45,065 nucleotides of DNA from a virus, in the IMG/VR virus record IMGVR_UViG_3300025047_000026, positions 1 to 45,065 of that record; one strand, written 5' to 3'. A model generated the notes under the pieces. That model had not been told where the DNA came from, made no database searches, and saw only the letters and a program-made list of their open reading frames with translations. The position numbers and the translations under genes were made by a program. Shown one piece after another: positions 1 through 45,065 of the stretch (positions within the stretch are counted from its first letter, which is position 1; each line of letters opens with the position of its first letter).

Positions 1-1794
1 ATGGCTGATCCTGCCCTCAAGCAAGACAATACGCTGTTCGACGTGCAGAGATCGGCCACGGGCCGGTTCTGGACGCTTGCGTCTGTGGATGAGGCCCTGG
101 TGCGCCGCCTTCAGCCCAGCGTGGGTGGATCGGACTTGCTGGCCCGCTTGCTGGCCACGCGCGATGTCGCCCCGGAAGAGGCCCCTGCCTATCTGTCTCC
201 CACCCTGCGGGAGACATTCCCGGACCCTTCCAGCTTTTCCGACATGGACAAGGCGGCGAAAATTGTCCTCGACGCCATCCTTGAGAAGAAGCGCGTCACG
301 GTCTTTGCAGATTACGATGTCGATGGCGGCACGAGCTCCGCCATCCTTGCGCGATACTTCCGCGCATGGGGCGAAGATCTCGGCCTCTACGTGCCTGACC
401 GGCTGGAGGAGGGCTATGGCCCGTCGCCCGCAGCGTTCCGGCACTTGAAGGATAAGGGCGCCGAACTCGTCATCACGGTGGATTGTGGCGCGGCGGCAGT
501 CAGCGCGCTGGAAGAGGCCGAAACGATTGGTCTGCCCATTGTCGTGATCGATCACCATTTGATGGCCGGGCACCATCCGCCCGCAGCGGCGCTCGTCAAC
601 CCAAACCGGCCGGACTGTAATTCCGGGTGCGGACATCTTGCTGCGGCAGGCGTCGTGTTTGTGTTTGCGGCGGCGCTGAACCGTCTGGCACGGGAGCGCG
701 GCATCGCGCCTCCAGATGGCCTGCCGGACATCATGTCCTTTCTGGACCTCGCCGCGCTCGGAACCTTGTGCGACATGTCTCCCTTGCGCGGCGTGAACCG
801 CGCCTTTGTCAGGCAGGGACTCAGCATTCTGTCGCGCGGCCAGAATGAAGGCCTGCGCGCACTGGCGGAAGTCTCCGGTATCAGCAAGGTGGATAGCGTC
901 TATCATGCGACGTTCATGCTTGGCCCCCGCCTAAATGCGGGCGGGCGGGTCGGCGATCCATGGATTGCGGCGAAACTTCTGGCTACGGATGATCGCGCCG
1001 AAGCGATTGCCCTCGCAGAGCGCCTGCATGCGCTCAATGATGAGCGCAAGGCCGTCGAGGCGGCGATCCTTGATCAGGCCACCGCACAGGCCGAACAGGC
1101 CCTGCAGCGTAACCCGGATCGCGGTATCCTGGTCGCGGGTGGCGAAGGCTGGCATCCCGGCGTAATCGGCATCGTGGCCGGACGCCTGAAGGAACGGTTC
1201 CATCTGCCCTGCATCGTCATTGGCTGGGGGCAGGGGCTGGGCCCCGTCGCCAAGGGGTCCGGCCGGTCCGTGACCGGGGTGAATATTGGGGACGCGATTT
1301 CCGCCGCCGCGCGCGAAGGAATCATTCTCTCTGGCGGGGGCCATGCAATGGCGGGCGGACTGAGTCTCGAACCCGAACAGATCCCCGCCTTTGATGAGTG
1401 GATGGTGAGCCATATGGCGCAATTCACAGCGGAACGGGCTGCGGCATTGGAGCTGCCGGTGGATGCGGTTCTGTCGCCGGGTGCGGCGTCTCCGGCGCTG
1501 GTGGACCAGATCGCCGGTATCGGGCCGTTTGGGGTTGGCTCTCCCGAGCCTGTCTTTGCGCTGCAATCCGTGCACGTCACCGGCGTTCGGCAGGTGGGCG
1601 CAAACCATTTGAAGTTCACTGCCGAGGATTCCAGCGGCCGTCTGGATTGCATCGCCTGGCGCAGCGCCGACCAGCCTCTGGGCGAGGTGATCCGTCCCAA
1701 TGCGCGGCTGCATGTGATTGGAAAATTGAAAGCGGATGAGTGGAATGGCCGGCGCCGGGTGCAACTGGATGTAAGTGATGCAGCTGAAGCATGA
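1..1794 (+). CDS. recJ: single-stranded-DNA-specific exonuclease RecJ
   Basis: RecJ degrades single-stranded DNA 5' to 3' in RecF-pathway recombination and repair. The 597-residue length is normal for alphaproteobacteria. Visible motifs are the DHH-family metal site DYDVDG (residues 104-109), DCG (161-163), IDHH (183-186), and the DHHA1 motif GGGHAMAGG (445-453), followed by a C-terminal OB-like region. The ATG is the first base of the window, so upstream signals cannot be judged. This is a host gene next to the tRNA used for prophage integration. Large reverse-strand open frames inside it are shadows. Confidence 0.97.
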   Translation: MADPALKQDNTLFDVQRSATGRFWTLASVDEALVRRLQPSVGGSDLLARLLATRDVAPEEAPAYLSPTLRETFPDPSSFSDMDKAAKIVLDAILEKKRVTVFADYDVDGGTSSAILARYFRAWGEDLGLYVPDRLEEGYGPSPAAFRHLKDKGAELVITVDCGAAAVSALEEAETIGLPIVVIDHHLMAGHHPPAAALVNPNRPDCNSGCGHLAAAGVVFVFAAALNRLARERGIAPPDGLPDIMSFLDLAALGTLCDMSPLRGVNRAFVRQGLSILSRGQNEGLRALAEVSGISKVDSVYHATFMLGPRLNAGGRVGDPWIAAKLLATDDRAEAIALAERLHALNDERKAVEAAILDQATAQAEQALQRNPDRGILVAGGEGWHPGVIGIVAGRLKERFHLPCIVIGWGQGLGPVAKGSGRSVTGVNIGDAISAAAREGIILSGGGHAMAGGLSLEPEQIPAFDEWMVSHMAQFTAERAAALELPVDAVLSPGAASPALVDQIAGIGPFGVGSPEPVFALQSVHVTGVRQVGANHLKFTAEDSSGRLDCIAWRSADQPLGEVIRPNARLHVIGKLKADEWNGRRRVQLDVSDAAEA

Positions 1795-1872
1795 TTTATC
1801 TGCAGAAACCCCGTTTAAACCGCTTTACGAGTCCAAGATGAGCAGCTATATCGCCTGTCTTCGAGCCGGTGC

Positions 1873-1947
1873 GGTCCCTTCGTCTATCGGTTAGGACGCC
1901 AGGTTTTCAACCTGGAAAGAGGGGTTCGATTCCCCTAGGGACTGCCA
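1873..1947 (+). tRNA. tRNA-Glu (anticodon TTC)
   Basis: A cloverleaf can be folded by eye. The acceptor stem GGTCCCT (1873-1879) pairs with AGGGACT (1937-1943), with a G-T wobble at the end. The anticodon stem CCAGG/CCTGG encloses loop TTTTCAA, with TTC at 1906-1908. The T arm is GGGGTTCGATTCCCC. Discriminator G1944 and an encoded CCA (1945-1947) follow. The phage integrase gene ends 3 bases downstream on the opposite strand, the usual layout of a prophage integrated at a tRNA 3' end that keeps the tRNA intact. Confidence 0.97.
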
Positions 1948-1950
1948 TCG
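1900..1950. other. putative left prophage attachment site (attL) in the tRNA-Glu 3' end
   Basis: This is inferred from context. A tyrosine integrase gene abuts the 3' end of an intact tRNA gene and everything beyond it is phage-like. Such integrases usually recombine within the anticodon-to-CCA half of the tRNA. The core cannot be delimited because the matching attR copy is not in the window; no second copy of the tRNA 3' half was seen up to base 45065. Confidence 0.5.
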
Positions 1951-3033
1951 CTATTCTCCTTCTGTAGTATCTGTTGCAGGACCGGGAGCGCCCATTGTCC
2001 CAGTTCTGGAATGGGACTGCACGGATGGGACGCTTTGTTCCCCGAATGCCCTCTCGGCAAGCCGCTCCTGGTTGGCGGCTTCGGTGTAGCGTTCGATCTC
2101 TTCCAGCGTCTTGTGACCTGTCACCGCGCGAATCTCGTGCACAGACCTGCCTGCCTCTGCCATGTGCGTTGCGCGGGCCTTCCTGAGCCCGTGAGCGCGG
2201 CATTCCTTCGAGAGCCCGGCCTTGTCACACCAGAGAGCAAACTGGTTGCCGAAACTGTCGCCATTCTTGAAGCCAAGGAAGGTCATGCCCCTGCCCGGCG
2301 TGACACGCAGGGCCTCGGCCAGCTCTTGAATGATGGGCAGAACCAGCTCCACGCCTGTCTTTTCCTGCCGGATGCGTATCTTTGGGCCGCGGACGTGCTG
2401 AGGGCCCATACGGGCGACGTCGCCGCGGCGCTGGGCTGTGCAGTACAAAAGCTCCATTGCAAGCCTTTGACGCGTCCCCAGCGGCCAGTGGTCGCGGTAT
2501 TGCTTGATCTCTTCATGGGTCCAGCACTGGAAGCCGTCGCCCTCTCTGAGCCGCCCTATGCCTTTGGCCGGGTTGCTATCCGCCAGCTTGCGGCCCATTG
2601 CCCAGCCATAGAGCGCTGAAATCACCTTGACTCGGTTGTTTGCCGCCGCGGGTGTGGCGCTGCGCTTGTCGCGTCCGGCCCGGACCGCCTCTGCGGACAT
2701 GAGGGCGGGCTTTGACCCATGCTCGGCCTGCAGGTCCAGGAGGACGCCGCGGCGCGCTGCCTGCGTCCGGATCGCCAGCGTATTGAACTCAGGCGACGCA
2801 AGGTATTGCTCGATCAGGTGGCCAAGCGTGCCCTCCTGAAGGCCCGTGCGTTTCGGCTTGGCCTTCAGTGCGCCGGACAGCGCCCGGTTGTATCTATCGA
2901 AAAACTCGGCCGATCCGATCTCTACGCCGCGGGGATTAAGACGAATCTTCTGCCCTCCGCGGCGGAAGTACCAGCGGGTATTGCCGCGGGCATCGGTGTC
3001 CGAGCAGGTGTACTCCAAGTGGATGTCTGCCAT
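1951..3033 (-). CDS. int: phage tyrosine recombinase (integrase)
   Basis: This is a site-specific recombinase for integration and excision at the tRNA. The 360-residue protein has the catalytic set of the family: R202 (in TAQRRGD), K225, H281 and R284 (HGLRKAR), H307 (GHKT) and nucleophile Y316 (ERYTEAA). The start at 3033 is chosen because GAGGGA lies 5 bases upstream. A start at 3045 overlapping the previous stop as ATGA, or one at 3063, is also possible. It is the last gene of the leftward operon and follows the AlpA-like gene, as int follows xis in many phages. Confidence 0.95.
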   Translation of the reverse strand: MADIHLEYTCSDTDARGNTRWYFRRGGQKIRLNPRGVEIGSAEFFDRYNRALSGALKAKPKRTGLQEGTLGHLIEQYLASPEFNTLAIRTQAARRGVLLDLQAEHGSKPALMSAEAVRAGRDKRSATPAAANNRVKVISALYGWAMGRKLADSNPAKGIGRLREGDGFQCWTHEEIKQYRDHWPLGTRQRLAMELLYCTAQRRGDVARMGPQHVRGPKIRIRQEKTGVELVLPIIQELAEALRVTPGRGMTFLGFKNGDSFGNQFALWCDKAGLSKECRAHGLRKARATHMAEAGRSVHEIRAVTGHKTLEEIERYTEAANQERLAERAFGEQSVPSVQSHSRTGTMGAPGPATDTTEGE

Positions 3034-3041
3034 GCTGTCCC

Positions 3042-3272
3042 TCATGCCGCGGCTCCATCCCACGCATCATTTACGCGGTCTCCGCGGTAGGGCAAGCCAT
3101 CGGCATAGTCGTCCAGGTCCCTCACATCCCAAAGGACAAGCCCGTCCTCTTCCCGCGGCGGGGCAATACGCCCCTCGCCGACAAGCTGGCGAAACTTGGT
3201 TTCACCCATGCCGACATAGTAGGCGGCATCAGAGGCTTTCAGGAGCCGTGGGATGAGTGGGCGGGACTTCAT
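3042..3272 (-). CDS. AlpA/excisionase-like small DNA-binding protein
   Basis: This 76-residue protein has the pattern of AlpA/MerR-type winged helices that act as excisionases or int regulators. It has LLKASDAAYYVGMGETKF as the helix-turn-helix, a wing around EDGLVLWDV, and the helix RDLDDYADGL. The start at 3272 overlaps the stop of the upstream gene as ATGA; a longer start at 3326 would overlap more. It sits directly upstream of int, which supports a role as recombination directionality factor. The function is inferred from fold and position. Confidence 0.75.
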   Translation of the reverse strand: MKSRPLIPRLLKASDAAYYVGMGETKFRQLVGEGRIAPPREEDGLVLWDVRDLDDYADGLPYRGDRVNDAWDGAAA

Positions 3273-3736
3273 CAGTGCCTCGTCTCGTCCATATACTGGA
3301 TGAATTGACCGGGCGTCTGGCGGCACCGATCGATCAGGTGCAGCACATCTTCACTATCGGAAAACCACTCGCCAGTCTGCCGCCAAGGGTGCAGGATGCG
3401 ATGGATGGCCGCCTCTGTGGATTGATCGCCGTCGATGATGAGCAGCAGCTGAAGGCGTTCGGCGCATGAAGTTCTGATGCTGACCATCCGGTTGCGGAGG
3501 TCGTGCGAATATCCAATCTTGATATTGCCCGTGGTCAATCCTTTCAGGAAATAGACGCATTGGCGCTTCTGGCCGACAGGAGGAACGCCGAAAGCATCCA
3601 TCTGGTCGTGCAGGTCGTCCGGCATATAGCCGTCCCTCACCTTCACGCTGACAGCGCCGTTCGGCAGGATTTGCACGTCCTCGATGCGCAGGCCGAACTC
3701 GTCACAAACTCGAATAATCTCTTGCGGCCTGCTCAC
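3272..3736 (-). CDS. GIY-YIG nuclease-like protein (MUG113/T5orf172 type)
   Basis: This is a 154-residue protein. The C-terminal half (from about residue 60) matches the MUG113/T5orf172 branch of the GIY-YIG superfamily: VYFLKGLTTGNIKIGYS at the start, then R in LRNRM, the E of TEAAIH, and GEWF. The N-terminal part, with RIEDVQILPNGAVSVKV, resembles a small beta domain seen in phage proteins. It may be a nuclease or a DNA-binding relic, and activity is not certain. Both ends overlap neighbours by 1-4 bases, so it belongs to the early leftward operon. Confidence 0.7.
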   Translation of the reverse strand: MSRPQEIIRVCDEFGLRIEDVQILPNGAVSVKVRDGYMPDDLHDQMDAFGVPPVGQKRQCVYFLKGLTTGNIKIGYSHDLRNRMVSIRTSCAERLQLLLIIDGDQSTEAAIHRILHPWRQTGEWFSDSEDVLHLIDRCRQTPGQFIQYMDETRH

Positions 3737-4134
3737 TTCCCGTCCTCCGTGGATAGAGCGCGGAGAAGGGCGAGGACGGCGTACTTCGGCATCGTTCGGT
3801 GGTTTTCGTCGCCGCTAATGAGCCACAAGTCCACGCCCTTATCGAACACCTCCACAAACTGTTCGCGGGTCTCTGTCTTCCGCTCACACAGGGCTATGGC
3901 TGCGTCGAGGGATTTGGTATAAGGATGAGGCGCAAGCTTAAACACAGGGTTGGCCGCCTCTACTCTGGGTGCCCTATTGCGCACCACGGCTTGTTGCTGC
4001 TCCCACGGGATCGGCTCGTAGTGCGACAGGTATTCACCCGCTGGCAGCTGGTTCAAAGATCGCATGATCTCAGCATCCAACTCCCTTGACCCGCCTTCTT
4101 TCTCTAATCTCTCTATGAGGGCACTATAGGTCAT
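3733..4134 (-). CDS. phage ABA-sandwich-like hypothetical protein
   Basis: This 133-residue protein begins LIERLEKEGGSRELDAEI and ends KYAVLALLRALSTED. The first motif and the later YTKSLDAAIAL segment are the signature of a widespread small phage family known as phage ABA sandwich proteins, whose role is unknown. It overlaps the next gene by 4 bases (ATGA) and is translationally coupled in the leftward operon. Assignment is by remembered family pattern only. Confidence 0.6.
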   Translation of the reverse strand: MTYSALIERLEKEGGSRELDAEIMRSLNQLPAGEYLSHYEPIPWEQQQAVVRNRAPRVEAANPVFKLAPHPYTKSLDAAIALCERKTETREQFVEVFDKGVDLWLISGDENHRTMPKYAVLALLRALSTEDGK

Positions 4135-4643
4135 GAGACTGGGCCTCCGGGGGTGGGCTTTAGGGCCGCCTGAATGTCTTCGGCGAACCGATAAAACTCG
4201 TCGCGATACCTCTTTGGACAGTCATCCCACGCGCCCTGATCCAGGTTGTGCGTGACGTTCGCTGCGAATATGAGGGCGGTGGCAATCTGCTTCTGCACCT
4301 TTCGGGGTACGGAACAGGCTGCGTCCCATGCGGCGCTCTTTGGGGCGTATTCCTCCCTCAGCTCCCCCACCTCTGCCTGTAGGGCGCGGATGGTGGCCTC
4401 ATACTTTGCGGCCTCGGCATACCAGCCCTCATTCACCAGGTTCTCTCGCTGGGAGCGCAGAGCCTCCCACCACAGATTCCACGCGAGGACGTCGCCAAGC
4501 CATTGATCAAGCCGGTACGCCTTGGCGATTGCGTCACGCTGCACGGTCCGGTGCTGGCTGTCGTGTTTGCCGACCAGCATGACGTGTTTCGGAATACCGT
4601 CCTGAAAAACGAAGTTGAATGTGTCTTCCACCCTATCCGTCAT
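4131..4643 (-). CDS. hypothetical phage protein
   Basis: This is a 170-residue protein that I do not recognise. It has a central heptad-like segment (ENLVNEGWYAEAAKYEATIR, then ALQAEVGELREEYA), suggesting a short coiled coil, and no membrane segment or signal peptide. It overlaps both neighbours by a few bases. Codon use and tight packing in the leftward early operon support a real gene. Confidence 0.6.
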   Translation of the reverse strand: MTDRVEDTFNFVFQDGIPKHVMLVGKHDSQHRTVQRDAIAKAYRLDQWLGDVLAWNLWWEALRSQRENLVNEGWYAEAAKYEATIRALQAEVGELREEYAPKSAAWDAACSVPRKVQKQIATALIFAANVTHNLDQGAWDDCPKRYRDEFYRFAEDIQAALKPTPGGPVS

Positions 4644-5157
4644 GGCTTTGCTCCTTGAGGGCTATGCGGGCAAAATCCCCAACGGCTTGCGCCGCAAGAA
4701 TCTGACTGCACTGTTCATCTGTGATTTCTGTCAGTTTGAAATCGTTGAGCGAACAGCCTTCACGCGCGATGCGCTGCCAGAGATATTCTTGGGACGGTAT
4801 TGATGCCGCCCGCTGAATAGTCATGAGACCAAATTCGGCGGCGTGATCGTCGCCATAATCCCATTTGTGCTCTGCAATTTCCTCCGGGCTTGACCACAAC
4901 TCCTCGGGGGCATCCCCATCCCAGAACATGTCAGGCTTGCACCGATAAGTAAGCTCGGCATTCTCAAGCCGAAGCCGCTCATTCTCCGCCACCAAAGCCT
5001 CCCGCTCTGCCTTTATGGCGCGGAAGGCGATAGTGACCTCGCGCGAATATCTCTGGTAGGCGGCGGTCGCCTCTGACGATGGCCCGGTATCGCAAGCCTG
5101 TTGCCATGCTGCCTTCAGATCGCTCAGCCTCTCCCAGTCTACTTTATCAACGCTCAT
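4633..5157 (-). CDS. hypothetical phage protein with coiled-coil segment
   Basis: This is a 174-residue protein with a predicted coiled coil near residues 45-75 (FRAIKAEREALVAENERLRL). The start at 5157 gives the ATGA overlap with the preceding stop; a longer frame to 5196 would run well into that gene. No family is recognised. The C-terminal half contains acidic and aromatic residues (KWDYGDDHAAEFGL) but no catalytic pattern that I can name. Confidence 0.6.
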   Translation of the reverse strand: MSVDKVDWERLSDLKAAWQQACDTGPSSEATAAYQRYSREVTIAFRAIKAEREALVAENERLRLENAELTYRCKPDMFWDGDAPEELWSSPEEIAEHKWDYGDDHAAEFGLMTIQRAASIPSQEYLWQRIAREGCSLNDFKLTEITDEQCSQILAAQAVGDFARIALKEQSHDG

Positions 5158-5471
5158 TGGTCGGGTCCTTTGTTGGCGAGTTCGAGCTGTTTCCACATAA
5201 ATCCGTCCCAGCGGTATTCCTTGCGCTGAGACTTCATCGCATCAACCACGATGGTCTCGTAGCTAGTCAGAGACGTGATTTGCTCCCATGTTTGATCGAT
5301 GGCTTTGATCGGACAGTCCGCGTGCGCACCTAAACTGCTGAGCATTCCGCGTCGGGCGCGCTCAACACCCGGAAGCCGGACATAGAAGTTTCCATTCAGG
5401 TCGATCCGGATCTGTGTCGCATCACACAGCGAGCGCATCGCCAAGAATTTTTGTTGCGTTGTAAGGCTCAT
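5154..5471 (-). CDS. hypothetical phage protein
   Basis: This 105-residue soluble protein is placed directly downstream of the exonuclease gene and coupled to it by a 4-base overlap. It is unrecognised. The strand-like segment QIRIDLNGNFYVRLPGVE is followed by helical segments. Position next to the exonuclease/ERF pair allows an accessory recombination role, but nothing in the sequence demands it. Confidence 0.55.
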   Translation of the reverse strand: MSLTTQQKFLAMRSLCDATQIRIDLNGNFYVRLPGVERARRGMLSSLGAHADCPIKAIDQTWEQITSLTSYETIVVDAMKSQRKEYRWDGFMWKQLELANKGPDQ

Positions 5472-6121
5472 CCCACTTCATCCTTCGTGTTAAGGGTTAC
5501 GCCGCCAAGCGCGTGAATGTCGGCCAAGCGTTCGCTGACGACAGCCAGGAACTCGGTGAAGCGTTCCTCGGCTTCCTTGATCTCGTCAGCCTTGCGTTCG
5601 ATGCGGATGACCTTGGTTTGCAGGTGCGGATCGAACCGCCCGTCATAGCTCATCCAGTCATTGTATTCCCGGCCCGTGCAGGCCATTTGCCAGATGCACT
5701 GCCAGCGGTAGTCCTCGTTGAGGGGGGCGCCGAGCAGGCTTTCAAGATGGGTCTTCGGCGTGGGGCATTTGATTTCCAGAAGCCCGTCCTTGCCCACGAG
5801 CCTGTCAGGCGAAGCGCCGGCCCATTCGATGGTGGGGTGCCGGATGAACGGGGACTGTGCCAGCGTTGCGCCGGTCATCATGGCATAGGCCAGCGCGGCC
5901 TCAGCTTCGGTGTCGATCCCGTGTTGCATGGCCGGGCTGGTATAGTGGTCCGCTGCCTGATTGGTCAGCCGCTCCTGCACGAGTTCGTAGACGTAATCGT
6001 GATAGGTCGAGTAGGGCTCGTCATTCTTCTTGCGGCGGACAATGGCGCCTGCACGGGACGCTGTGGCGTGTCCGATCCGGGCCTGTATCCATGTGGCGGT
6101 GCCTTGCGGATTATCCTGCAT
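5468..6121 (-). CDS. YqaJ/lambda-exonuclease-like viral recombinase
   Basis: This 217-residue nuclease of the PD-(D/E)XK fold is expected to resect double-stranded DNA ends 5' to 3'. Family marks are WIQARIGHATAS near the N-terminus (11-22), GIDTEAEA (68-75), D106 in GASPDRLVG, and E116-I-K118 in LLEIKCPTPKTH. The last two are the catalytic D and ExK. The gene overlaps the upstream ERF gene by 11 bases, so the two form a Red-like exonuclease/annealing pair. Confidence 0.88.
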   Translation of the reverse strand: MQDNPQGTATWIQARIGHATASRAGAIVRRKKNDEPYSTYHDYVYELVQERLTNQAADHYTSPAMQHGIDTEAEAALAYAMMTGATLAQSPFIRHPTIEWAGASPDRLVGKDGLLEIKCPTPKTHLESLLGAPLNEDYRWQCIWQMACTGREYNDWMSYDGRFDPHLQTKVIRIERKADEIKEAEERFTEFLAVVSERLADIHALGGVTLNTKDEVG

Positions 6122-6884
6122 TGGACTGCTCCGCCTTCTGCTTGATCCAGTGCGTCAGCTGGCGCTCGATCAGGTCAAAGCTCTCGAAGGGGAGGTTGGC
6201 CATTTCAGTCGCCTGAAAGCCCTTCTTTCCGGCCCATGCGAGCAACACGCTCTCGTCCGTGCCAAGCTCTTTCAGGAGCGACGTGATACGGGCCACCTGC
6301 TGTTCCGTCAGAACAGACCCGGACAACTCCTTGATGCCATCCCGATCTTCCCCGCCCAGCTGAATGCCGAGCACGTTGCAGAGCGTGTAGCGCTTGCCGT
6401 ATGAGACGGTAACGCCATGCTGCTGCAGGATGTTCGTGCCCTTCGCATCGGTCATGACCGGAAGGGGGAGCGTGTCGCGCTCTGAATGCCCCTCACGGTG
6501 CGTGCAGATGCATGTGACGTGGATGTTCCCGTCAATGGTCTCAGTCGTCCAGCGGACGGAGAAACCGTACTCAGACAGCAGGGGACGCACAGCTGCCTGA
6601 ATATCTTCCAGTTTGGCATAGCTGGATTTCAGGTGCAGGTTCTGGCCTGTCTTCTCGACGGCTGGCAGCTTGGGTTGCATTGCAGCCATTGCCCGCGAAT
6701 ATTCCTGCTCTGCCTTGTAGCGGTCGCTGTCACGCTCCATTGCGATGATCTTCTCAAGACGGTTCACGTCAATGGTCGGATCAAGCGCGACACGCTGAGC
6801 GAAGGTCAGCCCCTCCATGTCGTATTGAACAGCGGGCGTTTTGCCCTCTTCCTGCTCGACAATATCGTATTGGGTATCAGCCAT
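6111..6884 (-). CDS. ERF-family single-strand annealing protein
   Basis: This 257-residue protein is of the ERF superfamily of phage annealing proteins. The core is visible at about residues 60-170: SSYAKLEDIQAAVRPLLSEY, followed by GFSVRW, HREGHSE and the terminal GVTVSYGKRYTLCNVLGI. ERF proteins anneal complementary single strands for homologous recombination and phage DNA circularisation. The neighbour downstream is the YqaJ-like exonuclease, and overlapping frames suggest coupled expression. Confidence 0.9.
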   Translation of the reverse strand: MADTQYDIVEQEEGKTPAVQYDMEGLTFAQRVALDPTIDVNRLEKIIAMERDSDRYKAEQEYSRAMAAMQPKLPAVEKTGQNLHLKSSYAKLEDIQAAVRPLLSEYGFSVRWTTETIDGNIHVTCICTHREGHSERDTLPLPVMTDAKGTNILQQHGVTVSYGKRYTLCNVLGIQLGGEDRDGIKELSGSVLTEQQVARITSLLKELGTDESVLLAWAGKKGFQATEMANLPFESFDLIERQLTHWIKQKAEQSNAG

Positions 6885-7095
6885 CGTTCAGTCCTTTCAC
6901 TTTCTCCCGGACACGGGCAGACAGGTCAGGAAAATGAATCCTGGAGGCCGCCTTGCACATGTCGTTGCTTGCGATTGCTTCTTCCCGAGAGCCTGTCTCG
7001 GAAGCCCTGAACCGTTCCCGTGCAGCGCAATAGTCAGGGTCGCTGTGGCACAGGGCTTTCAGGTGTTCGTATTCGGAGAAGGAGACGGCCATCAT
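6877..7095 (-). CDS. hypothetical small phage protein
   Basis: This is a 72-residue, charged, mainly helical protein that I do not recognise. AAGGAG lies just upstream of two consecutive ATG codons (7095 and 7092), and the second has the better spacing. It overlaps the ERF gene by 8 bases and the preceding stop by 4, so it is part of the recombination operon. Confidence 0.6.
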   Translation of the reverse strand: MMAVSFSEYEHLKALCHSDPDYCAARERFRASETGSREEAIASNDMCKAASRIHFPDLSARVREKVKGLNDG

Positions 7096-7496
7096 CCTTC
7101 TCCTTTCAGGGTAGCGAGGGCGGCGCGGGCGCGTTTGCCTCGGTCTGACAGAGCCGGGATTTCAGGAGCCCACGCTACGTCAGAAACGCTAGGACCGTCC
7201 GCGTAAGTCTCTTGGCTCGCGTACCACCCCAGCGCCTCCACAGCATCAAGTAGTGCGGGGAGGGCGTTGATGGCTGCGACTATCAGGGCGGCGTCCATGC
7301 CGTGATTTTCGTGGCGCAGCAGAGCGACGTGCTGAAACTCGATTTCGTGGTGCTTCCGCTGGCGGACAATCGCAAGGCCATCGCGCTGTCCCTCGGTGAG
7401 GCTCACGCCCGGCAGCCGCTCCCAAGGCCCCCGCGTCGCCTTTGCGCGCAATTCCCTCAGTCTTTCCACGAGGTCTGTCTTCTCTGGGTTAGTCAT
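7092..7496 (-). CDS. Ea22/ead-like small phage protein
   Basis: The segments LVERLRELRAKATRGPWE and DAALIVAAINALPALLDAVE are a recurring pattern in small early proteins of phages and prophages, often labelled Ea22- or ead-like; no biochemical role is established. The 134-residue start at 7496 overlaps the upstream stop by 8 bases. A start at 7628 would add 44 residues that are read out of frame through the neighbouring gene and look non-coding. Confidence 0.6.
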   Translation of the reverse strand: MTNPEKTDLVERLRELRAKATRGPWERLPGVSLTEGQRDGLAIVRQRKHHEIEFQHVALLRHENHGMDAALIVAAINALPALLDAVEALGWYASQETYADGPSVSDVAWAPEIPALSDRGKRARAALATLKGEG

Positions 7497-7827
7497 TGGG
7501 GGCGTCCTTGCGATCAATGCGCTCGATCTCGGCAACGATGAGCGCTGCAGCTCGCACCAGATCGCGGCGTGGGTTTTTCGGCTTGAACCATCTTGAGTCC
7601 CACGGCCACAGGCGGCGGATGCAGACAATAGTCTTGAGGCCGGCCGAGACAGGGTCTTCGGCTACCGCTTCATAAAGGGCGGGCGATAGTGTTGCGAGGT
7701 GGGCATAAGCGGCGGCGGCGTTCGCCATTTGGCCCCTGCCGTGTGCATCATCATGCTCAGGTGTCCAGCCTTCCGCCGACTTCTGGCGCTCACGCTCTAC
7801 GATAATGTCATTGATTGCTTTGCTCAT
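7489..7827 (-). CDS. conserved phage hypothetical protein
   Basis: This is a 112-residue protein of a type common in tailed-phage early regions. Its marks are the opening IVERERQKSAEGWTPEHDD, an AAAAYAHLA segment, WPWDSRWFKPKNPRRDLVRA, and AALIVAEIERIDR at the end. The function is unknown. The regular motif set makes a real gene very likely. Overlaps on both sides place it in the leftward operon. Confidence 0.72.
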   Translation of the reverse strand: MSKAINDIIVERERQKSAEGWTPEHDDAHGRGQMANAAAAYAHLATLSPALYEAVAEDPVSAGLKTIVCIRRLWPWDSRWFKPKNPRRDLVRAAALIVAEIERIDRKDAPND

Positions 7828-8126
7828 GCCGCTTTCCTTTCCAGATCTATGCTGATGTGTTCTGCGGTGACCGGCCCTTCATAGGCCCTGAACAGCCCTT
7901 CCATGATCGTCCGTGCGAGTTGCATTTCCGGTTCAAGGGCGGATCGGTAATTGTCGCCTGCCTCGGCATATTCGCGTTCCAGGTCCTGCCAGTAAGGCCG
8001 GTAGCTCTCGAAGGCCTGCTTGACGCCCTCAAGGCGCTCAGCGGCAAAGGCGCCCTCTATGGCCCGTGTCTGGAGTTTGCATCGCATGGGGTGGCGGGAT
8101 ATGTGGTGGGAGAGGGGGAAGGTCAT
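7824..8126 (-). CDS. hypothetical small phage protein
   Basis: This is a 100-residue, helix-rich protein (KQAFESYRPYWQDLEREYAE) without a recognisable domain. It has 4-base overlaps with both neighbours, the same ATGA coupling used through this operon. No membrane segment is present. Confidence 0.55.
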   Translation of the reverse strand: MTFPLSHHISRHPMRCKLQTRAIEGAFAAERLEGVKQAFESYRPYWQDLEREYAEAGDNYRSALEPEMQLARTIMEGLFRAYEGPVTAEHISIDLERKAA

Positions 8127-8395
8127 TGGTCTTCCTCCGCCAAGATGAAGTGCCCCTTTTCAACGAGGTACTTTTCGACCTCGCGCGCCAGCTTGTTGCG
8201 AGCCTTCATGATCTGGCCATCAGGGATCAGGCTGCGCATGGCGCACCGCAGCAGCGCGTCTGCGTCTTTCTGCCAATGCTCGACCACCTCTGGGTCAACA
8301 TCGGTCGGGCCAAAGTCCTCGATCTGATCCTTGATGGGATCAGCGGCCCAGCCAAACCCAATTCCGAACTCAAAAACTCCAGTGGTATTGCTCAT
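8123..8395 (-). CDS. hypothetical small phage protein
   Basis: This is a 90-residue, acidic, soluble protein with no family recognised. The C-terminal KLAREVEKYLVEKGHFIL is probably helical. It is coupled by 4-base overlaps to both neighbours. Confidence 0.55.
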   Translation of the reverse strand: MSNTTGVFEFGIGFGWAADPIKDQIEDFGPTDVDPEVVEHWQKDADALLRCAMRSLIPDGQIMKARNKLAREVEKYLVEKGHFILAEEDQ

Positions 8396-8700
8396 GCCGC
8401 TTCCCCTTTCCGATAGTGTTGGTCGTGGTATGCTTCTGTCAGCCGGAGGATCTCCCGCACCTTCAGGGCGTCCTCTGTCAGCAGGTCGGTTTCGTCGGGA
8501 ATGACCGCGCCGAGATCGTCGCCCAGCATGACCTGAAGGTTCGGGTACAGCAGATGCAGGACCCCGCGCTTCGAGTAGCTTCTGAACAGCCCATCAAGGA
8601 CCATCCGAAGCTCACCGTCTGCGATCTCGTTGAACCGCTCTTGCTGGCTGGGCTCTCTCCGAGCGTGAGCCATAAGGGTGTCGTGGGCGTGGGAGGGCAT
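8392..8700 (-). CDS. hypothetical small phage protein
   Basis: This is a 102-residue protein with no known motif. The ATG at 8700 overlaps the upstream stop as TGATG and is preferred to a TTG start at 8706. The sequence is helical, with a hydrophobic stretch FRSYSKRGVLHLLYPNLQVM that is too polar for a membrane segment. Confidence 0.55.
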   Translation of the reverse strand: MPSHAHDTLMAHARREPSQQERFNEIADGELRMVLDGLFRSYSKRGVLHLLYPNLQVMLGDDLGAVIPDETDLLTEDALKVREILRLTEAYHDQHYRKGEAA

Positions 8701-9020
8701 CACCAAGTCTCCTTGTGTGCGTCCCAGCTCCGGTCTTCCTCGTTCTGCCAGTGAAGCTGCTGCGCCTCGGTTTCCCTGATTGCCGCAGCTTGGTCGCGCA
8801 AGCGCTCCATCGCCATATCGGCATCAACTACGCGCGCTCCGTTCTTTTTCAGCCGGTTAGCGCAGAAGTCAGCAGCGCTGCGCTTCCGATAAACGACCAG
8901 CAAGCCGGGGTTGTCGCTCGTCCACCACAGTCGTTTGCTGATCTTCCGATCAACCAACCCAAGGATGCGGACCCCCATGTTGTGACCCTTGCGGGCGTTA
9001 CAGATGATTGCGAAGGGCAT
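8700..9020 (-). CDS. hypothetical protein, first gene of the leftward operon
   Basis: This is a 106-residue basic protein beginning MPFAIICNARKGHNMGV. The start at 9020 is chosen because GAGGAA lies 8-9 bases upstream; the frame extends to 9077 but would then run through the operator repeats. The segment LLVVYRKRSAADFCANRL may form an alpha/beta unit. As the first gene downstream of operators at 9051-9129 it should be repressed in the lysogen. The function is unknown. Confidence 0.6.
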   Translation of the reverse strand: MPFAIICNARKGHNMGVRILGLVDRKISKRLWWTSDNPGLLVVYRKRSAADFCANRLKKNGARVVDADMAMERLRDQAAAIRETEAQQLHWQNEEDRSWDAHKETW

Positions 9021-9050
9021 GGCTGTCTTCCTCTGTTCGATGAGGAGACC

Positions 9051-9065
9051 ATAGCGAATTGCTAT
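9051..9065. promoter_or_regulatory. operator site 1, ATAGC-GAATT-GCTAT
   Basis: This is a perfect 5-base inverted repeat around a 5-base spacer, lying 31 bases upstream of the start of the leftward operon. It is one of four perfect copies of ATAGC-N5-GCTAT that occur only around the repressor gene, so it is probably bound by the XRE repressor and/or the Cro-like protein. Confidence 0.8.
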
Positions 9066-9075
9066 TATGCTGTCC

Positions 9076-9090
9076 ATAGCGAATTGCTAT
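9076..9090. promoter_or_regulatory. operator site 2, ATAGC-GAATT-GCTAT
   Basis: This copy has the same 15 bases as operator 1 and starts 25 bases from it. A 25-base pitch is about 2.4 helical turns, compatible with cooperative or adjacent dimer binding upstream of the leftward operon. Confidence 0.8.
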
Positions 9091-9114
9091 TTTTTTGCGC
9101 GGGAGTGCGCTTTC

Positions 9115-9129
9115 ATAGCAAATTGTACA
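9115..9129. promoter_or_regulatory. degenerate operator site 3, ATAGC-AAATT-GTACA
   Basis: The left half ATAGC and the spacer resemble the other sites, but the right half is degraded. It lies just past the 3' end of the repressor gene. It may be a weak third site of the leftward operator, as in three-part lambdoid operators. Confidence 0.4.
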
Positions 9130-9140
9130 GATTGCGGGTG

Positions 9141-9476
9141 TTACTTGCGCTCGGCTACGAACCTGGCGAAGTCGGCAACCTCGCGCCGCTTCTCTGGGGT
9201 GAGGCGCTTCAGGGTGACGTCATCGACAATGCCTTCGATGGAAGTCATCGGGCCTTCGCCGGTCAGGAGCCACTGAACGCTTACTGCGTACTTTTTAGAG
9301 TATAGCAGCAACTGCTCTGGGTTGACGCCCCTTCTTCCGGCTTCCTGATCCCGCACGCTCTGGACGTGCACCTTGGGCCGGGCGTCTGCTGCGCTTTGCG
9401 CGGACTCATACCCGGCGGCAATACGCGCCTCTCTCAAGCGCGCGCCAATGATGCGGTCGAACTCTTTCTCTGCCAT
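9141..9476 (-). CDS. XRE-family phage repressor
   Basis: This 111-residue protein has an N-terminal helix-turn-helix of the XRE/CI-Cro type: ARLREARIAAGYESAQSAAD, then VHVQSVRDQEAGRRGVNPEQ and LLLYSKKYAVSVQWLLTGEG. The phrase ending in WLLTGEG is typical of phage repressors. No peptidase-type autocleavage domain is present, so induction would need another route than RecA-stimulated self-cleavage. The gene is bracketed by its likely operators (9051-9129 and 9501-9540) and diverges from a Cro-like gene. Confidence 0.85.
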   Translation of the reverse strand: MAEKEFDRIIGARLREARIAAGYESAQSAADARPKVHVQSVRDQEAGRRGVNPEQLLLYSKKYAVSVQWLLTGEGPMTSIEGIVDDVTLKRLTPEKRREVADFARFVAERK

Positions 9477-9500
9477 GCCGCCCCATTACCACCAAAAAAC

Positions 9501-9515
9501 ATAGCGGTGCGCTAT
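9501..9515. promoter_or_regulatory. operator site 4, ATAGC-GGTGC-GCTAT
   Basis: This is a perfect inverted repeat with different spacer bases, 25 bases upstream of the repressor start codon in the repressor/cro divergent control region. The varied spacer with conserved arms argues for protein recognition of the arms. Confidence 0.8.
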
Positions 9516-9543
9516 TGCCTCAAAGATAGCTATTTGCTATGCA
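9515..9543 (+). promoter_or_regulatory. candidate rightward (cro) promoter
   Basis: TTGCCT (9515-9520) and TATGCA (9538-9543) are separated by 17 bases, with operators 4 and 5 overlapping them. Transcription would begin near 9549-9551, at or next to the second ATG of the Cro-like gene (9550). The -10 match is imperfect. Confidence 0.4.
9526..9540. promoter_or_regulatory. operator site 5, ATAGC-TATTT-GCTAT
   Basis: This is a perfect inverted repeat that starts 25 bases from site 4, the same pitch as sites 1 and 2. It overlaps the candidate -10 region (TATGCA, 9538-9543) of the rightward cro promoter, so occupation would block cro transcription. Confidence 0.8.
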
Positions 9544-9549
9544 ATGATT

Positions 9550-9783
9550 ATGACACACCGGACACATGCAGAGATACTCGCCGATTTAGGCAAGACCTAT
9601 GCCGAACAGGCTACCGCTATTGGCTTTGGGTGCAAAGACCATCAGGTCCGCGATTGGGTGCGCCGCAAAGGCATTCCCCGCGAGTGGCTGCAGCCGGTTG
9701 CTGATGCTCATCCAGACGCAACCCTGAAGGACTTGCTGGCGACAGTTACCGTCAGGCCAGAAGAAGAGAAGGGGGTCGCATAA
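9550..9783 (+). CDS. Cro/YdaS-like regulator, possibly leaderless
   Basis: This 77-residue protein reads HAEILADLGKTYAEQATAIG, then CKDHQVRDWVRRKGIPREWL and QPVADAHPDATLKDLL. The second part is a Cro/YdaS-type helix-turn-helix in which the recognition helix is followed by IPREWLQPV. It is divergent from the repressor gene, as cro is. Two ATGs are available (9544 and 9550), and no purine-rich ribosome site precedes either. Together with the promoter position, translation of a leaderless mRNA from 9550 is possible. Confidence 0.75.
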   Translation: MTHRTHAEILADLGKTYAEQATAIGFGCKDHQVRDWVRRKGIPREWLQPVADAHPDATLKDLLATVTVRPEEEKGVA

Positions 9784-9785
9784 TG

Positions 9786-10028
9786 TCAGGCCCTCAAGCG
9801 TGTCACATTGGGACAGGGGTCCGCATTGCTCACATCTTGGGCGGCCTCTTCGATATCAGCAACTGCCTGAAGGATTCGCAGCGCAACAACCTTCGCCGCA
9901 GCGGGTGTGAGAGCGTAGCTTTTCCCCGTCTCCACGATGGTCATGCCATCCGATCCGTAAGCCGTAGTGCTGACGCGCACCATGCCACGCTCAGCCCTAA
10001 CGTTCCCAGCCGTTTCGATGTACTCCAT
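9786..10028 (-). CDS. hypothetical small phage protein
   Basis: This 80-residue protein reads toward cro. It has a beta-rich N-terminal half and the amphipathic helix LTPAAAKVVALRILQAVADI. The ATG at 10028 is preceded by GAGGG at a good distance; a GTG at 10040 is less likely. A plus-strand frame covering 9783-10250 was judged a shadow because its translation is Cys/His/Arg-rich and irregular. The function is unknown; it may belong to the immunity region. Confidence 0.55.
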   Translation of the reverse strand: MEYIETAGNVRAERGMVRVSTTAYGSDGMTIVETGKSYALTPAAAKVVALRILQAVADIEEAAQDVSNADPCPNVTRLRA

Positions 10029-10249
10029 TGCGTCCCTCACTTCTTGTTCCGTATTTGTTCTTTAGGAGTAGTTTCCTATTTTGTAAATCGGAAGTTTCCC
10101 ATCGCCCCCGTGGCGAGCCGTCACGAAACCGTAATAATTAACCAAGTTCAAGGCTTGACATACCATTGGTACGCGAAATTCGCCGTACTGACACGCACTC
10201 GCAATTCCGCCCGTCAATACGGGAAACTACGTATGCGGGGGAGGGGGTG
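10029..10249. promoter_or_regulatory. divergent control region with several dyads
   Basis: These 221 bases between divergent genes contain repeats that look like regulator sites. AGTTTCC occurs at 10070 and 10093, and its inverted form GGGAAACTAC at 10221. TACCATTGGTA (10161-10171) is a dyad directly after a consensus -35 TTGACA (10155-10160). GTACGCGAAATTCGCCGTAC (10169-10188) is a bulged inverted repeat. No good -10 is seen at 16-18 bases from TTGACA, so the promoter itself is uncertain. Confidence 0.4.
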
Positions 10250-10564
10250 ATGGGCTGGGAGTATGGGTGCGATTACACGCAGGATTATGCTGACGAGCCC
10301 TGCGGCATGATCTGTGCGGATTTTGGGGATGGTGAGGGCGGCGTCATTGTTGACGTGGATGACGCGCATGAAAGCGCGGAACCCAATCGGCTCCATCCTT
10401 GCCCGCATTGCAACACCGAAAAGTACTTGAAAGAAACGGCTGAGTTTTGGGAGGAAGCGTTTTTCGGGGCGAATGGGCGGTGGCCTAACCGCGAAGATGC
10501 CGCGGCCCGGCGAAAGTCGGTCTTTGAGAAATTTGCGCGACCTATTTCCACGGAGGCTTCATGA
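10250..10564 (+). CDS. hypothetical phage protein with CPHC motif
   Basis: This 104-residue acidic protein begins MGWEYGCDYTQDYADEPC and has a CPHC pair near residue 49, perhaps part of a metal site. The start at 10250 follows a very strong purine tract (GGGGGAGGGGG). The upstream extension to 10166 crosses the putative promoter and operator dyads and is unlikely. It is the first gene of the rightward early operon after the divergent region, and ends in an ATGA overlap with the next gene. Confidence 0.6.
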   Translation: MGWEYGCDYTQDYADEPCGMICADFGDGEGGVIVDVDDAHESAEPNRLHPCPHCNTEKYLKETAEFWEEAFFGANGRWPNREDAAARRKSVFEKFARPISTEAS

Positions 10565-10704
10565 CCCTCCTCCATTTCCTCCGCTTCACCTTCCCCTCTG
10601 AACAGTTGCGCAAGTCTCTCTTGATCCTGGTCCTGTCAGCGGCGCTCTGGATCGGGATTTCCGCCCTGTGCTGGGCCGTCCTGCGGTTCATGGGAGGGGT
10701 GTGA
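10561..10704 (+). CDS. small single-span membrane protein
   Basis: This 47-residue protein has one hydrophobic span (residues about 20-41, SLLILVLSAALWIGISALCW). The start overlaps the previous stop as ATGA, and the stop overlaps the next ATG as TGATG. The last 66 bases (10642-10707) recur almost unchanged at 11260-11325, where they form the tail of a chimeric gene. The function is unknown. Confidence 0.6.
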   Translation: MTLLHFLRFTFPSEQLRKSLLILVLSAALWIGISALCWAVLRFMGGV

Positions 10705-11069
10705 TGCCGATCAATCCCGAACGCATGAAACTCTATCCCGGTGGCTCCATTCACTCGAAGGAATGGAAGGCTATCAGGGAGGACATTCTCGACCGCGCTG
10801 ATCACGCCTGTGAGGGAACACCGCAGCATCCGGATTGCGAAGCCGTGAACTACGAGCCGCATCCTGAGACCGGCTCCAAGGTCATTCTCACCATAGCGCA
10901 CATGGACTGGGACGAAACCAATAACGATCACGACAATCTGAAGGCCCTCTGCCAGCGCTGCCACAATAAGTGGGATGCGCCTCAGCGTCAGAAGAATGCC
11001 GCCAAAACCCGCCGCCGGAAGTCCGATCAGATCGATCTGGAAGACTGGCTCGAAACGGCAGGCCACTGA
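10704..11069 (+). CDS. HNH endonuclease
   Basis: This 121-residue protein has an HNH/zinc core: C36 and C45, AHMDWD (H66), DNLKALC (N78) and C83-QR-C86-H87 with NKWD. HNH proteins of this size in phages are free-standing nicking or cleaving enzymes. Cysteine pairs probably bind structural zinc. It is coupled to its neighbours by overlaps. The 3' end (CTCGAAACGGCAGGCCACTG) is identical to the 3' end of the gene at 11322-11675, a recombination boundary. Confidence 0.8.
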   Translation: MPINPERMKLYPGGSIHSKEWKAIREDILDRADHACEGTPQHPDCEAVNYEPHPETGSKVILTIAHMDWDETNNDHDNLKALCQRCHNKWDAPQRQKNAAKTRRRKSDQIDLEDWLETAGH

Positions 11070-11263
11070 CATGAACCGGGGGACAGAGACACCGCTGAGA
11101 GTCCTGGTTGCCTGCGAGTATTCCGGGCGCGTGCGGGATGCCTTCATTCGCGCCGGCCATGACGCCCTGTCCTGTGACCTTCTGCCAACCGAAGTTGCCG
11201 GACCCCACCACCAGGGCGACGTGACGGAGCTGCTTGGCGATGGCTGGGATCTGATGGTTGCGC
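11049..11263 (+). repeat. repeat copy A of methylase 5' region (pairs with 11655-11869)
   Basis: These 215 bases match 11655-11869 with about 20 differences by eye (roughly 91 % identity). The first 53 bases or so are identical. Most differences fall at third codon positions, so both copies were under coding constraint before they were brought together. Confidence 0.9.
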
Positions 11264-11322
11264 TCTGGATCGGGATTTCCGCCCTGTGCTGGGCCGTCCT
11301 GCGGTTCATGGGAGGGGCGTGA
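11071..11322 (+). pseudogene. truncated methylase fused to membrane-protein tail (chimeric ORF)
   Basis: Residues 1-64 are the N-terminus of the cytosine-methylase-like protein encoded again at 11677. Right before the catalytic HPPC motif the frame switches to the last 19 residues of the small membrane protein of 10561-10704 (LWIGISALCWAVLRF and on). The junction at 11260-11263 is a GCGC shared by both parents. The 83-residue product would lack the catalytic site but gain a hydrophobic tail. The frame stays open and coupled to the next gene, so a product may be made. Confidence 0.75.
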
Positions 11323-11325
11323 TGC
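11260..11325 (+). repeat. second copy of the membrane-protein gene 3' end (pairs with 10642-10707)
   Basis: These 66 bases are identical to 10642-10707 except one T/C change (10700 versus 11318). The copy forms the 3' end of the chimeric frame and supplies the TGATG start overlap to the next gene. Confidence 0.9.
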
Positions 11326-11675
11326 GGCTTTATTCGATCTGGCACACAGAACTTCAGAAGTTCTACAAGGGCGATGACTGGAATGGTCGGCACTATTGGT
11401 CCGGCACTCCCCGCTATTGGCAAACCATCGACGGCATCAAGAAAAACCTCCTTCGCCTTGGCAGCGAATACAGGGGCGAAACGTCGTACAGTGATGGCCC
11501 GTGGGCTGATGATGAAGACGTGTATGGCTTCAAGCGGTACGCGAATTTCGACATCAGCAAGCTCGCTGCAATCGAGATTATTGTAACCGATGTCGCCGTG
11601 CTTGGGGAGACCCGCGTTTCCCCGGCGTCCCTGTTCGATGAGTCCGTCCCGCCCCTCGAAACGGCAGGCCACTGA
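11322..11675 (+). CDS. hypothetical phage protein
   Basis: This 117-residue protein is rich in aromatic residues in its first half (LYSIWHTELQKFYKGDDWNG, RHYWSGTPRYW), with the later strand FDISKLAAIEIIVTDVAVL. It is not recognised. It occupies the same place in the second repeat unit as the HNH gene does in the first: between the membrane-protein tail and the methylase start. Its 3' end shares the LETAGH sequence with the HNH gene. Confidence 0.65.
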   Translation: MRLYSIWHTELQKFYKGDDWNGRHYWSGTPRYWQTIDGIKKNLLRLGSEYRGETSYSDGPWADDEDVYGFKRYANFDISKLAAIEIIVTDVAVLGETRVSPASLFDESVPPLETAGH

Positions 11676-11869
11676 CATGAACCGGGGGACAGAGACACCG
11701 CTGAGAGTTCTGGTCGCCTGCGAATATTCCGGGCGTGTGCGGGATGCCTTCATTCGCGCCGGCCACGACGCCCTGTCCTGCGACCTTCTGCCGACAGAGA
11801 TACCCGGCCCTCACTACCAGGGCGACGTGACAGATCTGCTTGGCGATGGCTGGGACCTTCTGGTTGCGC
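11655..11869 (+). repeat. repeat copy B of methylase 5' region
   Basis: This is the partner of 11049-11263. This copy continues into the intact methylase-like gene. Confidence 0.9.
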
Positions 11870-12291
11870 ACCCCCCCTGCACGCATCTGGCAGTCTCCGG
11901 GGCGCGCTGGTTCAAGGACAAGCAGGCGGAACAGGTCGAGGCGCTGGACTTCGTGCGACTGCTTCTGGATGCGCCGATCCCCCGCATTGCTCTGGAAAAC
12001 CCCGTCAGCGTGATTTCCTCCCATATCCGCAAGCCTGACCAGATCATCCAGCCCTGGCAGTTCGGGCATGGAGAGACCAAGGCCACCTGTCTGTGGCTGA
12101 AGAACCTGTCAGGGCTGGAGCCCACCAATATCGTTGAGGGCCGGGAAGCCCGCGTCCACCGCATGGCGCCCGGCCCTGACCGCTGGAAAGAGCGCTCCCG
12201 CACGTTCGAGGGCGTTGCCCAGGCTATGGCGGATCAGTGGGGCACACGTGAGCTCGTGCAGCCTTCTCTCTTCGACGAGGTGGCCGCATGA
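11677..12291 (+). CDS. phage DNA (cytosine) methylase-like protein
   Basis: This 204-residue protein is of a compact phage family related to C5-cytosine methyltransferases. It has a motif-I-like start VLVACEYSGRVRDAF (11-25), the catalytic-type AHPPCTHLAVSG (64-75, C68), and a motif-VI-like ALENPVSVI (106-114). It then has a family-specific stretch with WQFGHGETKATCLWLKNL. The large target-recognition region of classical enzymes is missing, so specificity is unclear. It probably modifies phage DNA or is a relic of such an enzyme. A truncated second copy lies upstream. Confidence 0.75.
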   Translation: MNRGTETPLRVLVACEYSGRVRDAFIRAGHDALSCDLLPTEIPGPHYQGDVTDLLGDGWDLLVAHPPCTHLAVSGARWFKDKQAEQVEALDFVRLLLDAPIPRIALENPVSVISSHIRKPDQIIQPWQFGHGETKATCLWLKNLSGLEPTNIVEGREARVHRMAPGPDRWKERSRTFEGVAQAMADQWGTRELVQPSLFDEVAA

Positions 12292-12411
12292 CAGACCGCA
12301 TCCCTTCTGCTGACGAGCGCCGTTGCCCGGCCTGTCCTGAACTCAGCCCATTATTACGGCCTGACCCCAGCCGGGCGCGCCGTCACTCAGCAACAAGGAG
12401 AAGCGGCGTGA
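12291..12411 (+). pseudogene. possible 3' remnant of a lost gene
   Basis: In the frame that continues past the methylase stop, about 39 codons lead to HYYGLTPAGRAVTQQQGEAA and a TGA at 12409-12411. The LTPAGRA phrase is typical of a genuine protein C-terminus. The frame has no ATG, GTG or TTG start. Its stop overlaps a GTG that has AAGGAG before it, as a normal gene junction would. It looks like the tail of a gene whose front was deleted. Confidence 0.4.
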
Positions 12412-12641
12412 CCGAAGACCAGAAAGACAAACGTATCTCTGAACTGGAGGAAGCTCTTAGAAGTGCTGAAATAGCAATCAATCCGCGTGACCGCGAAATG
12501 CTTTCCTTTAGCACCTGGAACGACAGGTTAAAGGCAGCAACGGACACGATCTTTACTGCTCTCAATGAGCCTAACCCGTGGATGCCGGATGGCACATTGG
12601 TTGTATCGGGCTCTCCTCCTGAAAAGGAGCCAAGCGCATGA
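12408..12641 (+). CDS. hypothetical small phage protein
   Basis: This 77-residue protein begins TEDQKDKRISELEEALRSAE (helical, possibly coiled coil) and ends with a Pro-rich tail. The GTG at 12408 is chosen because AAGGAG precedes it and it overlaps the stop of the remnant frame as GTGA. An in-frame ATG at 12288, overlapping the methylase stop, would add 40 residues that look like the remnant read in the wrong frame. The function is unknown. Confidence 0.55.
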   Translation: MTEDQKDKRISELEEALRSAEIAINPRDREMLSFSTWNDRLKAATDTIFTALNEPNPWMPDGTLVVSGSPPEKEPSA

Positions 12642-12697
12642 CCCGCCCCAACCGTCCCCACCCAACTCTCAAAAACAAACAGGGGGTATATTGCTGA
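12638..12697 (+). CDS. possible 19-residue linker peptide gene
   Basis: An ATG overlaps the previous stop (ATGA), and the 19-codon frame ends in a TGATG that gives the next start. It may only serve translational coupling. No family is recognised. Confidence 0.3.
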   Translation: MTRPNRPHPTLKNKQGVYC

Positions 12698-13086
12698 TGC
12701 AAAAGCTTCGCACACTCATTCGGTGGGAGTTCATCCGGCTTGGCTATCAGAAGGGCCTGACCCCGACGGAGATCGCCGCCTTCATTGGCTGGACCCCTGA
12801 AAGCGTAAAGGTTCGCGCTTCGGCTCTCAAATGCACCAAGAGCCAGAAGGCGGCCGCTCTCGACCGTGAGCAGACAAAGCGCCTCACGGCCCGCAGGAGA
12901 AGCGCACGAGGCGGCGTAGCAGCGGCCCTGGTAAACCGTGACCCCGCTCCGATCACCCTTGTCGGCCCACACTGGTCAGTGCCCCTTCGCAAGGGCGTCC
13001 AGCATTCCGACAATCTCCGCCTCCCATCCAACCCAAAGCGCGCCCTCGCTGACATGCAGGCAGAGCTGGAAAGGGGGCAGGGATGA
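12697..13086 (+). CDS. helix-turn-helix DNA-binding protein
   Basis: This 129-residue basic protein has a clear helix-turn-helix near residues 22-45 (GLTPTEIAAFIGWTPESVKV), followed by basic segments (TKRLTARRRSARGG). It resembles small phage regulators or the sigma-region-4-like fold. It lies just upstream of the replication gene and overlaps it by 4 bases. It could regulate early or replication genes; the target is unknown. The stretch upstream of 12697 in the same frame is not credible coding. Confidence 0.6.
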   Translation: MQKLRTLIRWEFIRLGYQKGLTPTEIAAFIGWTPESVKVRASALKCTKSQKAAALDREQTKRLTARRRSARGGVAAALVNRDPAPITLVGPHWSVPLRKGVQHSDNLRLPSNPKRALADMQAELERGQG

Positions 13087-13970
13087 GCAAGCACGTTGTC
13101 TCACTCGTCTACTCTCGCAAGGCGGGGTCGCTGCTGCGCAAGGCCGTCCTCGCATACATGGCAGACGTGGCGAACCATGACGGCACCGGCGTGTGGTCTT
13201 CCAAGCAGAGAATAGCCGACGAAATCGAGGCCAGCAAGAAGGGCGTCAAAGAGTGCATCAAGGCGCTCGTCGCTGACGGAATCTTGTCAGAAGTCGGCAA
13301 ACGAAAGTGCGCCAACGGGCACACGATTGAGTACGCCATCAACCTAGATGTTGTGGCTGCGCTAGAGCCGATGCCCCACCAAAAGGGGGAGGGGGGTAAT
13401 TTTACCCCCGGTACCGAGGTGCCCCCCACGGGGGAACTGGATGCCCCCCACGGGGGAACTGAGGTACCCCAAACCGTCCTTAACCGTCCTAAACCATCTA
13501 ATTCTGACGAATTAGATTTAGGCGACACACAGTCCGAACAGCCAAAACGCAAAGCTGCCCCAAGGGGCGCGGCTCGTGGTTCTCGCATTCCCGAAAACTG
13601 GGCACCCAGCCCGAAAGACTATGCCTATGCGTCCAGCAAGGGCGTGACCCCTGAGGAGATCAACAATGAGGCAGAAAGATTCTACAACCACTGGATTTCA
13701 GCCACTGGCAGAAGCGCTACCAAGCTCAGCTGGGAAGCCACATGGCGCAACTGGATCATCGGTGACTACGGCATTGTCGAACGGAAGCGCAAGGCCGCAG
13801 AGCGAGCCGCCAGCTTCGCCAGCAAAAATGGCGGAAAGCTTGGCACCTTTGACCGACTTGATCGAAAGCTGGAGGCAGCTGCCTCACGGCAAGACGCTCG
13901 GTTCGACGATGAGCGAGACGGAGGCCAAGGCTACACTATCGATGCTGAAGCCACTCGTCTCGCCGGGTGA
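13083..13970 (+). CDS. phage replication initiator, lambda O-like
   Basis: This 295-residue protein has an N-terminal winged helix (residues about 5-95; SLLRKAVLAYMADVANHDG, then SSKQRIADEIEASKKGVKE and IKALVADGILSEVGKR) of the phage O/DnaD-like type. A low-complexity linker (about 103-165) follows, then a C-terminal domain starting RIPENWAPSPKDYAYASSKG and ending SWEATWRNWI, common in phage replication proteins. The linker is encoded by repeated DNA that looks like an origin, the same layout as lambda O. It should bind those repeats and recruit helicase-loading factors. Confidence 0.8.
   Translation: MSKHVVSLVYSRKAGSLLRKAVLAYMADVANHDGTGVWSSKQRIADEIEASKKGVKECIKALVADGILSEVGKRKCANGHTIEYAINLDVVAALEPMPHQKGEGGNFTPGTEVPPTGELDAPHGGTEVPQTVLNRPKPSNSDELDLGDTQSEQPKRKAAPRGAARGSRIPENWAPSPKDYAYASSKGVTPEEINNEAERFYNHWISATGRSATKLSWEATWRNWIIGDYGIVERKRKAAERAASFASKNGGKLGTFDRLDRKLEAAASRQDARFDDERDGGQGYTIDAEATRLAG
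13391..13515 (+). other. candidate replication origin inside the O-like gene
   Basis: Four elements lie in a row. An 8-bp inverted repeat GGGGGTAA-TT-TTACCCCC spans 13392-13409. Two 20-base direct repeats TGCCCCCCACGGGGGAACTG lie at 13420-13439 and 13442-13461 (22-base pitch). Three 10-base repeats run AAACCGTCCT, TAACCGTCCT, AAACCATCTA (13471-13500). A 7-bp hairpin CTAATTC-TGAC-GAATTAG spans 13498-13515 in an AT-rich patch. The 22- and 10-base pitches are not multiples of three, so the repeats are read in different frames and must be conserved as DNA. Confidence 0.65.
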
Positions 13971-14226
13971 GCCTGTGCAGGTATCGAAGATCGTCCAGCG
14001 TTTGCTCGCAGTGTATCCCGGCAAGGGCGACCAGCCAGACAGCGTTGCGGAGGATTGGGTGCGCATCCTGAAGGATGAGCCCCTGGCGAGCATCTGGGCG
14101 GCTTACGAGAAGACGATCCGCCGTCCGGGCACGTTCGCGCCGTCACCGGGGGATTTCCTCGCAGAAGTGCAAAAGCACGCCGCGATGGTGAACCGCCTTC
14201 GCCTTTCGATTTCCGACAGAACTTAA
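13909..14226 (+). CDS. hypothetical protein in the position of a helicase loader (P-like)
   Basis: This 105-residue protein reads LKPLVSPGEPVQVSKIVQRL, then LAVYPGKGDQPDSVAEDWVR and PGTFAPSPGDFLAEVQKHA. Similar short proteins follow O-like genes in alphaproteobacterial phages, and the pattern recalls proteins placed as helicase loaders, but I cannot show activity. The start at 13909 overlaps the O-like gene by 62 bases. An earlier ATG at 13828 is possible. The frame remains open back to 13666 inside the O-like gene. Confidence 0.5.
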   Translation: MSETEAKATLSMLKPLVSPGEPVQVSKIVQRLLAVYPGKGDQPDSVAEDWVRILKDEPLASIWAAYEKTIRRPGTFAPSPGDFLAEVQKHAAMVNRLRLSISDRT

Positions 14227-14246
14227 ACCAACAGGGGGACTAAACC

Positions 14247-14396
14247 ATGATTTTCGTGCTTTCGATTTTCTTTATCGTCGTCAGCGCCGCCGGACTCTTT
14301 CTGGATGAGCCCGGTTGGAGGCTCTTCTATCTAGTGCTGATCGGGCTGAACGCATTTTCCGCATGGGCTAGCCGCCCAAGAGGGGGGCGGTCATGA
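14247..14396 (+). CDS. small two-span membrane protein
   Basis: This is a 49-residue protein. The first hydrophobic span (FVLSIFFIVVSAAGLFL) opens the protein, and the second (LFYLVLIGLNAFSAW) precedes a basic tail RPRGGRS. AGGGGG lies 12 bases before the ATG. The stop overlaps the next start as ATGA. The function is unknown. Confidence 0.6.
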   Translation: MIFVLSIFFIVVSAAGLFLDEPGWRLFYLVLIGLNAFSAWASRPRGGRS

Positions 14397-14701
14397 CAAT
14401 CCTTTCAAAATCCGTTGCGGCCGCTTGCGAGTACGCAGACGTGTCAGTCTCGGATGTCGCCTGTCAGGACAAGCGTCCGGTCATCGTGCGCCTGCGCTGG
14501 GCTTTCTGGTTCCACTTGACGGCTATTGCAGGCTGGTCCCTTCCGATGGCTGGCCTACGGACGGGCCACGACCACACGACCGTCCTGTATGGCATCCGAA
14601 AACACGCGGCTGAGCATTTCGGCACTGATCCGCAAGCTGGCCTTGAGACGATCCGCTCTGCCGCACAGGCCCCCCTGCTTAAGCTGATGGAGGTGGCATG
14701 A
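14393..14701 (+). CDS. stand-alone DnaA domain IV-like protein
   Basis: In this 102-residue protein, residues about 34-72 match the DNA-binding domain IV of DnaA: LRWAFWFHLTAIAGWSLPMA, then GLRTGHDHTTVLYGIRKH. The latter corresponds to the DnaA signature with the H-x-T that contacts DnaA boxes. The AAA+ domain is absent. It lies in the phage replication region and may bind the phage origin or compete for DnaA boxes. Similar domain-only proteins occur in alphaproteobacterial phages. The start overlaps the upstream stop by 4 bases. Confidence 0.75.
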   Translation: MTILSKSVAAACEYADVSVSDVACQDKRPVIVRLRWAFWFHLTAIAGWSLPMAGLRTGHDHTTVLYGIRKHAAEHFGTDPQAGLETIRSAAQAPLLKLMEVA

Positions 14702-14985
14702 TGGCGTACCGAAACTGGAGAGAGCGCCCGCTTGAGGGGCCGATGGCTCGCATAGTCAAAACCACGACAGGCGGCGGCAAGGTTCGCTATCACGTTGAGG
14801 CGTATTGTGGCGTGACGCTCGCTGATTTTAGGGCTGACGAAGATTGGCGTGAAGTGTGCCAACGAAAATCCCTGAAGTCAGCCGAAAAGATTGCGGCCCG
14901 GATCGAGCGGCGCAGGCGTAAGGGGGCGGTTGCTGAAAAGGAAACTCTCCCCGCCGCCACCCCCACCCAAGGAGAAGACGAATGA
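14698..14985 (+). CDS. hypothetical small phage protein
   Basis: This is a 95-residue basic protein with a beta-like stretch (RIVKTTTGGGKVRYHVEAYC) and an Arg-rich helix (IAARIERRRRKGAVAEKE). It is not recognised. The first two codons are ATG; the first overlaps the previous stop. Nucleic-acid binding is possible from charge alone. Confidence 0.55.
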   Translation: MMAYRNWRERPLEGPMARIVKTTTGGGKVRYHVEAYCGVTLADFRADEDWREVCQRKSLKSAEKIAARIERRRRKGAVAEKETLPAATPTQGEDE

Positions 14986-15161
14986 AGAACCAAGACGAAG
15001 CCAGCAAGATCGCCGTCCTCGAGAATATGCTGAGCAACATCGTTGAGACGTATGACCGCGAGAACTTCATGACCACGGCGGACTTTCACAGCACGGATTG
15101 CAGGTGCCTGCGTTGCCTTATTGACGCTGCCGGTGGCTACCTCAGAGAGGATTCCCAATGA
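14982..15161 (+). CDS. small protein with Cys cluster
   Basis: This is a 59-residue protein with a helical N-terminal half and a C-R-C-L-R-C cluster near residues 40-45 (DCRCLRCLIDAAGGYL), possibly part of a metal site. GGAG precedes the ATG, and both ends overlap neighbours. Unknown function. Confidence 0.5.
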   Translation: MKNQDEASKIAVLENMLSNIVETYDRENFMTTADFHSTDCRCLRCLIDAAGGYLREDSQ

Positions 15162-15679
15162 CCCAACTTTGGTACGCCTTCAGTTGCCGCGCCGACCGCA
15201 CAGAAGCGGCTGCCAATCGTCTCGGGGAACTCATGGACTGTGACGCCTTCGCTGTGTGCAGGACGCTTCGCAAGCGCCCCCCTCGCAAGCCAGCCCGCAC
15301 GGTGACAGAGTGCGTGTTGAAGTCCTACATCTTCGCAGGCTTTGACGAGGCACCGAACTTCCTGGCGATCGAGCACATGCCCGGCCCCCGAATTTACCCG
15401 ATCAGCTTTGCCGGCGCAATCAAGCCGCTGAATGGCATGGCGGATCTGAAATGGATCACGGGCCAGCTTCCGAAGCCCTTGCACAGGCACTACAACATTC
15501 CCCGCCTGAGAGGCCAGCACACATGGACCGCGGGCGATCATGTCGAGGTGGAGAACATCGGTCAGGTCGAGGTTGAATCCGTTGACGGCAATCATCTGCG
15601 TCTTGCCTTGCGGTTGCTGGGCCGTCCGGTGATAATGCGGGCAGAGGATGCGCAGTTGGCTTTGAGGCGCGTCGCGTGA
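15158..15679 (+). CDS. NusG-like phage protein, candidate late antiterminator
   Basis: This 173-residue protein resembles NusG. Its N-terminal domain opens LWYAFSCRADRTEAAANRL and contains the strand VLKSYIFAGFDE, where NusG has its gYvFv strand. Its C-terminal part (TWTAGDHVEVENIGQVEVES, NHLRLALRLLG) resembles a KOW module. NusG paralogues act on elongating RNA polymerase. Its position before a promoter, leader and terminators that precede the structural genes suggests a Q-like role. Fold assignment is by eye; the role is inference. Confidence 0.55.
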   Translation: MTQLWYAFSCRADRTEAAANRLGELMDCDAFAVCRTLRKRPPRKPARTVTECVLKSYIFAGFDEAPNFLAIEHMPGPRIYPISFAGAIKPLNGMADLKWITGQLPKPLHRHYNIPRLRGQHTWTAGDHVEVENIGQVEVESVDGNHLRLALRLLGRPVIMRAEDAQLALRRVA

Positions 15680-16221
15680 TGGGAACCAAGCAGCTTCCAA
15701 GCGCGGACGTGCTTCATCAGATTTTGCGGCACGAGCCCGAAGATGGACTTCTTTTTTGGAAAAGGCGTCCGGATCATTTTTTCGGTTCAGAGGGCTCAGC
15801 CAAATCATGGAATAAACAGTTTGCTGGCAAGCAGGCGTTCACATCTCGCGATAGTAATGGGTACTATCGTGGCGGCATATTTGGTACGGTCTATCGGGCG
15901 CATCGGGTTATTTGGGCTCTGGTCCATGGGTGTGATCCTGAATACATTGACCACATAAATGGAGACCCATCGGACAACAGAATTGACAACCTCAGAAGCG
16001 TTTCTGCTTCTGAGAACGCGATGAACTGCCGAAAGCCAAAGACTAACACGAGTGGCTACCATGGCGTTCACTGGAATGAGGCAAATCAGAAATGGCTGGC
16101 CACCATGACGGTTCGTGGGCGATCCATCTACCTGGGTAGCTTTGAGAGCAAGAAAGACGCTGCTCGTGCGCGCAGGGTGGCCAATCGCAAGTATGGGTTC
16201 CACGAAAACCATGGGCGTTGA
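15679..16221 (+). CDS. HNH homing endonuclease with AP2 domain
   Basis: This 180-residue protein has an HNH module at about 74-106 (AHRVIWALVHG, then YIDHINGDPSDNRIDNLR) and an AP2 DNA-binding module at about 126-165 (GYHGVHWNEANQKWLATM, then YLGSFESKKDAARA). This domain order is typical of free-standing phage homing endonucleases. The ATG at 15679 overlaps the previous stop as TGATG; a GTG at 15676 is also available. It may be a mobile insertion between the NusG-like gene and the late promoter. Its lower G+C than the neighbours fits recent arrival. Confidence 0.9.
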   Translation: MGTKQLPSADVLHQILRHEPEDGLLFWKRRPDHFFGSEGSAKSWNKQFAGKQAFTSRDSNGYYRGGIFGTVYRAHRVIWALVHGCDPEYIDHINGDPSDNRIDNLRSVSASENAMNCRKPKTNTSGYHGVHWNEANQKWLATMTVRGRSIYLGSFESKKDAARARRVANRKYGFHENHGR

Positions 16222-16247
16222 CAACTACCAGCAAATCACCTGATAAG
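16218..16247 (+). promoter_or_regulatory. candidate late promoter
   Basis: TTGACA (16218-16223, overlapping the endonuclease stop codon) is followed after 18 bases by GATAAG (16242-16247, four of six matches to the -10 consensus). Transcription would start near 16254 and run through a roughly 150-base untranslated leader into two terminators before the late genes. Confidence 0.55.
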
Positions 16248-16253
16248 GGAACC

Positions 16254-16402
16254 AGTTCACCGAGGACGTGCTAGATGCTTCGCCCGGTGCGAGGGGCTGG
16301 AACACCGCGAGCGCGATCACCAGACCCCAAGTGCGAAGCCTTTTCTGAAATCAGAGCAAGCATCGGTGGTGTAGTCCCCCAGCCTGTCAGCCGTTGCAAG
16401 CG
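16254..16402 (+). other. untranslated leader of the late transcript
   Basis: No credible gene is seen here. A 67-codon frame at 16275-16478 has implausible composition and runs into a terminator. The segment is G+C-rich with short complementary stretches (for example CCCGGTGCGAGGGG, and GGTG/CACC pairs near 16290-16322). It could hold a loading site for an antitermination complex or a small RNA. Confidence 0.45.
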
Positions 16403-16440
16403 AGCCCCGTGTTTCCTGTTTGGAGGCGCGGGGCTTTCTC
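16403..16440 (+). terminator. intrinsic terminator 1 in the late leader
   Basis: AGCCCCG (16403-16409) pairs with CGGGGCT (16429-16435), followed by TTCTC. The 19-base loop and short T tract make it weaker than the next one. Confidence 0.55.
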
Positions 16441-16481
16441 ATAGGGTGAGGCGTTACTCTCGTGGCGTCTTACCATAAACT

Positions 16482-16526
16482 GCCTGCGGCACTTCCAGAC
16501 CATACCCTGTGTCGCAGGCTCTTTTT
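16482..16526 (+). terminator. intrinsic terminator 2 in the late leader
   Basis: GCCTGCGGCAC (16482-16492) pairs with GTGTCGCAGGC (16509-16519), 11 pairs with one G-U, followed by T-C-TTTTT (16520-16526). It is a strong rho-independent terminator upstream of all structural genes, so their expression should need antitermination or a promoter downstream. Confidence 0.85.
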
Positions 16527-16595
16527 GCAAGCATAACCCAATATTCCTGTGAAAAATCAAAGCGTTACGGGGAGGGGGATTCAGGATCGCCCAAA

Positions 16596-16751
16596 ATGGC
16601 CCAAAATCGGGCCTATCCTGTAATAGTTATTGGGGATTCAGCTTCCCCATTGGTATCCAGCCGGACAGCCGACACACTGCTTAGCAATGTACGTTCAAAT
16701 GAGGCGGCATACTGGCTGGATTCCCATGCGGAACGAAAGGGACTGATATGA
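16596..16751 (+). CDS. possible small protein before the late operon
   Basis: This 51-codon frame (ending TLLSNVRSNEAAYWLDSHAE plus a few residues) stops with an ATGA overlap to the next gene. That overlap and the reasonable composition are the only support; the ribosome site is poor. A GTG start at 16509 would overlap the terminator. The rest of 16527-16747 holds only short dyads, such as TGGGGA/TCCCCA near 16632-16650. Confidence 0.3.
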   Translation: MAQNRAYPVIVIGDSASPLVSSRTADTLLSNVRSNEAAYWLDSHAERKGLI

Positions 16752-17125
16752 AATACGAAGTCAAAGGCCTGACCAGCTACGGCGTCTACGATGGCGACCG
16801 TCTGTGCGGGACATATGAGAGCGAGAAGGCGGCAACGCTGGTCGCTGAAGCGCTGAATGAAGAGGAAGAGTTTCGCGAGGTCGAGAATGTCCTGACGTCG
16901 CATCCGCATGGAGATTCTGACTCGTTGCAGGGCGATCCTGAGCTACAGGAGGCGAAGAAGGCCTACAACGCGGCCCTAGCGGCATCCTCGACCGACAAAG
17001 CGCCCATCTGGAGCCCTGACCAAGATGGATCCGGCAATAACTTCACCAACGGACACGCCCCACAGGAGTCCAAGAAAAATGTGCCGCTCAACTGGCGCGA
17101 TGGCTTTGAGCCCACAGGAGACTGA
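16748..17125 (+). CDS. hypothetical phage protein
   Basis: This 125-residue acidic protein opens with YEVKGLTSYGVYDGDRLCGT and the helix KAATLVAEALNEEEEF, then has a long polar, probably disordered tail. The family is not recognised. GAAAGG precedes the ATG. It is the first well-supported gene after the late terminators. Confidence 0.6.
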   Translation: MKYEVKGLTSYGVYDGDRLCGTYESEKAATLVAEALNEEEEFREVENVLTSHPHGDSDSLQGDPELQEAKKAYNAALAASSTDKAPIWSPDQDGSGNNFTNGHAPQESKKNVPLNWRDGFEPTGD

Positions 17126-17128
17126 CTA

Positions 17129-17335
17129 ATGGCTGAAATCAAAACCCCCGACATTTCGCTCACTGGCGTGGGCAATGTCCTGTTCGGCCTCGCGGCCGCT
17201 TTCCTGGTAGACAACATCGCTCTTGATGGCGTTGTCACCAGTGCGCTCCCTGATGTGGTGGTCGGCTTTGTCGGCTTCGTCATCTTTGCCGGCGTCGCGC
17301 TCTATGGCTACAAGCAGGCCAAGAAGCTGAACTGA
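17129..17335 (+). CDS. small two-span membrane protein, holin-like candidate
   Basis: This 68-residue protein has two hydrophobic spans (about 14-33, VGNVLFGLAAAFLVDNIALD, and about 43-62, VVVGFVGFVIFAGVALYGYK) and a basic end KKLN. Size and topology would fit a class II holin, but the lysis genes lie 24 kb away, so this is only a possibility. Its stop overlaps the next start as TGATG. Confidence 0.55.
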   Translation: MAEIKTPDISLTGVGNVLFGLAAAFLVDNIALDGVVTSALPDVVVGFVGFVIFAGVALYGYKQAKKLN

Positions 17336-17466
17336 TGCTCTGGCTAATTGTAGGCATCCTCATCTGCGGGGCTCATGTGGTCATGAACGTCGTTGGCTGT
17401 AGATCCATGATCCGCTCGGCTAAGGCTGCGGCGCGAATGCAGCGACATGCTGAAGGCTGGGACTGA
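17335..17466 (+). CDS. 43-residue single-span membrane protein
   Basis: The hydrophobic N-terminal span LWLIVGILICGAHVVMNVVG is followed by a basic helix (SMIRSAKAAARMQRHAEG). Start and stop both overlap neighbours as TGATG. It is one of a series of tiny membrane-protein genes. Confidence 0.5.
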   Translation: MLWLIVGILICGAHVVMNVVGCRSMIRSAKAAARMQRHAEGWD

Positions 17467-17540
17467 TGCGCTCACTCATCCAGAACATCGGCTACGCATT
17501 CCTGTCTGTCTCGGCGGCGATAGCGTCAGCATTCTCATGA
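17466..17540 (+). CDS. 24-residue hydrophobic peptide
   Basis: MRSLIQNIGYAFLSVSAAIA followed by SAFS is mildly hydrophobic. TGATG and ATGA overlaps on either side are the main support. Confidence 0.35.
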   Translation: MRSLIQNIGYAFLSVSAAIASAFS

Positions 17541-17638
17541 CCAGCTGGGCAGTCTTCGGTGTAGGCGCGCTCTGCATGATCGCCTTCATTCTGATTGGCA
17601 TCTACCTGGCGCTCTCAAGGGGCAACATCGGTGACTAG
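17537..17638 (+). CDS. 33-residue single-span membrane protein
   Basis: The span WAVFGVGALCMIAFILIGIY fills most of the protein. The start overlaps the previous stop as ATGA, and the next gene starts 8 bases before its stop. The longer in-frame start at 17447 would read through two other small frames. Confidence 0.45.
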   Translation: MTSWAVFGVGALCMIAFILIGIYLALSRGNIGD

Positions 17639-17723
17639 CCTCATCCCCTACGCTGGCGCTGCTATCTTTGCCTGCGCTGTGCTGTCTCAGGTGTTCTGGA
17701 TCGTGAAGGAGGATGCGGTTTGA
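17631..17723 (+). CDS. 30-residue single-span membrane protein (GTG start)
   Basis: The GTG at 17631 opens SLIPYAGAAIFACAVLSQVF, one hydrophobic span with an acidic end. It overlaps the gene before by 8 bases and the gene after by 4. Confidence 0.4.
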   Translation: MTSLIPYAGAAIFACAVLSQVFWIVKEDAV

Positions 17724-17977
17724 GCGACAAACATCACATCAAGTCTATTCAGGATTGTGTGGATCTGATTGAGAAGCTCCCGCCTGATCGTGCGGTTGTC
17801 TTTCTGCGGGAATTGCCATTGGCTATTGAGCAGCAGGCGGTACTCCAAAAGCGCGCCAAGGGCCTGAACGGCATCTTGGGTAAGCTTGCGCGTCTGACCT
17901 TCAAGGAAGGCTTTATCTGGGTAGACGATGACGCGGGAACGGCAACGGTCTCCGTGAAGATGCGCCAATCGACGTGA
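17720..17977 (+). CDS. hypothetical protein (TTG start)
   Basis: This is an 85-residue soluble protein with the helical segment SIQDCVDLIEKLPPDRAVVF and a beta end (GFIWVDDDAGTATVSVKM). A TTG start overlaps the previous stop, and AAGGAGG lies 8 bases upstream, an unusually good site for a rare start codon. The family is unknown. Confidence 0.6.
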   Translation: MSDKHHIKSIQDCVDLIEKLPPDRAVVFLRELPLAIEQQAVLQKRAKGLNGILGKLARLTFKEGFIWVDDDAGTATVSVKMRQST

Positions 17978-18075
17978 CCACCATCGCCCAACACACCGCT
18001 CTAACCCTCATTGCCGCTGAAGCGCTTTGTATTGCCCTGTCTGCCATCAGGTGGGCGTGGGAGGATTTCAGGTAG
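17974..18075 (+). CDS. 33-residue hydrophobic protein (GTG start)
   Basis: The GTG overlaps the previous stop as GTGA. A moderately hydrophobic helix LTLIAAEALCIALSAIRWAW fills the peptide. Support is from overlap and composition only. The following 153 bases before the terminase region hold a G+C hairpin (GGGCG/CGCCC, about 18149-18168) without a T tract. Confidence 0.35.
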   Translation: MTTIAQHTALTLIAAEALCIALSAIRWAWEDFR

Positions 18076-18228
18076 ATGCATAGCGCAGCGGGTTCGTCCA
18101 AAGCCTGAAACACAACTCACACTAGAAACGAATAGCGATATTCACGGGCGGAGACTTTCGCGCCCTGCAAAACACAACCCCAAGTAATGATTATCATCCA
18201 ACACCGCTCAAACCGGGGAGGATCAGCC

Positions 18229-18546
18229 ATGACCCATAAACAAACGAAAAAAAATAATAACGTCGCGGGAAAGGCGGGGCCCGGCCGGCCAAAGGGTTCC
18301 CTGAACAAGACCACAACGCTCCTGAAGGAGGCCATTTTGAAGGCCGCTGAGCTGTCAGGCGAGGATGGCAAGGGCAAGGGGAAAACCGTGGGTTATCTCA
18401 AGCGCCTCGCCAACGAACAGCCCGTCGCATTTTCCGGACTGCTCGGAAAGGTCCTGCCAATGCAGGTGACTGGCCCGGAAGACGACGAAGGCAATTACCA
18501 GGAGATCAGGGTCAGCTTTGTCGGTTCTGGAAGTAACCCTAGCTGA
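18229..18546 (+). CDS. probable terminase small subunit
   Basis: This 105-residue basic protein has GRPKGSLNKTTTLLKEAIL near its start and the segment LKRLANEQPVAFSGLLGKVL, a pattern of small proteins placed directly before PBSX-type large terminase genes. Such proteins recognise DNA for packaging. The start at 18229 follows GGGGAGG at 7 bases; an ATG at 18187 lacks this. It overlaps the large-subunit gene by 29 bases. The role is inferred from position and the family pattern. Confidence 0.6.
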   Translation: MTHKQTKKNNNVAGKAGPGRPKGSLNKTTTLLKEAILKAAELSGEDGKGKGKTVGYLKRLANEQPVAFSGLLGKVLPMQVTGPEDDEGNYQEIRVSFVGSGSNPS

Positions 18547-19894
18547 GGCTTTCCGCCCGCTTTACCAGCCCGCTCGTTACAAGGCCGCGCATGGTGGACG
18601 CGGTGGCGGCAAGAGCCATGACAGGGCCGAGGCACTTATCCTGCTCTGTTACGCCAAGCGGACGCGCGCTGTGTGTATTCGTGAGGTTCAGAACTCGATC
18701 CGGGATTCGGTCCGCCAGCTCCTGATCGACAAGATACGGAAATTCCACCTCGGCAATTTCTTCGAGGTCACCAACACGGAGATACGCGGCGCCAATGGAT
18801 CGCTGATCGTGTTCCGGGGCATGCAGGCCTACAATGCGGAGAACATCAAATCCCTTGAAGACTTCGATGTGGCATGGGTGGAAGAGGCGCAGACGCTCAG
18901 TGAGAAATCGCTCAGGCTGTTGCGCCCGACGCTTCGCAAGGAAGGCTCTGAACTCTGGTTCACATGGAACCCGCGCTATGAGACAGATCCTGTGGATGCG
19001 CTGTTCCGCGGCGCCATGCCTCCGAAGGACAGCATTCTCGTCAGCGTCGGACTGGATGACAATCCCTGGGCCACAAAGGTGCTGCGAGATGAGCGGGATG
19101 AGGACTTTGCTCGTGATCCCGAAATGGCGCGGCATGTCTGGGGTGGTGATTACGAGATCGTCAGTGAGGGCGCCTATTATGCGCGCCTGCTGGCCAAGGC
19201 AGATGATGAAGGGCGGATTGGCGACTTCCCGCATGATCCGAAGCTTCCCGTCCGGACGGCGTGGGACATTGGCGTCGATGACTACACGGCGATCTGGTTC
19301 ATTCAGGATGACGGACTCTGGCACACGGTCGTGGACTATTACGAGGTGAGCGGATTGGGGGCCGAGGACATAGTGCGCAATTCGATGCCGGAGCTTGTGC
19401 CTGACCTTCAGGAGCGGGTCGAGACACGCATGGCGCTGGGCCGGTCTGATCCGTATCAGTACGCGGTGCATTACCTGCCGCATGATGTGAAGAACCGGGA
19501 ATGGGGCGCTGGTGCAAGGTCACGGGTGGAAATCCTTGCCGGCCTTGGCGTGAAGCCGATCCAGAAGGGCGCGGCGGTCGGGCCGGAAGAGCGGATCAAT
19601 GCCACGCGGGCCTTGTTGCCGTTCCTGCGCTTCAACCGGACGAGCCGCGTGATGCTGGGGGTGCAGAGGCTGCGCCGTTACGCGCGCAAGCTGAACGAAA
19701 CCGGCGTGACCCCGATCTATATGGGGCCGCTGCATGATGACAATTCGCACGGTGCGGACGCTTTTGGGGAATACGCGGTCAATCGCGGCGCCCACATCGT
19801 CGTCAAGCCGGAAGAGAAGCCGAAACAGCCACGGGGAACGGTTGTGCTTGAGGGCGCACCGAAGCCGCCGAGCCGCAAGCGCATAAGGGTGTAA
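18518..19894 (+). CDS. terminase large subunit (PBSX-type)
   Basis: This 458-residue packaging motor has an N-terminal ATPase with Walker A GGRGGGKS (26-33) and Walker B DVAWVEEA (117-124). Its C-terminal nuclease has AWDIGVDDYTAIWF near 247-260 and DDNSHGADAFGEYA near 410-420, giving the acidic metal triad. The only start that fits is a TTG at 18518 inside the small-subunit gene, with AGGG upstream. The next gene overlaps as TAATG. Confidence 0.93.
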   Translation: MSVLEVTLAEAFRPLYQPARYKAAHGGRGGGKSHDRAEALILLCYAKRTRAVCIREVQNSIRDSVRQLLIDKIRKFHLGNFFEVTNTEIRGANGSLIVFRGMQAYNAENIKSLEDFDVAWVEEAQTLSEKSLRLLRPTLRKEGSELWFTWNPRYETDPVDALFRGAMPPKDSILVSVGLDDNPWATKVLRDERDEDFARDPEMARHVWGGDYEIVSEGAYYARLLAKADDEGRIGDFPHDPKLPVRTAWDIGVDDYTAIWFIQDDGLWHTVVDYYEVSGLGAEDIVRNSMPELVPDLQERVETRMALGRSDPYQYAVHYLPHDVKNREWGAGARSRVEILAGLGVKPIQKGAAVGPEERINATRALLPFLRFNRTSRVMLGVQRLRRYARKLNETGVTPIYMGPLHDDNSHGADAFGEYAVNRGAHIVVKPEEKPKQPRGTVVLEGAPKPPSRKRIRV

Positions 19895-22098
19895 TGCAAC
19901 AAGACCACGGCGATATGAACAAGGCGGAAGAACCGACCGGCGAACTTGAAGCGAGTGCCAAGGATTGGTGCGACATGCTCAAGGATGCCGAGAAGTCGTT
20001 TTCGACCTGGCATGACAAGTGCGACAACATCGCCAAGCTGTATGCGGACCTGAAGCGGCTTGCCGGAGAGACGACCGAGCGGGAAATGAAGCTGTTCTGG
20101 GCGAATGTCGAGGTGCTGAAGCCCACGATCTACGCCCGTCCGCCGCAGCCTGTGGTGAAGGTGCGCCATTCGATCCGCAAGCCTGTGCCCCGTGCTGCTG
20201 CGATCATGGTCGAGCGCTGCCTGGCAACCAATTTCGACCTGCGGGACATTCACTCGACCCTGCTGGAAGCGCGGGATGATCTGGCCCTGTTCGGACGGGG
20301 CGCAACATGGGTGCGCTACAAGACCGAAGGACAGGTCGTTGAGCCTGATCCGAACACATTGCAGGACGGGGAAGGGCAGGACGAGCCGGAAGTCGAGGGC
20401 TTCGAGGAATACACCTGCTACGATCATGTGAACCGCAAGGAGTTCCTGCACGAGCCTGTCCGGACGTGGCGGGAGGTCGGCTGGGTGGCACGGGCAAGCT
20501 GGCTGACGGCAAAGGAAGGCAAGCGCCGGTTCGGCAAGCAGTGGACAGGCGTCACCTACACCGAGGACAACAAGGACACGGCTGAAGAGTACAAGGTCGA
20601 CAAGAAGGCGAAGGTCTGGGAGATCTGGCACAAGGGCCGCAATACGGTGGTCTGGGTGCATGAGGGTTGCGACCATGTGCTGGACGAGCGCGAGCCGTGG
20701 CTGAAGCTTGAGGGCTTCTTCCCGTGCCCGAAGCCCGCCTATGCGACGCGAGAGCCTGAAAGCCTGACCCCGGTTCCGGACTTCCTGTTCTACAAGGACC
20801 AGATCGAGGAAGTGAACGAGTACACCGAGCGGATTTCTGCCCTGGCAGAGGGGCTGCGGCTCAAGGGCTTCTACTCGGCAGGCGGCGAAGACATAGGCAA
20901 CGCGGTCGAGACGGCGCTACAGCAGACGGACAATAATGCGGTCATGATCCCGGTGCCGAGCGTCGCGGCGATGGGTCAGGGCATGAAGGACTCGATTGTC
21001 TGGATGCCGATCCGTGAGGTGGCCGAGACAATCACCTCCCTGATCCAGTTGCGCAAGCAGGTGATCGAGGACATTTACCAGATCAGCGGCATTTCCGACA
21101 TCATGCGCGGAGAAACGCAGGCCAGCGAGACGGCCACGGCGCAGAACATCAAGACCCAATATGGGAATGTGAGGGTGCGCGAACGCCAGAACGAGATGAT
21201 CCGGCTGGCGGACCAGATGATGAGCATCGACGGCGAGATCATGTCGGAGAACTTCCAGCCCGAGACGATGCTGTCCATGTCGCAGATGGAGAACGTCCTG
21301 CCAATGCAGGTGCTTGAGCAGCACAAGCAGATGACCATGCAGCACCAGCAGGCCGCGCAGATGGCGCAGCAAGGCCAGCAGCAGCCCCCACAGCCGGGCC
21401 AGCCCCCTCAGCCAGCCCCGCAGGTGCCGCCGCCCCCTCCGCCGCTTCCACGCGACGCTGTGAGCCAGGAGGAAGTGTTTGCGCTGCTGCGGAATGAGAA
21501 GATGCGTCCGTTCATCCTGCAAACGGCTTCGGATTCCACGGTGCAGCCCAATGAGGACGCCGAGAAGCAACGCCGCAACGAGTACGCGCAAGCCGTTGGC
21601 GGCCTGTTCGCGCAGGCCGGGCCTGTGGTTCAGTCCTTCCCGCCAGCCGGCGCCCTGTTCGGCGAAATGCTGAAATTCGTATCCGGCGCCTATCGGGCCG
21701 GTCGGGAGATGGAGAGCGTCATCGACGACTTCACCGACCAGATGATGGAGATGGCGAAAGCACCGAAGGATGAAGGGCCGAGCCCGGAGCAGATCAAGGC
21801 GCAGGCCGAGACGAAGCGCATGGAAATGCAGCAGCAGATCGACGGCCAGAAGGCGCAGGTCGAAGGCCAGAAGATGATGATGGAGGCCAGGACCGCGCAG
21901 ATGGAAGCCGCCAACAAGCAGCGTGAAATGCAGATGCAGGGCGCAATGGACCAGATGCGGATGGCGCATGAGCAGCAGATGGCCGGGATGACCGAGCGCC
22001 TGAAGGAAATGGACATTACCATCAAGGAACTGGCCGTAGAGGCCGCCAGGGCCAAACCGAAACCGAATGGGAGTGCGAGCCATGAGCGACGAACCTGA
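19894..22098 (+). CDS. portal protein (P22-like)
   Basis: This 734-residue protein follows terminase in the usual place. The N-terminal part (KDAEKSFSTWHDKCDNIAKL, EMKLFWANVEVLKPTIYARP) and the middle part (SDIMRGETQASETATAQNIK) match portals of P22-like podoviruses. Long portals of this group carry a helical C-terminal barrel. Here residues about 470-520 are Gln/Pro-rich and 630-715 are Met/Gln-rich coiled coil. Starts at 19894 or 19915 are both possible. The large reverse-strand frame within it is a shadow of the skewed composition. Confidence 0.9.
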   Translation: MQQDHGDMNKAEEPTGELEASAKDWCDMLKDAEKSFSTWHDKCDNIAKLYADLKRLAGETTEREMKLFWANVEVLKPTIYARPPQPVVKVRHSIRKPVPRAAAIMVERCLATNFDLRDIHSTLLEARDDLALFGRGATWVRYKTEGQVVEPDPNTLQDGEGQDEPEVEGFEEYTCYDHVNRKEFLHEPVRTWREVGWVARASWLTAKEGKRRFGKQWTGVTYTEDNKDTAEEYKVDKKAKVWEIWHKGRNTVVWVHEGCDHVLDEREPWLKLEGFFPCPKPAYATREPESLTPVPDFLFYKDQIEEVNEYTERISALAEGLRLKGFYSAGGEDIGNAVETALQQTDNNAVMIPVPSVAAMGQGMKDSIVWMPIREVAETITSLIQLRKQVIEDIYQISGISDIMRGETQASETATAQNIKTQYGNVRVRERQNEMIRLADQMMSIDGEIMSENFQPETMLSMSQMENVLPMQVLEQHKQMTMQHQQAAQMAQQGQQQPPQPGQPPQPAPQVPPPPPPLPRDAVSQEEVFALLRNEKMRPFILQTASDSTVQPNEDAEKQRRNEYAQAVGGLFAQAGPVVQSFPPAGALFGEMLKFVSGAYRAGREMESVIDDFTDQMMEMAKAPKDEGPSPEQIKAQAETKRMEMQQQIDGQKAQVEGQKMMMEARTAQMEAANKQREMQMQGAMDQMRMAHEQQMAGMTERLKEMDITIKELAVEAARAKPKPNGSASHERRT

Positions 22099-22411
22099 GA
22101 CTGATGATTTCAACCCGGACGAAGTTGTGCCCATCGAGGACGTGAATGCGGAGGGTGTGTTGCCGGTGGAGGATGTGCCGGTCACAGAGCTTGCCTTGCT
22201 TCGTTTCCGGTGCGGCCTGACCGTTGCGGGCATCAACCTCGTGATTGACGAGGAAGAGCGCAAGCGCATGGGGCGCCTCGATTATCCGTGGGGTGAAGCC
22301 ATGAAGCAGGAAATGCGTCTGGCTGCGGCCACGCCGTCTGATCTCAAGGGCGCACGGGAGGCAATTGTGGAAGTCGCCCGCAAGGCGCGTGGAGGGGATG
22401 GGCGTGCGTGA
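22082..22411 (+). CDS. hypothetical head-module protein
   Basis: This 109-residue protein has an acidic N-terminus (SDEPETDDFNPDEVVPIEDV) and a helical C-terminal half. It overlaps the portal gene by 17 bases and the next gene by 14. The segment GINLVIDEEERKRMGRLDYP is not recognised. Confidence 0.6.
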   Translation: MSDEPETDDFNPDEVVPIEDVNAEGVLPVEDVPVTELALLRFRCGLTVAGINLVIDEEERKRMGRLDYPWGEAMKQEMRLAAATPSDLKGAREAIVEVARKARGGDGRA

Positions 22412-22634
22412 GGACGTGATCGAGCTTATCAAGGCAATACTGGAAGATGAAAAATCCCCGGTTTTGGGTGCATATTACCTTCTGTCCTGGTCGGAAATCC
22501 CTGCCGCACAGATAATGGAGGCCGTTGGAATACTGAAAGTCGCGCTAGATCACGAGGGTCATATTTGCCAGTTTACGGACTTCGGCCGGCGCGTTTTGGA
22601 AGATGACGCGATAAAAGGGGTCCTCAATGCCTAG
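22398..22634 (+). CDS. hypothetical small protein, winged-helix-like
   Basis: This is a 78-residue protein; ELIKAILEDEKSPVLGAYYL and the ending ICQFTDFGRRVLEDDAIKGV suggest a small helical fold with the end of a winged helix. The start at 22398 follows GGAGGGG. The function is unknown. Confidence 0.55.
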   Translation: MGVREDVIELIKAILEDEKSPVLGAYYLLSWSEIPAAQIMEAVGILKVALDHEGHICQFTDFGRRVLEDDAIKGVLNA

Positions 22635-22989
22635 AGAGCGCTTCTGCAAGTGCTGCAAGGGCTGGCATGAACTCGACGCCTGGCCGCACAACTGCATGCC
22701 GGAGCGGCTTGGCCAGCGGTCTGATCTCGCGGCCCCGATGCTGATCCGTGACAATATCGAGCCTGTGCGGTCGATGCTCGACGGCCAGCTCTACGATTCC
22801 AAATCCACCCTTCGCGCCACCTACAAGCAGGCAGGCGTGGTCGAGGTGGGCAATGACAGCTCCTACACCCAGCCCGACGCGATCAAACCGCGCACGGCTG
22901 CCAGTGAGAAGGCCTTGAAACAGGCCATCAAGAAAGACCGCGAAGCCGCTGTTGGCAAAGCGCTCAGCCGGGCCGGTCTCGGCGCCTAG
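22627..22989 (+). CDS. small head-module protein with Cys-rich N-terminus
   Basis: This is a 120-residue protein. The N-terminus FCKCCKGWHELDAWPHNC has four Cys and two His, suggesting a zinc-binding knuckle. The rest is helical and basic (SEKALKQAIKKDREAAVGKA). Proteins like this are found between portal and scaffold genes in podovirus-like prophages; their role is not known. The start overlaps the previous stop by 8 bases, with AGGGG upstream. Confidence 0.65.
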   Translation: MPRERFCKCCKGWHELDAWPHNCMPERLGQRSDLAAPMLIRDNIEPVRSMLDGQLYDSKSTLRATYKQAGVVEVGNDSSYTQPDAIKPRTAASEKALKQAIKKDREAAVGKALSRAGLGA

Positions 22990-22993
22990 AATC

Positions 22994-23014
22994 CACATTC
23001 CCTCAGACGGAGAC
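22994..23014 (+). repeat. 21-base translation leader, copy 1
   Basis: The stretch starting CACATTCCCTCAGACGG and ending with the ribosome site CGGAGAC is identical to 25677-25697. It ends 4 bases before the scaffold start codon. Confidence 0.85.
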
Positions 23015-23018
23015 ACGC

Positions 23019-24089
23019 ATGACTGATGAAACCGCCACGGCGGATGCCGAGCCCATTGCCGAAACGATTGAAGTCGCGGAGCCATCCACGGCACGCGGAT
23101 CGATCGACAGCGCCTTTGATAGTGTTTTTGGCAGCGAAGGCGATGACGACACGCCCGCCCCGGAGGGAGAGGCGGCTGAATTAACGGAAGCCGCTGCGCC
23201 CCGTGAGGATGGCCGGGACGCGCAAGGCCGGTTCAAGGCGAAGGAGGCCGCAGATAACGCGCCGGAAGTCGTGGAAGACGCCGACAAGCCGGAAGCGGAG
23301 CCAGCTGCCGTGCAGGGCCATGAAGCCCCGCCAGAGCGCTTTTCCCCGGCCGCGAAGGAGGCATGGGCGCAGGCCCCGGAAGCGGTCCGCGCCGAAGTTC
23401 ACCGCGCCGTCACCGAGCTTCAGCAGGGCCTCGACAAGTACAAGGCCGATTCCGACAGCTGGAACGAGATTTCCGAGTTCAAGACGCTTGCCGACCAGCA
23501 TGGCGTGAACATGAAGGACATGATGACCAATTATGTCACGGCCGATCAGCGGCTGGGGAAGGATCTGGTTGGCGGTCTCGATCACATCGCCCAGCAATAC
23601 GGCTATTCCCTGCGGCAGATTGCCGAACATGTGCTGGGCCAGCCCGTTGACCAGCAGCAAGGCCAGCAGGATCAGGTGATCCGGGAGCTTCGCGCCGAGG
23701 TAGGGCAGCTGAAGCAGCAGGTCTCCGGCGTCAACGAGAATTTTGCCACCCATCAGCGGACCAGCATTGACAGCATGGTCACAGGATTTGCCTCGGAAAA
23801 CCCGAGGTTCACAGAATTGCAGCCGGTCATCGCGGAGATGATCCAGACCGGGTTTGCAAAGGGCGACACACCGGAAGCGCGTCTGAAAGACGCCTATGAG
23901 AAGGCGGACCGGCTCAACCCCGCGCCGAAAGCTCCGGACGTTCCCACCCCCGCCAAGAGTGCTCAGACCACCATTGGCAACCTTTCCGTAACCGGCGCGC
24001 CCGGTGCAGGCTCAAACCCTGCCACCCGCAAGCCGGCCGCTTCGACCCGCGATGCATTGGACCGTGCGTTCGATGTGGCGGGTCTCTGA
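23019..24089 (+). CDS. phage scaffolding protein
   Basis: This 356-residue protein is very acidic and low-complexity for about 100 residues, then helical and coiled coil (EVHRAVTELQQGLDKYKADS, VIRELRAEVGQLKQQVSGVN), with a basic Ala/Pro-rich C-terminus. It lies immediately before the major capsid gene, which is the typical composition and place of a scaffold for procapsid assembly. Its ribosome site lies in the repeated 21-base leader. Confidence 0.8.
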   Translation: MTDETATADAEPIAETIEVAEPSTARGSIDSAFDSVFGSEGDDDTPAPEGEAAELTEAAAPREDGRDAQGRFKAKEAADNAPEVVEDADKPEAEPAAVQGHEAPPERFSPAAKEAWAQAPEAVRAEVHRAVTELQQGLDKYKADSDSWNEISEFKTLADQHGVNMKDMMTNYVTADQRLGKDLVGGLDHIAQQYGYSLRQIAEHVLGQPVDQQQGQQDQVIRELRAEVGQLKQQVSGVNENFATHQRTSIDSMVTGFASENPRFTELQPVIAEMIQTGFAKGDTPEARLKDAYEKADRLNPAPKAPDVPTPAKSAQTTIGNLSVTGAPGAGSNPATRKPAASTRDALDRAFDVAGL

Positions 24090-24117
24090 CATCCACACAA
24101 ATCAGGGAGTCCACTAG

Positions 24118-25125
24118 ATGGCACTCGTATCAGACGAAAGGCTCCAGGAAGCCTTTTCCCTGGCGCTTGAGGATCGGTCAAAGGGGTATGCAGACCTCGT
24201 ATCGAACTCGAACGCCATCCTGTACACCATGCGTCAGCGCAACCAGTTCAAGCCCTTTGCCGGGCCGAGCATCCGTGAGCGCCTGCTGTACAATGAATCG
24301 GGGACTTACACCCGCTATAGCGGGTATCAGTACCTCAACCCTGCGCCGGCCGAGCTGTTCAACGACGCCGAGTTCACCGCAAAGCTGGCCGCCGTTTCGG
24401 TCACGCTCTCGGGTGAGGACATCCTCAAGAACTCCGGCAAGAACCAGCTCAAGGACATCATGGAGGAGCATATCTCCGCAGCCGAGACCGAACTGGTCGA
24501 CCGGTTTGTCGAAGATCTGCACTCCGATGGTACGGCGTCCAACCAGATTGGCGGGCTCCAGCTGGCCATTCCGACGACGGTAAACTCCGGCATTTATGGC
24601 GGCATTGACCGCTCTGCAAATGCCGTGTGGCAGACGTCGAGCTATGATGCCCATTCTGCGTTCAGCGGCATCACGCAGGTCACGTCCTCGACCGTGAAGA
24701 CCATCTTCGACAACATCATGATCGAACGGTCTCGCGGCAACAAGGGGCCGAACCTGATCTGTGCGTCGCAGCAGCACTACATTGCCTATACCGGCGCCCT
24801 CGACTCGATCCAGCGGATCAATGACGAGAACGGCATGGGCAAGCTGGGCTTCACGTCGCTCAAATACTATGGCGGCGGCAAGTCTGTGGACGTTGTGCTT
24901 GAGGGCGGGATCGGATCGGCCATGCCGGACAATGTGTCCTACTTCATCGACACGTCCGCGCTCCGGTTCCGGTATCACCCGGATCGCAATTTCGTGAAGT
25001 TTGGCGGGAAGCAACGCCCGATCAACCAGGATGCAATGGTCCAGCACATCGGTTTCTACGGAAACCTGACGCTGAACAACCCGCTGCACATGGCCAAACT
25101 CTATGACTCCAACACTGGCTCATAA
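24118..25125 (+). CDS. major capsid protein
   Basis: This 335-residue protein begins ALVSDERLQEAFSLALEDRS and contains NQFKPFAGPSIRERLLYNES, a DILKNSGKNQLKDIMEEHIS helix and an ending LNNPLHMAKLYDSNTGS. The pattern fits major capsid proteins of podovirus-like prophages, and it follows the scaffold. AGGGAG lies about 10 bases before the ATG. It has no delta-domain or protease, consistent with a separate scaffold. Confidence 0.88.
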   Translation: MALVSDERLQEAFSLALEDRSKGYADLVSNSNAILYTMRQRNQFKPFAGPSIRERLLYNESGTYTRYSGYQYLNPAPAELFNDAEFTAKLAAVSVTLSGEDILKNSGKNQLKDIMEEHISAAETELVDRFVEDLHSDGTASNQIGGLQLAIPTTVNSGIYGGIDRSANAVWQTSSYDAHSAFSGITQVTSSTVKTIFDNIMIERSRGNKGPNLICASQQHYIAYTGALDSIQRINDENGMGKLGFTSLKYYGGGKSVDVVLEGGIGSAMPDNVSYFIDTSALRFRYHPDRNFVKFGGKQRPINQDAMVQHIGFYGNLTLNNPLHMAKLYDSNTGS

Positions 25126-25137
25126 GGAGATTTGATC

Positions 25138-25632
25138 ATGGCTGATTGGACCCCTGCCGATAACATCCTTATCGGACAGAACATCGATGAGACGTCGACC
25201 ACGCAAAAGCACGTGCTGGGCGACATCGTGAAAATGAAGCACGCGACCTATGGGGTGGGTGAGTTCATCTATCTCAAGGGGCTCGACACAACGGCGGTCG
25301 GCTCGGTTGTCACCTACAATTCCGACGACTATTCGACCACGCTGGCGGTTGCCAATGCGGTTGGGCCGGTGGCGACTTCCATGTCCGCCAATGTGACCGA
25401 CTCCTACGGGTGGTATCAGGTCGGCGGCAAGGGCGTGGCCAAGGTGCTCGCCAGCTTCGCTGACAATGCGGACTGCTACCTGACGGCCACGGCTGGCTCC
25501 ATTGATGATGCAGACGTCGCCGGGGATTACATCCGCGGCATGAAAGGCGCCTCTGCCATCGACACGCCGTCCACAGGGCTCGCGGAAGTCGAATTGTGGC
25601 GGCCCCAGGTCGCTGACGGCAAGGATAACTAG
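25138..25632 (+). CDS. head decoration/stabilising protein candidate
   Basis: This is a 164-residue, beta-rich protein (GVGEFIYLKGLDTTAVGSVV) directly after the capsid gene. Such proteins usually decorate or stabilise the head. The ATG at 25138 with AAGGAG at 8 bases is preferred to a TTG at 25132. Assignment comes from position and composition. Confidence 0.6.
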   Translation: MADWTPADNILIGQNIDETSTTQKHVLGDIVKMKHATYGVGEFIYLKGLDTTAVGSVVTYNSDDYSTTLAVANAVGPVATSMSANVTDSYGWYQVGGKGVAKVLASFADNADCYLTATAGSIDDADVAGDYIRGMKGASAIDTPSTGLAEVELWRPQVADGKDN

Positions 25633-25640
25633 CCGCACTG

Positions 25641-25676
25641 ACCGGGGCGGGACTGATCTCGCCCCGGTTCCCCTTT
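25641..25676 (+). terminator. hairpin after the capsid genes, possible terminator
   Basis: ACCGGGGCG (25641-25649) pairs perfectly with CGCCCCGGT (25660-25668), followed by a pyrimidine tract TCCCCTTT. The T run is interrupted, so it may be an mRNA-stabilising or partial terminator that lets capsid mRNA outnumber downstream mRNA. Confidence 0.6.
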
Positions 25677-25697
25677 CACATTCCCTCAGACGGAGAC
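25677..25697 (+). repeat. 21-base translation leader, copy 2
   Basis: It is identical to 22994-23014 and also places CGGAGAC just before a start codon (25702). Confidence 0.85.
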
Positions 25698-25701
25698 CTC
25701 A

Positions 25702-26442
25702 ATGTCAGACGACCATCGCCCTCATTTGCACGTCACCTTCTTCTCGAAAGAGCAGGAAGACCCCGCCGCCATGACCGCCGCTCAGGAAGCCGGAGCATGG
25801 GACGGTATCCCGATCTTCAAGGACGTCGAGTTCGTCCGGATCAAGATCGTGGGAGACCCGAAGACCGAACTGGTCGCCCCGGCCAATGACCCGACGACCG
25901 ATCCGGAAACCCGCCAGCGCATGACCTACAAGGAGCGGTTCCCGCGCCATTACGAAGCGTTCAAGGCCGGTCAGGAGACGATTGACGGCACACCGCTGGC
26001 TGAATTGCCGGGCATCACGGCCTCCCGCATCGCCAATTTCAAGGCCCGCAATGTCCACTCCATCGAATCTCTCGCCATGCTGGATGGTGAAGCCCTGAAA
26101 GGGCTCGGCATGGGCGCCCGTGAAATGAAGAACCAGGCTCAGGCATGGCTCGACAATGCCCGCTCCGGCGCACCCGGACAGGCGGCAAAGGAGAACGCCG
26201 ACCTGAAGGCCCAGCTTGAAGAGATGAAGGCAAAGCTGGACGCCCTGTCGACCGGCAAGCCGGATGCTCCCGCCAAGGAGGAAGACACCGTTCAGGGCGG
26301 CGAGTTCGACGGCTTCGACCGGGCCATGCTGCGACAATACCTGAAGGAGAATGACCAGCCCCCGAAAGGCAATCCGTCCCTCCAGACCCTTCTGGGCATG
26401 GCTCAGGAAGTCTCGGACGCCAAGGGCCGGGTTGACGCATGA
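25702..26442 (+). CDS. phage structural protein with helix-hairpin-helix segment
   Basis: This 246-residue protein has an N-terminal beta-like part (HLHVTFFSKEQED, FKDVEFVRIKIVGDP). A helix-hairpin-helix-like stretch follows at about 100-150 (LAELPGITASRIANFKARNV, LAMLDGEALKGLGMGAREMK), then a coiled coil (KENADLKAQLEEMKAKLDAL). It lies between the capsid and connector genes and is probably a head or head-completion protein. The next gene overlaps by 4 bases. Confidence 0.6.
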   Translation: MSDDHRPHLHVTFFSKEQEDPAAMTAAQEAGAWDGIPIFKDVEFVRIKIVGDPKTELVAPANDPTTDPETRQRMTYKERFPRHYEAFKAGQETIDGTPLAELPGITASRIANFKARNVHSIESLAMLDGEALKGLGMGAREMKNQAQAWLDNARSGAPGQAAKENADLKAQLEEMKAKLDALSTGKPDAPAKEEDTVQGGEFDGFDRAMLRQYLKENDQPPKGNPSLQTLLGMAQEVSDAKGRVDA

Positions 26443-27140
26443 CCGTCCTGTCCGTCACGCGCGAGGCCTGCACGCAGGGCATCGCCCTTGAGCAGCCCAC
26501 CTTGCTGATCGGCTCCACCACGCGCGAAGTGGTGGAGCTGGCCGGGCTCGTGCAGGATGTGGCGGACATGATCGCCCGGAGTTTCGAGTGGCAGAAGCTG
26601 AATGCGATTGCGACGATCACGGGAGATGGCGCGACCGAGGATTTTGACCTGCCGGCGGACTATGACCGGATGCTGAAGAAGTCACAGCTCTGGTCCTCGT
26701 CTCTGGAGACCCCGCTGAGCCCGATCAGTGGCCGGGACAAATGGCTGGGTCTGGACGTTCAGAGCTTCGATTTCGTCATCAATGCGTGGATCATCTATGG
26801 CGGTCAGGTCCATGTAAAGCCTGCGCTCGCCACCGGAGTGACCGCGAAATACTGGTATCAGTCGAACAAGAAGGTGGTTGCGACCGACGGCACGACCACC
26901 AAGGCAAGCTTCACGGCGGATTCGGACGTGTTCCGCCTCGATGAGCAATTGCTGAAATACGGCCTGATCTGGCGCTGGCGGTCCATGAAGGGCCTGCCTT
27001 ATGCCGAAGACCTTGCGACCTATGGCCGGCGGCTTGAGCAACTGGCCTCCGACGACAAGGGCAGCCGCATGATCCGGATCGGGCGAAGCCGCTTCTCGCA
27101 GGACCTGACAGTCGCCTATCCGCAGAGCATCACCGGATGA
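26439..27140 (+). CDS. head-tail connector/adaptor protein (P22 gp4-like position)
   Basis: This 233-residue protein contains LVQDVADMIARSFEWQKLNA, DFDLPADYDRMLKKSQLWSS, and the ending LATYGRRLEQLASDDKGSRM. This arrangement matches adaptor proteins that attach below the portal in podoviruses. The start and stop overlap neighbours as ATGA. Confidence 0.65.
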   Translation: MTVLSVTREACTQGIALEQPTLLIGSTTREVVELAGLVQDVADMIARSFEWQKLNAIATITGDGATEDFDLPADYDRMLKKSQLWSSSLETPLSPISGRDKWLGLDVQSFDFVINAWIIYGGQVHVKPALATGVTAKYWYQSNKKVVATDGTTTKASFTADSDVFRLDEQLLKYGLIWRWRSMKGLPYAEDLATYGRRLEQLASDDKGSRMIRIGRSRFSQDLTVAYPQSITG

Positions 27141-28735
27141 GGGTTGCCCTGCAGCCGAAATCAAGAGGCGCAATGGACCCCCGGCCCCGGCGGGCACGGG
27201 CCAAGACATTTGCGGCGCCTGTCCGGGGCCTTGTCACCAATCAGAATTTGTCAGTCGGGCTCGATCAGGCGGCGCTGGTTCTCGACAACTGGTTCCCGAC
27301 ACAGACAGGTATTCGCCTGCGGGGCGGCACCTTGAGGCATGCCACGATTGGCACGGACCCGGTCCTGTCGATGTGGAATTATGTCTCCGGCAATGTCGAC
27401 AAGCTGTTTGCGTCTGATGCGGGCAACATCTTCGATGTGACGGCCCCGGCAGACCCCGAAGTGGCGCCCACGGCGGATGTGACCGGCCTGAGCGGCGGAG
27501 ACTGGACCTTCGTGCAGTTCGAGACGGCAGGAGGGGATTATCTTGTCGGCGTCAACGGAATGGACACGCCCCGGCAATATGACGGATCAAGCTGGGCTTC
27601 ATCCACCATGTCGGCCTCCGGGCTCACGACCTCCAATCTCAGCCATGTCTGGACGTTCAAGGAGCGCCTCTACTTTGTCGAGGACGGCACCATGTCGTTC
27701 TGGTATCTGAGCACCGGCGCGATCACCGGAACGCCGGTGGAGTTCTCCCTGGCGGGCGTCTTCAACAAGGGCGGCTCGCTGATGTTTGGCGGCACATGGT
27801 CGCTTGATGCCGGGGACGGCGTGGATGATCTCTGCGTCCTTGTCAGCACGCTCGGCGAAGTTGCGGTCTATCAGGGCACCGATCCCTCGAATGCCAGCAC
27901 ATGGTCGCTTGTGGGCCGCTATGACATTGCCCCGCCACTGGGCAAGCGCGCTGTGGAAAAGGCGGGGGGGGACCTGCTGATTGCCACGGAAGAGGGGATC
28001 ATCCCGATTTCGATGGCGGTCTCGAAGGACCCGGCGGCGCTGTCCCTGTCGGCTGTGACACGTACCATCGAACCGGACTGGCTGGACGAGGTGCGCGACC
28101 GGCGCACCCTGCCGTGGACCCTCAAGAAATGGCCCCGGCAGAACATGCTTGTCGTGGGCATGCCGTCTCCCGGCCCCGGCATCGAGTCGCGAACCTTCGT
28201 TGCCAACCTGGAGACCGGGGGATGGTGCCGGTTCACCGGCGCGACATGGGATGTGCGCAGCCAGACCGTTCTGGAAGGGGTGCATTATGTCGGCGGGGCC
28301 GATGGCGTGATCTACCAGACCGAAAGCACAGGCTCCGACAATGGCTCCAACTATACGAGCGTCTGCGTTCCGCATTTCTCTCATCTCGGCGTGCGCGGCC
28401 CCATCAAGTCGGTCAATCTTGTGCGCCCGACCTATCGCGGCGCAAAGGCGTTCATCGACAAGGTGTCCATGTCGGTGAACTACACAATCAGCCTTCCTCC
28501 TGCGCCGTCCTCCGTTGCGGATTCCAGCGATGATGAATGGGATAGCGGGCTTTGGGATGAAGCGGTTTGGGACGCAACAGGCTCAACAGTCATCCGCAGT
28601 CAGTGGCGCGCGGTTGCAACGGCCGGGTTCGTGGTCGCCCCACAGGTCCAGATCACCAGCGGTGTGACGCCCAAGCCGGATGCGGAACTGATGAGCATCG
28701 ACGTGATGTATGAGATTGGCGAGGTGGTGGTGTGA
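27137..28735 (+). CDS. tail/DNA-stabilisation protein (P22 gp10-like)
   Basis: This 532-residue, beta-rich protein has the opening AKTFAAPVRGLVTNQNLSVG and LDNWFPTQTGIRLRGGT. Repeated blade-like segments follow (WTFKERLYFVEDGTMSFWYL, DLLIATEEGIIPISM, YVGGADGVIYQTES), as in propeller-shaped tail hub or gp10-like proteins of podoviruses. It follows the adaptor gene, where P22 has its DNA stabilisation protein. Confidence 0.65.
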   Translation: MRVALQPKSRGAMDPRPRRARAKTFAAPVRGLVTNQNLSVGLDQAALVLDNWFPTQTGIRLRGGTLRHATIGTDPVLSMWNYVSGNVDKLFASDAGNIFDVTAPADPEVAPTADVTGLSGGDWTFVQFETAGGDYLVGVNGMDTPRQYDGSSWASSTMSASGLTTSNLSHVWTFKERLYFVEDGTMSFWYLSTGAITGTPVEFSLAGVFNKGGSLMFGGTWSLDAGDGVDDLCVLVSTLGEVAVYQGTDPSNASTWSLVGRYDIAPPLGKRAVEKAGGDLLIATEEGIIPISMAVSKDPAALSLSAVTRTIEPDWLDEVRDRRTLPWTLKKWPRQNMLVVGMPSPGPGIESRTFVANLETGGWCRFTGATWDVRSQTVLEGVHYVGGADGVIYQTESTGSDNGSNYTSVCVPHFSHLGVRGPIKSVNLVRPTYRGAKAFIDKVSMSVNYTISLPPAPSSVADSSDDEWDSGLWDEAVWDATGSTVIRSQWRAVATAGFVVAPQVQITSGVTPKPDAELMSIDVMYEIGEVVV

Positions 28736-29202
28736 AACTGCTCTATGGCCATTCGGCGGAGGTCGAACGGTTCGTGGCCCAGCAGGTGCCGCGCTGCGCT
28801 GAAGGGTTCGGCCCCTGTCAGGCGATCGGGGTCATCACCGGCGATGGCCAGCTGGTAGCGGGCTGGGTCTGGCACAATTGGGACCGGCCTGCCGGAATTA
28901 TCGAGTTCAGCGGGGCCGCGATTACCCCCCGCTGGATGACCCGTCACATCCTGCACGAACTGTTCGCATATGCGTTCGAGATCGCTGGCTGCCAGATGAT
29001 CGTCACCCGCAACAGCATCCACAACACCCGCCTTCACAGGCAACTCAAAGTGTTCGGGTTCGACCGTTTCGACATTCCCCGCCTGTTTGGCCGGGATGAA
29101 GACGCGGTGGTCTGGACCCTGACCGAAGAGCAATGGCGGTCGGGGAAATTCTACACGAAAGAGGCAAAGCATGTCGAAACCAAAAGCGCCGAAGCCGCCT
29201 GA
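28732..29202 (+). CDS. GNAT-like phage protein
   Basis: This 156-residue protein resembles a GNAT acetyltransferase fold found in the tail module of related prophages. The strand QAIGVITGDGQLVAGWVWHN is followed by RWMTRHILHELFAYAFEIAG, CQMIVTRNSIHNTRLHRQLK and the C-terminal strand DAVVWTLTEEQWR. The acetyl-CoA loop Q/RxxGxG/A is not evident, so enzymatic activity is uncertain. The GTG start overlaps the preceding stop. Confidence 0.6.
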   Translation: MKLLYGHSAEVERFVAQQVPRCAEGFGPCQAIGVITGDGQLVAGWVWHNWDRPAGIIEFSGAAITPRWMTRHILHELFAYAFEIAGCQMIVTRNSIHNTRLHRQLKVFGFDRFDIPRLFGRDEDAVVWTLTEEQWRSGKFYTKEAKHVETKSAEAA

Positions 29203-30352
29203 TCCCCAAGCCACAGCGGCGGCGCAGACCGGGACCAATGTGTCCACGGCCATTGCAAACTCGCAAATGGGCATGGTCAACCAGCAAGGTCCTGACGGCT
29301 CCCTGACCTACAGCCAGAGCGGGAGCCATAGCTGGCGTGATCCCTCGACCGGGCAATATTACACGGTGCCGCAATACACCGCGACGACGACGCTGTCCCC
29401 GGAAGCGCAGGCAATCCGCGACCAGACCAACCAGGCCGACCTCAACCTTGCCACGCTGGCTTCGAACCAGTCCGGCCGGGCGGATGACTTGCTGTCCTCC
29501 CCGATGAGCCTGAACGGCTTGCCGGCAGCGGCGGATCGCAGCGGCATGGCCCCGGTCAATTACAGCGCCGGGCCGAATGCCCCGCAATATTCCACACAAG
29601 GCACGGCCATGCCGCAGGTCACGGACCTTGCGACCGGCTATGAAAATGATTTCGGCGCCCAGAAGGATGAAGTCCAGAAAGCCCTGATGGGCCAGATCAA
29701 TGAGCAGCGCGACCGGGACATGGAGGGCCTGCGCACGCAATTGGCCAACCAGGGCGTCGGGATCGGCACGGAAGCCTATTCCCGCGCCGTGGACGATTTC
29801 AACCGCTCGAATGACAATGCCCGGACACAGGCGCTTCTCGCTGCCGGTCAGGAACAGTCCCGGCTGGTCAATCTGGCACGGGATGAGGCGACGTTCGGCA
29901 ACACCGCCACGAACCAGAACAACCAGAACCAGATGGCGCTCTACAGCCTTGGCGAAGACCAGCGCCGTTATGGCGATGCCATGAAGGGTCAGAGCTTTTC
30001 GGACCAGATGGCACTCACGGGCCGGGAGGACGCCAACCAGAACGCCAATTTCAACCAGCAGCAGGTCATCGCGGAGGGGCAGGACAATTCGCGTTCACGG
30101 GCAATGCAGGAGCAATTTGCGCTGCGCAACCAGCCCATCAACGAGATCACGGCGCTGCTGTCGGGTTCGCAGGTCTCCACGCCGCAATTCTCCATGACCC
30201 AGCCCTCGCAGATCCCGACCACGGATTATGCCGGGCTGATGCAGCAGGGATATGCGAACGACATTGCGAACTACCAGAACAAGATGGCGCCGTGGAATCA
30301 GGCCGTCGGAGGCCTGTTCAATCTCGGCTCGGCCGCACTGATCGGAGGCTGA
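29171..30352 (+). CDS. virion-associated (internal/ejection) protein candidate
   Basis: This 393-residue protein is rich in Gln, Asn and Ala, with long polar helices (RDMEGLRTQLANQGVGIGTE, NNQNQMALYSLGEDQRRYGD) and the C-terminal hydrophobic segment AVGGLFNLGSAALIGG. The proline-rich start KPKAPKPPDPQATAAAQTGT is typical of proteins after the gp10-like gene in podovirus-like prophages, thought to be internal virion or ejection proteins. AGAGG precedes the ATG. Confidence 0.6.
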   Translation: MSKPKAPKPPDPQATAAAQTGTNVSTAIANSQMGMVNQQGPDGSLTYSQSGSHSWRDPSTGQYYTVPQYTATTTLSPEAQAIRDQTNQADLNLATLASNQSGRADDLLSSPMSLNGLPAAADRSGMAPVNYSAGPNAPQYSTQGTAMPQVTDLATGYENDFGAQKDEVQKALMGQINEQRDRDMEGLRTQLANQGVGIGTEAYSRAVDDFNRSNDNARTQALLAAGQEQSRLVNLARDEATFGNTATNQNNQNQMALYSLGEDQRRYGDAMKGQSFSDQMALTGREDANQNANFNQQQVIAEGQDNSRSRAMQEQFALRNQPINEITALLSGSQVSTPQFSMTQPSQIPTTDYAGLMQQGYANDIANYQNKMAPWNQAVGGLFNLGSAALIGG

Positions 30353-30353
30353 T

Positions 30354-31589
30354 ATGGCAACATCTCCTTACACCGGGTATCAGGGCTATGGCGGGATAAC
30401 GGATGCCCTGCTCGGCAAGAAAAAGAAGGGCCCGGCAGAAGCCTATGCGCAAGGCATGGGCCTGTCCCCGGACCTTGCCGCGCTGCAGGGCAATGTGGCC
30501 AGTACCCGCGAAATTGCAGACCTGCTGACCGACCGGGCGATGAACCGGGAGAGCACGAATCTCGTCTCCGGAGCTGCGCAGCTTGGCGAAGCCCTGCTGG
30601 CCCGGCGCGCGCGCAAGAAGGCAGACACGGCTGAGGCCGACTATGCAGGGCAGGCCGACGCCGGACGTCAGGCCATGATCGACGCCCTGCTTGGCGCGGG
30701 TCAATATACGCCCCAGCAGGAAGCGCTCGTCCGCATGGGTGCACCGGGCGCGCAGGAAGCGATCACAGATCAGGCGTTTGCGGTTCCGGAGACGCCTGAA
30801 TATTACGCGCCTGTGCCGACCGACAGTGGCTTCGCCCAGTTCAGCAAGGACGGCAGCGACCCGCGCCAGTTCGAGGGGATGGCGCCTGCGCAGGATCCAA
30901 CCAAGTATTCGTTTGAGCAGATCGGGGAAGAAATCTACGCTATCGATCCAACCAATCCAGAAAACAGGATGCTGGTCGGGGCGGCTCCCAAGAAGACCCC
31001 GCTGGCCACGACAACGATCAACATGCCGGACGACAAGCGGGAGAGCTCCTTTGCGGTTGAGGTGGGTAAGAACGCCGCGAACAATCTGAACACCATTCTG
31101 GAAGAGGGGAAGGTCGCCAACAATTCCATCGCCAAGGCTGACATGATGGAATCCCTGCTGGACGAAATCGACTACACAGGCTTTGGCGGCAATACGCTTC
31201 TGGCGTCCCAGCGCGTCCTGAAGGCGCTCGGCATCGAGACAGGTGATGACATTGGCGCGAAAGAGGCCGTGTCAGCCCTGACGAAGGAGATGGGCCTTGC
31301 GCTCAAGCAGGACCTGCCCGGCCCAATGTCCAACGCCGACCGTGAGTTCCTCATGAGCATTCCGCCGGGCATCAATGTCACGGACGCAGGCAATGATGCC
31401 TTGCTGTTCATGTACCGGGCTCGCAACCAGTATGCCTCCGAACTCTCCAACTACATGTATGAGGTGAACCCGCGCAGCGAGCAGGAATACAATGACGCTG
31501 TTCGGAAGTTCAACATGGAATATGGCGCGATCTTCTCGGACGAGGACAAGCGCGACCTTATGGCTGCTCTGACGGGAACGTCTCCGTAA
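30354..31589 (+). CDS. virion-associated (internal/ejection) protein candidate
   Basis: This 411-residue helical, Ala-rich protein opens YTGYQGYGGITDALLGKKKK. A polar middle (IGEEIYAIDPTNPENRMLVG) is followed by a helical domain ending NMEYGAIFSDEDKRDLMAAL. It lies between two presumed ejection-type genes and probably forms part of the same internal complex. No catalytic motif is seen. The antisense gene 31558-31803 overlaps its last 32 bases. Confidence 0.6.
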   Translation: MATSPYTGYQGYGGITDALLGKKKKGPAEAYAQGMGLSPDLAALQGNVASTREIADLLTDRAMNRESTNLVSGAAQLGEALLARRARKKADTAEADYAGQADAGRQAMIDALLGAGQYTPQQEALVRMGAPGAQEAITDQAFAVPETPEYYAPVPTDSGFAQFSKDGSDPRQFEGMAPAQDPTKYSFEQIGEEIYAIDPTNPENRMLVGAAPKKTPLATTTINMPDDKRESSFAVEVGKNAANNLNTILEEGKVANNSIAKADMMESLLDEIDYTGFGGNTLLASQRVLKALGIETGDDIGAKEAVSALTKEMGLALKQDLPGPMSNADREFLMSIPPGINVTDAGNDALLFMYRARNQYASELSNYMYEVNPRSEQEYNDAVRKFNMEYGAIFSDEDKRDLMAALTGTSP

Positions 31590-31803
31590 GGAAGCCCTCG
31601 ATTGTCTCAATCCGGTAGTCTTGGCGCTCAATCGTTCGCCACATCACAATGCAAGCGATAATCGCTGCTATTGAAAACAACCCCGCGAAGGCTGGAAACA
31701 GCAGGCGCTGATCTACGCGCCGTTCGATCTCTTCTGCCCATTCGTGCGGATTATCGATGCGCTCCCGCATCCGCTTCAAACGCTGCTTTTCGACCAATCC
31801 CAT
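31558..31803 (-). CDS. antisense small membrane protein (moron candidate)
   Basis: This 81-residue protein has a charged, basic N-terminal half (KQRLKRMRERIDNPHEWAEE), one hydrophobic span (LLFPAFAGLFSIAAIIACIV), and an acidic tail. It is the only good frame in the 224-base gap between two late genes, and it is on the opposite strand. The ATG at 31803 follows AGGGGG. A gene opposed to the late transcript could be expressed in the lysogen, for example for superinfection exclusion. That role is inference. Confidence 0.6.
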   Translation of the reverse strand: MGLVEKQRLKRMRERIDNPHEWAEEIERRVDQRLLFPAFAGLFSIAAIIACIVMWRTIERQDYRIETIEGFLTETFPSEQP

Positions 31804-31813
31804 GAGGCCCCCT

Positions 31814-34800
31814 ATGGCTGAACCGCAATCCAACTTTGCCCAGTATCGTGAAGAACGCCGGTCTCGTCGTCAAGGTTCTGATCAGGAATCTGAAACGGTG
31901 CAAGAGGGCGGCTTTGCTCAATACAAGGCTGAGCGGGAAGCCAAACGCAACGCCAAGCGCACAAAGACGATGACGCGCGGCGAGGTCATCCCCCTGATGG
32001 CCCGTGAGGGTCTGGAATGGGGAACCTCCGACGAAAGCGAAGGCGCCCGGCGCACGATGGGTCTGCCGAAATGGGCCGACAAGGCGATCAATGCGACCCC
32101 TATGGGCACGTTCGCCAATATCGGCATGGGTCTTGGCGCGATAGGCGCTGAAGCTGCCGGCGCGAACATGCCGGACACCTACACCGAGACCCGCGATGCC
32201 AAGCGGGCGGACATCAACCAGGCGCGTGAAGAATACCCCGTCACATCAATGGCATCGGAGATCGCAGGCGGCGTAGCCTATCCCGGCGGGGCCATGAAAG
32301 GCGGCGCGCCTCTGGTCAAGCAGGTTCCGCGCATGGCAGCGCTCGGCGGCGCACAGGGTGGCATTTACGGCTTCAATGCCGCTGAAGGCGATCTGGGCGA
32401 CCGGACGGATGCCGCGAAGACCGGGGCGGCATTTGGTGCAGCACTCGGCGGGGCGCTTCCCATCGGTGTTGCTGGCGCGCGTGTTCCGGCCCGATCCATC
32501 AAGAATACCGGCGCAAGCATCTATGACGGCCTTCTCGGCCTGTTCGGCAAGGAGGGCGGGGCAAGAGCTTCCGCTGCCGAGCAAACCGCCCTTGCGGCCG
32601 TCAAGCGGTCAATGGAACGCTCGCAGATGACGCCGCAGCAGATTCTGGATGCCGTGCGGGAATATGAAGGCAAGCCTGCTGTGCTGGCGGAAGTGATCGG
32701 GCAGGATGCGGTGAACGCCCTGACCTCCCTGACCCGGCGCCCCGGCTCCACCCCGCAAAAGGCACAGGCCATCATCGAAGAGCGCTATGGCGGCTTTGTG
32801 GACCGAGCTCAGGATGATCTTGAGCGCGCCACCGGCGTAAGGCGTGGGCAGGCATCTGAACAGTTCAGCCAACTTGTGGAAGATCAGCAGAAGGTTGCGC
32901 GGCCTCTTTATAATCAATTGAGCCGGGACTTTGCAGACATAAACAGCGACCGTCTGGATGACCTGAGCAAGACTTCTGCCATCAAGCCCCTTGTGTCCGC
33001 GAAAAAACCGAAAGACCTGCCGCCGGGCGCCTCTACGGACCTGCCCGATGATATGAGTCCGGAACTAGAGGCGTGGGCGCAATCCTTGCTTGCCCCGCCC
33101 CCTGACAGTGGTTTGAAGCCCCTGTCCGGCGCAGCAGTACAGGAGGCGCGTGACCTTGCGATTGCACAGGGGCGCGATCCCAAGAGCGTCTCGCGTATGG
33201 ATGTCTATGACCTCGTCAAGCGTAAGCTGGATGACAAGATTCGGGCGGCGCAGAAGAATGAAAATCACACAGACCTGAATCGGTATTCGCAAATACGGGA
33301 GGCGCTGGTTGATGAGCTGGACGCGCTTACTGGCAGTCAATACAAGGCAGCTAGAGATGCCGGAATGGGGCCGAGGCTGCGGACGGCCCAGTCTCAGGGT
33401 GGTCGCGTCCTGAACTCGAATATTCGCGGGGCAGATGTGGCGCAAACGGCGGCGTCTTCCCCTCAGGAAGCGAGGGCCTTGAAATTAGGGGCCGTGGACG
33501 CGCTTTCTGCAAAAATCGACAACAACACCACGCCAAACAGGCTTGCCCGCGTCCCGGCCAACCAGGAGAAACTGACGGCGGCCCTTGGAGAGGATGGCGG
33601 CGGCCAGTTCCTGCAAAAGATGGAAGCCGAGGCCAAACTGCGAGATACGGGTTCCCGCTGGGCACCCCGCATGAACTCCGTCACGGGCACGGTTGCCGAG
33701 AGCGGCCCGTCTGCCGTGATGGATGATGCGATCATGATGGGCGCAGCGGCGGCTCGTGGTGACAAGGTGAGCCTGATTACGAATGCGGTCCGGTTCATGC
33801 GGCGCCGGGGTTTCAACCAGCGCGAAATCGACGCGATGGGCGACTTGCTCCTGTCCAATCCCGCAGAGGGCCTGAGGCGGCTTGGTGTGCAATTGCCAAA
33901 TGGCGGGGGAGGGGGCGCCCCTGCCAATGTCTTTGCCCAGCAAGGGCAGATGCAGCAAGCCCCCGCACAGGCAGATAATGTCTTCGCTCCGGTGAAAGCC
34001 TCCGGCCTTGCTGGCTTGCGCTCGGATGCTGGCAGCGCCGCTGTGGGTGGAGCGGTCGGTGGAGCCATGCCTGCCGACAGCACCGAGGAGCGCTTGCGTA
34101 ATATCGGGATTGGTGCAGGCGGCGTATTGGCTGCCAAGAAGGGGGGGCGCGCATACAGACGCGAATTGAATAAGTCGGTTTCACGTTCCGTCCGGACAGC
34201 GGCACCCCGGCCCGCCAGGGGGAATCGAGGGCCGATCACCAATAGTGCCTATGAGCGCGCATATGAGCAGGCCGTGGCGCAAACGGGAATCAGAAAGGCC
34301 GATGATCCACAGAACCATGCCGTTGCAATTGATTTGCTGACAAACGCTGGCTTTTCGCGGGAATACGCGGACGACATCGTGGCTGAGAGTATGCGCGCGC
34401 TAGATCGGGCCGCTCTGAAGCAGGGCGGTGGGCTTCGTGTCGTCGGTGGCGATGAAACGACAACCTCAGGAATGGGTCTTCCCAGCTTTGGAGGGGCAGC
34501 AGGCTTGCGCGCGGATGCGGGCAACGCGGCAATGGGCGGCGCAGTCGGCGGCATGGCCCCGGCAGACAATATGGAAGACCGCGTCCGGAACATCGCCATC
34601 GGGGCGGGCGTCGGCGCTACGGGCGGCCGTCTCGACCGGATGCTGCCGAAGATGGGTCAAGCCGCCCCGAAAACGGTCAAGGAAGCCGTTGAGCTGGAGA
34701 TTCCCGGCTCCGCAGGCTGGGAGGCTGCACGGGCCAAAGGTCTCGACATGTCCCAATCCGGCAGGATGCAGCGCGCACAGGAGATGGGGTTCGATACAAG

Positions 34801-35719
34801 GAAGCCGCTCTATCATGGCACAGGTGAGGATTTTCAAGCCTTTGATCTGGGGGCCGAAGCGCGCTGGGGCATCCCGACTGAAGGGAAGGGCATATTCATG
34901 ACTGACCGGCCCTCTGTCGCCACTGAGTATGCGCAGGACGGCGCGAACCAGAATGTTATGAAGCTGTTCGCCAGTATCGAACGCCCAATGATTGTCAACA
35001 AAGCCGGAATGCAGGTCGATGATGTCGATACGGCAGCGCTGATCGAGCGCGCAAAAGCCGAAGGATATGACAGCCTCATTCTCAGGAACGCCCGCGACGG
35101 GGTGGACGCTGTGACTGAGGCCTCAGATGTGACGGTCGTCTTCGATCCCGCCAAAATCCGCTCAGTCAACGCAGCCTTTGATCCGGATATGGCCGCAAGT
35201 CCGGTGATGACCGCCGGCATTGGGGGCGGCAAGCTTCCCAAAATCCGCAAGGACGTCCCCAAGGGCACCCCCAGTCAGGCGGGCCCGTCCCGCATGGGCA
35301 ACACCATCCAGCAGGGCCTTGACCAGTCTTCCGGCATGGGGGCAGCCCGCGCGGTCGGTGATCCGCAACTGGTCCGCCAGCAAGCCTTCCAGCAGGCCCA
35401 GAAGATGTACACCGAAGGCAATGCCAAGCCTGCCCAGATTCACCAGCAGACCGGCTATGTCCCGCTTGAGTACCAGGGCCAGCAAATCCTCGTCTACGCA
35501 CCGGACAAGACACCGGACGAAGTGATGATCGGGTTCTATTCCGCGATTGCCAATCCGGCGCAGGCAAGCCCGGCGCAACTCCGTTTGCTGGAGACGGCGG
35601 GCGTGTTGCCGAAGACCTTGCAGCTCGGTGGTGCGGATGCACCGGTTGTGGGCCGCCGATCTGCCCCGGCTGGAAAGGCCGACCCCTTGCTCGAAGCCAT
35701 CAAGAAGAGGAGCAAATAG
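31814..35719 (+). CDS. large virion protein with ADP-ribosyltransferase-like domain
   Basis: This 1301-residue protein has an N-terminal FAQYREERR / FAQYKAERE duplication and Gly/Ala-rich hydrophobic stretches at about 95-230. Helical, polar regions follow. A 36-residue repeat occurs twice (starting GLRSDAGSAAVGGAVGG at 734 and GLRADAGNAAMGGAVGG at 897). An ART-PolyVal-type domain lies at about 997-1126 (PLYHGTGEDFQAFD, KGIFMTDRPSVATEYA, GYDSLIL, VVFDPAKIRSVN). It is probably ejected with the DNA and could modify host proteins. ATG 31814 overlaps nothing upstream on this strand; a frame to 31757 lacks a ribosome site. Confidence 0.72.
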   Translation: MAEPQSNFAQYREERRSRRQGSDQESETVQEGGFAQYKAEREAKRNAKRTKTMTRGEVIPLMAREGLEWGTSDESEGARRTMGLPKWADKAINATPMGTFANIGMGLGAIGAEAAGANMPDTYTETRDAKRADINQAREEYPVTSMASEIAGGVAYPGGAMKGGAPLVKQVPRMAALGGAQGGIYGFNAAEGDLGDRTDAAKTGAAFGAALGGALPIGVAGARVPARSIKNTGASIYDGLLGLFGKEGGARASAAEQTALAAVKRSMERSQMTPQQILDAVREYEGKPAVLAEVIGQDAVNALTSLTRRPGSTPQKAQAIIEERYGGFVDRAQDDLERATGVRRGQASEQFSQLVEDQQKVARPLYNQLSRDFADINSDRLDDLSKTSAIKPLVSAKKPKDLPPGASTDLPDDMSPELEAWAQSLLAPPPDSGLKPLSGAAVQEARDLAIAQGRDPKSVSRMDVYDLVKRKLDDKIRAAQKNENHTDLNRYSQIREALVDELDALTGSQYKAARDAGMGPRLRTAQSQGGRVLNSNIRGADVAQTAASSPQEARALKLGAVDALSAKIDNNTTPNRLARVPANQEKLTAALGEDGGGQFLQKMEAEAKLRDTGSRWAPRMNSVTGTVAESGPSAVMDDAIMMGAAAARGDKVSLITNAVRFMRRRGFNQREIDAMGDLLLSNPAEGLRRLGVQLPNGGGGGAPANVFAQQGQMQQAPAQADNVFAPVKASGLAGLRSDAGSAAVGGAVGGAMPADSTEERLRNIGIGAGGVLAAKKGGRAYRRELNKSVSRSVRTAAPRPARGNRGPITNSAYERAYEQAVAQTGIRKADDPQNHAVAIDLLTNAGFSREYADDIVAESMRALDRAALKQGGGLRVVGGDETTTSGMGLPSFGGAAGLRADAGNAAMGGAVGGMAPADNMEDRVRNIAIGAGVGATGGRLDRMLPKMGQAAPKTVKEAVELEIPGSAGWEAARAKGLDMSQSGRMQRAQEMGFDTRKPLYHGTGEDFQAFDLGAEARWGIPTEGKGIFMTDRPSVATEYAQDGANQNVMKLFASIERPMIVNKAGMQVDDVDTAALIERAKAEGYDSLILRNARDGVDAVTEASDVTVVFDPAKIRSVNAAFDPDMAASPVMTAGIGGGKLPKIRKDVPKGTPSQAGPSRMGNTIQQGLDQSSGMGAARAVGDPQLVRQQAFQQAQKMYTEGNAKPAQIHQQTGYVPLEYQGQQILVYAPDKTPDEVMIGFYSAIANPAQASPAQLRLLETAGVLPKTLQLGGADAPVVGRRSAPAGKADPLLEAIKKRSK

Positions 35720-36753
35720 TGTCCAGAAACGGTTCAGGCGTTTACAGCCTTCCCGCCGGCACGGCTGCCGTTAGCGGCGAAACGATCAGCTCGACCAAGT
35801 TCAACACGCTGACGGGGGATCTGGAGGCAGATGCCAACGAAGCCCGGCCCATTGTTGCAGGCGGAACAGGCTCGGCAACCGCTTCCGGCGCCCGCAGCAA
35901 TCTTGGCTTCGGCCCGTTTGAGCCCCTGCTGACGGACCCGGACGCCGATGGAATTGCGTTCTGGGATGACAGCGCGGAGACGTTCGATTACCTCACGCTC
36001 GGCACCGGCCTCAGCATTACCGACACAACGCTCAGCCTTGATGGAGACCTTGCCACACTGGCGGGCCTGACGGTCGCAACGGATAATTTCATTGCAGGCA
36101 ATGCCGCAGGCGATGCGTGGGAGGTGAAAACCCCGGCGCAGGCCCGCACCTCGCTTGGGCTTGGCGCACTGGCCCTGCTGGGCAGCGTGAACAACAGCAA
36201 CTGGTCGGGCACCGATCTGGCGATTGCCAATGGCGGCACGGGCGCGTCGACGGCAGGGGATGCCCTGACCAATCTCGGCGCGCTTCCAGCGTCCAGCTAC
36301 ACGGCAGCAGATGTGCGCAGCAAGCTGCAATCGGTGGACGGGGCAGGCTCCAACATCGATGCGGACCAGTTGGACGGTGTGGAAGGCAGCGGATATGCGC
36401 GCGTGACCGGCGCAACCTTCACGGTGACTAGCAATGCTGACCCGGTAAATTCCGGAACGGATCGACCTGGCACACCCTTGCGGGTGGCGGCTGGCGATAC
36501 AACGCTTGTCGCTGATTTCGGCCTTCAAAACACAGGAAGTGGTGTCGGGGCATGGATTCAAGTCAGTACGGGCAATGACCTCTCTGTAAATTATGCCCTG
36601 TCCCTCAATCCGAATGGGGGAATTGTCCGGGCCAATGGAGCGGCGGTGGCTCGTGTCAATTCCGGCCTGACCGCCAATTCCGGCCTGATCAGCTGGGGCA
36701 CATCCGCGCCCGCCACCCTGCAAGAGGGTGAACTCTATCTGAGGTATGCGTGA
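35719..36753 (+). CDS. tail fibre protein
   Basis: This 344-residue, Gly/Ser/Thr/Ala-rich protein has fibre-type repeats: PIVAGGTGSATASGARSNLG, AIANGGTGASTAGDALTNLG, and the QLDGVEGSGYARV phrase common in trimeric fibres. The C-terminus (LISWGTSAPATLQEGELYLR) may be the receptor-binding end. The GTG start overlaps the preceding TAG; AGAGGAG is upstream. Confidence 0.85.
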   Translation: MSRNGSGVYSLPAGTAAVSGETISSTKFNTLTGDLEADANEARPIVAGGTGSATASGARSNLGFGPFEPLLTDPDADGIAFWDDSAETFDYLTLGTGLSITDTTLSLDGDLATLAGLTVATDNFIAGNAAGDAWEVKTPAQARTSLGLGALALLGSVNNSNWSGTDLAIANGGTGASTAGDALTNLGALPASSYTAADVRSKLQSVDGAGSNIDADQLDGVEGSGYARVTGATFTVTSNADPVNSGTDRPGTPLRVAAGDTTLVADFGLQNTGSGVGAWIQVSTGNDLSVNYALSLNPNGGIVRANGAAVARVNSGLTANSGLISWGTSAPATLQEGELYLRYA

Positions 36754-37241
36754 TGGCGGCGCCTGAAATCATCATCGGCACGTCTGGCGGGAACACGACG
36801 CTCACGGAAGTCTATGTCGGCACGTCAGGCGGCAACAAGCTTGTGACCGAAGTATGGGTAGGCACCGCCAGCGGAAACAAGCAGGTGTATGCCAGTGGCA
36901 CCCCGGCGGACTTGACGCCCAATGCGGTAGACTGGGCGAATATAAGCTCAGGCAGTTCCCCGGCCGCGAATGCGAACCAGACCATCAACGGGTGCAACCA
37001 GCCGATTACGATTAGCGCCGTCAATAGTGGAACGAGCCTGTTGTCCTATAGTCTGGATAGCGGCTCCTACACCTCATATACCGGGCCGTTTTCGGTGGAC
37101 GCGGTAACAGGACAGACGCTCAATTGGCAGATCGCGGCAGCCGGGGTGGGTGAAGAAACGGGCGGGATCACAGTCATCAATGATTCTGACAGCGGAGTGA
37201 CGCTGGACACATTCACATACAGCGTTGTCGGAGAACTCTAG
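36753..37241 (+). CDS. tail-tip/fibre protein with 14-residue repeats
   Basis: This 162-residue protein begins with three tandem 14-residue units of the type IIIGTSGGNTTLTE, VYVGTSGGNKLVTE, VWVGTASGNKQVYA. A beta-sandwich-like domain follows (QPITISAVNSGTSLLSYSLD and on). It is probably a fibre-associated or receptor-binding protein. The ATG overlaps the fibre stop as TGATG. Confidence 0.65.
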   Translation: MAAPEIIIGTSGGNTTLTEVYVGTSGGNKLVTEVWVGTASGNKQVYASGTPADLTPNAVDWANISSGSSPAANANQTINGCNQPITISAVNSGTSLLSYSLDSGSYTSYTGPFSVDAVTGQTLNWQIAAAGVGEETGGITVINDSDSGVTLDTFTYSVVGEL

Positions 37242-37243
37242 CG

Positions 37244-37621
37244 GTGCCCAAGGACAATGAAAAAGGCAAAAAAGAGCCCAGCCTTGGCGCGCTTGCATTG
37301 GGCGCATTCAACCGGTTCGGGCTTGAGGGAAACTACCCGGAATTACGTGTAGTGCCGCCATCGCACAGCATGATCGGCAACAGCAAGCGGATTGCCCGCG
37401 CCGTCATGTTCGAGAGTGGGCCAGAGGCGGTCTATGTGAACAAGCGCTTTCTCAAAACCGACCCTGAAAGAATGAGCGAATACCTTCAGCATGAAGCCAG
37501 CCACGTCGCGGCATGGCGCAAGCACGGTCCGGGGATCAGGGAGCATGGCCGAGAGTGGAAAGACTTGTGTCAGGCCCTCGCCTCCAATCGCCGTGTTTGC
37601 AAACCGGAGCGGAACGAATGA
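37244..37621 (+). CDS. SprT-like zinc metalloprotease-type protein
   Basis: This 125-residue protein has HEASH (83-87, the HExxH zinc motif) followed by H101 in REHGREWKDLC, as in SprT/Spartan-like proteases (HExxH and a later HGxxF/W). It has no separate zinc ribbon. It has a GTG start at 37244 with GGAG upstream. Located after the fibre genes, it may be virion-associated or act in the infected cell; the target is unknown. Confidence 0.7.
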   Translation: MPKDNEKGKKEPSLGALALGAFNRFGLEGNYPELRVVPPSHSMIGNSKRIARAVMFESGPEAVYVNKRFLKTDPERMSEYLQHEASHVAAWRKHGPGIREHGREWKDLCQALASNRRVCKPERNE

Positions 37622-38172
37622 CCATCCCAAACCATGTCCTTGCCACCCGCAAACGCCTTGCCGGGATGGAAATCGAGTGCGGCGAAACCGCTGACAGGCT
37701 CCTGAAGGCCGCTGAAGCCGTCAAAGGCTCGGAAGCCATCGGATATGAGACTATGGGCAGGGCCTTCCAGCAAATGTCCAAGGTGATCCGTAACTACATG
37801 GCCGCCGTCGACCGGGAAATCGAAGACCGCGATCCGGGCGCTGTGCAGGCATTCTACGCCGCGCTCGTGAAGCTGGAAAAGACCCGCGCCGAGATGCAGG
37901 CGCGGCCTGCGGAGCCAGAGGCAAAGCCAGAGCCTGAAATCCCGGAAGCAGTCAAGACGGCCTTCAGGGAAGCGGGTGTCGATTGGCGCGGGAGCCGCGA
38001 GGCGGTGAGTGAGAAGCTAATTGCCAGGTATCGAGACTACAAAGGCGCGGCCGAGTATGCGCGGACCAATGGCACGTATGACGGGCGGGGCGTCATCTAC
38101 TGGGAGAAGAAGGCGGAGGGCATTGACGATGCCATCGCATGGAACCGGGCGCGAAAAGTTGAAGCAGTTTAA
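37618..38172 (+). CDS. hypothetical phage protein
   Basis: This 184-residue helical protein has a first helical half (ADRLLKAAEAVKGSEAIGYE, VIRNYMAAVDREIEDRD) and a Pro/Glu linker. The C-terminal domain (VDWRGSREAVSEKLIARYRD) is not recognised. ATG 37618 overlaps the previous stop as ATGA; the longer frame from 37513 lies inside the metalloprotease gene. Confidence 0.6.
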   Translation: MTIPNHVLATRKRLAGMEIECGETADRLLKAAEAVKGSEAIGYETMGRAFQQMSKVIRNYMAAVDREIEDRDPGAVQAFYAALVKLEKTRAEMQARPAEPEAKPEPEIPEAVKTAFREAGVDWRGSREAVSEKLIARYRDYKGAAEYARTNGTYDGRGVIYWEKKAEGIDDAIAWNRARKVEAV

Positions 38173-38189
38173 TGGGGAAGGGGGCGCAG

Positions 38190-38546
38190 ATGTCTGACGA
38201 TTTCCAACGAGTGGACGTCATTCTAGATGGCGAAGAGGCGCGCATCAGCATGTCCAGATCCGACCTTTCCAGAGCGCTTCAGCCCTCATGGCTGAAGGAT
38301 ATTGATGAGGGCTGGAACCTCATGAAGACGCAGCTTCCGGGCATCGTGAAGCAGGCCATCGAAGAACACGAGACCGAAAAAGAAGCCGCCCTCAAGAAAC
38401 TGAGGGAAGAGGCGGGCATCGGCAAGAACCCGATCCGTGATTTCATCGTGCGTAACTGGGGCTGGATAGTTGCGCTCTTGTTCCTGGTTGGAATTTTGCG
38501 CCCGGACATGGCCCTGGATTTCATTCGGACGCTCGCAAGACTTTAG
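38190..38546 (+). CDS. membrane protein with cytoplasmic helix
   Basis: This 118-residue protein is polar and helical for most of its length (GIVKQAIEEHETEKEAALKK), with one span near the C-terminus (IVRNWGWIVALLFLVGILRP). ATG 38190 follows GGAAGGGGG; ATG 38172 overlapping the previous stop as TAATG is the alternative. It may work with the following large membrane protein. Confidence 0.6.
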   Translation: MSDDFQRVDVILDGEEARISMSRSDLSRALQPSWLKDIDEGWNLMKTQLPGIVKQAIEEHETEKEAALKKLREEAGIGKNPIRDFIVRNWGWIVALLFLVGILRPDMALDFIRTLARL

Positions 38547-38562
38547 CCAAGGGGGCTATCTA

Positions 38563-39921
38563 GTGACAGATAATACTGAAGAAGAACTCGACTTTCTCGG
38601 TCGGGCGCAAATCGCTGCCCGCTGGTGCCGGGACGAGGCCGGGGCGTTTATCTCCACGTTCTGGCTGATTATCGCCCTGTATGCGCTGGGTGGATGGCTG
38701 GTGTATTCCTTCCTGCAACTGGATGCACAGTTCAGCCGGCCGCTTGCTGGCGACGCCATGCCGCCGGAAGTGACCCAGCACATATCATGGGCCAACCGCA
38801 TCTTCTCGATCATCGTCGGCATGGCGATCATCTGGTGCCACATGCACGGGATGAAGAAGTTCCGCAATGTCATGTCGACGCTGGGGTTCGTGGCCGCCTT
38901 GCTACTCCTGCTGCACGCCTATGGCATCGCAGCCAAGGTGATGAAGACGCAATATTCTGCGGCGGCGGCAATCGAATTGGTGAATCAGGAGGAGAACGCC
39001 AGTTCAGACGCCGTGATCGCGGCGCTGGAAAAGCAGAAGGAGGGCATCCGGGCTGACCGTGACGGGCAGGTGGAGCGCCTTCAGGCATCGATCGACAAGA
39101 TTACCGGCGACGGGGTGGACAATGATGACGAGGCCGATCCCTACCGCATCGACCAGACAGCCGCAGAAACGGCGGCGCAGACCAAGCTGGACAAGATTGA
39201 TGCGCAGATTGTTGAAATCCTGACAGACACCGGCACGAAGAACGTGGGTGCCACGCAGGATACTGCAATGGTGGATGCCTTCAATCCACTGTTCACGCTG
39301 ATGGCCCGCGTTGCGACATGGACATGGAACCCGGACAAGGACCCGTCCACGACTGCCGAGTACGTCTCGGGTATCGTGTTCTTCACCATGTTCTTCGGGC
39401 TCGGCGAACTGCTCATGATGACGCTGTTCACGGTGGCCTATGCAATGCTTCTGGTTGCGCGGGAGAACTCACGAAAGAACGGCAAGGCGCAGGTCATCCG
39501 CCTGCACAAGGGTCAGACCGCAATGGTCTTCGACAGCGACGAAGAACGGGACGAGTTCGAGCGCGCAAAGGAAGTCCACGACAACATCAAGGCCGGAGCA
39601 AAGAAGGGCGCGCGCACGAAGCGGGTCGGCAACAAGATCGAACAGGGCCGGGAATACGCCGCAGACCGGATTTCCGAAATGATGACGCTGAAGCAGCAGG
39701 GGCACTCAACCGTCGAGATTGCGGAAAAGTACGGCCTCACGCTCGCCTCCCTGAAGGCTTCGTACATGCAGTACATGACGCAGGAGGAAATCGACTTCCT
39801 GTTTCCAACCGCCGTGGTTCCGGTTCAGCCGGGGCCGAAAATGGCCAATGGGCGCGACACGCCAGAAGGGGACGATACCGATGAGCAAGACATTGATCCT
39901 GAGCAGCCGCCTGCGCACTGA
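38563..39921 (+). CDS. large multi-span membrane protein with C-terminal helix-turn-helix-like segment
   Basis: This 452-residue protein has hydrophobic spans at about 30-50, 78-93, 105-125 and 266-299. A polar coiled region (about 130-240, with the Asp-rich GDGVDNDDEADPYRI) lies between spans 3 and 4. A basic C-terminal domain follows, with MTLKQQGHSTVEIAEKYGLT (from about residue 374) resembling a helix-turn-helix. The GTG at 38563 follows AAGGGGG. Coupling of membrane spans and a DNA-binding-like motif is unusual. I know no family name. Confidence 0.65.
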   Translation: MTDNTEEELDFLGRAQIAARWCRDEAGAFISTFWLIIALYALGGWLVYSFLQLDAQFSRPLAGDAMPPEVTQHISWANRIFSIIVGMAIIWCHMHGMKKFRNVMSTLGFVAALLLLLHAYGIAAKVMKTQYSAAAAIELVNQEENASSDAVIAALEKQKEGIRADRDGQVERLQASIDKITGDGVDNDDEADPYRIDQTAAETAAQTKLDKIDAQIVEILTDTGTKNVGATQDTAMVDAFNPLFTLMARVATWTWNPDKDPSTTAEYVSGIVFFTMFFGLGELLMMTLFTVAYAMLLVARENSRKNGKAQVIRLHKGQTAMVFDSDEERDEFERAKEVHDNIKAGAKKGARTKRVGNKIEQGREYAADRISEMMTLKQQGHSTVEIAEKYGLTLASLKASYMQYMTQEEIDFLFPTAVVPVQPGPKMANGRDTPEGDDTDEQDIDPEQPPAH

Positions 39922-39932
39922 GGAGAGCCGCC

Positions 39933-41135
39933 ATGCACATGCAGCCTAGTCTCGACGCCTATACGATCGTGGAAGCCTCAGAGGGCCGCCACAGGGCCGC
40001 TTACAGGGATGGAGGCAATCATCTGACCGCAGGCGTCGGCCACACAGGCCCGGACGTCATCGAGGGGAAGATCTACAGCGAAGCCGAAATCAATGCATGG
40101 TTCCACGCTGACATGGAGAACGCGGCCGACATTGTGCGCAAGTACATCACTGCGCCGGTCAGCCAGGGCATGTTTGACGCGCTGGTCAGCTTTGCCTTCA
40201 ATTTCGGGGAAGCGAAGTTCCGCTCCTATACCCTGAAAGACCTCATCAACCGGGGGGCCCATCCGACCGTCATTGCGGCGAAGTGGATGGAATACGTCTA
40301 CACGATCAATGATGAGGATGGCGACGGCGATCAGGACGCCATCATTGACCGGGGCTTGCCGATCCGCCGCTTGCGGGAAGTCCTCATGTCGCGGGATTTC
40401 AGCTGGCAGGTGGTCGAAGGTGCCGCCAATGGCGGGAACATCCATCTGAGCGAACGCAATGAGCCGTGGCGCAATGGCGGGTTCAAGGAAGTCCTGACCA
40501 ATGCGCGCGAGTTGATGAACGACACGCTGGACCGGGCGCGCAGCCTTGCGGCCCTGTTTGATGAGCCGGACGATTCCGAAATCCTCGCAAAGGCGGACAT
40601 TCCCGCGCCAGCGCCTGCACCCAATCCAAAACCAGAGCCTGTGGGGGACAAACCGATGGCCGCTCCTATTCAAGACCCGACGCCCGACACGCCGGTCACG
40701 ACCGAAGATCTGAACTATATCCAGTACATCAAGCTCGGCGGCAAAAAGCCGTTTCGAGAGTTCTCGCTGCCACCGGAGAAGCTGAAGCAGGTCAAGCCGC
40801 ACTATGACCCGAAAACGCCTGAAGAGGCTGGATCGGTCGATATGTCAAAAACCACGCGGTTCAAAGGTGAACACAAACGCCAGTCCGGCGTTGACATGCA
40901 GAAGGCGGGGACGGCTGCCACAGCGGCCGCTACGGCGCTCACAGCGGCTAACAAGGCAGCAGAGCAGACGGACTCCCTGACCAATACAATCTTTGGCAGC
41001 CAGGTGATGATCTGGATTGTTCTCGGCCTGCTCGGCTTTGCGGGCATCTACTTCATCGCAGGCTCAGTCCTCCGCTGGTATGGCGCAAACCAGAAGTTCA
41101 AAGGCGAGGCGCAAGCGTCTCAATACATGCACTGA
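39933..41135 (+). CDS. GH24 endolysin with C-terminal membrane anchor
   Basis: Residues 1-150 form a T4-lysozyme-type muramidase with the E-8aa-D-5aa-T triad (E17, D26, T32) in EGRHRAAYRDGGNHLTAGVG and the helix FDALVSFAFNFGEAKFRSYT. A Pro-rich linker follows near 220-235, then a polar region, then one hydrophobic span at 358-380 (VMIWIVLGLLGFAGIYFIAG) near the C-terminus. Most GH24 endolysins are about 150-180 residues without this tail, so the protein is an unusual fusion. GAGGAGAG precedes the ATG. Confidence 0.85.
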   Translation: MHMQPSLDAYTIVEASEGRHRAAYRDGGNHLTAGVGHTGPDVIEGKIYSEAEINAWFHADMENAADIVRKYITAPVSQGMFDALVSFAFNFGEAKFRSYTLKDLINRGAHPTVIAAKWMEYVYTINDEDGDGDQDAIIDRGLPIRRLREVLMSRDFSWQVVEGAANGGNIHLSERNEPWRNGGFKEVLTNARELMNDTLDRARSLAALFDEPDDSEILAKADIPAPAPAPNPKPEPVGDKPMAAPIQDPTPDTPVTTEDLNYIQYIKLGGKKPFREFSLPPEKLKQVKPHYDPKTPEEAGSVDMSKTTRFKGEHKRQSGVDMQKAGTAATAAATALTAANKAAEQTDSLTNTIFGSQVMIWIVLGLLGFAGIYFIAGSVLRWYGANQKFKGEAQASQYMH

Positions 41136-41446
41136 TGCCAGCCGGGTTCGCCCTCTGGAATTGGTTCGCCAATAACAAGTATGCCCAGATCGGTGCGGCT
41201 ATTGTTGGCGCACTTCTTCTGATGCGCTGGAAGGAAGAAGTGGACGAAGCGCGCGGGGCTCGCCGGGCCAAGGAGCGCGCAGAGAAGGCCACCCGCAAGG
41301 CCGCAGACAAGACCCTCAAGAAAATGGAGCAAGACAATGAAGACACGATTGAAAGCGCCCGTGAGGCTCGCAGCAATGTCCCTGATGATGTGCGGAGTGA
41401 CAGCCTGCGCGACGACTACGCCTCCATCCTCTTCGGTGACGACTGA
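41135..41446 (+). CDS. inner-membrane spanin (Rz-like)
   Basis: This 103-residue protein has an N-terminal span (KYAQIGAAIVGALLLMRW) and a long charged coiled coil (RRAKERAEKATRKAADKTLK), the layout of i-spanins that disrupt the outer membrane together with an Rz1 lipoprotein. The start overlaps the endolysin stop as TGATG. The o-spanin gene starts inside it in another frame. Confidence 0.75.
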   Translation: MPAGFALWNWFANNKYAQIGAAIVGALLLMRWKEEVDEARGARRAKERAEKATRKAADKTLKKMEQDNEDTIESAREARSNVPDDVRSDSLRDDYASILFGDD

Positions 41447-41600
41447 GGCAATGGAACAGGCGGTTCGGCTGAAAGCCAAGGCCCTGTGTGAAGCGACCCG
41501 TCCCGGAGAAATCAGCCGGGTTGCATTCGATGGATCGCCACTGGAAGCACGGATGAAGATGGCAGGGGATGTGGCTGCATGGGCGGAGGTGTGTGGTTAG
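41337..41600 (+). CDS. outer-membrane lipoprotein spanin (Rz1-like)
   Basis: This 87-residue protein has a basic start, the hydrophobic stretch LAAMSLMMCG, and a lipobox VTAC with C24 as the lipidation site, then a short periplasmic domain. GGAG lies 8 bases before the ATG. It begins 110 bases inside the Rz-like gene in another frame, the classic overlapping Rz/Rz1 arrangement. Confidence 0.78.
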   Translation: MKTRLKAPVRLAAMSLMMCGVTACATTTPPSSSVTTEAMEQAVRLKAKALCEATRPGEISRVAFDGSPLEARMKMAGDVAAWAEVCG

Positions 41601-41890
41601 GCGGTCTTGATCACTATCATGGGGCTCGGATGCTCCATTGCGAATGCGTCACCCAAAGTCGCAGCTAACTGATCGAGAGTCTTCTGCGGCGCAAGGAGAG
41701 ATTCCGATAGTCTGTTGTATATCTCCCGCTGATCGCGCTGCGCCGCTTCGACCATCTTTTCTCGAATGCCCGCGATCCGAACCTGCTGTTCGCGCATCAT
41801 TTCGTAGACCTGCTTATAGGTCGGCTGCTCAATGAAGTCGCGCCATTCCTGATCGCGAAGCTTCTGAGTTGCATCCATGTCGATGTCCAT
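41597..41890 (-). CDS. hypothetical protein, helical
   Basis: This is a 97-residue protein, almost entirely helical (IEQPTYKQVYEMMREQQVRI, REIYNRLSESLLAPQKTLDQ). A strong ribosome site (GGAGGG) precedes the ATG at 41890. It converges on the o-spanin gene with a 4-base overlap of stops. It may belong to the accessory arm expressed in the lysogen. Confidence 0.6.
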   Translation of the reverse strand: MDIDMDATQKLRDQEWRDFIEQPTYKQVYEMMREQQVRIAGIREKMVEAAQRDQREIYNRLSESLLAPQKTLDQLAATLGDAFAMEHPSPMIVIKTA

Positions 41891-41936
41891 TTCCGTCCCT
41901 CCAAATCCTTGCTAAATCTACCAAAATCGAGGAATC

Positions 41937-42323
41937 GTGACAACCCTGATCCCCTACGAGCAGCCTAATTTCCGCTACGCAAAGCGCGTCAAGCGGATCA
42001 AGGCAAAACGGCCCAAGGCGCGCTATCCGAGAGAGACGCTGTTCGACCGGGTACTGGATCGGCCGGCAAGCTTGCTGTACCTGTTCCTCGGATGCTATGC
42101 TGGGGTCATCCTGTCACGGGTGCCTGTGGAGATAGACTACCTGCTCAGGCGACAGGCCATCAGCGCGGATTACTGCCTTGATCCAACGCTCCCAACCCTC
42201 GCAGAAGAGATCTGTGGCGACGGCTCCTGCTCCCTCCGCAAGCGCATGATCTTGAACCGCATAAGCGCCAACCAGGTATTCCGGTGTGAGACGCTATCGG
42301 CTGAACCGGTTAGTCTGCTTTAG
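41937..42323 (+). CDS. small single-span membrane protein
   Basis: This 128-residue protein has a very basic N-terminal part (AKRVKRIKAKRPKARYPRET), one span (PASLLYLFLGCYAGVILSRV), and a C-terminal domain with three Cys (CLD, CGDGSC). The GTG start follows GAGGAA. It is divergent from the preceding minus-strand gene. Its end overlaps the next minus-strand gene by 14 bases. Confidence 0.55.
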   Translation: MTTLIPYEQPNFRYAKRVKRIKAKRPKARYPRETLFDRVLDRPASLLYLFLGCYAGVILSRVPVEIDYLLRRQAISADYCLDPTLPTLAEEICGDGSCSLRKRMILNRISANQVFRCETLSAEPVSLL

Positions 42324-42564
42324 GGGCGGCCGCGCGTGCGAAAACTTCATCAACCACGGCCTTGCCCCTATAGGTGAAGACCTCCCTCAGATAGTATTCG
42401 GCAACGCATGGTCCGCCACAAAAATGCTTGTCAGACAGGTCCTCGTAAGACATCCAATCCATTGTTGCCGACTGGTTCTGGCGCCTTTGACGTCCGTCAT
42501 AGCTGACAATCCATGCCGTCTGTGTCTGGGCTCCGCAGTTATCGCAAGAATACGCAATCGCCAT
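42310..42564 (-). CDS. small zinc-finger-like protein
   Basis: This 84-residue protein has an N-terminal CDNCGAQTQTAWI and a central HFCGGPCVAEYYL, two Cys pairs that could form a treble-clef-type zinc site. GGAGGGG lies upstream of the ATG at 42564, directly after the stop of the upstream gene. Unknown function. Confidence 0.65.
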   Translation of the reverse strand: MAIAYSCDNCGAQTQTAWIVSYDGRQRRQNQSATMDWMSYEDLSDKHFCGGPCVAEYYLREVFTYRGKAVVDEVFARAAAPKAD

Positions 42565-42897
42565 TCACCCCTCCTGTACAGCATTGAGCATTGCGGCGTG
42601 CGCGGCCTTTGCCTGTCTTGTAAGAAAGCGCGTTGTGTGAGTTGGCGATTCCGGCCACTTCCCATTCGGGATAGGCAGGTGCGCCCACAGCGCTTGTGCT
42701 ATGGCTTTCAGAGTTGTGCCGCTCGGCTCCACCGGCACGATCTTCAGCCCTTGGGATTCAAGGGCGGCTAGGACGGCTTTCACAGCGACTTGGTATGCCT
42801 TGCGCTCGCCTTCACCTGACAGGCCCCCGGAGAGGTATGTATCCAGCACCTCATCCCTCAGCAGCTGAACCGCCACTTTCTCTTCCAGTCCTGTCAT
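42565..42897 (-). CDS. hypothetical phage protein
   Basis: This 110-residue helical protein (GEGERKAYQVAVKAVLAALE, LKAIAQALWAHLPIPNG) is of a kind seen among small accessory genes of phages. The start overlaps the upstream stop by 4 bases. No function is known. Confidence 0.6.
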   Translation of the reverse strand: MTGLEEKVAVQLLRDEVLDTYLSGGLSGEGERKAYQVAVKAVLAALESQGLKIVPVEPSGTTLKAIAQALWAHLPIPNGKWPESPTHTTRFLTRQAKAAHAAMLNAVQEG

Positions 42898-43130
42898 TGG
42901 GTGGGCTCCTTGGTGGCCTCGAGCAATTCAGCTATCATTCGACTTTGGCGGATTCGCTGCTCAGTGAGGAATGTGGCCATAGCGAGTAGAGCTATTCCGT
43001 TTGGCCCCACCTTGATTTGAGATGCCCGTTTTTCGAGTTTTTTCACGTCGTCACGAATCTCCTTAATGCGCTCATCACTCAGAACGGCATCTTCCATTTC
43101 GGCGCGTCTCTGTGGGCTGATTCTCATCAT
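42894..43130 (-). CDS. hypothetical small protein, helical
   Basis: This 78-residue, mostly helical, charged protein (RIKEIRDDVKKLEKRASQIK) may form a coiled coil. AGAGGAG precedes two ATGs (43130, 43127). Just upstream is a 19-base element (43142-43160) also found before the next gene. Confidence 0.6.
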   Translation of the reverse strand: MMRISPQRRAEMEDAVLSDERIKEIRDDVKKLEKRASQIKVGPNGIALLAMATFLTEQRIRQSRMIAELLEATKEPTQ

Positions 43131-43141
43131 TTTCTCCTCTC

Positions 43142-43160
43142 TCTATCCTATCATATTCCG
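43142..43160 (-). repeat. 19-base pre-gene repeat R1, copy 1
   Basis: On the plus strand it reads TCTATCCTATCATATTCCG, identical to 43464-43482. On the minus strand it contains TATGAT and TAGGAT, -10-like hexamers, 12-30 bases before a start codon. Confidence 0.8.
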
Positions 43161-43163
43161 GGG

Positions 43164-43460
43164 TCAGCCTTCGTTGGCCAGATCGAGCAGCACGTCCGCG
43201 TGACAGGGCGAGCCGGGCTTGCACCAGCAGGCGAGGTTCTTGCCGCGAAGCTCCCTGAATACCTCCGGGTTTTTGACGACGCGCAGATTGAACATTCCGA
43301 CAGCCCAGCCTTGCCTTTCCTCTTTTGTTTTGAGCGATGGCGGGGCGTCATCAACAGAGAACGGATTGCCCCATTTCGAGGTGCGATCCACCTTCACGGT
43401 GTTGTCCGGCATCCGCCAGCCCTTGGTGCGCTTCAGTTGAATGCGTTGTGGTTTTTCCAT
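43164..43460 (-). CDS. DUF4326 family protein
   Basis: This 98-residue protein matches DUF4326 end to end: RIQLKRTKGWRMPDNTVKVD, SKWGNPF and the C-terminal LRGKNLACWCKPGSPCHADV. The conserved Cys/His set (CWC, C-H) suggests metal or nucleotide binding, but no activity is known. It is frequent in phages. AGGA lies about 8 bases upstream of the ATG. Confidence 0.85.
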   Translation of the reverse strand: MEKPQRIQLKRTKGWRMPDNTVKVDRTSKWGNPFSVDDAPPSLKTKEERQGWAVGMFNLRVVKNPEVFRELRGKNLACWCKPGSPCHADVLLDLANEG

Positions 43461-43463
43461 CCT

Positions 43464-43482
43464 TCTATCCTATCATATTCCG
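43464..43482 (-). repeat. 19-base pre-gene repeat R1, copy 2
   Basis: It is identical to copy 1, and its near end lies 4 bases before the DUF4326 start codon. The shared position suggests a promoter or translation leader. Confidence 0.8.
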
Positions 43483-43537
43483 TCTACTGTTGCGAGATAA
43501 TTCCTTGAATCTGCGGGGGATTGTGGTAGGGTGTGCT

Positions 43538-43624
43538 GGCTGCGGCAAGCGCCGGAATTGACCCGAGGAGTCTGCGACTCCAGCACCCTCAGCGGTGTGG
43601 AACAGGGTGCCGGGGGCCGCAGCC
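43538..43624. ncRNA. strongly foldable element, candidate structured RNA
   Basis: An outer 9-bp stem GGCTGCGGC (43538-43546) / GCCGCAGCC (43616-43624) encloses two perfect hairpins: GGAGTC-TGC-GACTCC (43567-43581) and GCACCCT / AGGGTGC (43583-43589 and 43604-43610). The first arm also holds CCGGAATTGACCCG. The element begins exactly at the stop of the minus-strand gene at 43625. No T tract follows on the minus strand, and only a C/T-rich tract on the plus strand. The strand is unknown. The rest of 43461-43624 shows only repeat R1. Confidence 0.5.
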
Positions 43625-43747
43625 TCACTCTTTCTTCCCTTTCTTCTCCCTCGGCGCAAAATGCCGGTTGTAATATTCCTGTCGGGAGATTTCCCTTTCA
43701 GGGCGCTTGGCCTTCTTGCGACGGAAAAACCGGAATAGACGGATCAT
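43625..43747 (-). CDS. 40-residue very basic protein
   Basis: MIRLFRFFRRKKAKRPEREI is followed by a second basic half ending KKGKKE. GGGGAG precedes the ATG at 43747, 1 base after the previous stop. An extension to 43864 would lie inside the upstream gene. Nucleic-acid binding is plausible from charge only. Confidence 0.5.
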   Translation of the reverse strand: MIRLFRFFRRKKAKRPEREISRQEYYNRHFAPREKKGKKE

Positions 43748-43748
43748 C

Positions 43749-43967
43749 TCATTCTCCCCGTGTGGGGCGAGAGAATATTCCGGGGGCTGCTTTATCAACC
43801 GCCACCCAGAACTTCCGCGCGGCTTCATCGTAATCAATCCCTTCGGCCAACTCCACTCGGCCATCGGGATAAAGCGTCACCACGTCCAGTATCTTGAGGC
43901 ATGTCGGGCCAAGGCTATCCGCCACCAGTTGCGCCTCGATCGGTCGATAATTGGGGTCTTCGTTCAT
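43749..43967 (-). CDS. hypothetical small protein
   Basis: This 72-residue protein has a beta-like segment CLKILDVVTLYPDGRVELAE, suggesting a small beta-hairpin fold. GAGGAGAG precedes the ATG. Repeat R2 copy 1 lies 18 bases upstream. Unknown function. Confidence 0.6.
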   Translation of the reverse strand: MNEDPNYRPIEAQLVADSLGPTCLKILDVVTLYPDGRVELAEGIDYDEAARKFWVAVDKAAPGIFSRPTRGE

Positions 43968-43984
43968 TTCTCTCTCCTCATAGG

Positions 43985-44003
43985 TCTTGATTGAATCTTC
44001 CGG
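43985..44003 (-). repeat. 19-base repeat R2, copy 1 (intergenic)
   Basis: On the plus strand it reads TCTTGATTGAATCTTCCGG, identical to 44258-44276. It fills the space between the stop at 44004 and the next ribosome site. Confidence 0.8.
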
Positions 44004-44246
44004 TCAGGCGCGTTCCGCGCATTCGTTCACTATGCCGGTAGGGCAATGGCTCTCATTCCAGCTGTTCATGTAGATGTGGTACGCGATGGCCATCAGGCTG
44101 AAGACCGCAAAGCCTGCCCACCTTAGCGGCCTGATCCGTTCGGCCCTCGCATCGAGCCAAAACCCGTGAATGAAGTACGCTGCAATGGGCAGCAGAAGGA
44201 TGGACCCCACCCATATGATTGTGGCCATCTCTGTATTGTCAGTCAT
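44004..44246 (-). CDS. small two-span membrane protein
   Basis: This 80-residue protein has spans MATIIWVGSILLLPIAAYFI and RWAGFAVFSLMAIAYHIYM. The start overlaps the upstream HNH-like stop by 4 bases; GAGGAT is upstream. Possible lysogenic-conversion or exclusion protein; no direct evidence. Confidence 0.6.
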   Translation of the reverse strand: MTDNTEMATIIWVGSILLLPIAAYFIHGFWLDARAERIRPLRWAGFAVFSLMAIAYHIYMNSWNESHCPTGIVNECAERA

Positions 44247-44740
44247 TTTCCAAATCCTCTTGATTGAATCTTCCGGCTTCCCTTCGGGGGCCAGTTAGAG
44301 CGGGACTGGATCTTCCGACCGCCCCACCGCGAAGGCTGTTCAGGCCGGTCATGGTCCACAGCCATCTTCTTGCCTCTCGCTATGAAAGGCGTATCCTGTT
44401 CATGGTTCTGTGCCTGGTTGTGGCCCCAGCTCTCAAGGAACGTGTTTTCCAGCGTGTGGCCGGGGTGCATGCTGTTCGGATCTGGAGCGCTCAGCGGGAA
44501 CCGGTGGCCAACGGAGGCTTTATCATCCTCCCCAACGGCCTCCACACCGAACCGCAATCTTACTCCCGTCTCATAACACAGGTAATAGCCTTCAGAATCC
44601 ACGCTCGACTTGGCCAGCAGGTCAGCCACCCGAATGTCATGTGCGGGCAAGCCAAGCTTCTCCGCCCGGCGCCTGTGGCTATCGAGGGCGCGCTGAAGGC
44701 GGCCCAGCGTCTCTACGGGGAGGGGAGCGCGGTCAGTCAT
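44243..44740 (-). CDS. HNH-endonuclease-like protein
   Basis: This 165-residue protein has LCYETGVRLRFG, a GHRFPLS strand with His, HTLENTFLESWGHNQAQN (N and H-N) and a C-terminal tail with two copies of RKIQSR separated by SNWPPKGS. The arrangement resembles phage HNH endonucleases, whose tails often carry such basic repeats. The second zinc-type Cys pair is absent, so it may be a divergent or inactive member. The tail DNA contains repeat R2 copy 2 and a degenerate third copy (44302-44317). Confidence 0.55.
   Translation of the reverse strand: MTDRAPLPVETLGRLQRALDSHRRRAEKLGLPAHDIRVADLLAKSSVDSEGYYLCYETGVRLRFGVEAVGEDDKASVGHRFPLSAPDPNSMHPGHTLENTFLESWGHNQAQNHEQDTPFIARGKKMAVDHDRPEQPSRWGGRKIQSRSNWPPKGSRKIQSRGFGK
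44258..44276 (-). repeat. 19-base repeat R2, copy 2 (coding for KIQSR)
   Basis: It is identical to 43985-44003, but here it lies in the 3' coding end of the HNH-like gene and 12 bases before the next start codon at 44246. Confidence 0.8.
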
Positions 44741-45065
44741 TGGGAGTCACCCGATCCGGATAGCGCGCAGTGAACTTTTCCATCGCTTCCTCGGACGAGA
44801 ACCCGTAATTAGTGCGCCCGTTGATTGTTGCTCCCGCGCGATACCAATCCCCCGGACGATCATGGATTGGCCAAGACTCCGGTCCGATCTCTATGCAAGC
44901 CCACTCAACGAAGTTGAACCACTCGCTACTATTCGGCTCGAAGTCTTTTACGGTGATCACCCACGGCGTTGGCGACCAGACCTTGCGCATTAACGCCTGC
45001 GTGTCCGAATTTCCATAATCGTGCTCAATGATGTCGCGATATAGCGCGGTTCCGTTCTCACCCAT
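44733..45065 (-). CDS. hypothetical protein at the window edge
   Basis: This protein has 110 residues if the ATG at the last three bases of the window is the true start; it could be longer. It contains VWSPTPWVITVKDFEPNSSE and a C-terminal part with WYRAGATINGRTNYGFSSEE, aromatic-rich and probably alpha/beta. It is not recognised. It overlaps the HNH-like gene by 8 bases. Confidence 0.55.
   Translation of the reverse strand: MGENGTALYRDIIEHDYGNSDTQALMRKVWSPTPWVITVKDFEPNSSEWFNFVEWACIEIGPESWPIHDRPGDWYRAGATINGRTNYGFSSEEAMEKFTARYPDRVTPND

Follow-up and report, generated by a model that had tools for sequence, protein, structure and literature searches.

A diverged NusG relative as the probable late-gene antiterminator of an alphaproteobacterial prophage

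We suggest that a prophage switches on its virion genes with the help of a diverged NusG relative, which would take RNA polymerase past two leader terminators by processive late antitermination. We put the probability of this reading, which is drawn from sequence, at about 0.7. The window, i.e. the whole analysed stretch of 45,065 bases of an IMG/VR record, has at its start genes for a recJ-like protein and an integrase, both named from their translations, and is therefore probably a prophage. On the plus strand the early genes are followed by an ORF of 173 amino acids, an HNH_3/AP2 gene, a promoter, a leader and the terminators T1 and T2. Behind them lie small ORFs, a small terminase-like gene (18187), the gene of the large terminase subunit TerL (18518) and a portal-like gene (19894). 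All parts of a Q-type layout, namely a regulator ending the early operon, a promoter, a leader, a terminator and the terminase, are present in the window. The initial annotation had compared this order with lambda Q, pR', leader, tR' and late genes; the order is real and is conserved among relatives. The features are the following.

13083-13970, plus strand: O-like replication initiator, in the early/replication operon ahead of the regulator (phrog_1032, E 2.4e-21)
14393-14701, plus strand: DnaA-C/HTH-like small protein of the early operon (PF08299, E 2.3e-6, under the curated cut-off)
15158-15679, plus strand: NusG-type regulator of 173 aa, proposed late antiterminator (profile comparison, AF2 model)
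15676-16221, plus strand: HNH_3+AP2 endonuclease cassette (PF13392, E 8.7e-16; phrog_99, E 1.4e-62)
16218-16223, plus strand: -35 box TTGACA (TTGAC retained in all relatives)
16242-16247, plus strand: -10 box GATAAG, 4/6 (invariant among relatives)
16230-16330, plus strand: conserved block from the promoter-proximal spacer into the leader (near-invariant across nine relatives)
16402-16436, plus strand: intrinsic terminator T1 (15-bp stem, z -5.27)
16482-16526, plus strand: intrinsic terminator T2 (11-bp stem at 16482-16519, then UCUUUUU; z -4.35)
16748-17125, plus strand: first ORF of the late operon (ORF call; family libraries without a match)
18187-18546, plus strand: small terminase-like protein (56% identity to the protein before TerL in Bradyrhizobium phage ppBjS10J-1)
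18518-19894, plus strand: TerL (phrog_3717, E 6.4e-52)
19894-22098, plus strand: portal-like protein (39% identity over 490 aa to the gene after TerL in ppBjS10J-1)

The 173-aa gene and the single endonuclease gene behind it are both real ORFs, as had been stated, and overlap by 4 bp. The promoter TTGACA-N18-GATAAG (16218-16247) is found where it had been placed, and it is the only site on either strand of the window with TTGACA, a spacer of 16-18 and at least 4/6 matches in the -10 box (0.3 expected per strand). Its -10 box is weak, and a generic promoter scan overlooks the site because GATAAG lacks the final T. The transcript is predicted to start near 16254, and the leader of about 150 bases is untranslated. 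The stop codon of the HNH gene (TGA, 16219-16221) indeed lies over the -35 box.

The regulator has nine close relatives in IMG/VR with 92-96% identity and one more in a Pseudooceanicola MAG. Two DNA patterns of the leader, searched over the same IMG/VR collection, match exactly the nine regulator-bearing contigs. Within the loci compared, several relatives can be aligned to the window over little else than the regulator gene and the promoter-leader block; these two form conserved islands (about 84-94% nucleotide identity) in otherwise exchanged surroundings. The gene between the regulator and the promoter encodes an HNH protein in the window and in L007, a methyltransferase-like protein in L002 and L003, and is replaced by small ORFs in the others. 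TTGAC is retained 17-18 bp from GATAAG in all nine relatives although both the upstream sequence and the first spacer half vary, and in most of them the stop codon of the inserted ORF falls within TTGA. As the inserts differ and TTGAC stays constant, the simplest reading is a hot spot at which cassettes, here the endonuclease gene, replace one another, with its right edge inside the promoter and with selection keeping the -35 box. The proposal that the endonuclease was inserted between the regulator and its target is borne out by the relatives that lack it, which hold other genes there and retain the promoter.

Further traces of exchange are seen in the same region. Small ORFs inside the late leader (L006:1816-1941, L008:1663-1911, L007:7374-7823) mark a second cassette site; in L006 and L008 they sit between an extra hairpin and T1, with T1 and T2 still intact downstream. 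In L018:664-740 and L021:1003-1080 only the first 22 or so codons of the regulator are left ahead of a small membrane-protein-like ORF, which we read as a remnant of module exchange. Elsewhere in the window (10642-11869), two direct repeats, one of 215 nt (91%) and one of 66 nt (98%), recur at a spacing of about 610 nt around a small ORF (11286-11675) and an HNH-like gene (10668-11069). We read them as repeated cassette insertion near the gene ending at 12291.

Two intrinsic terminators ahead of the late operon had also been described. Their folding is significant, with 0/200 shuffles folding equally well for either of them; T1 is present in 9/9 relatives examined and T2 in 8/9 (not found in L009). 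The U tract of T1 is poor (UUUCU). Conserved non-coding DNA beside terminase genes is often a cos/pac site, and the conserved block with its hairpins could be such a packaging site, or a plain readthrough barrier, the regulator acting elsewhere. We consider this very improbable, since the block starts at the promoter and ends at the two terminators, the small terminase gene lies about 1.9 kb beyond it, and the matching region of other phages carries a covarying RNA (see below).

The 173-aa protein is, with good confidence, a remote relative of NusG. Its strongest support comes from eight other phages, which carry NusG-like genes where the window has this ORF; a profile comparison and a biased fold prediction also point to NusG. 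The proposed domain order is NGN-like (1 to about 105), linker and KOW-like (about 122-170). When a profile of six close homologues was compared by hhalign with one of 29 NusGs and 20 paralogues, residues 1-167 aligned at a score of 34.7, and none of 300 column permutations exceeded 24.0; a larger profile gave 33.4 against 23.7. Some smaller profiles, among them phage NusGs alone and the Bradyrhizobium type alone, gave no significant score. Visible matches include W-Y near the start, KSYIFAGF for PGYxFV, GDHVEVE and LLGRPV; the KOW motif lacks its G-P-F loop. The earlier naming of a NusG-type protein is supported at the level of profiles, with a score above all 300 permutations, but Pfam gave no match up to E 1 (the curated score of PF02357 is not reached) and NCBIfam was silent. 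The family search of the whole record returned no NusG/Spt5 assignment, and in PHROGs the protein reached phrog_6386 only at E 0.3, which does not pass; that profile also matches the host NusG in nearly all genomes. A tblastn search of phages and plasmids gave only noise at E of 1 or above.

The structure prediction that had been proposed as a check gave a mixed result. With close relatives only in the alignment, AF2 gave an unusable model (pLDDT 35.5). With 54 phage NusGs added it gave the NGN and KOW element order (pLDDT 68.6, pTM 0.60), and Foldseek returned NusG, RfaH and Spt5 as top PDB matches with TM-scores of 0.3-0.5; this model is biased by the phage NusGs in its alignment, and residues of about 70-115 are misaligned.

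The silence of Pfam and NCBIfam would also suit an activator or antiterminator unrelated to NusG, of the Q, AlpA or GafZ kind, binding DNA between the -35 and -10 boxes, with the NusG likeness arising by convergence or chance. The spacer half CAAATCACCT is invariant in the relatives, and Q, AlpA and the putative GafZ element bind at that site (PMC11150451). We regard such a protein as unlikely. The profile comparison, the order of the NGN and KOW motifs and the recurrence of NusG-like genes at this position speak against it. In Pfam, PHROGs and NCBIfam the protein had no match to a Q antiterminator family. The invariant spacer half runs into an equally invariant leader, so that we do not claim it as proof of a Q-type binding element; its invariance may reflect recent ancestry only.

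The preferred assignment to NusG draws most on other phages, found by tblastn with an alphaproteobacterial NusG paralogue and then with the phage proteins. A gene that is recognisably NusG-like occupies the Q position in eight deposited alphaproteobacterial or cyanobacterial phages: Sinorhizobium phi2LM21 and phi3LM21, Rhizobium PPF1, Mesorhizobium vB_MseS-P1, Agrobacterium Rivra, Bradyrhizobium ppBjS10J-1, Nostoc Nsp-JY10 and Microcystis yong2. Every one of them has it at the point where the early block ends or next to that point, and the major block that comes after is that of the terminase genes. It mostly stands directly 3' of a replication-initiation/HTH gene, and two of the eight have an HNH gene in between. 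ppBjS10J-1 has homologues of the small terminase-like (56%), TerL (33%) and portal-like (39%) proteins of the window. Neither NusG nor antitermination is taken up in the paper that describes the Sinorhizobium prophages. The nusG of 'Microcystis phage MaAM05' (MW495066.1, L095) was discarded, as its secE-nusG-rplK-rplA context looks like a bacterial chromosome.

The leaders of phi2, phi3, PPF1, P1, Rivra and JY10 share an RNA structure, which is absent from Rfam and apparently undescribed. It consists of an outer stem CCYUGA/UCARGG, an inner variable stem, a single-stranded AxCGAY and then AGUGC-NNNN-GCUAU; in most of the six phages a terminator follows closely 3' of it. A core pattern of 26 bases matched at least 120 IMG/VR contigs. 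Among the matches listed, a NusG-like ORF on the same strand ends 87-149 nt (median 130) before the core in 99/99 contigs testable for it (those with at least 700 bases upstream), a terminator lies within 120 nt downstream in 99/118 (33/600 control windows), and TerL is found downstream in 47/47 tested. The 78 distinct element sequences among the matches listed show compensatory changes at all five pairs of the inner stem, with a covariation score of 0.184 against 0.093 +/- 0.006 in shuffles; as the small hairpin and the 3' side of the outer stem were set by the core pattern itself, the free evidence comes from the inner stem and from the 5' side of the outer one. Sampled proteins linked to the element pass the Pfam NusG cut-off. 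Examples of the element, which does not occur in the window, are at L126-L245 (e.g. L126:1388-1450) and L084:5636-5698. Genome-wide covariance-model matches in Alphaproteobacteria were treated as false, as no NusG-like ORF is near any of them, and none of the 385 alphaproteobacterial genomes sampled for these matches has the exact core pattern. Phages of the Bradyrhizobium type (L246-L249, L085:5711-5830) have after the NusG-like gene a conserved leader of their own, GCAAATCAG ... CGGCCGGT ... TTTCACCCGCCGGGTGGCTTGTG, which is perhaps a second kind of loading signal.

These phages also bear on which transcript is acted upon. TTGAC-type promoters within 160 nt upstream of the element show no excess (3/110 among the matches listed, 7/600 in controls), and with the stop codon of the NusG gene as close as noted above, the late genes of these phages seem to be reached from upstream. 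The NusG-like protein of the window might likewise act on the early transcript and not at a late promoter of its own: polymerase of the early operon, fresh from transcribing the regulator gene, would pass T1 and T2 by N-like or LoaP-like readthrough, TTGACA-GATAAG being a minor or cassette-derived promoter. We hold this for possible but doubtful, as the family of the window retains TTGAC 17-18 bp from GATAAG across unrelated inserts.

The leader of the window has none of the cis signals compared. Its stability at 16254-16400 is ordinary (z -0.2), and a possible stem GGGGCUGG/CCAGACCCC at about 16293-16328 in the conserved block is predicted with a z that is not significant. No ops element was found at 16218-16550 with up to 2 mismatches, and the Rfam search gave nothing relevant. 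Identity with the rhizobial RNA element, suggested by AGUGCGAA-GC at 16328-16339 and a similar order of stems, was rejected, as two covariance models (R1/R2) do not match the leader, which may hold an RNA of another kind; homology to the Bradyrhizobium-type leader, suggested by the shared GCAAATCA, is not significant. Hence, what places the window in the common layout is its position and its probable protein family; its cis element does not.

The loading of the regulator, the readthrough and the late timing we infer to proceed in three steps.

Step 1: The last gene of the early operon (15158-15679) would supply the diverged NusG paralogue. Until it accumulates, transcription from the late promoter (16218-16247), and probably early readthrough too, would halt at T1 and T2.

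Step 2: The regulator would load onto RNA polymerase at the leader, using a signal within 16230-16345.

Step 3: The regulator would stay bound to the polymerase, as NusG, RfaH and LoaP do, and the polymerase would then read past both terminators and go on to transcribe the genes for terminase, portal and virion.

To our knowledge, the phage late antiterminators known so far are of the Q type or the p7 type or work by way of Nus factors. Plasmid operons and those for capsule, LPS and polyketides are the known settings of NusG paralogues. A NusG paralogue serving as a phage late switch is not described in the NusG reviews or in the open-access literature searched, most subscription journals and bioRxiv lying outside that search. 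The components each have a precedent; their combination, i.e. a phage NusG late switch with a covarying RNA in sister phages, was not found in the literature searched. We think it fairly probable that a widespread class of tailed phages has swapped Q for a NusG paralogue, that most known members are recruited by the common unnamed leader RNA, and that the window represents a branch which has diverged, with a promoter of its own and another loading signal. The documented hosts of this class are rhizobia, Nostoc and Microcystis, and it would also include marine alphaproteobacterial prophages such as the window.

In lambda, as in the window, the regulator is last in the early operon and is followed by a promoter, an untranslated leader (6S in lambda), a terminator, and terminase and late genes. 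However, the protein of the window is NusG-like, there are two terminators, and an exchangeable cassette separates the regulator from the promoter. Among Alphaproteobacteria, GafZ of the Caulobacter gene transfer agent is a comparable case: it antiterminates a structural operon of the phage type, which also has a long leader and a terminator. However, GafZ is an unrelated protein that works with GafY/IHF and host NusA/E/G (PMC11150451). RfaH and the NusG paralogues of plasmids and operons are specialised NGN+KOW proteins and plausibly self-sufficient antiterminators, as we propose here; the window differs in a leader without ops and in a phage-borne regulator with one adjacent target. The phage genes annotated as phrog_6386 'transcription antiterminator' or as NusG (rhizobial, Bradyrhizobium, Nostoc and Microcystis phages) lie between a replication initiator and the terminase and are followed by a leader and a terminator, as in the window. 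Unlike the window protein they pass family models, and 6/8 of these phages carry the RNA element, which the window lacks.

LoaP, a NusG paralogue of Bacillus velezensis, drives polyketide operons and binds a UNCG hairpin (PMC12691694). It sets the precedent of a NusG paralogue with a leader hairpin and a leader terminator, so that such a pair can act at leader terminators (PMC12691694). Like LoaP, the regulator of the window lies beside its target operon with a leader terminator, and related phages also have a structured leader RNA, whereas the leader of the window has no recognised RNA element. The window likely combines the layout of lambda Q with LoaP-like components. Phages that carry a NusG-like gene, a covarying RNA, a terminator and a late operon are compact natural systems for studying how NusG relatives become RNA-guided, and if the common leader RNA does recruit their NusG paralogues, these would form a second RNA-guided NusG family besides LoaP.
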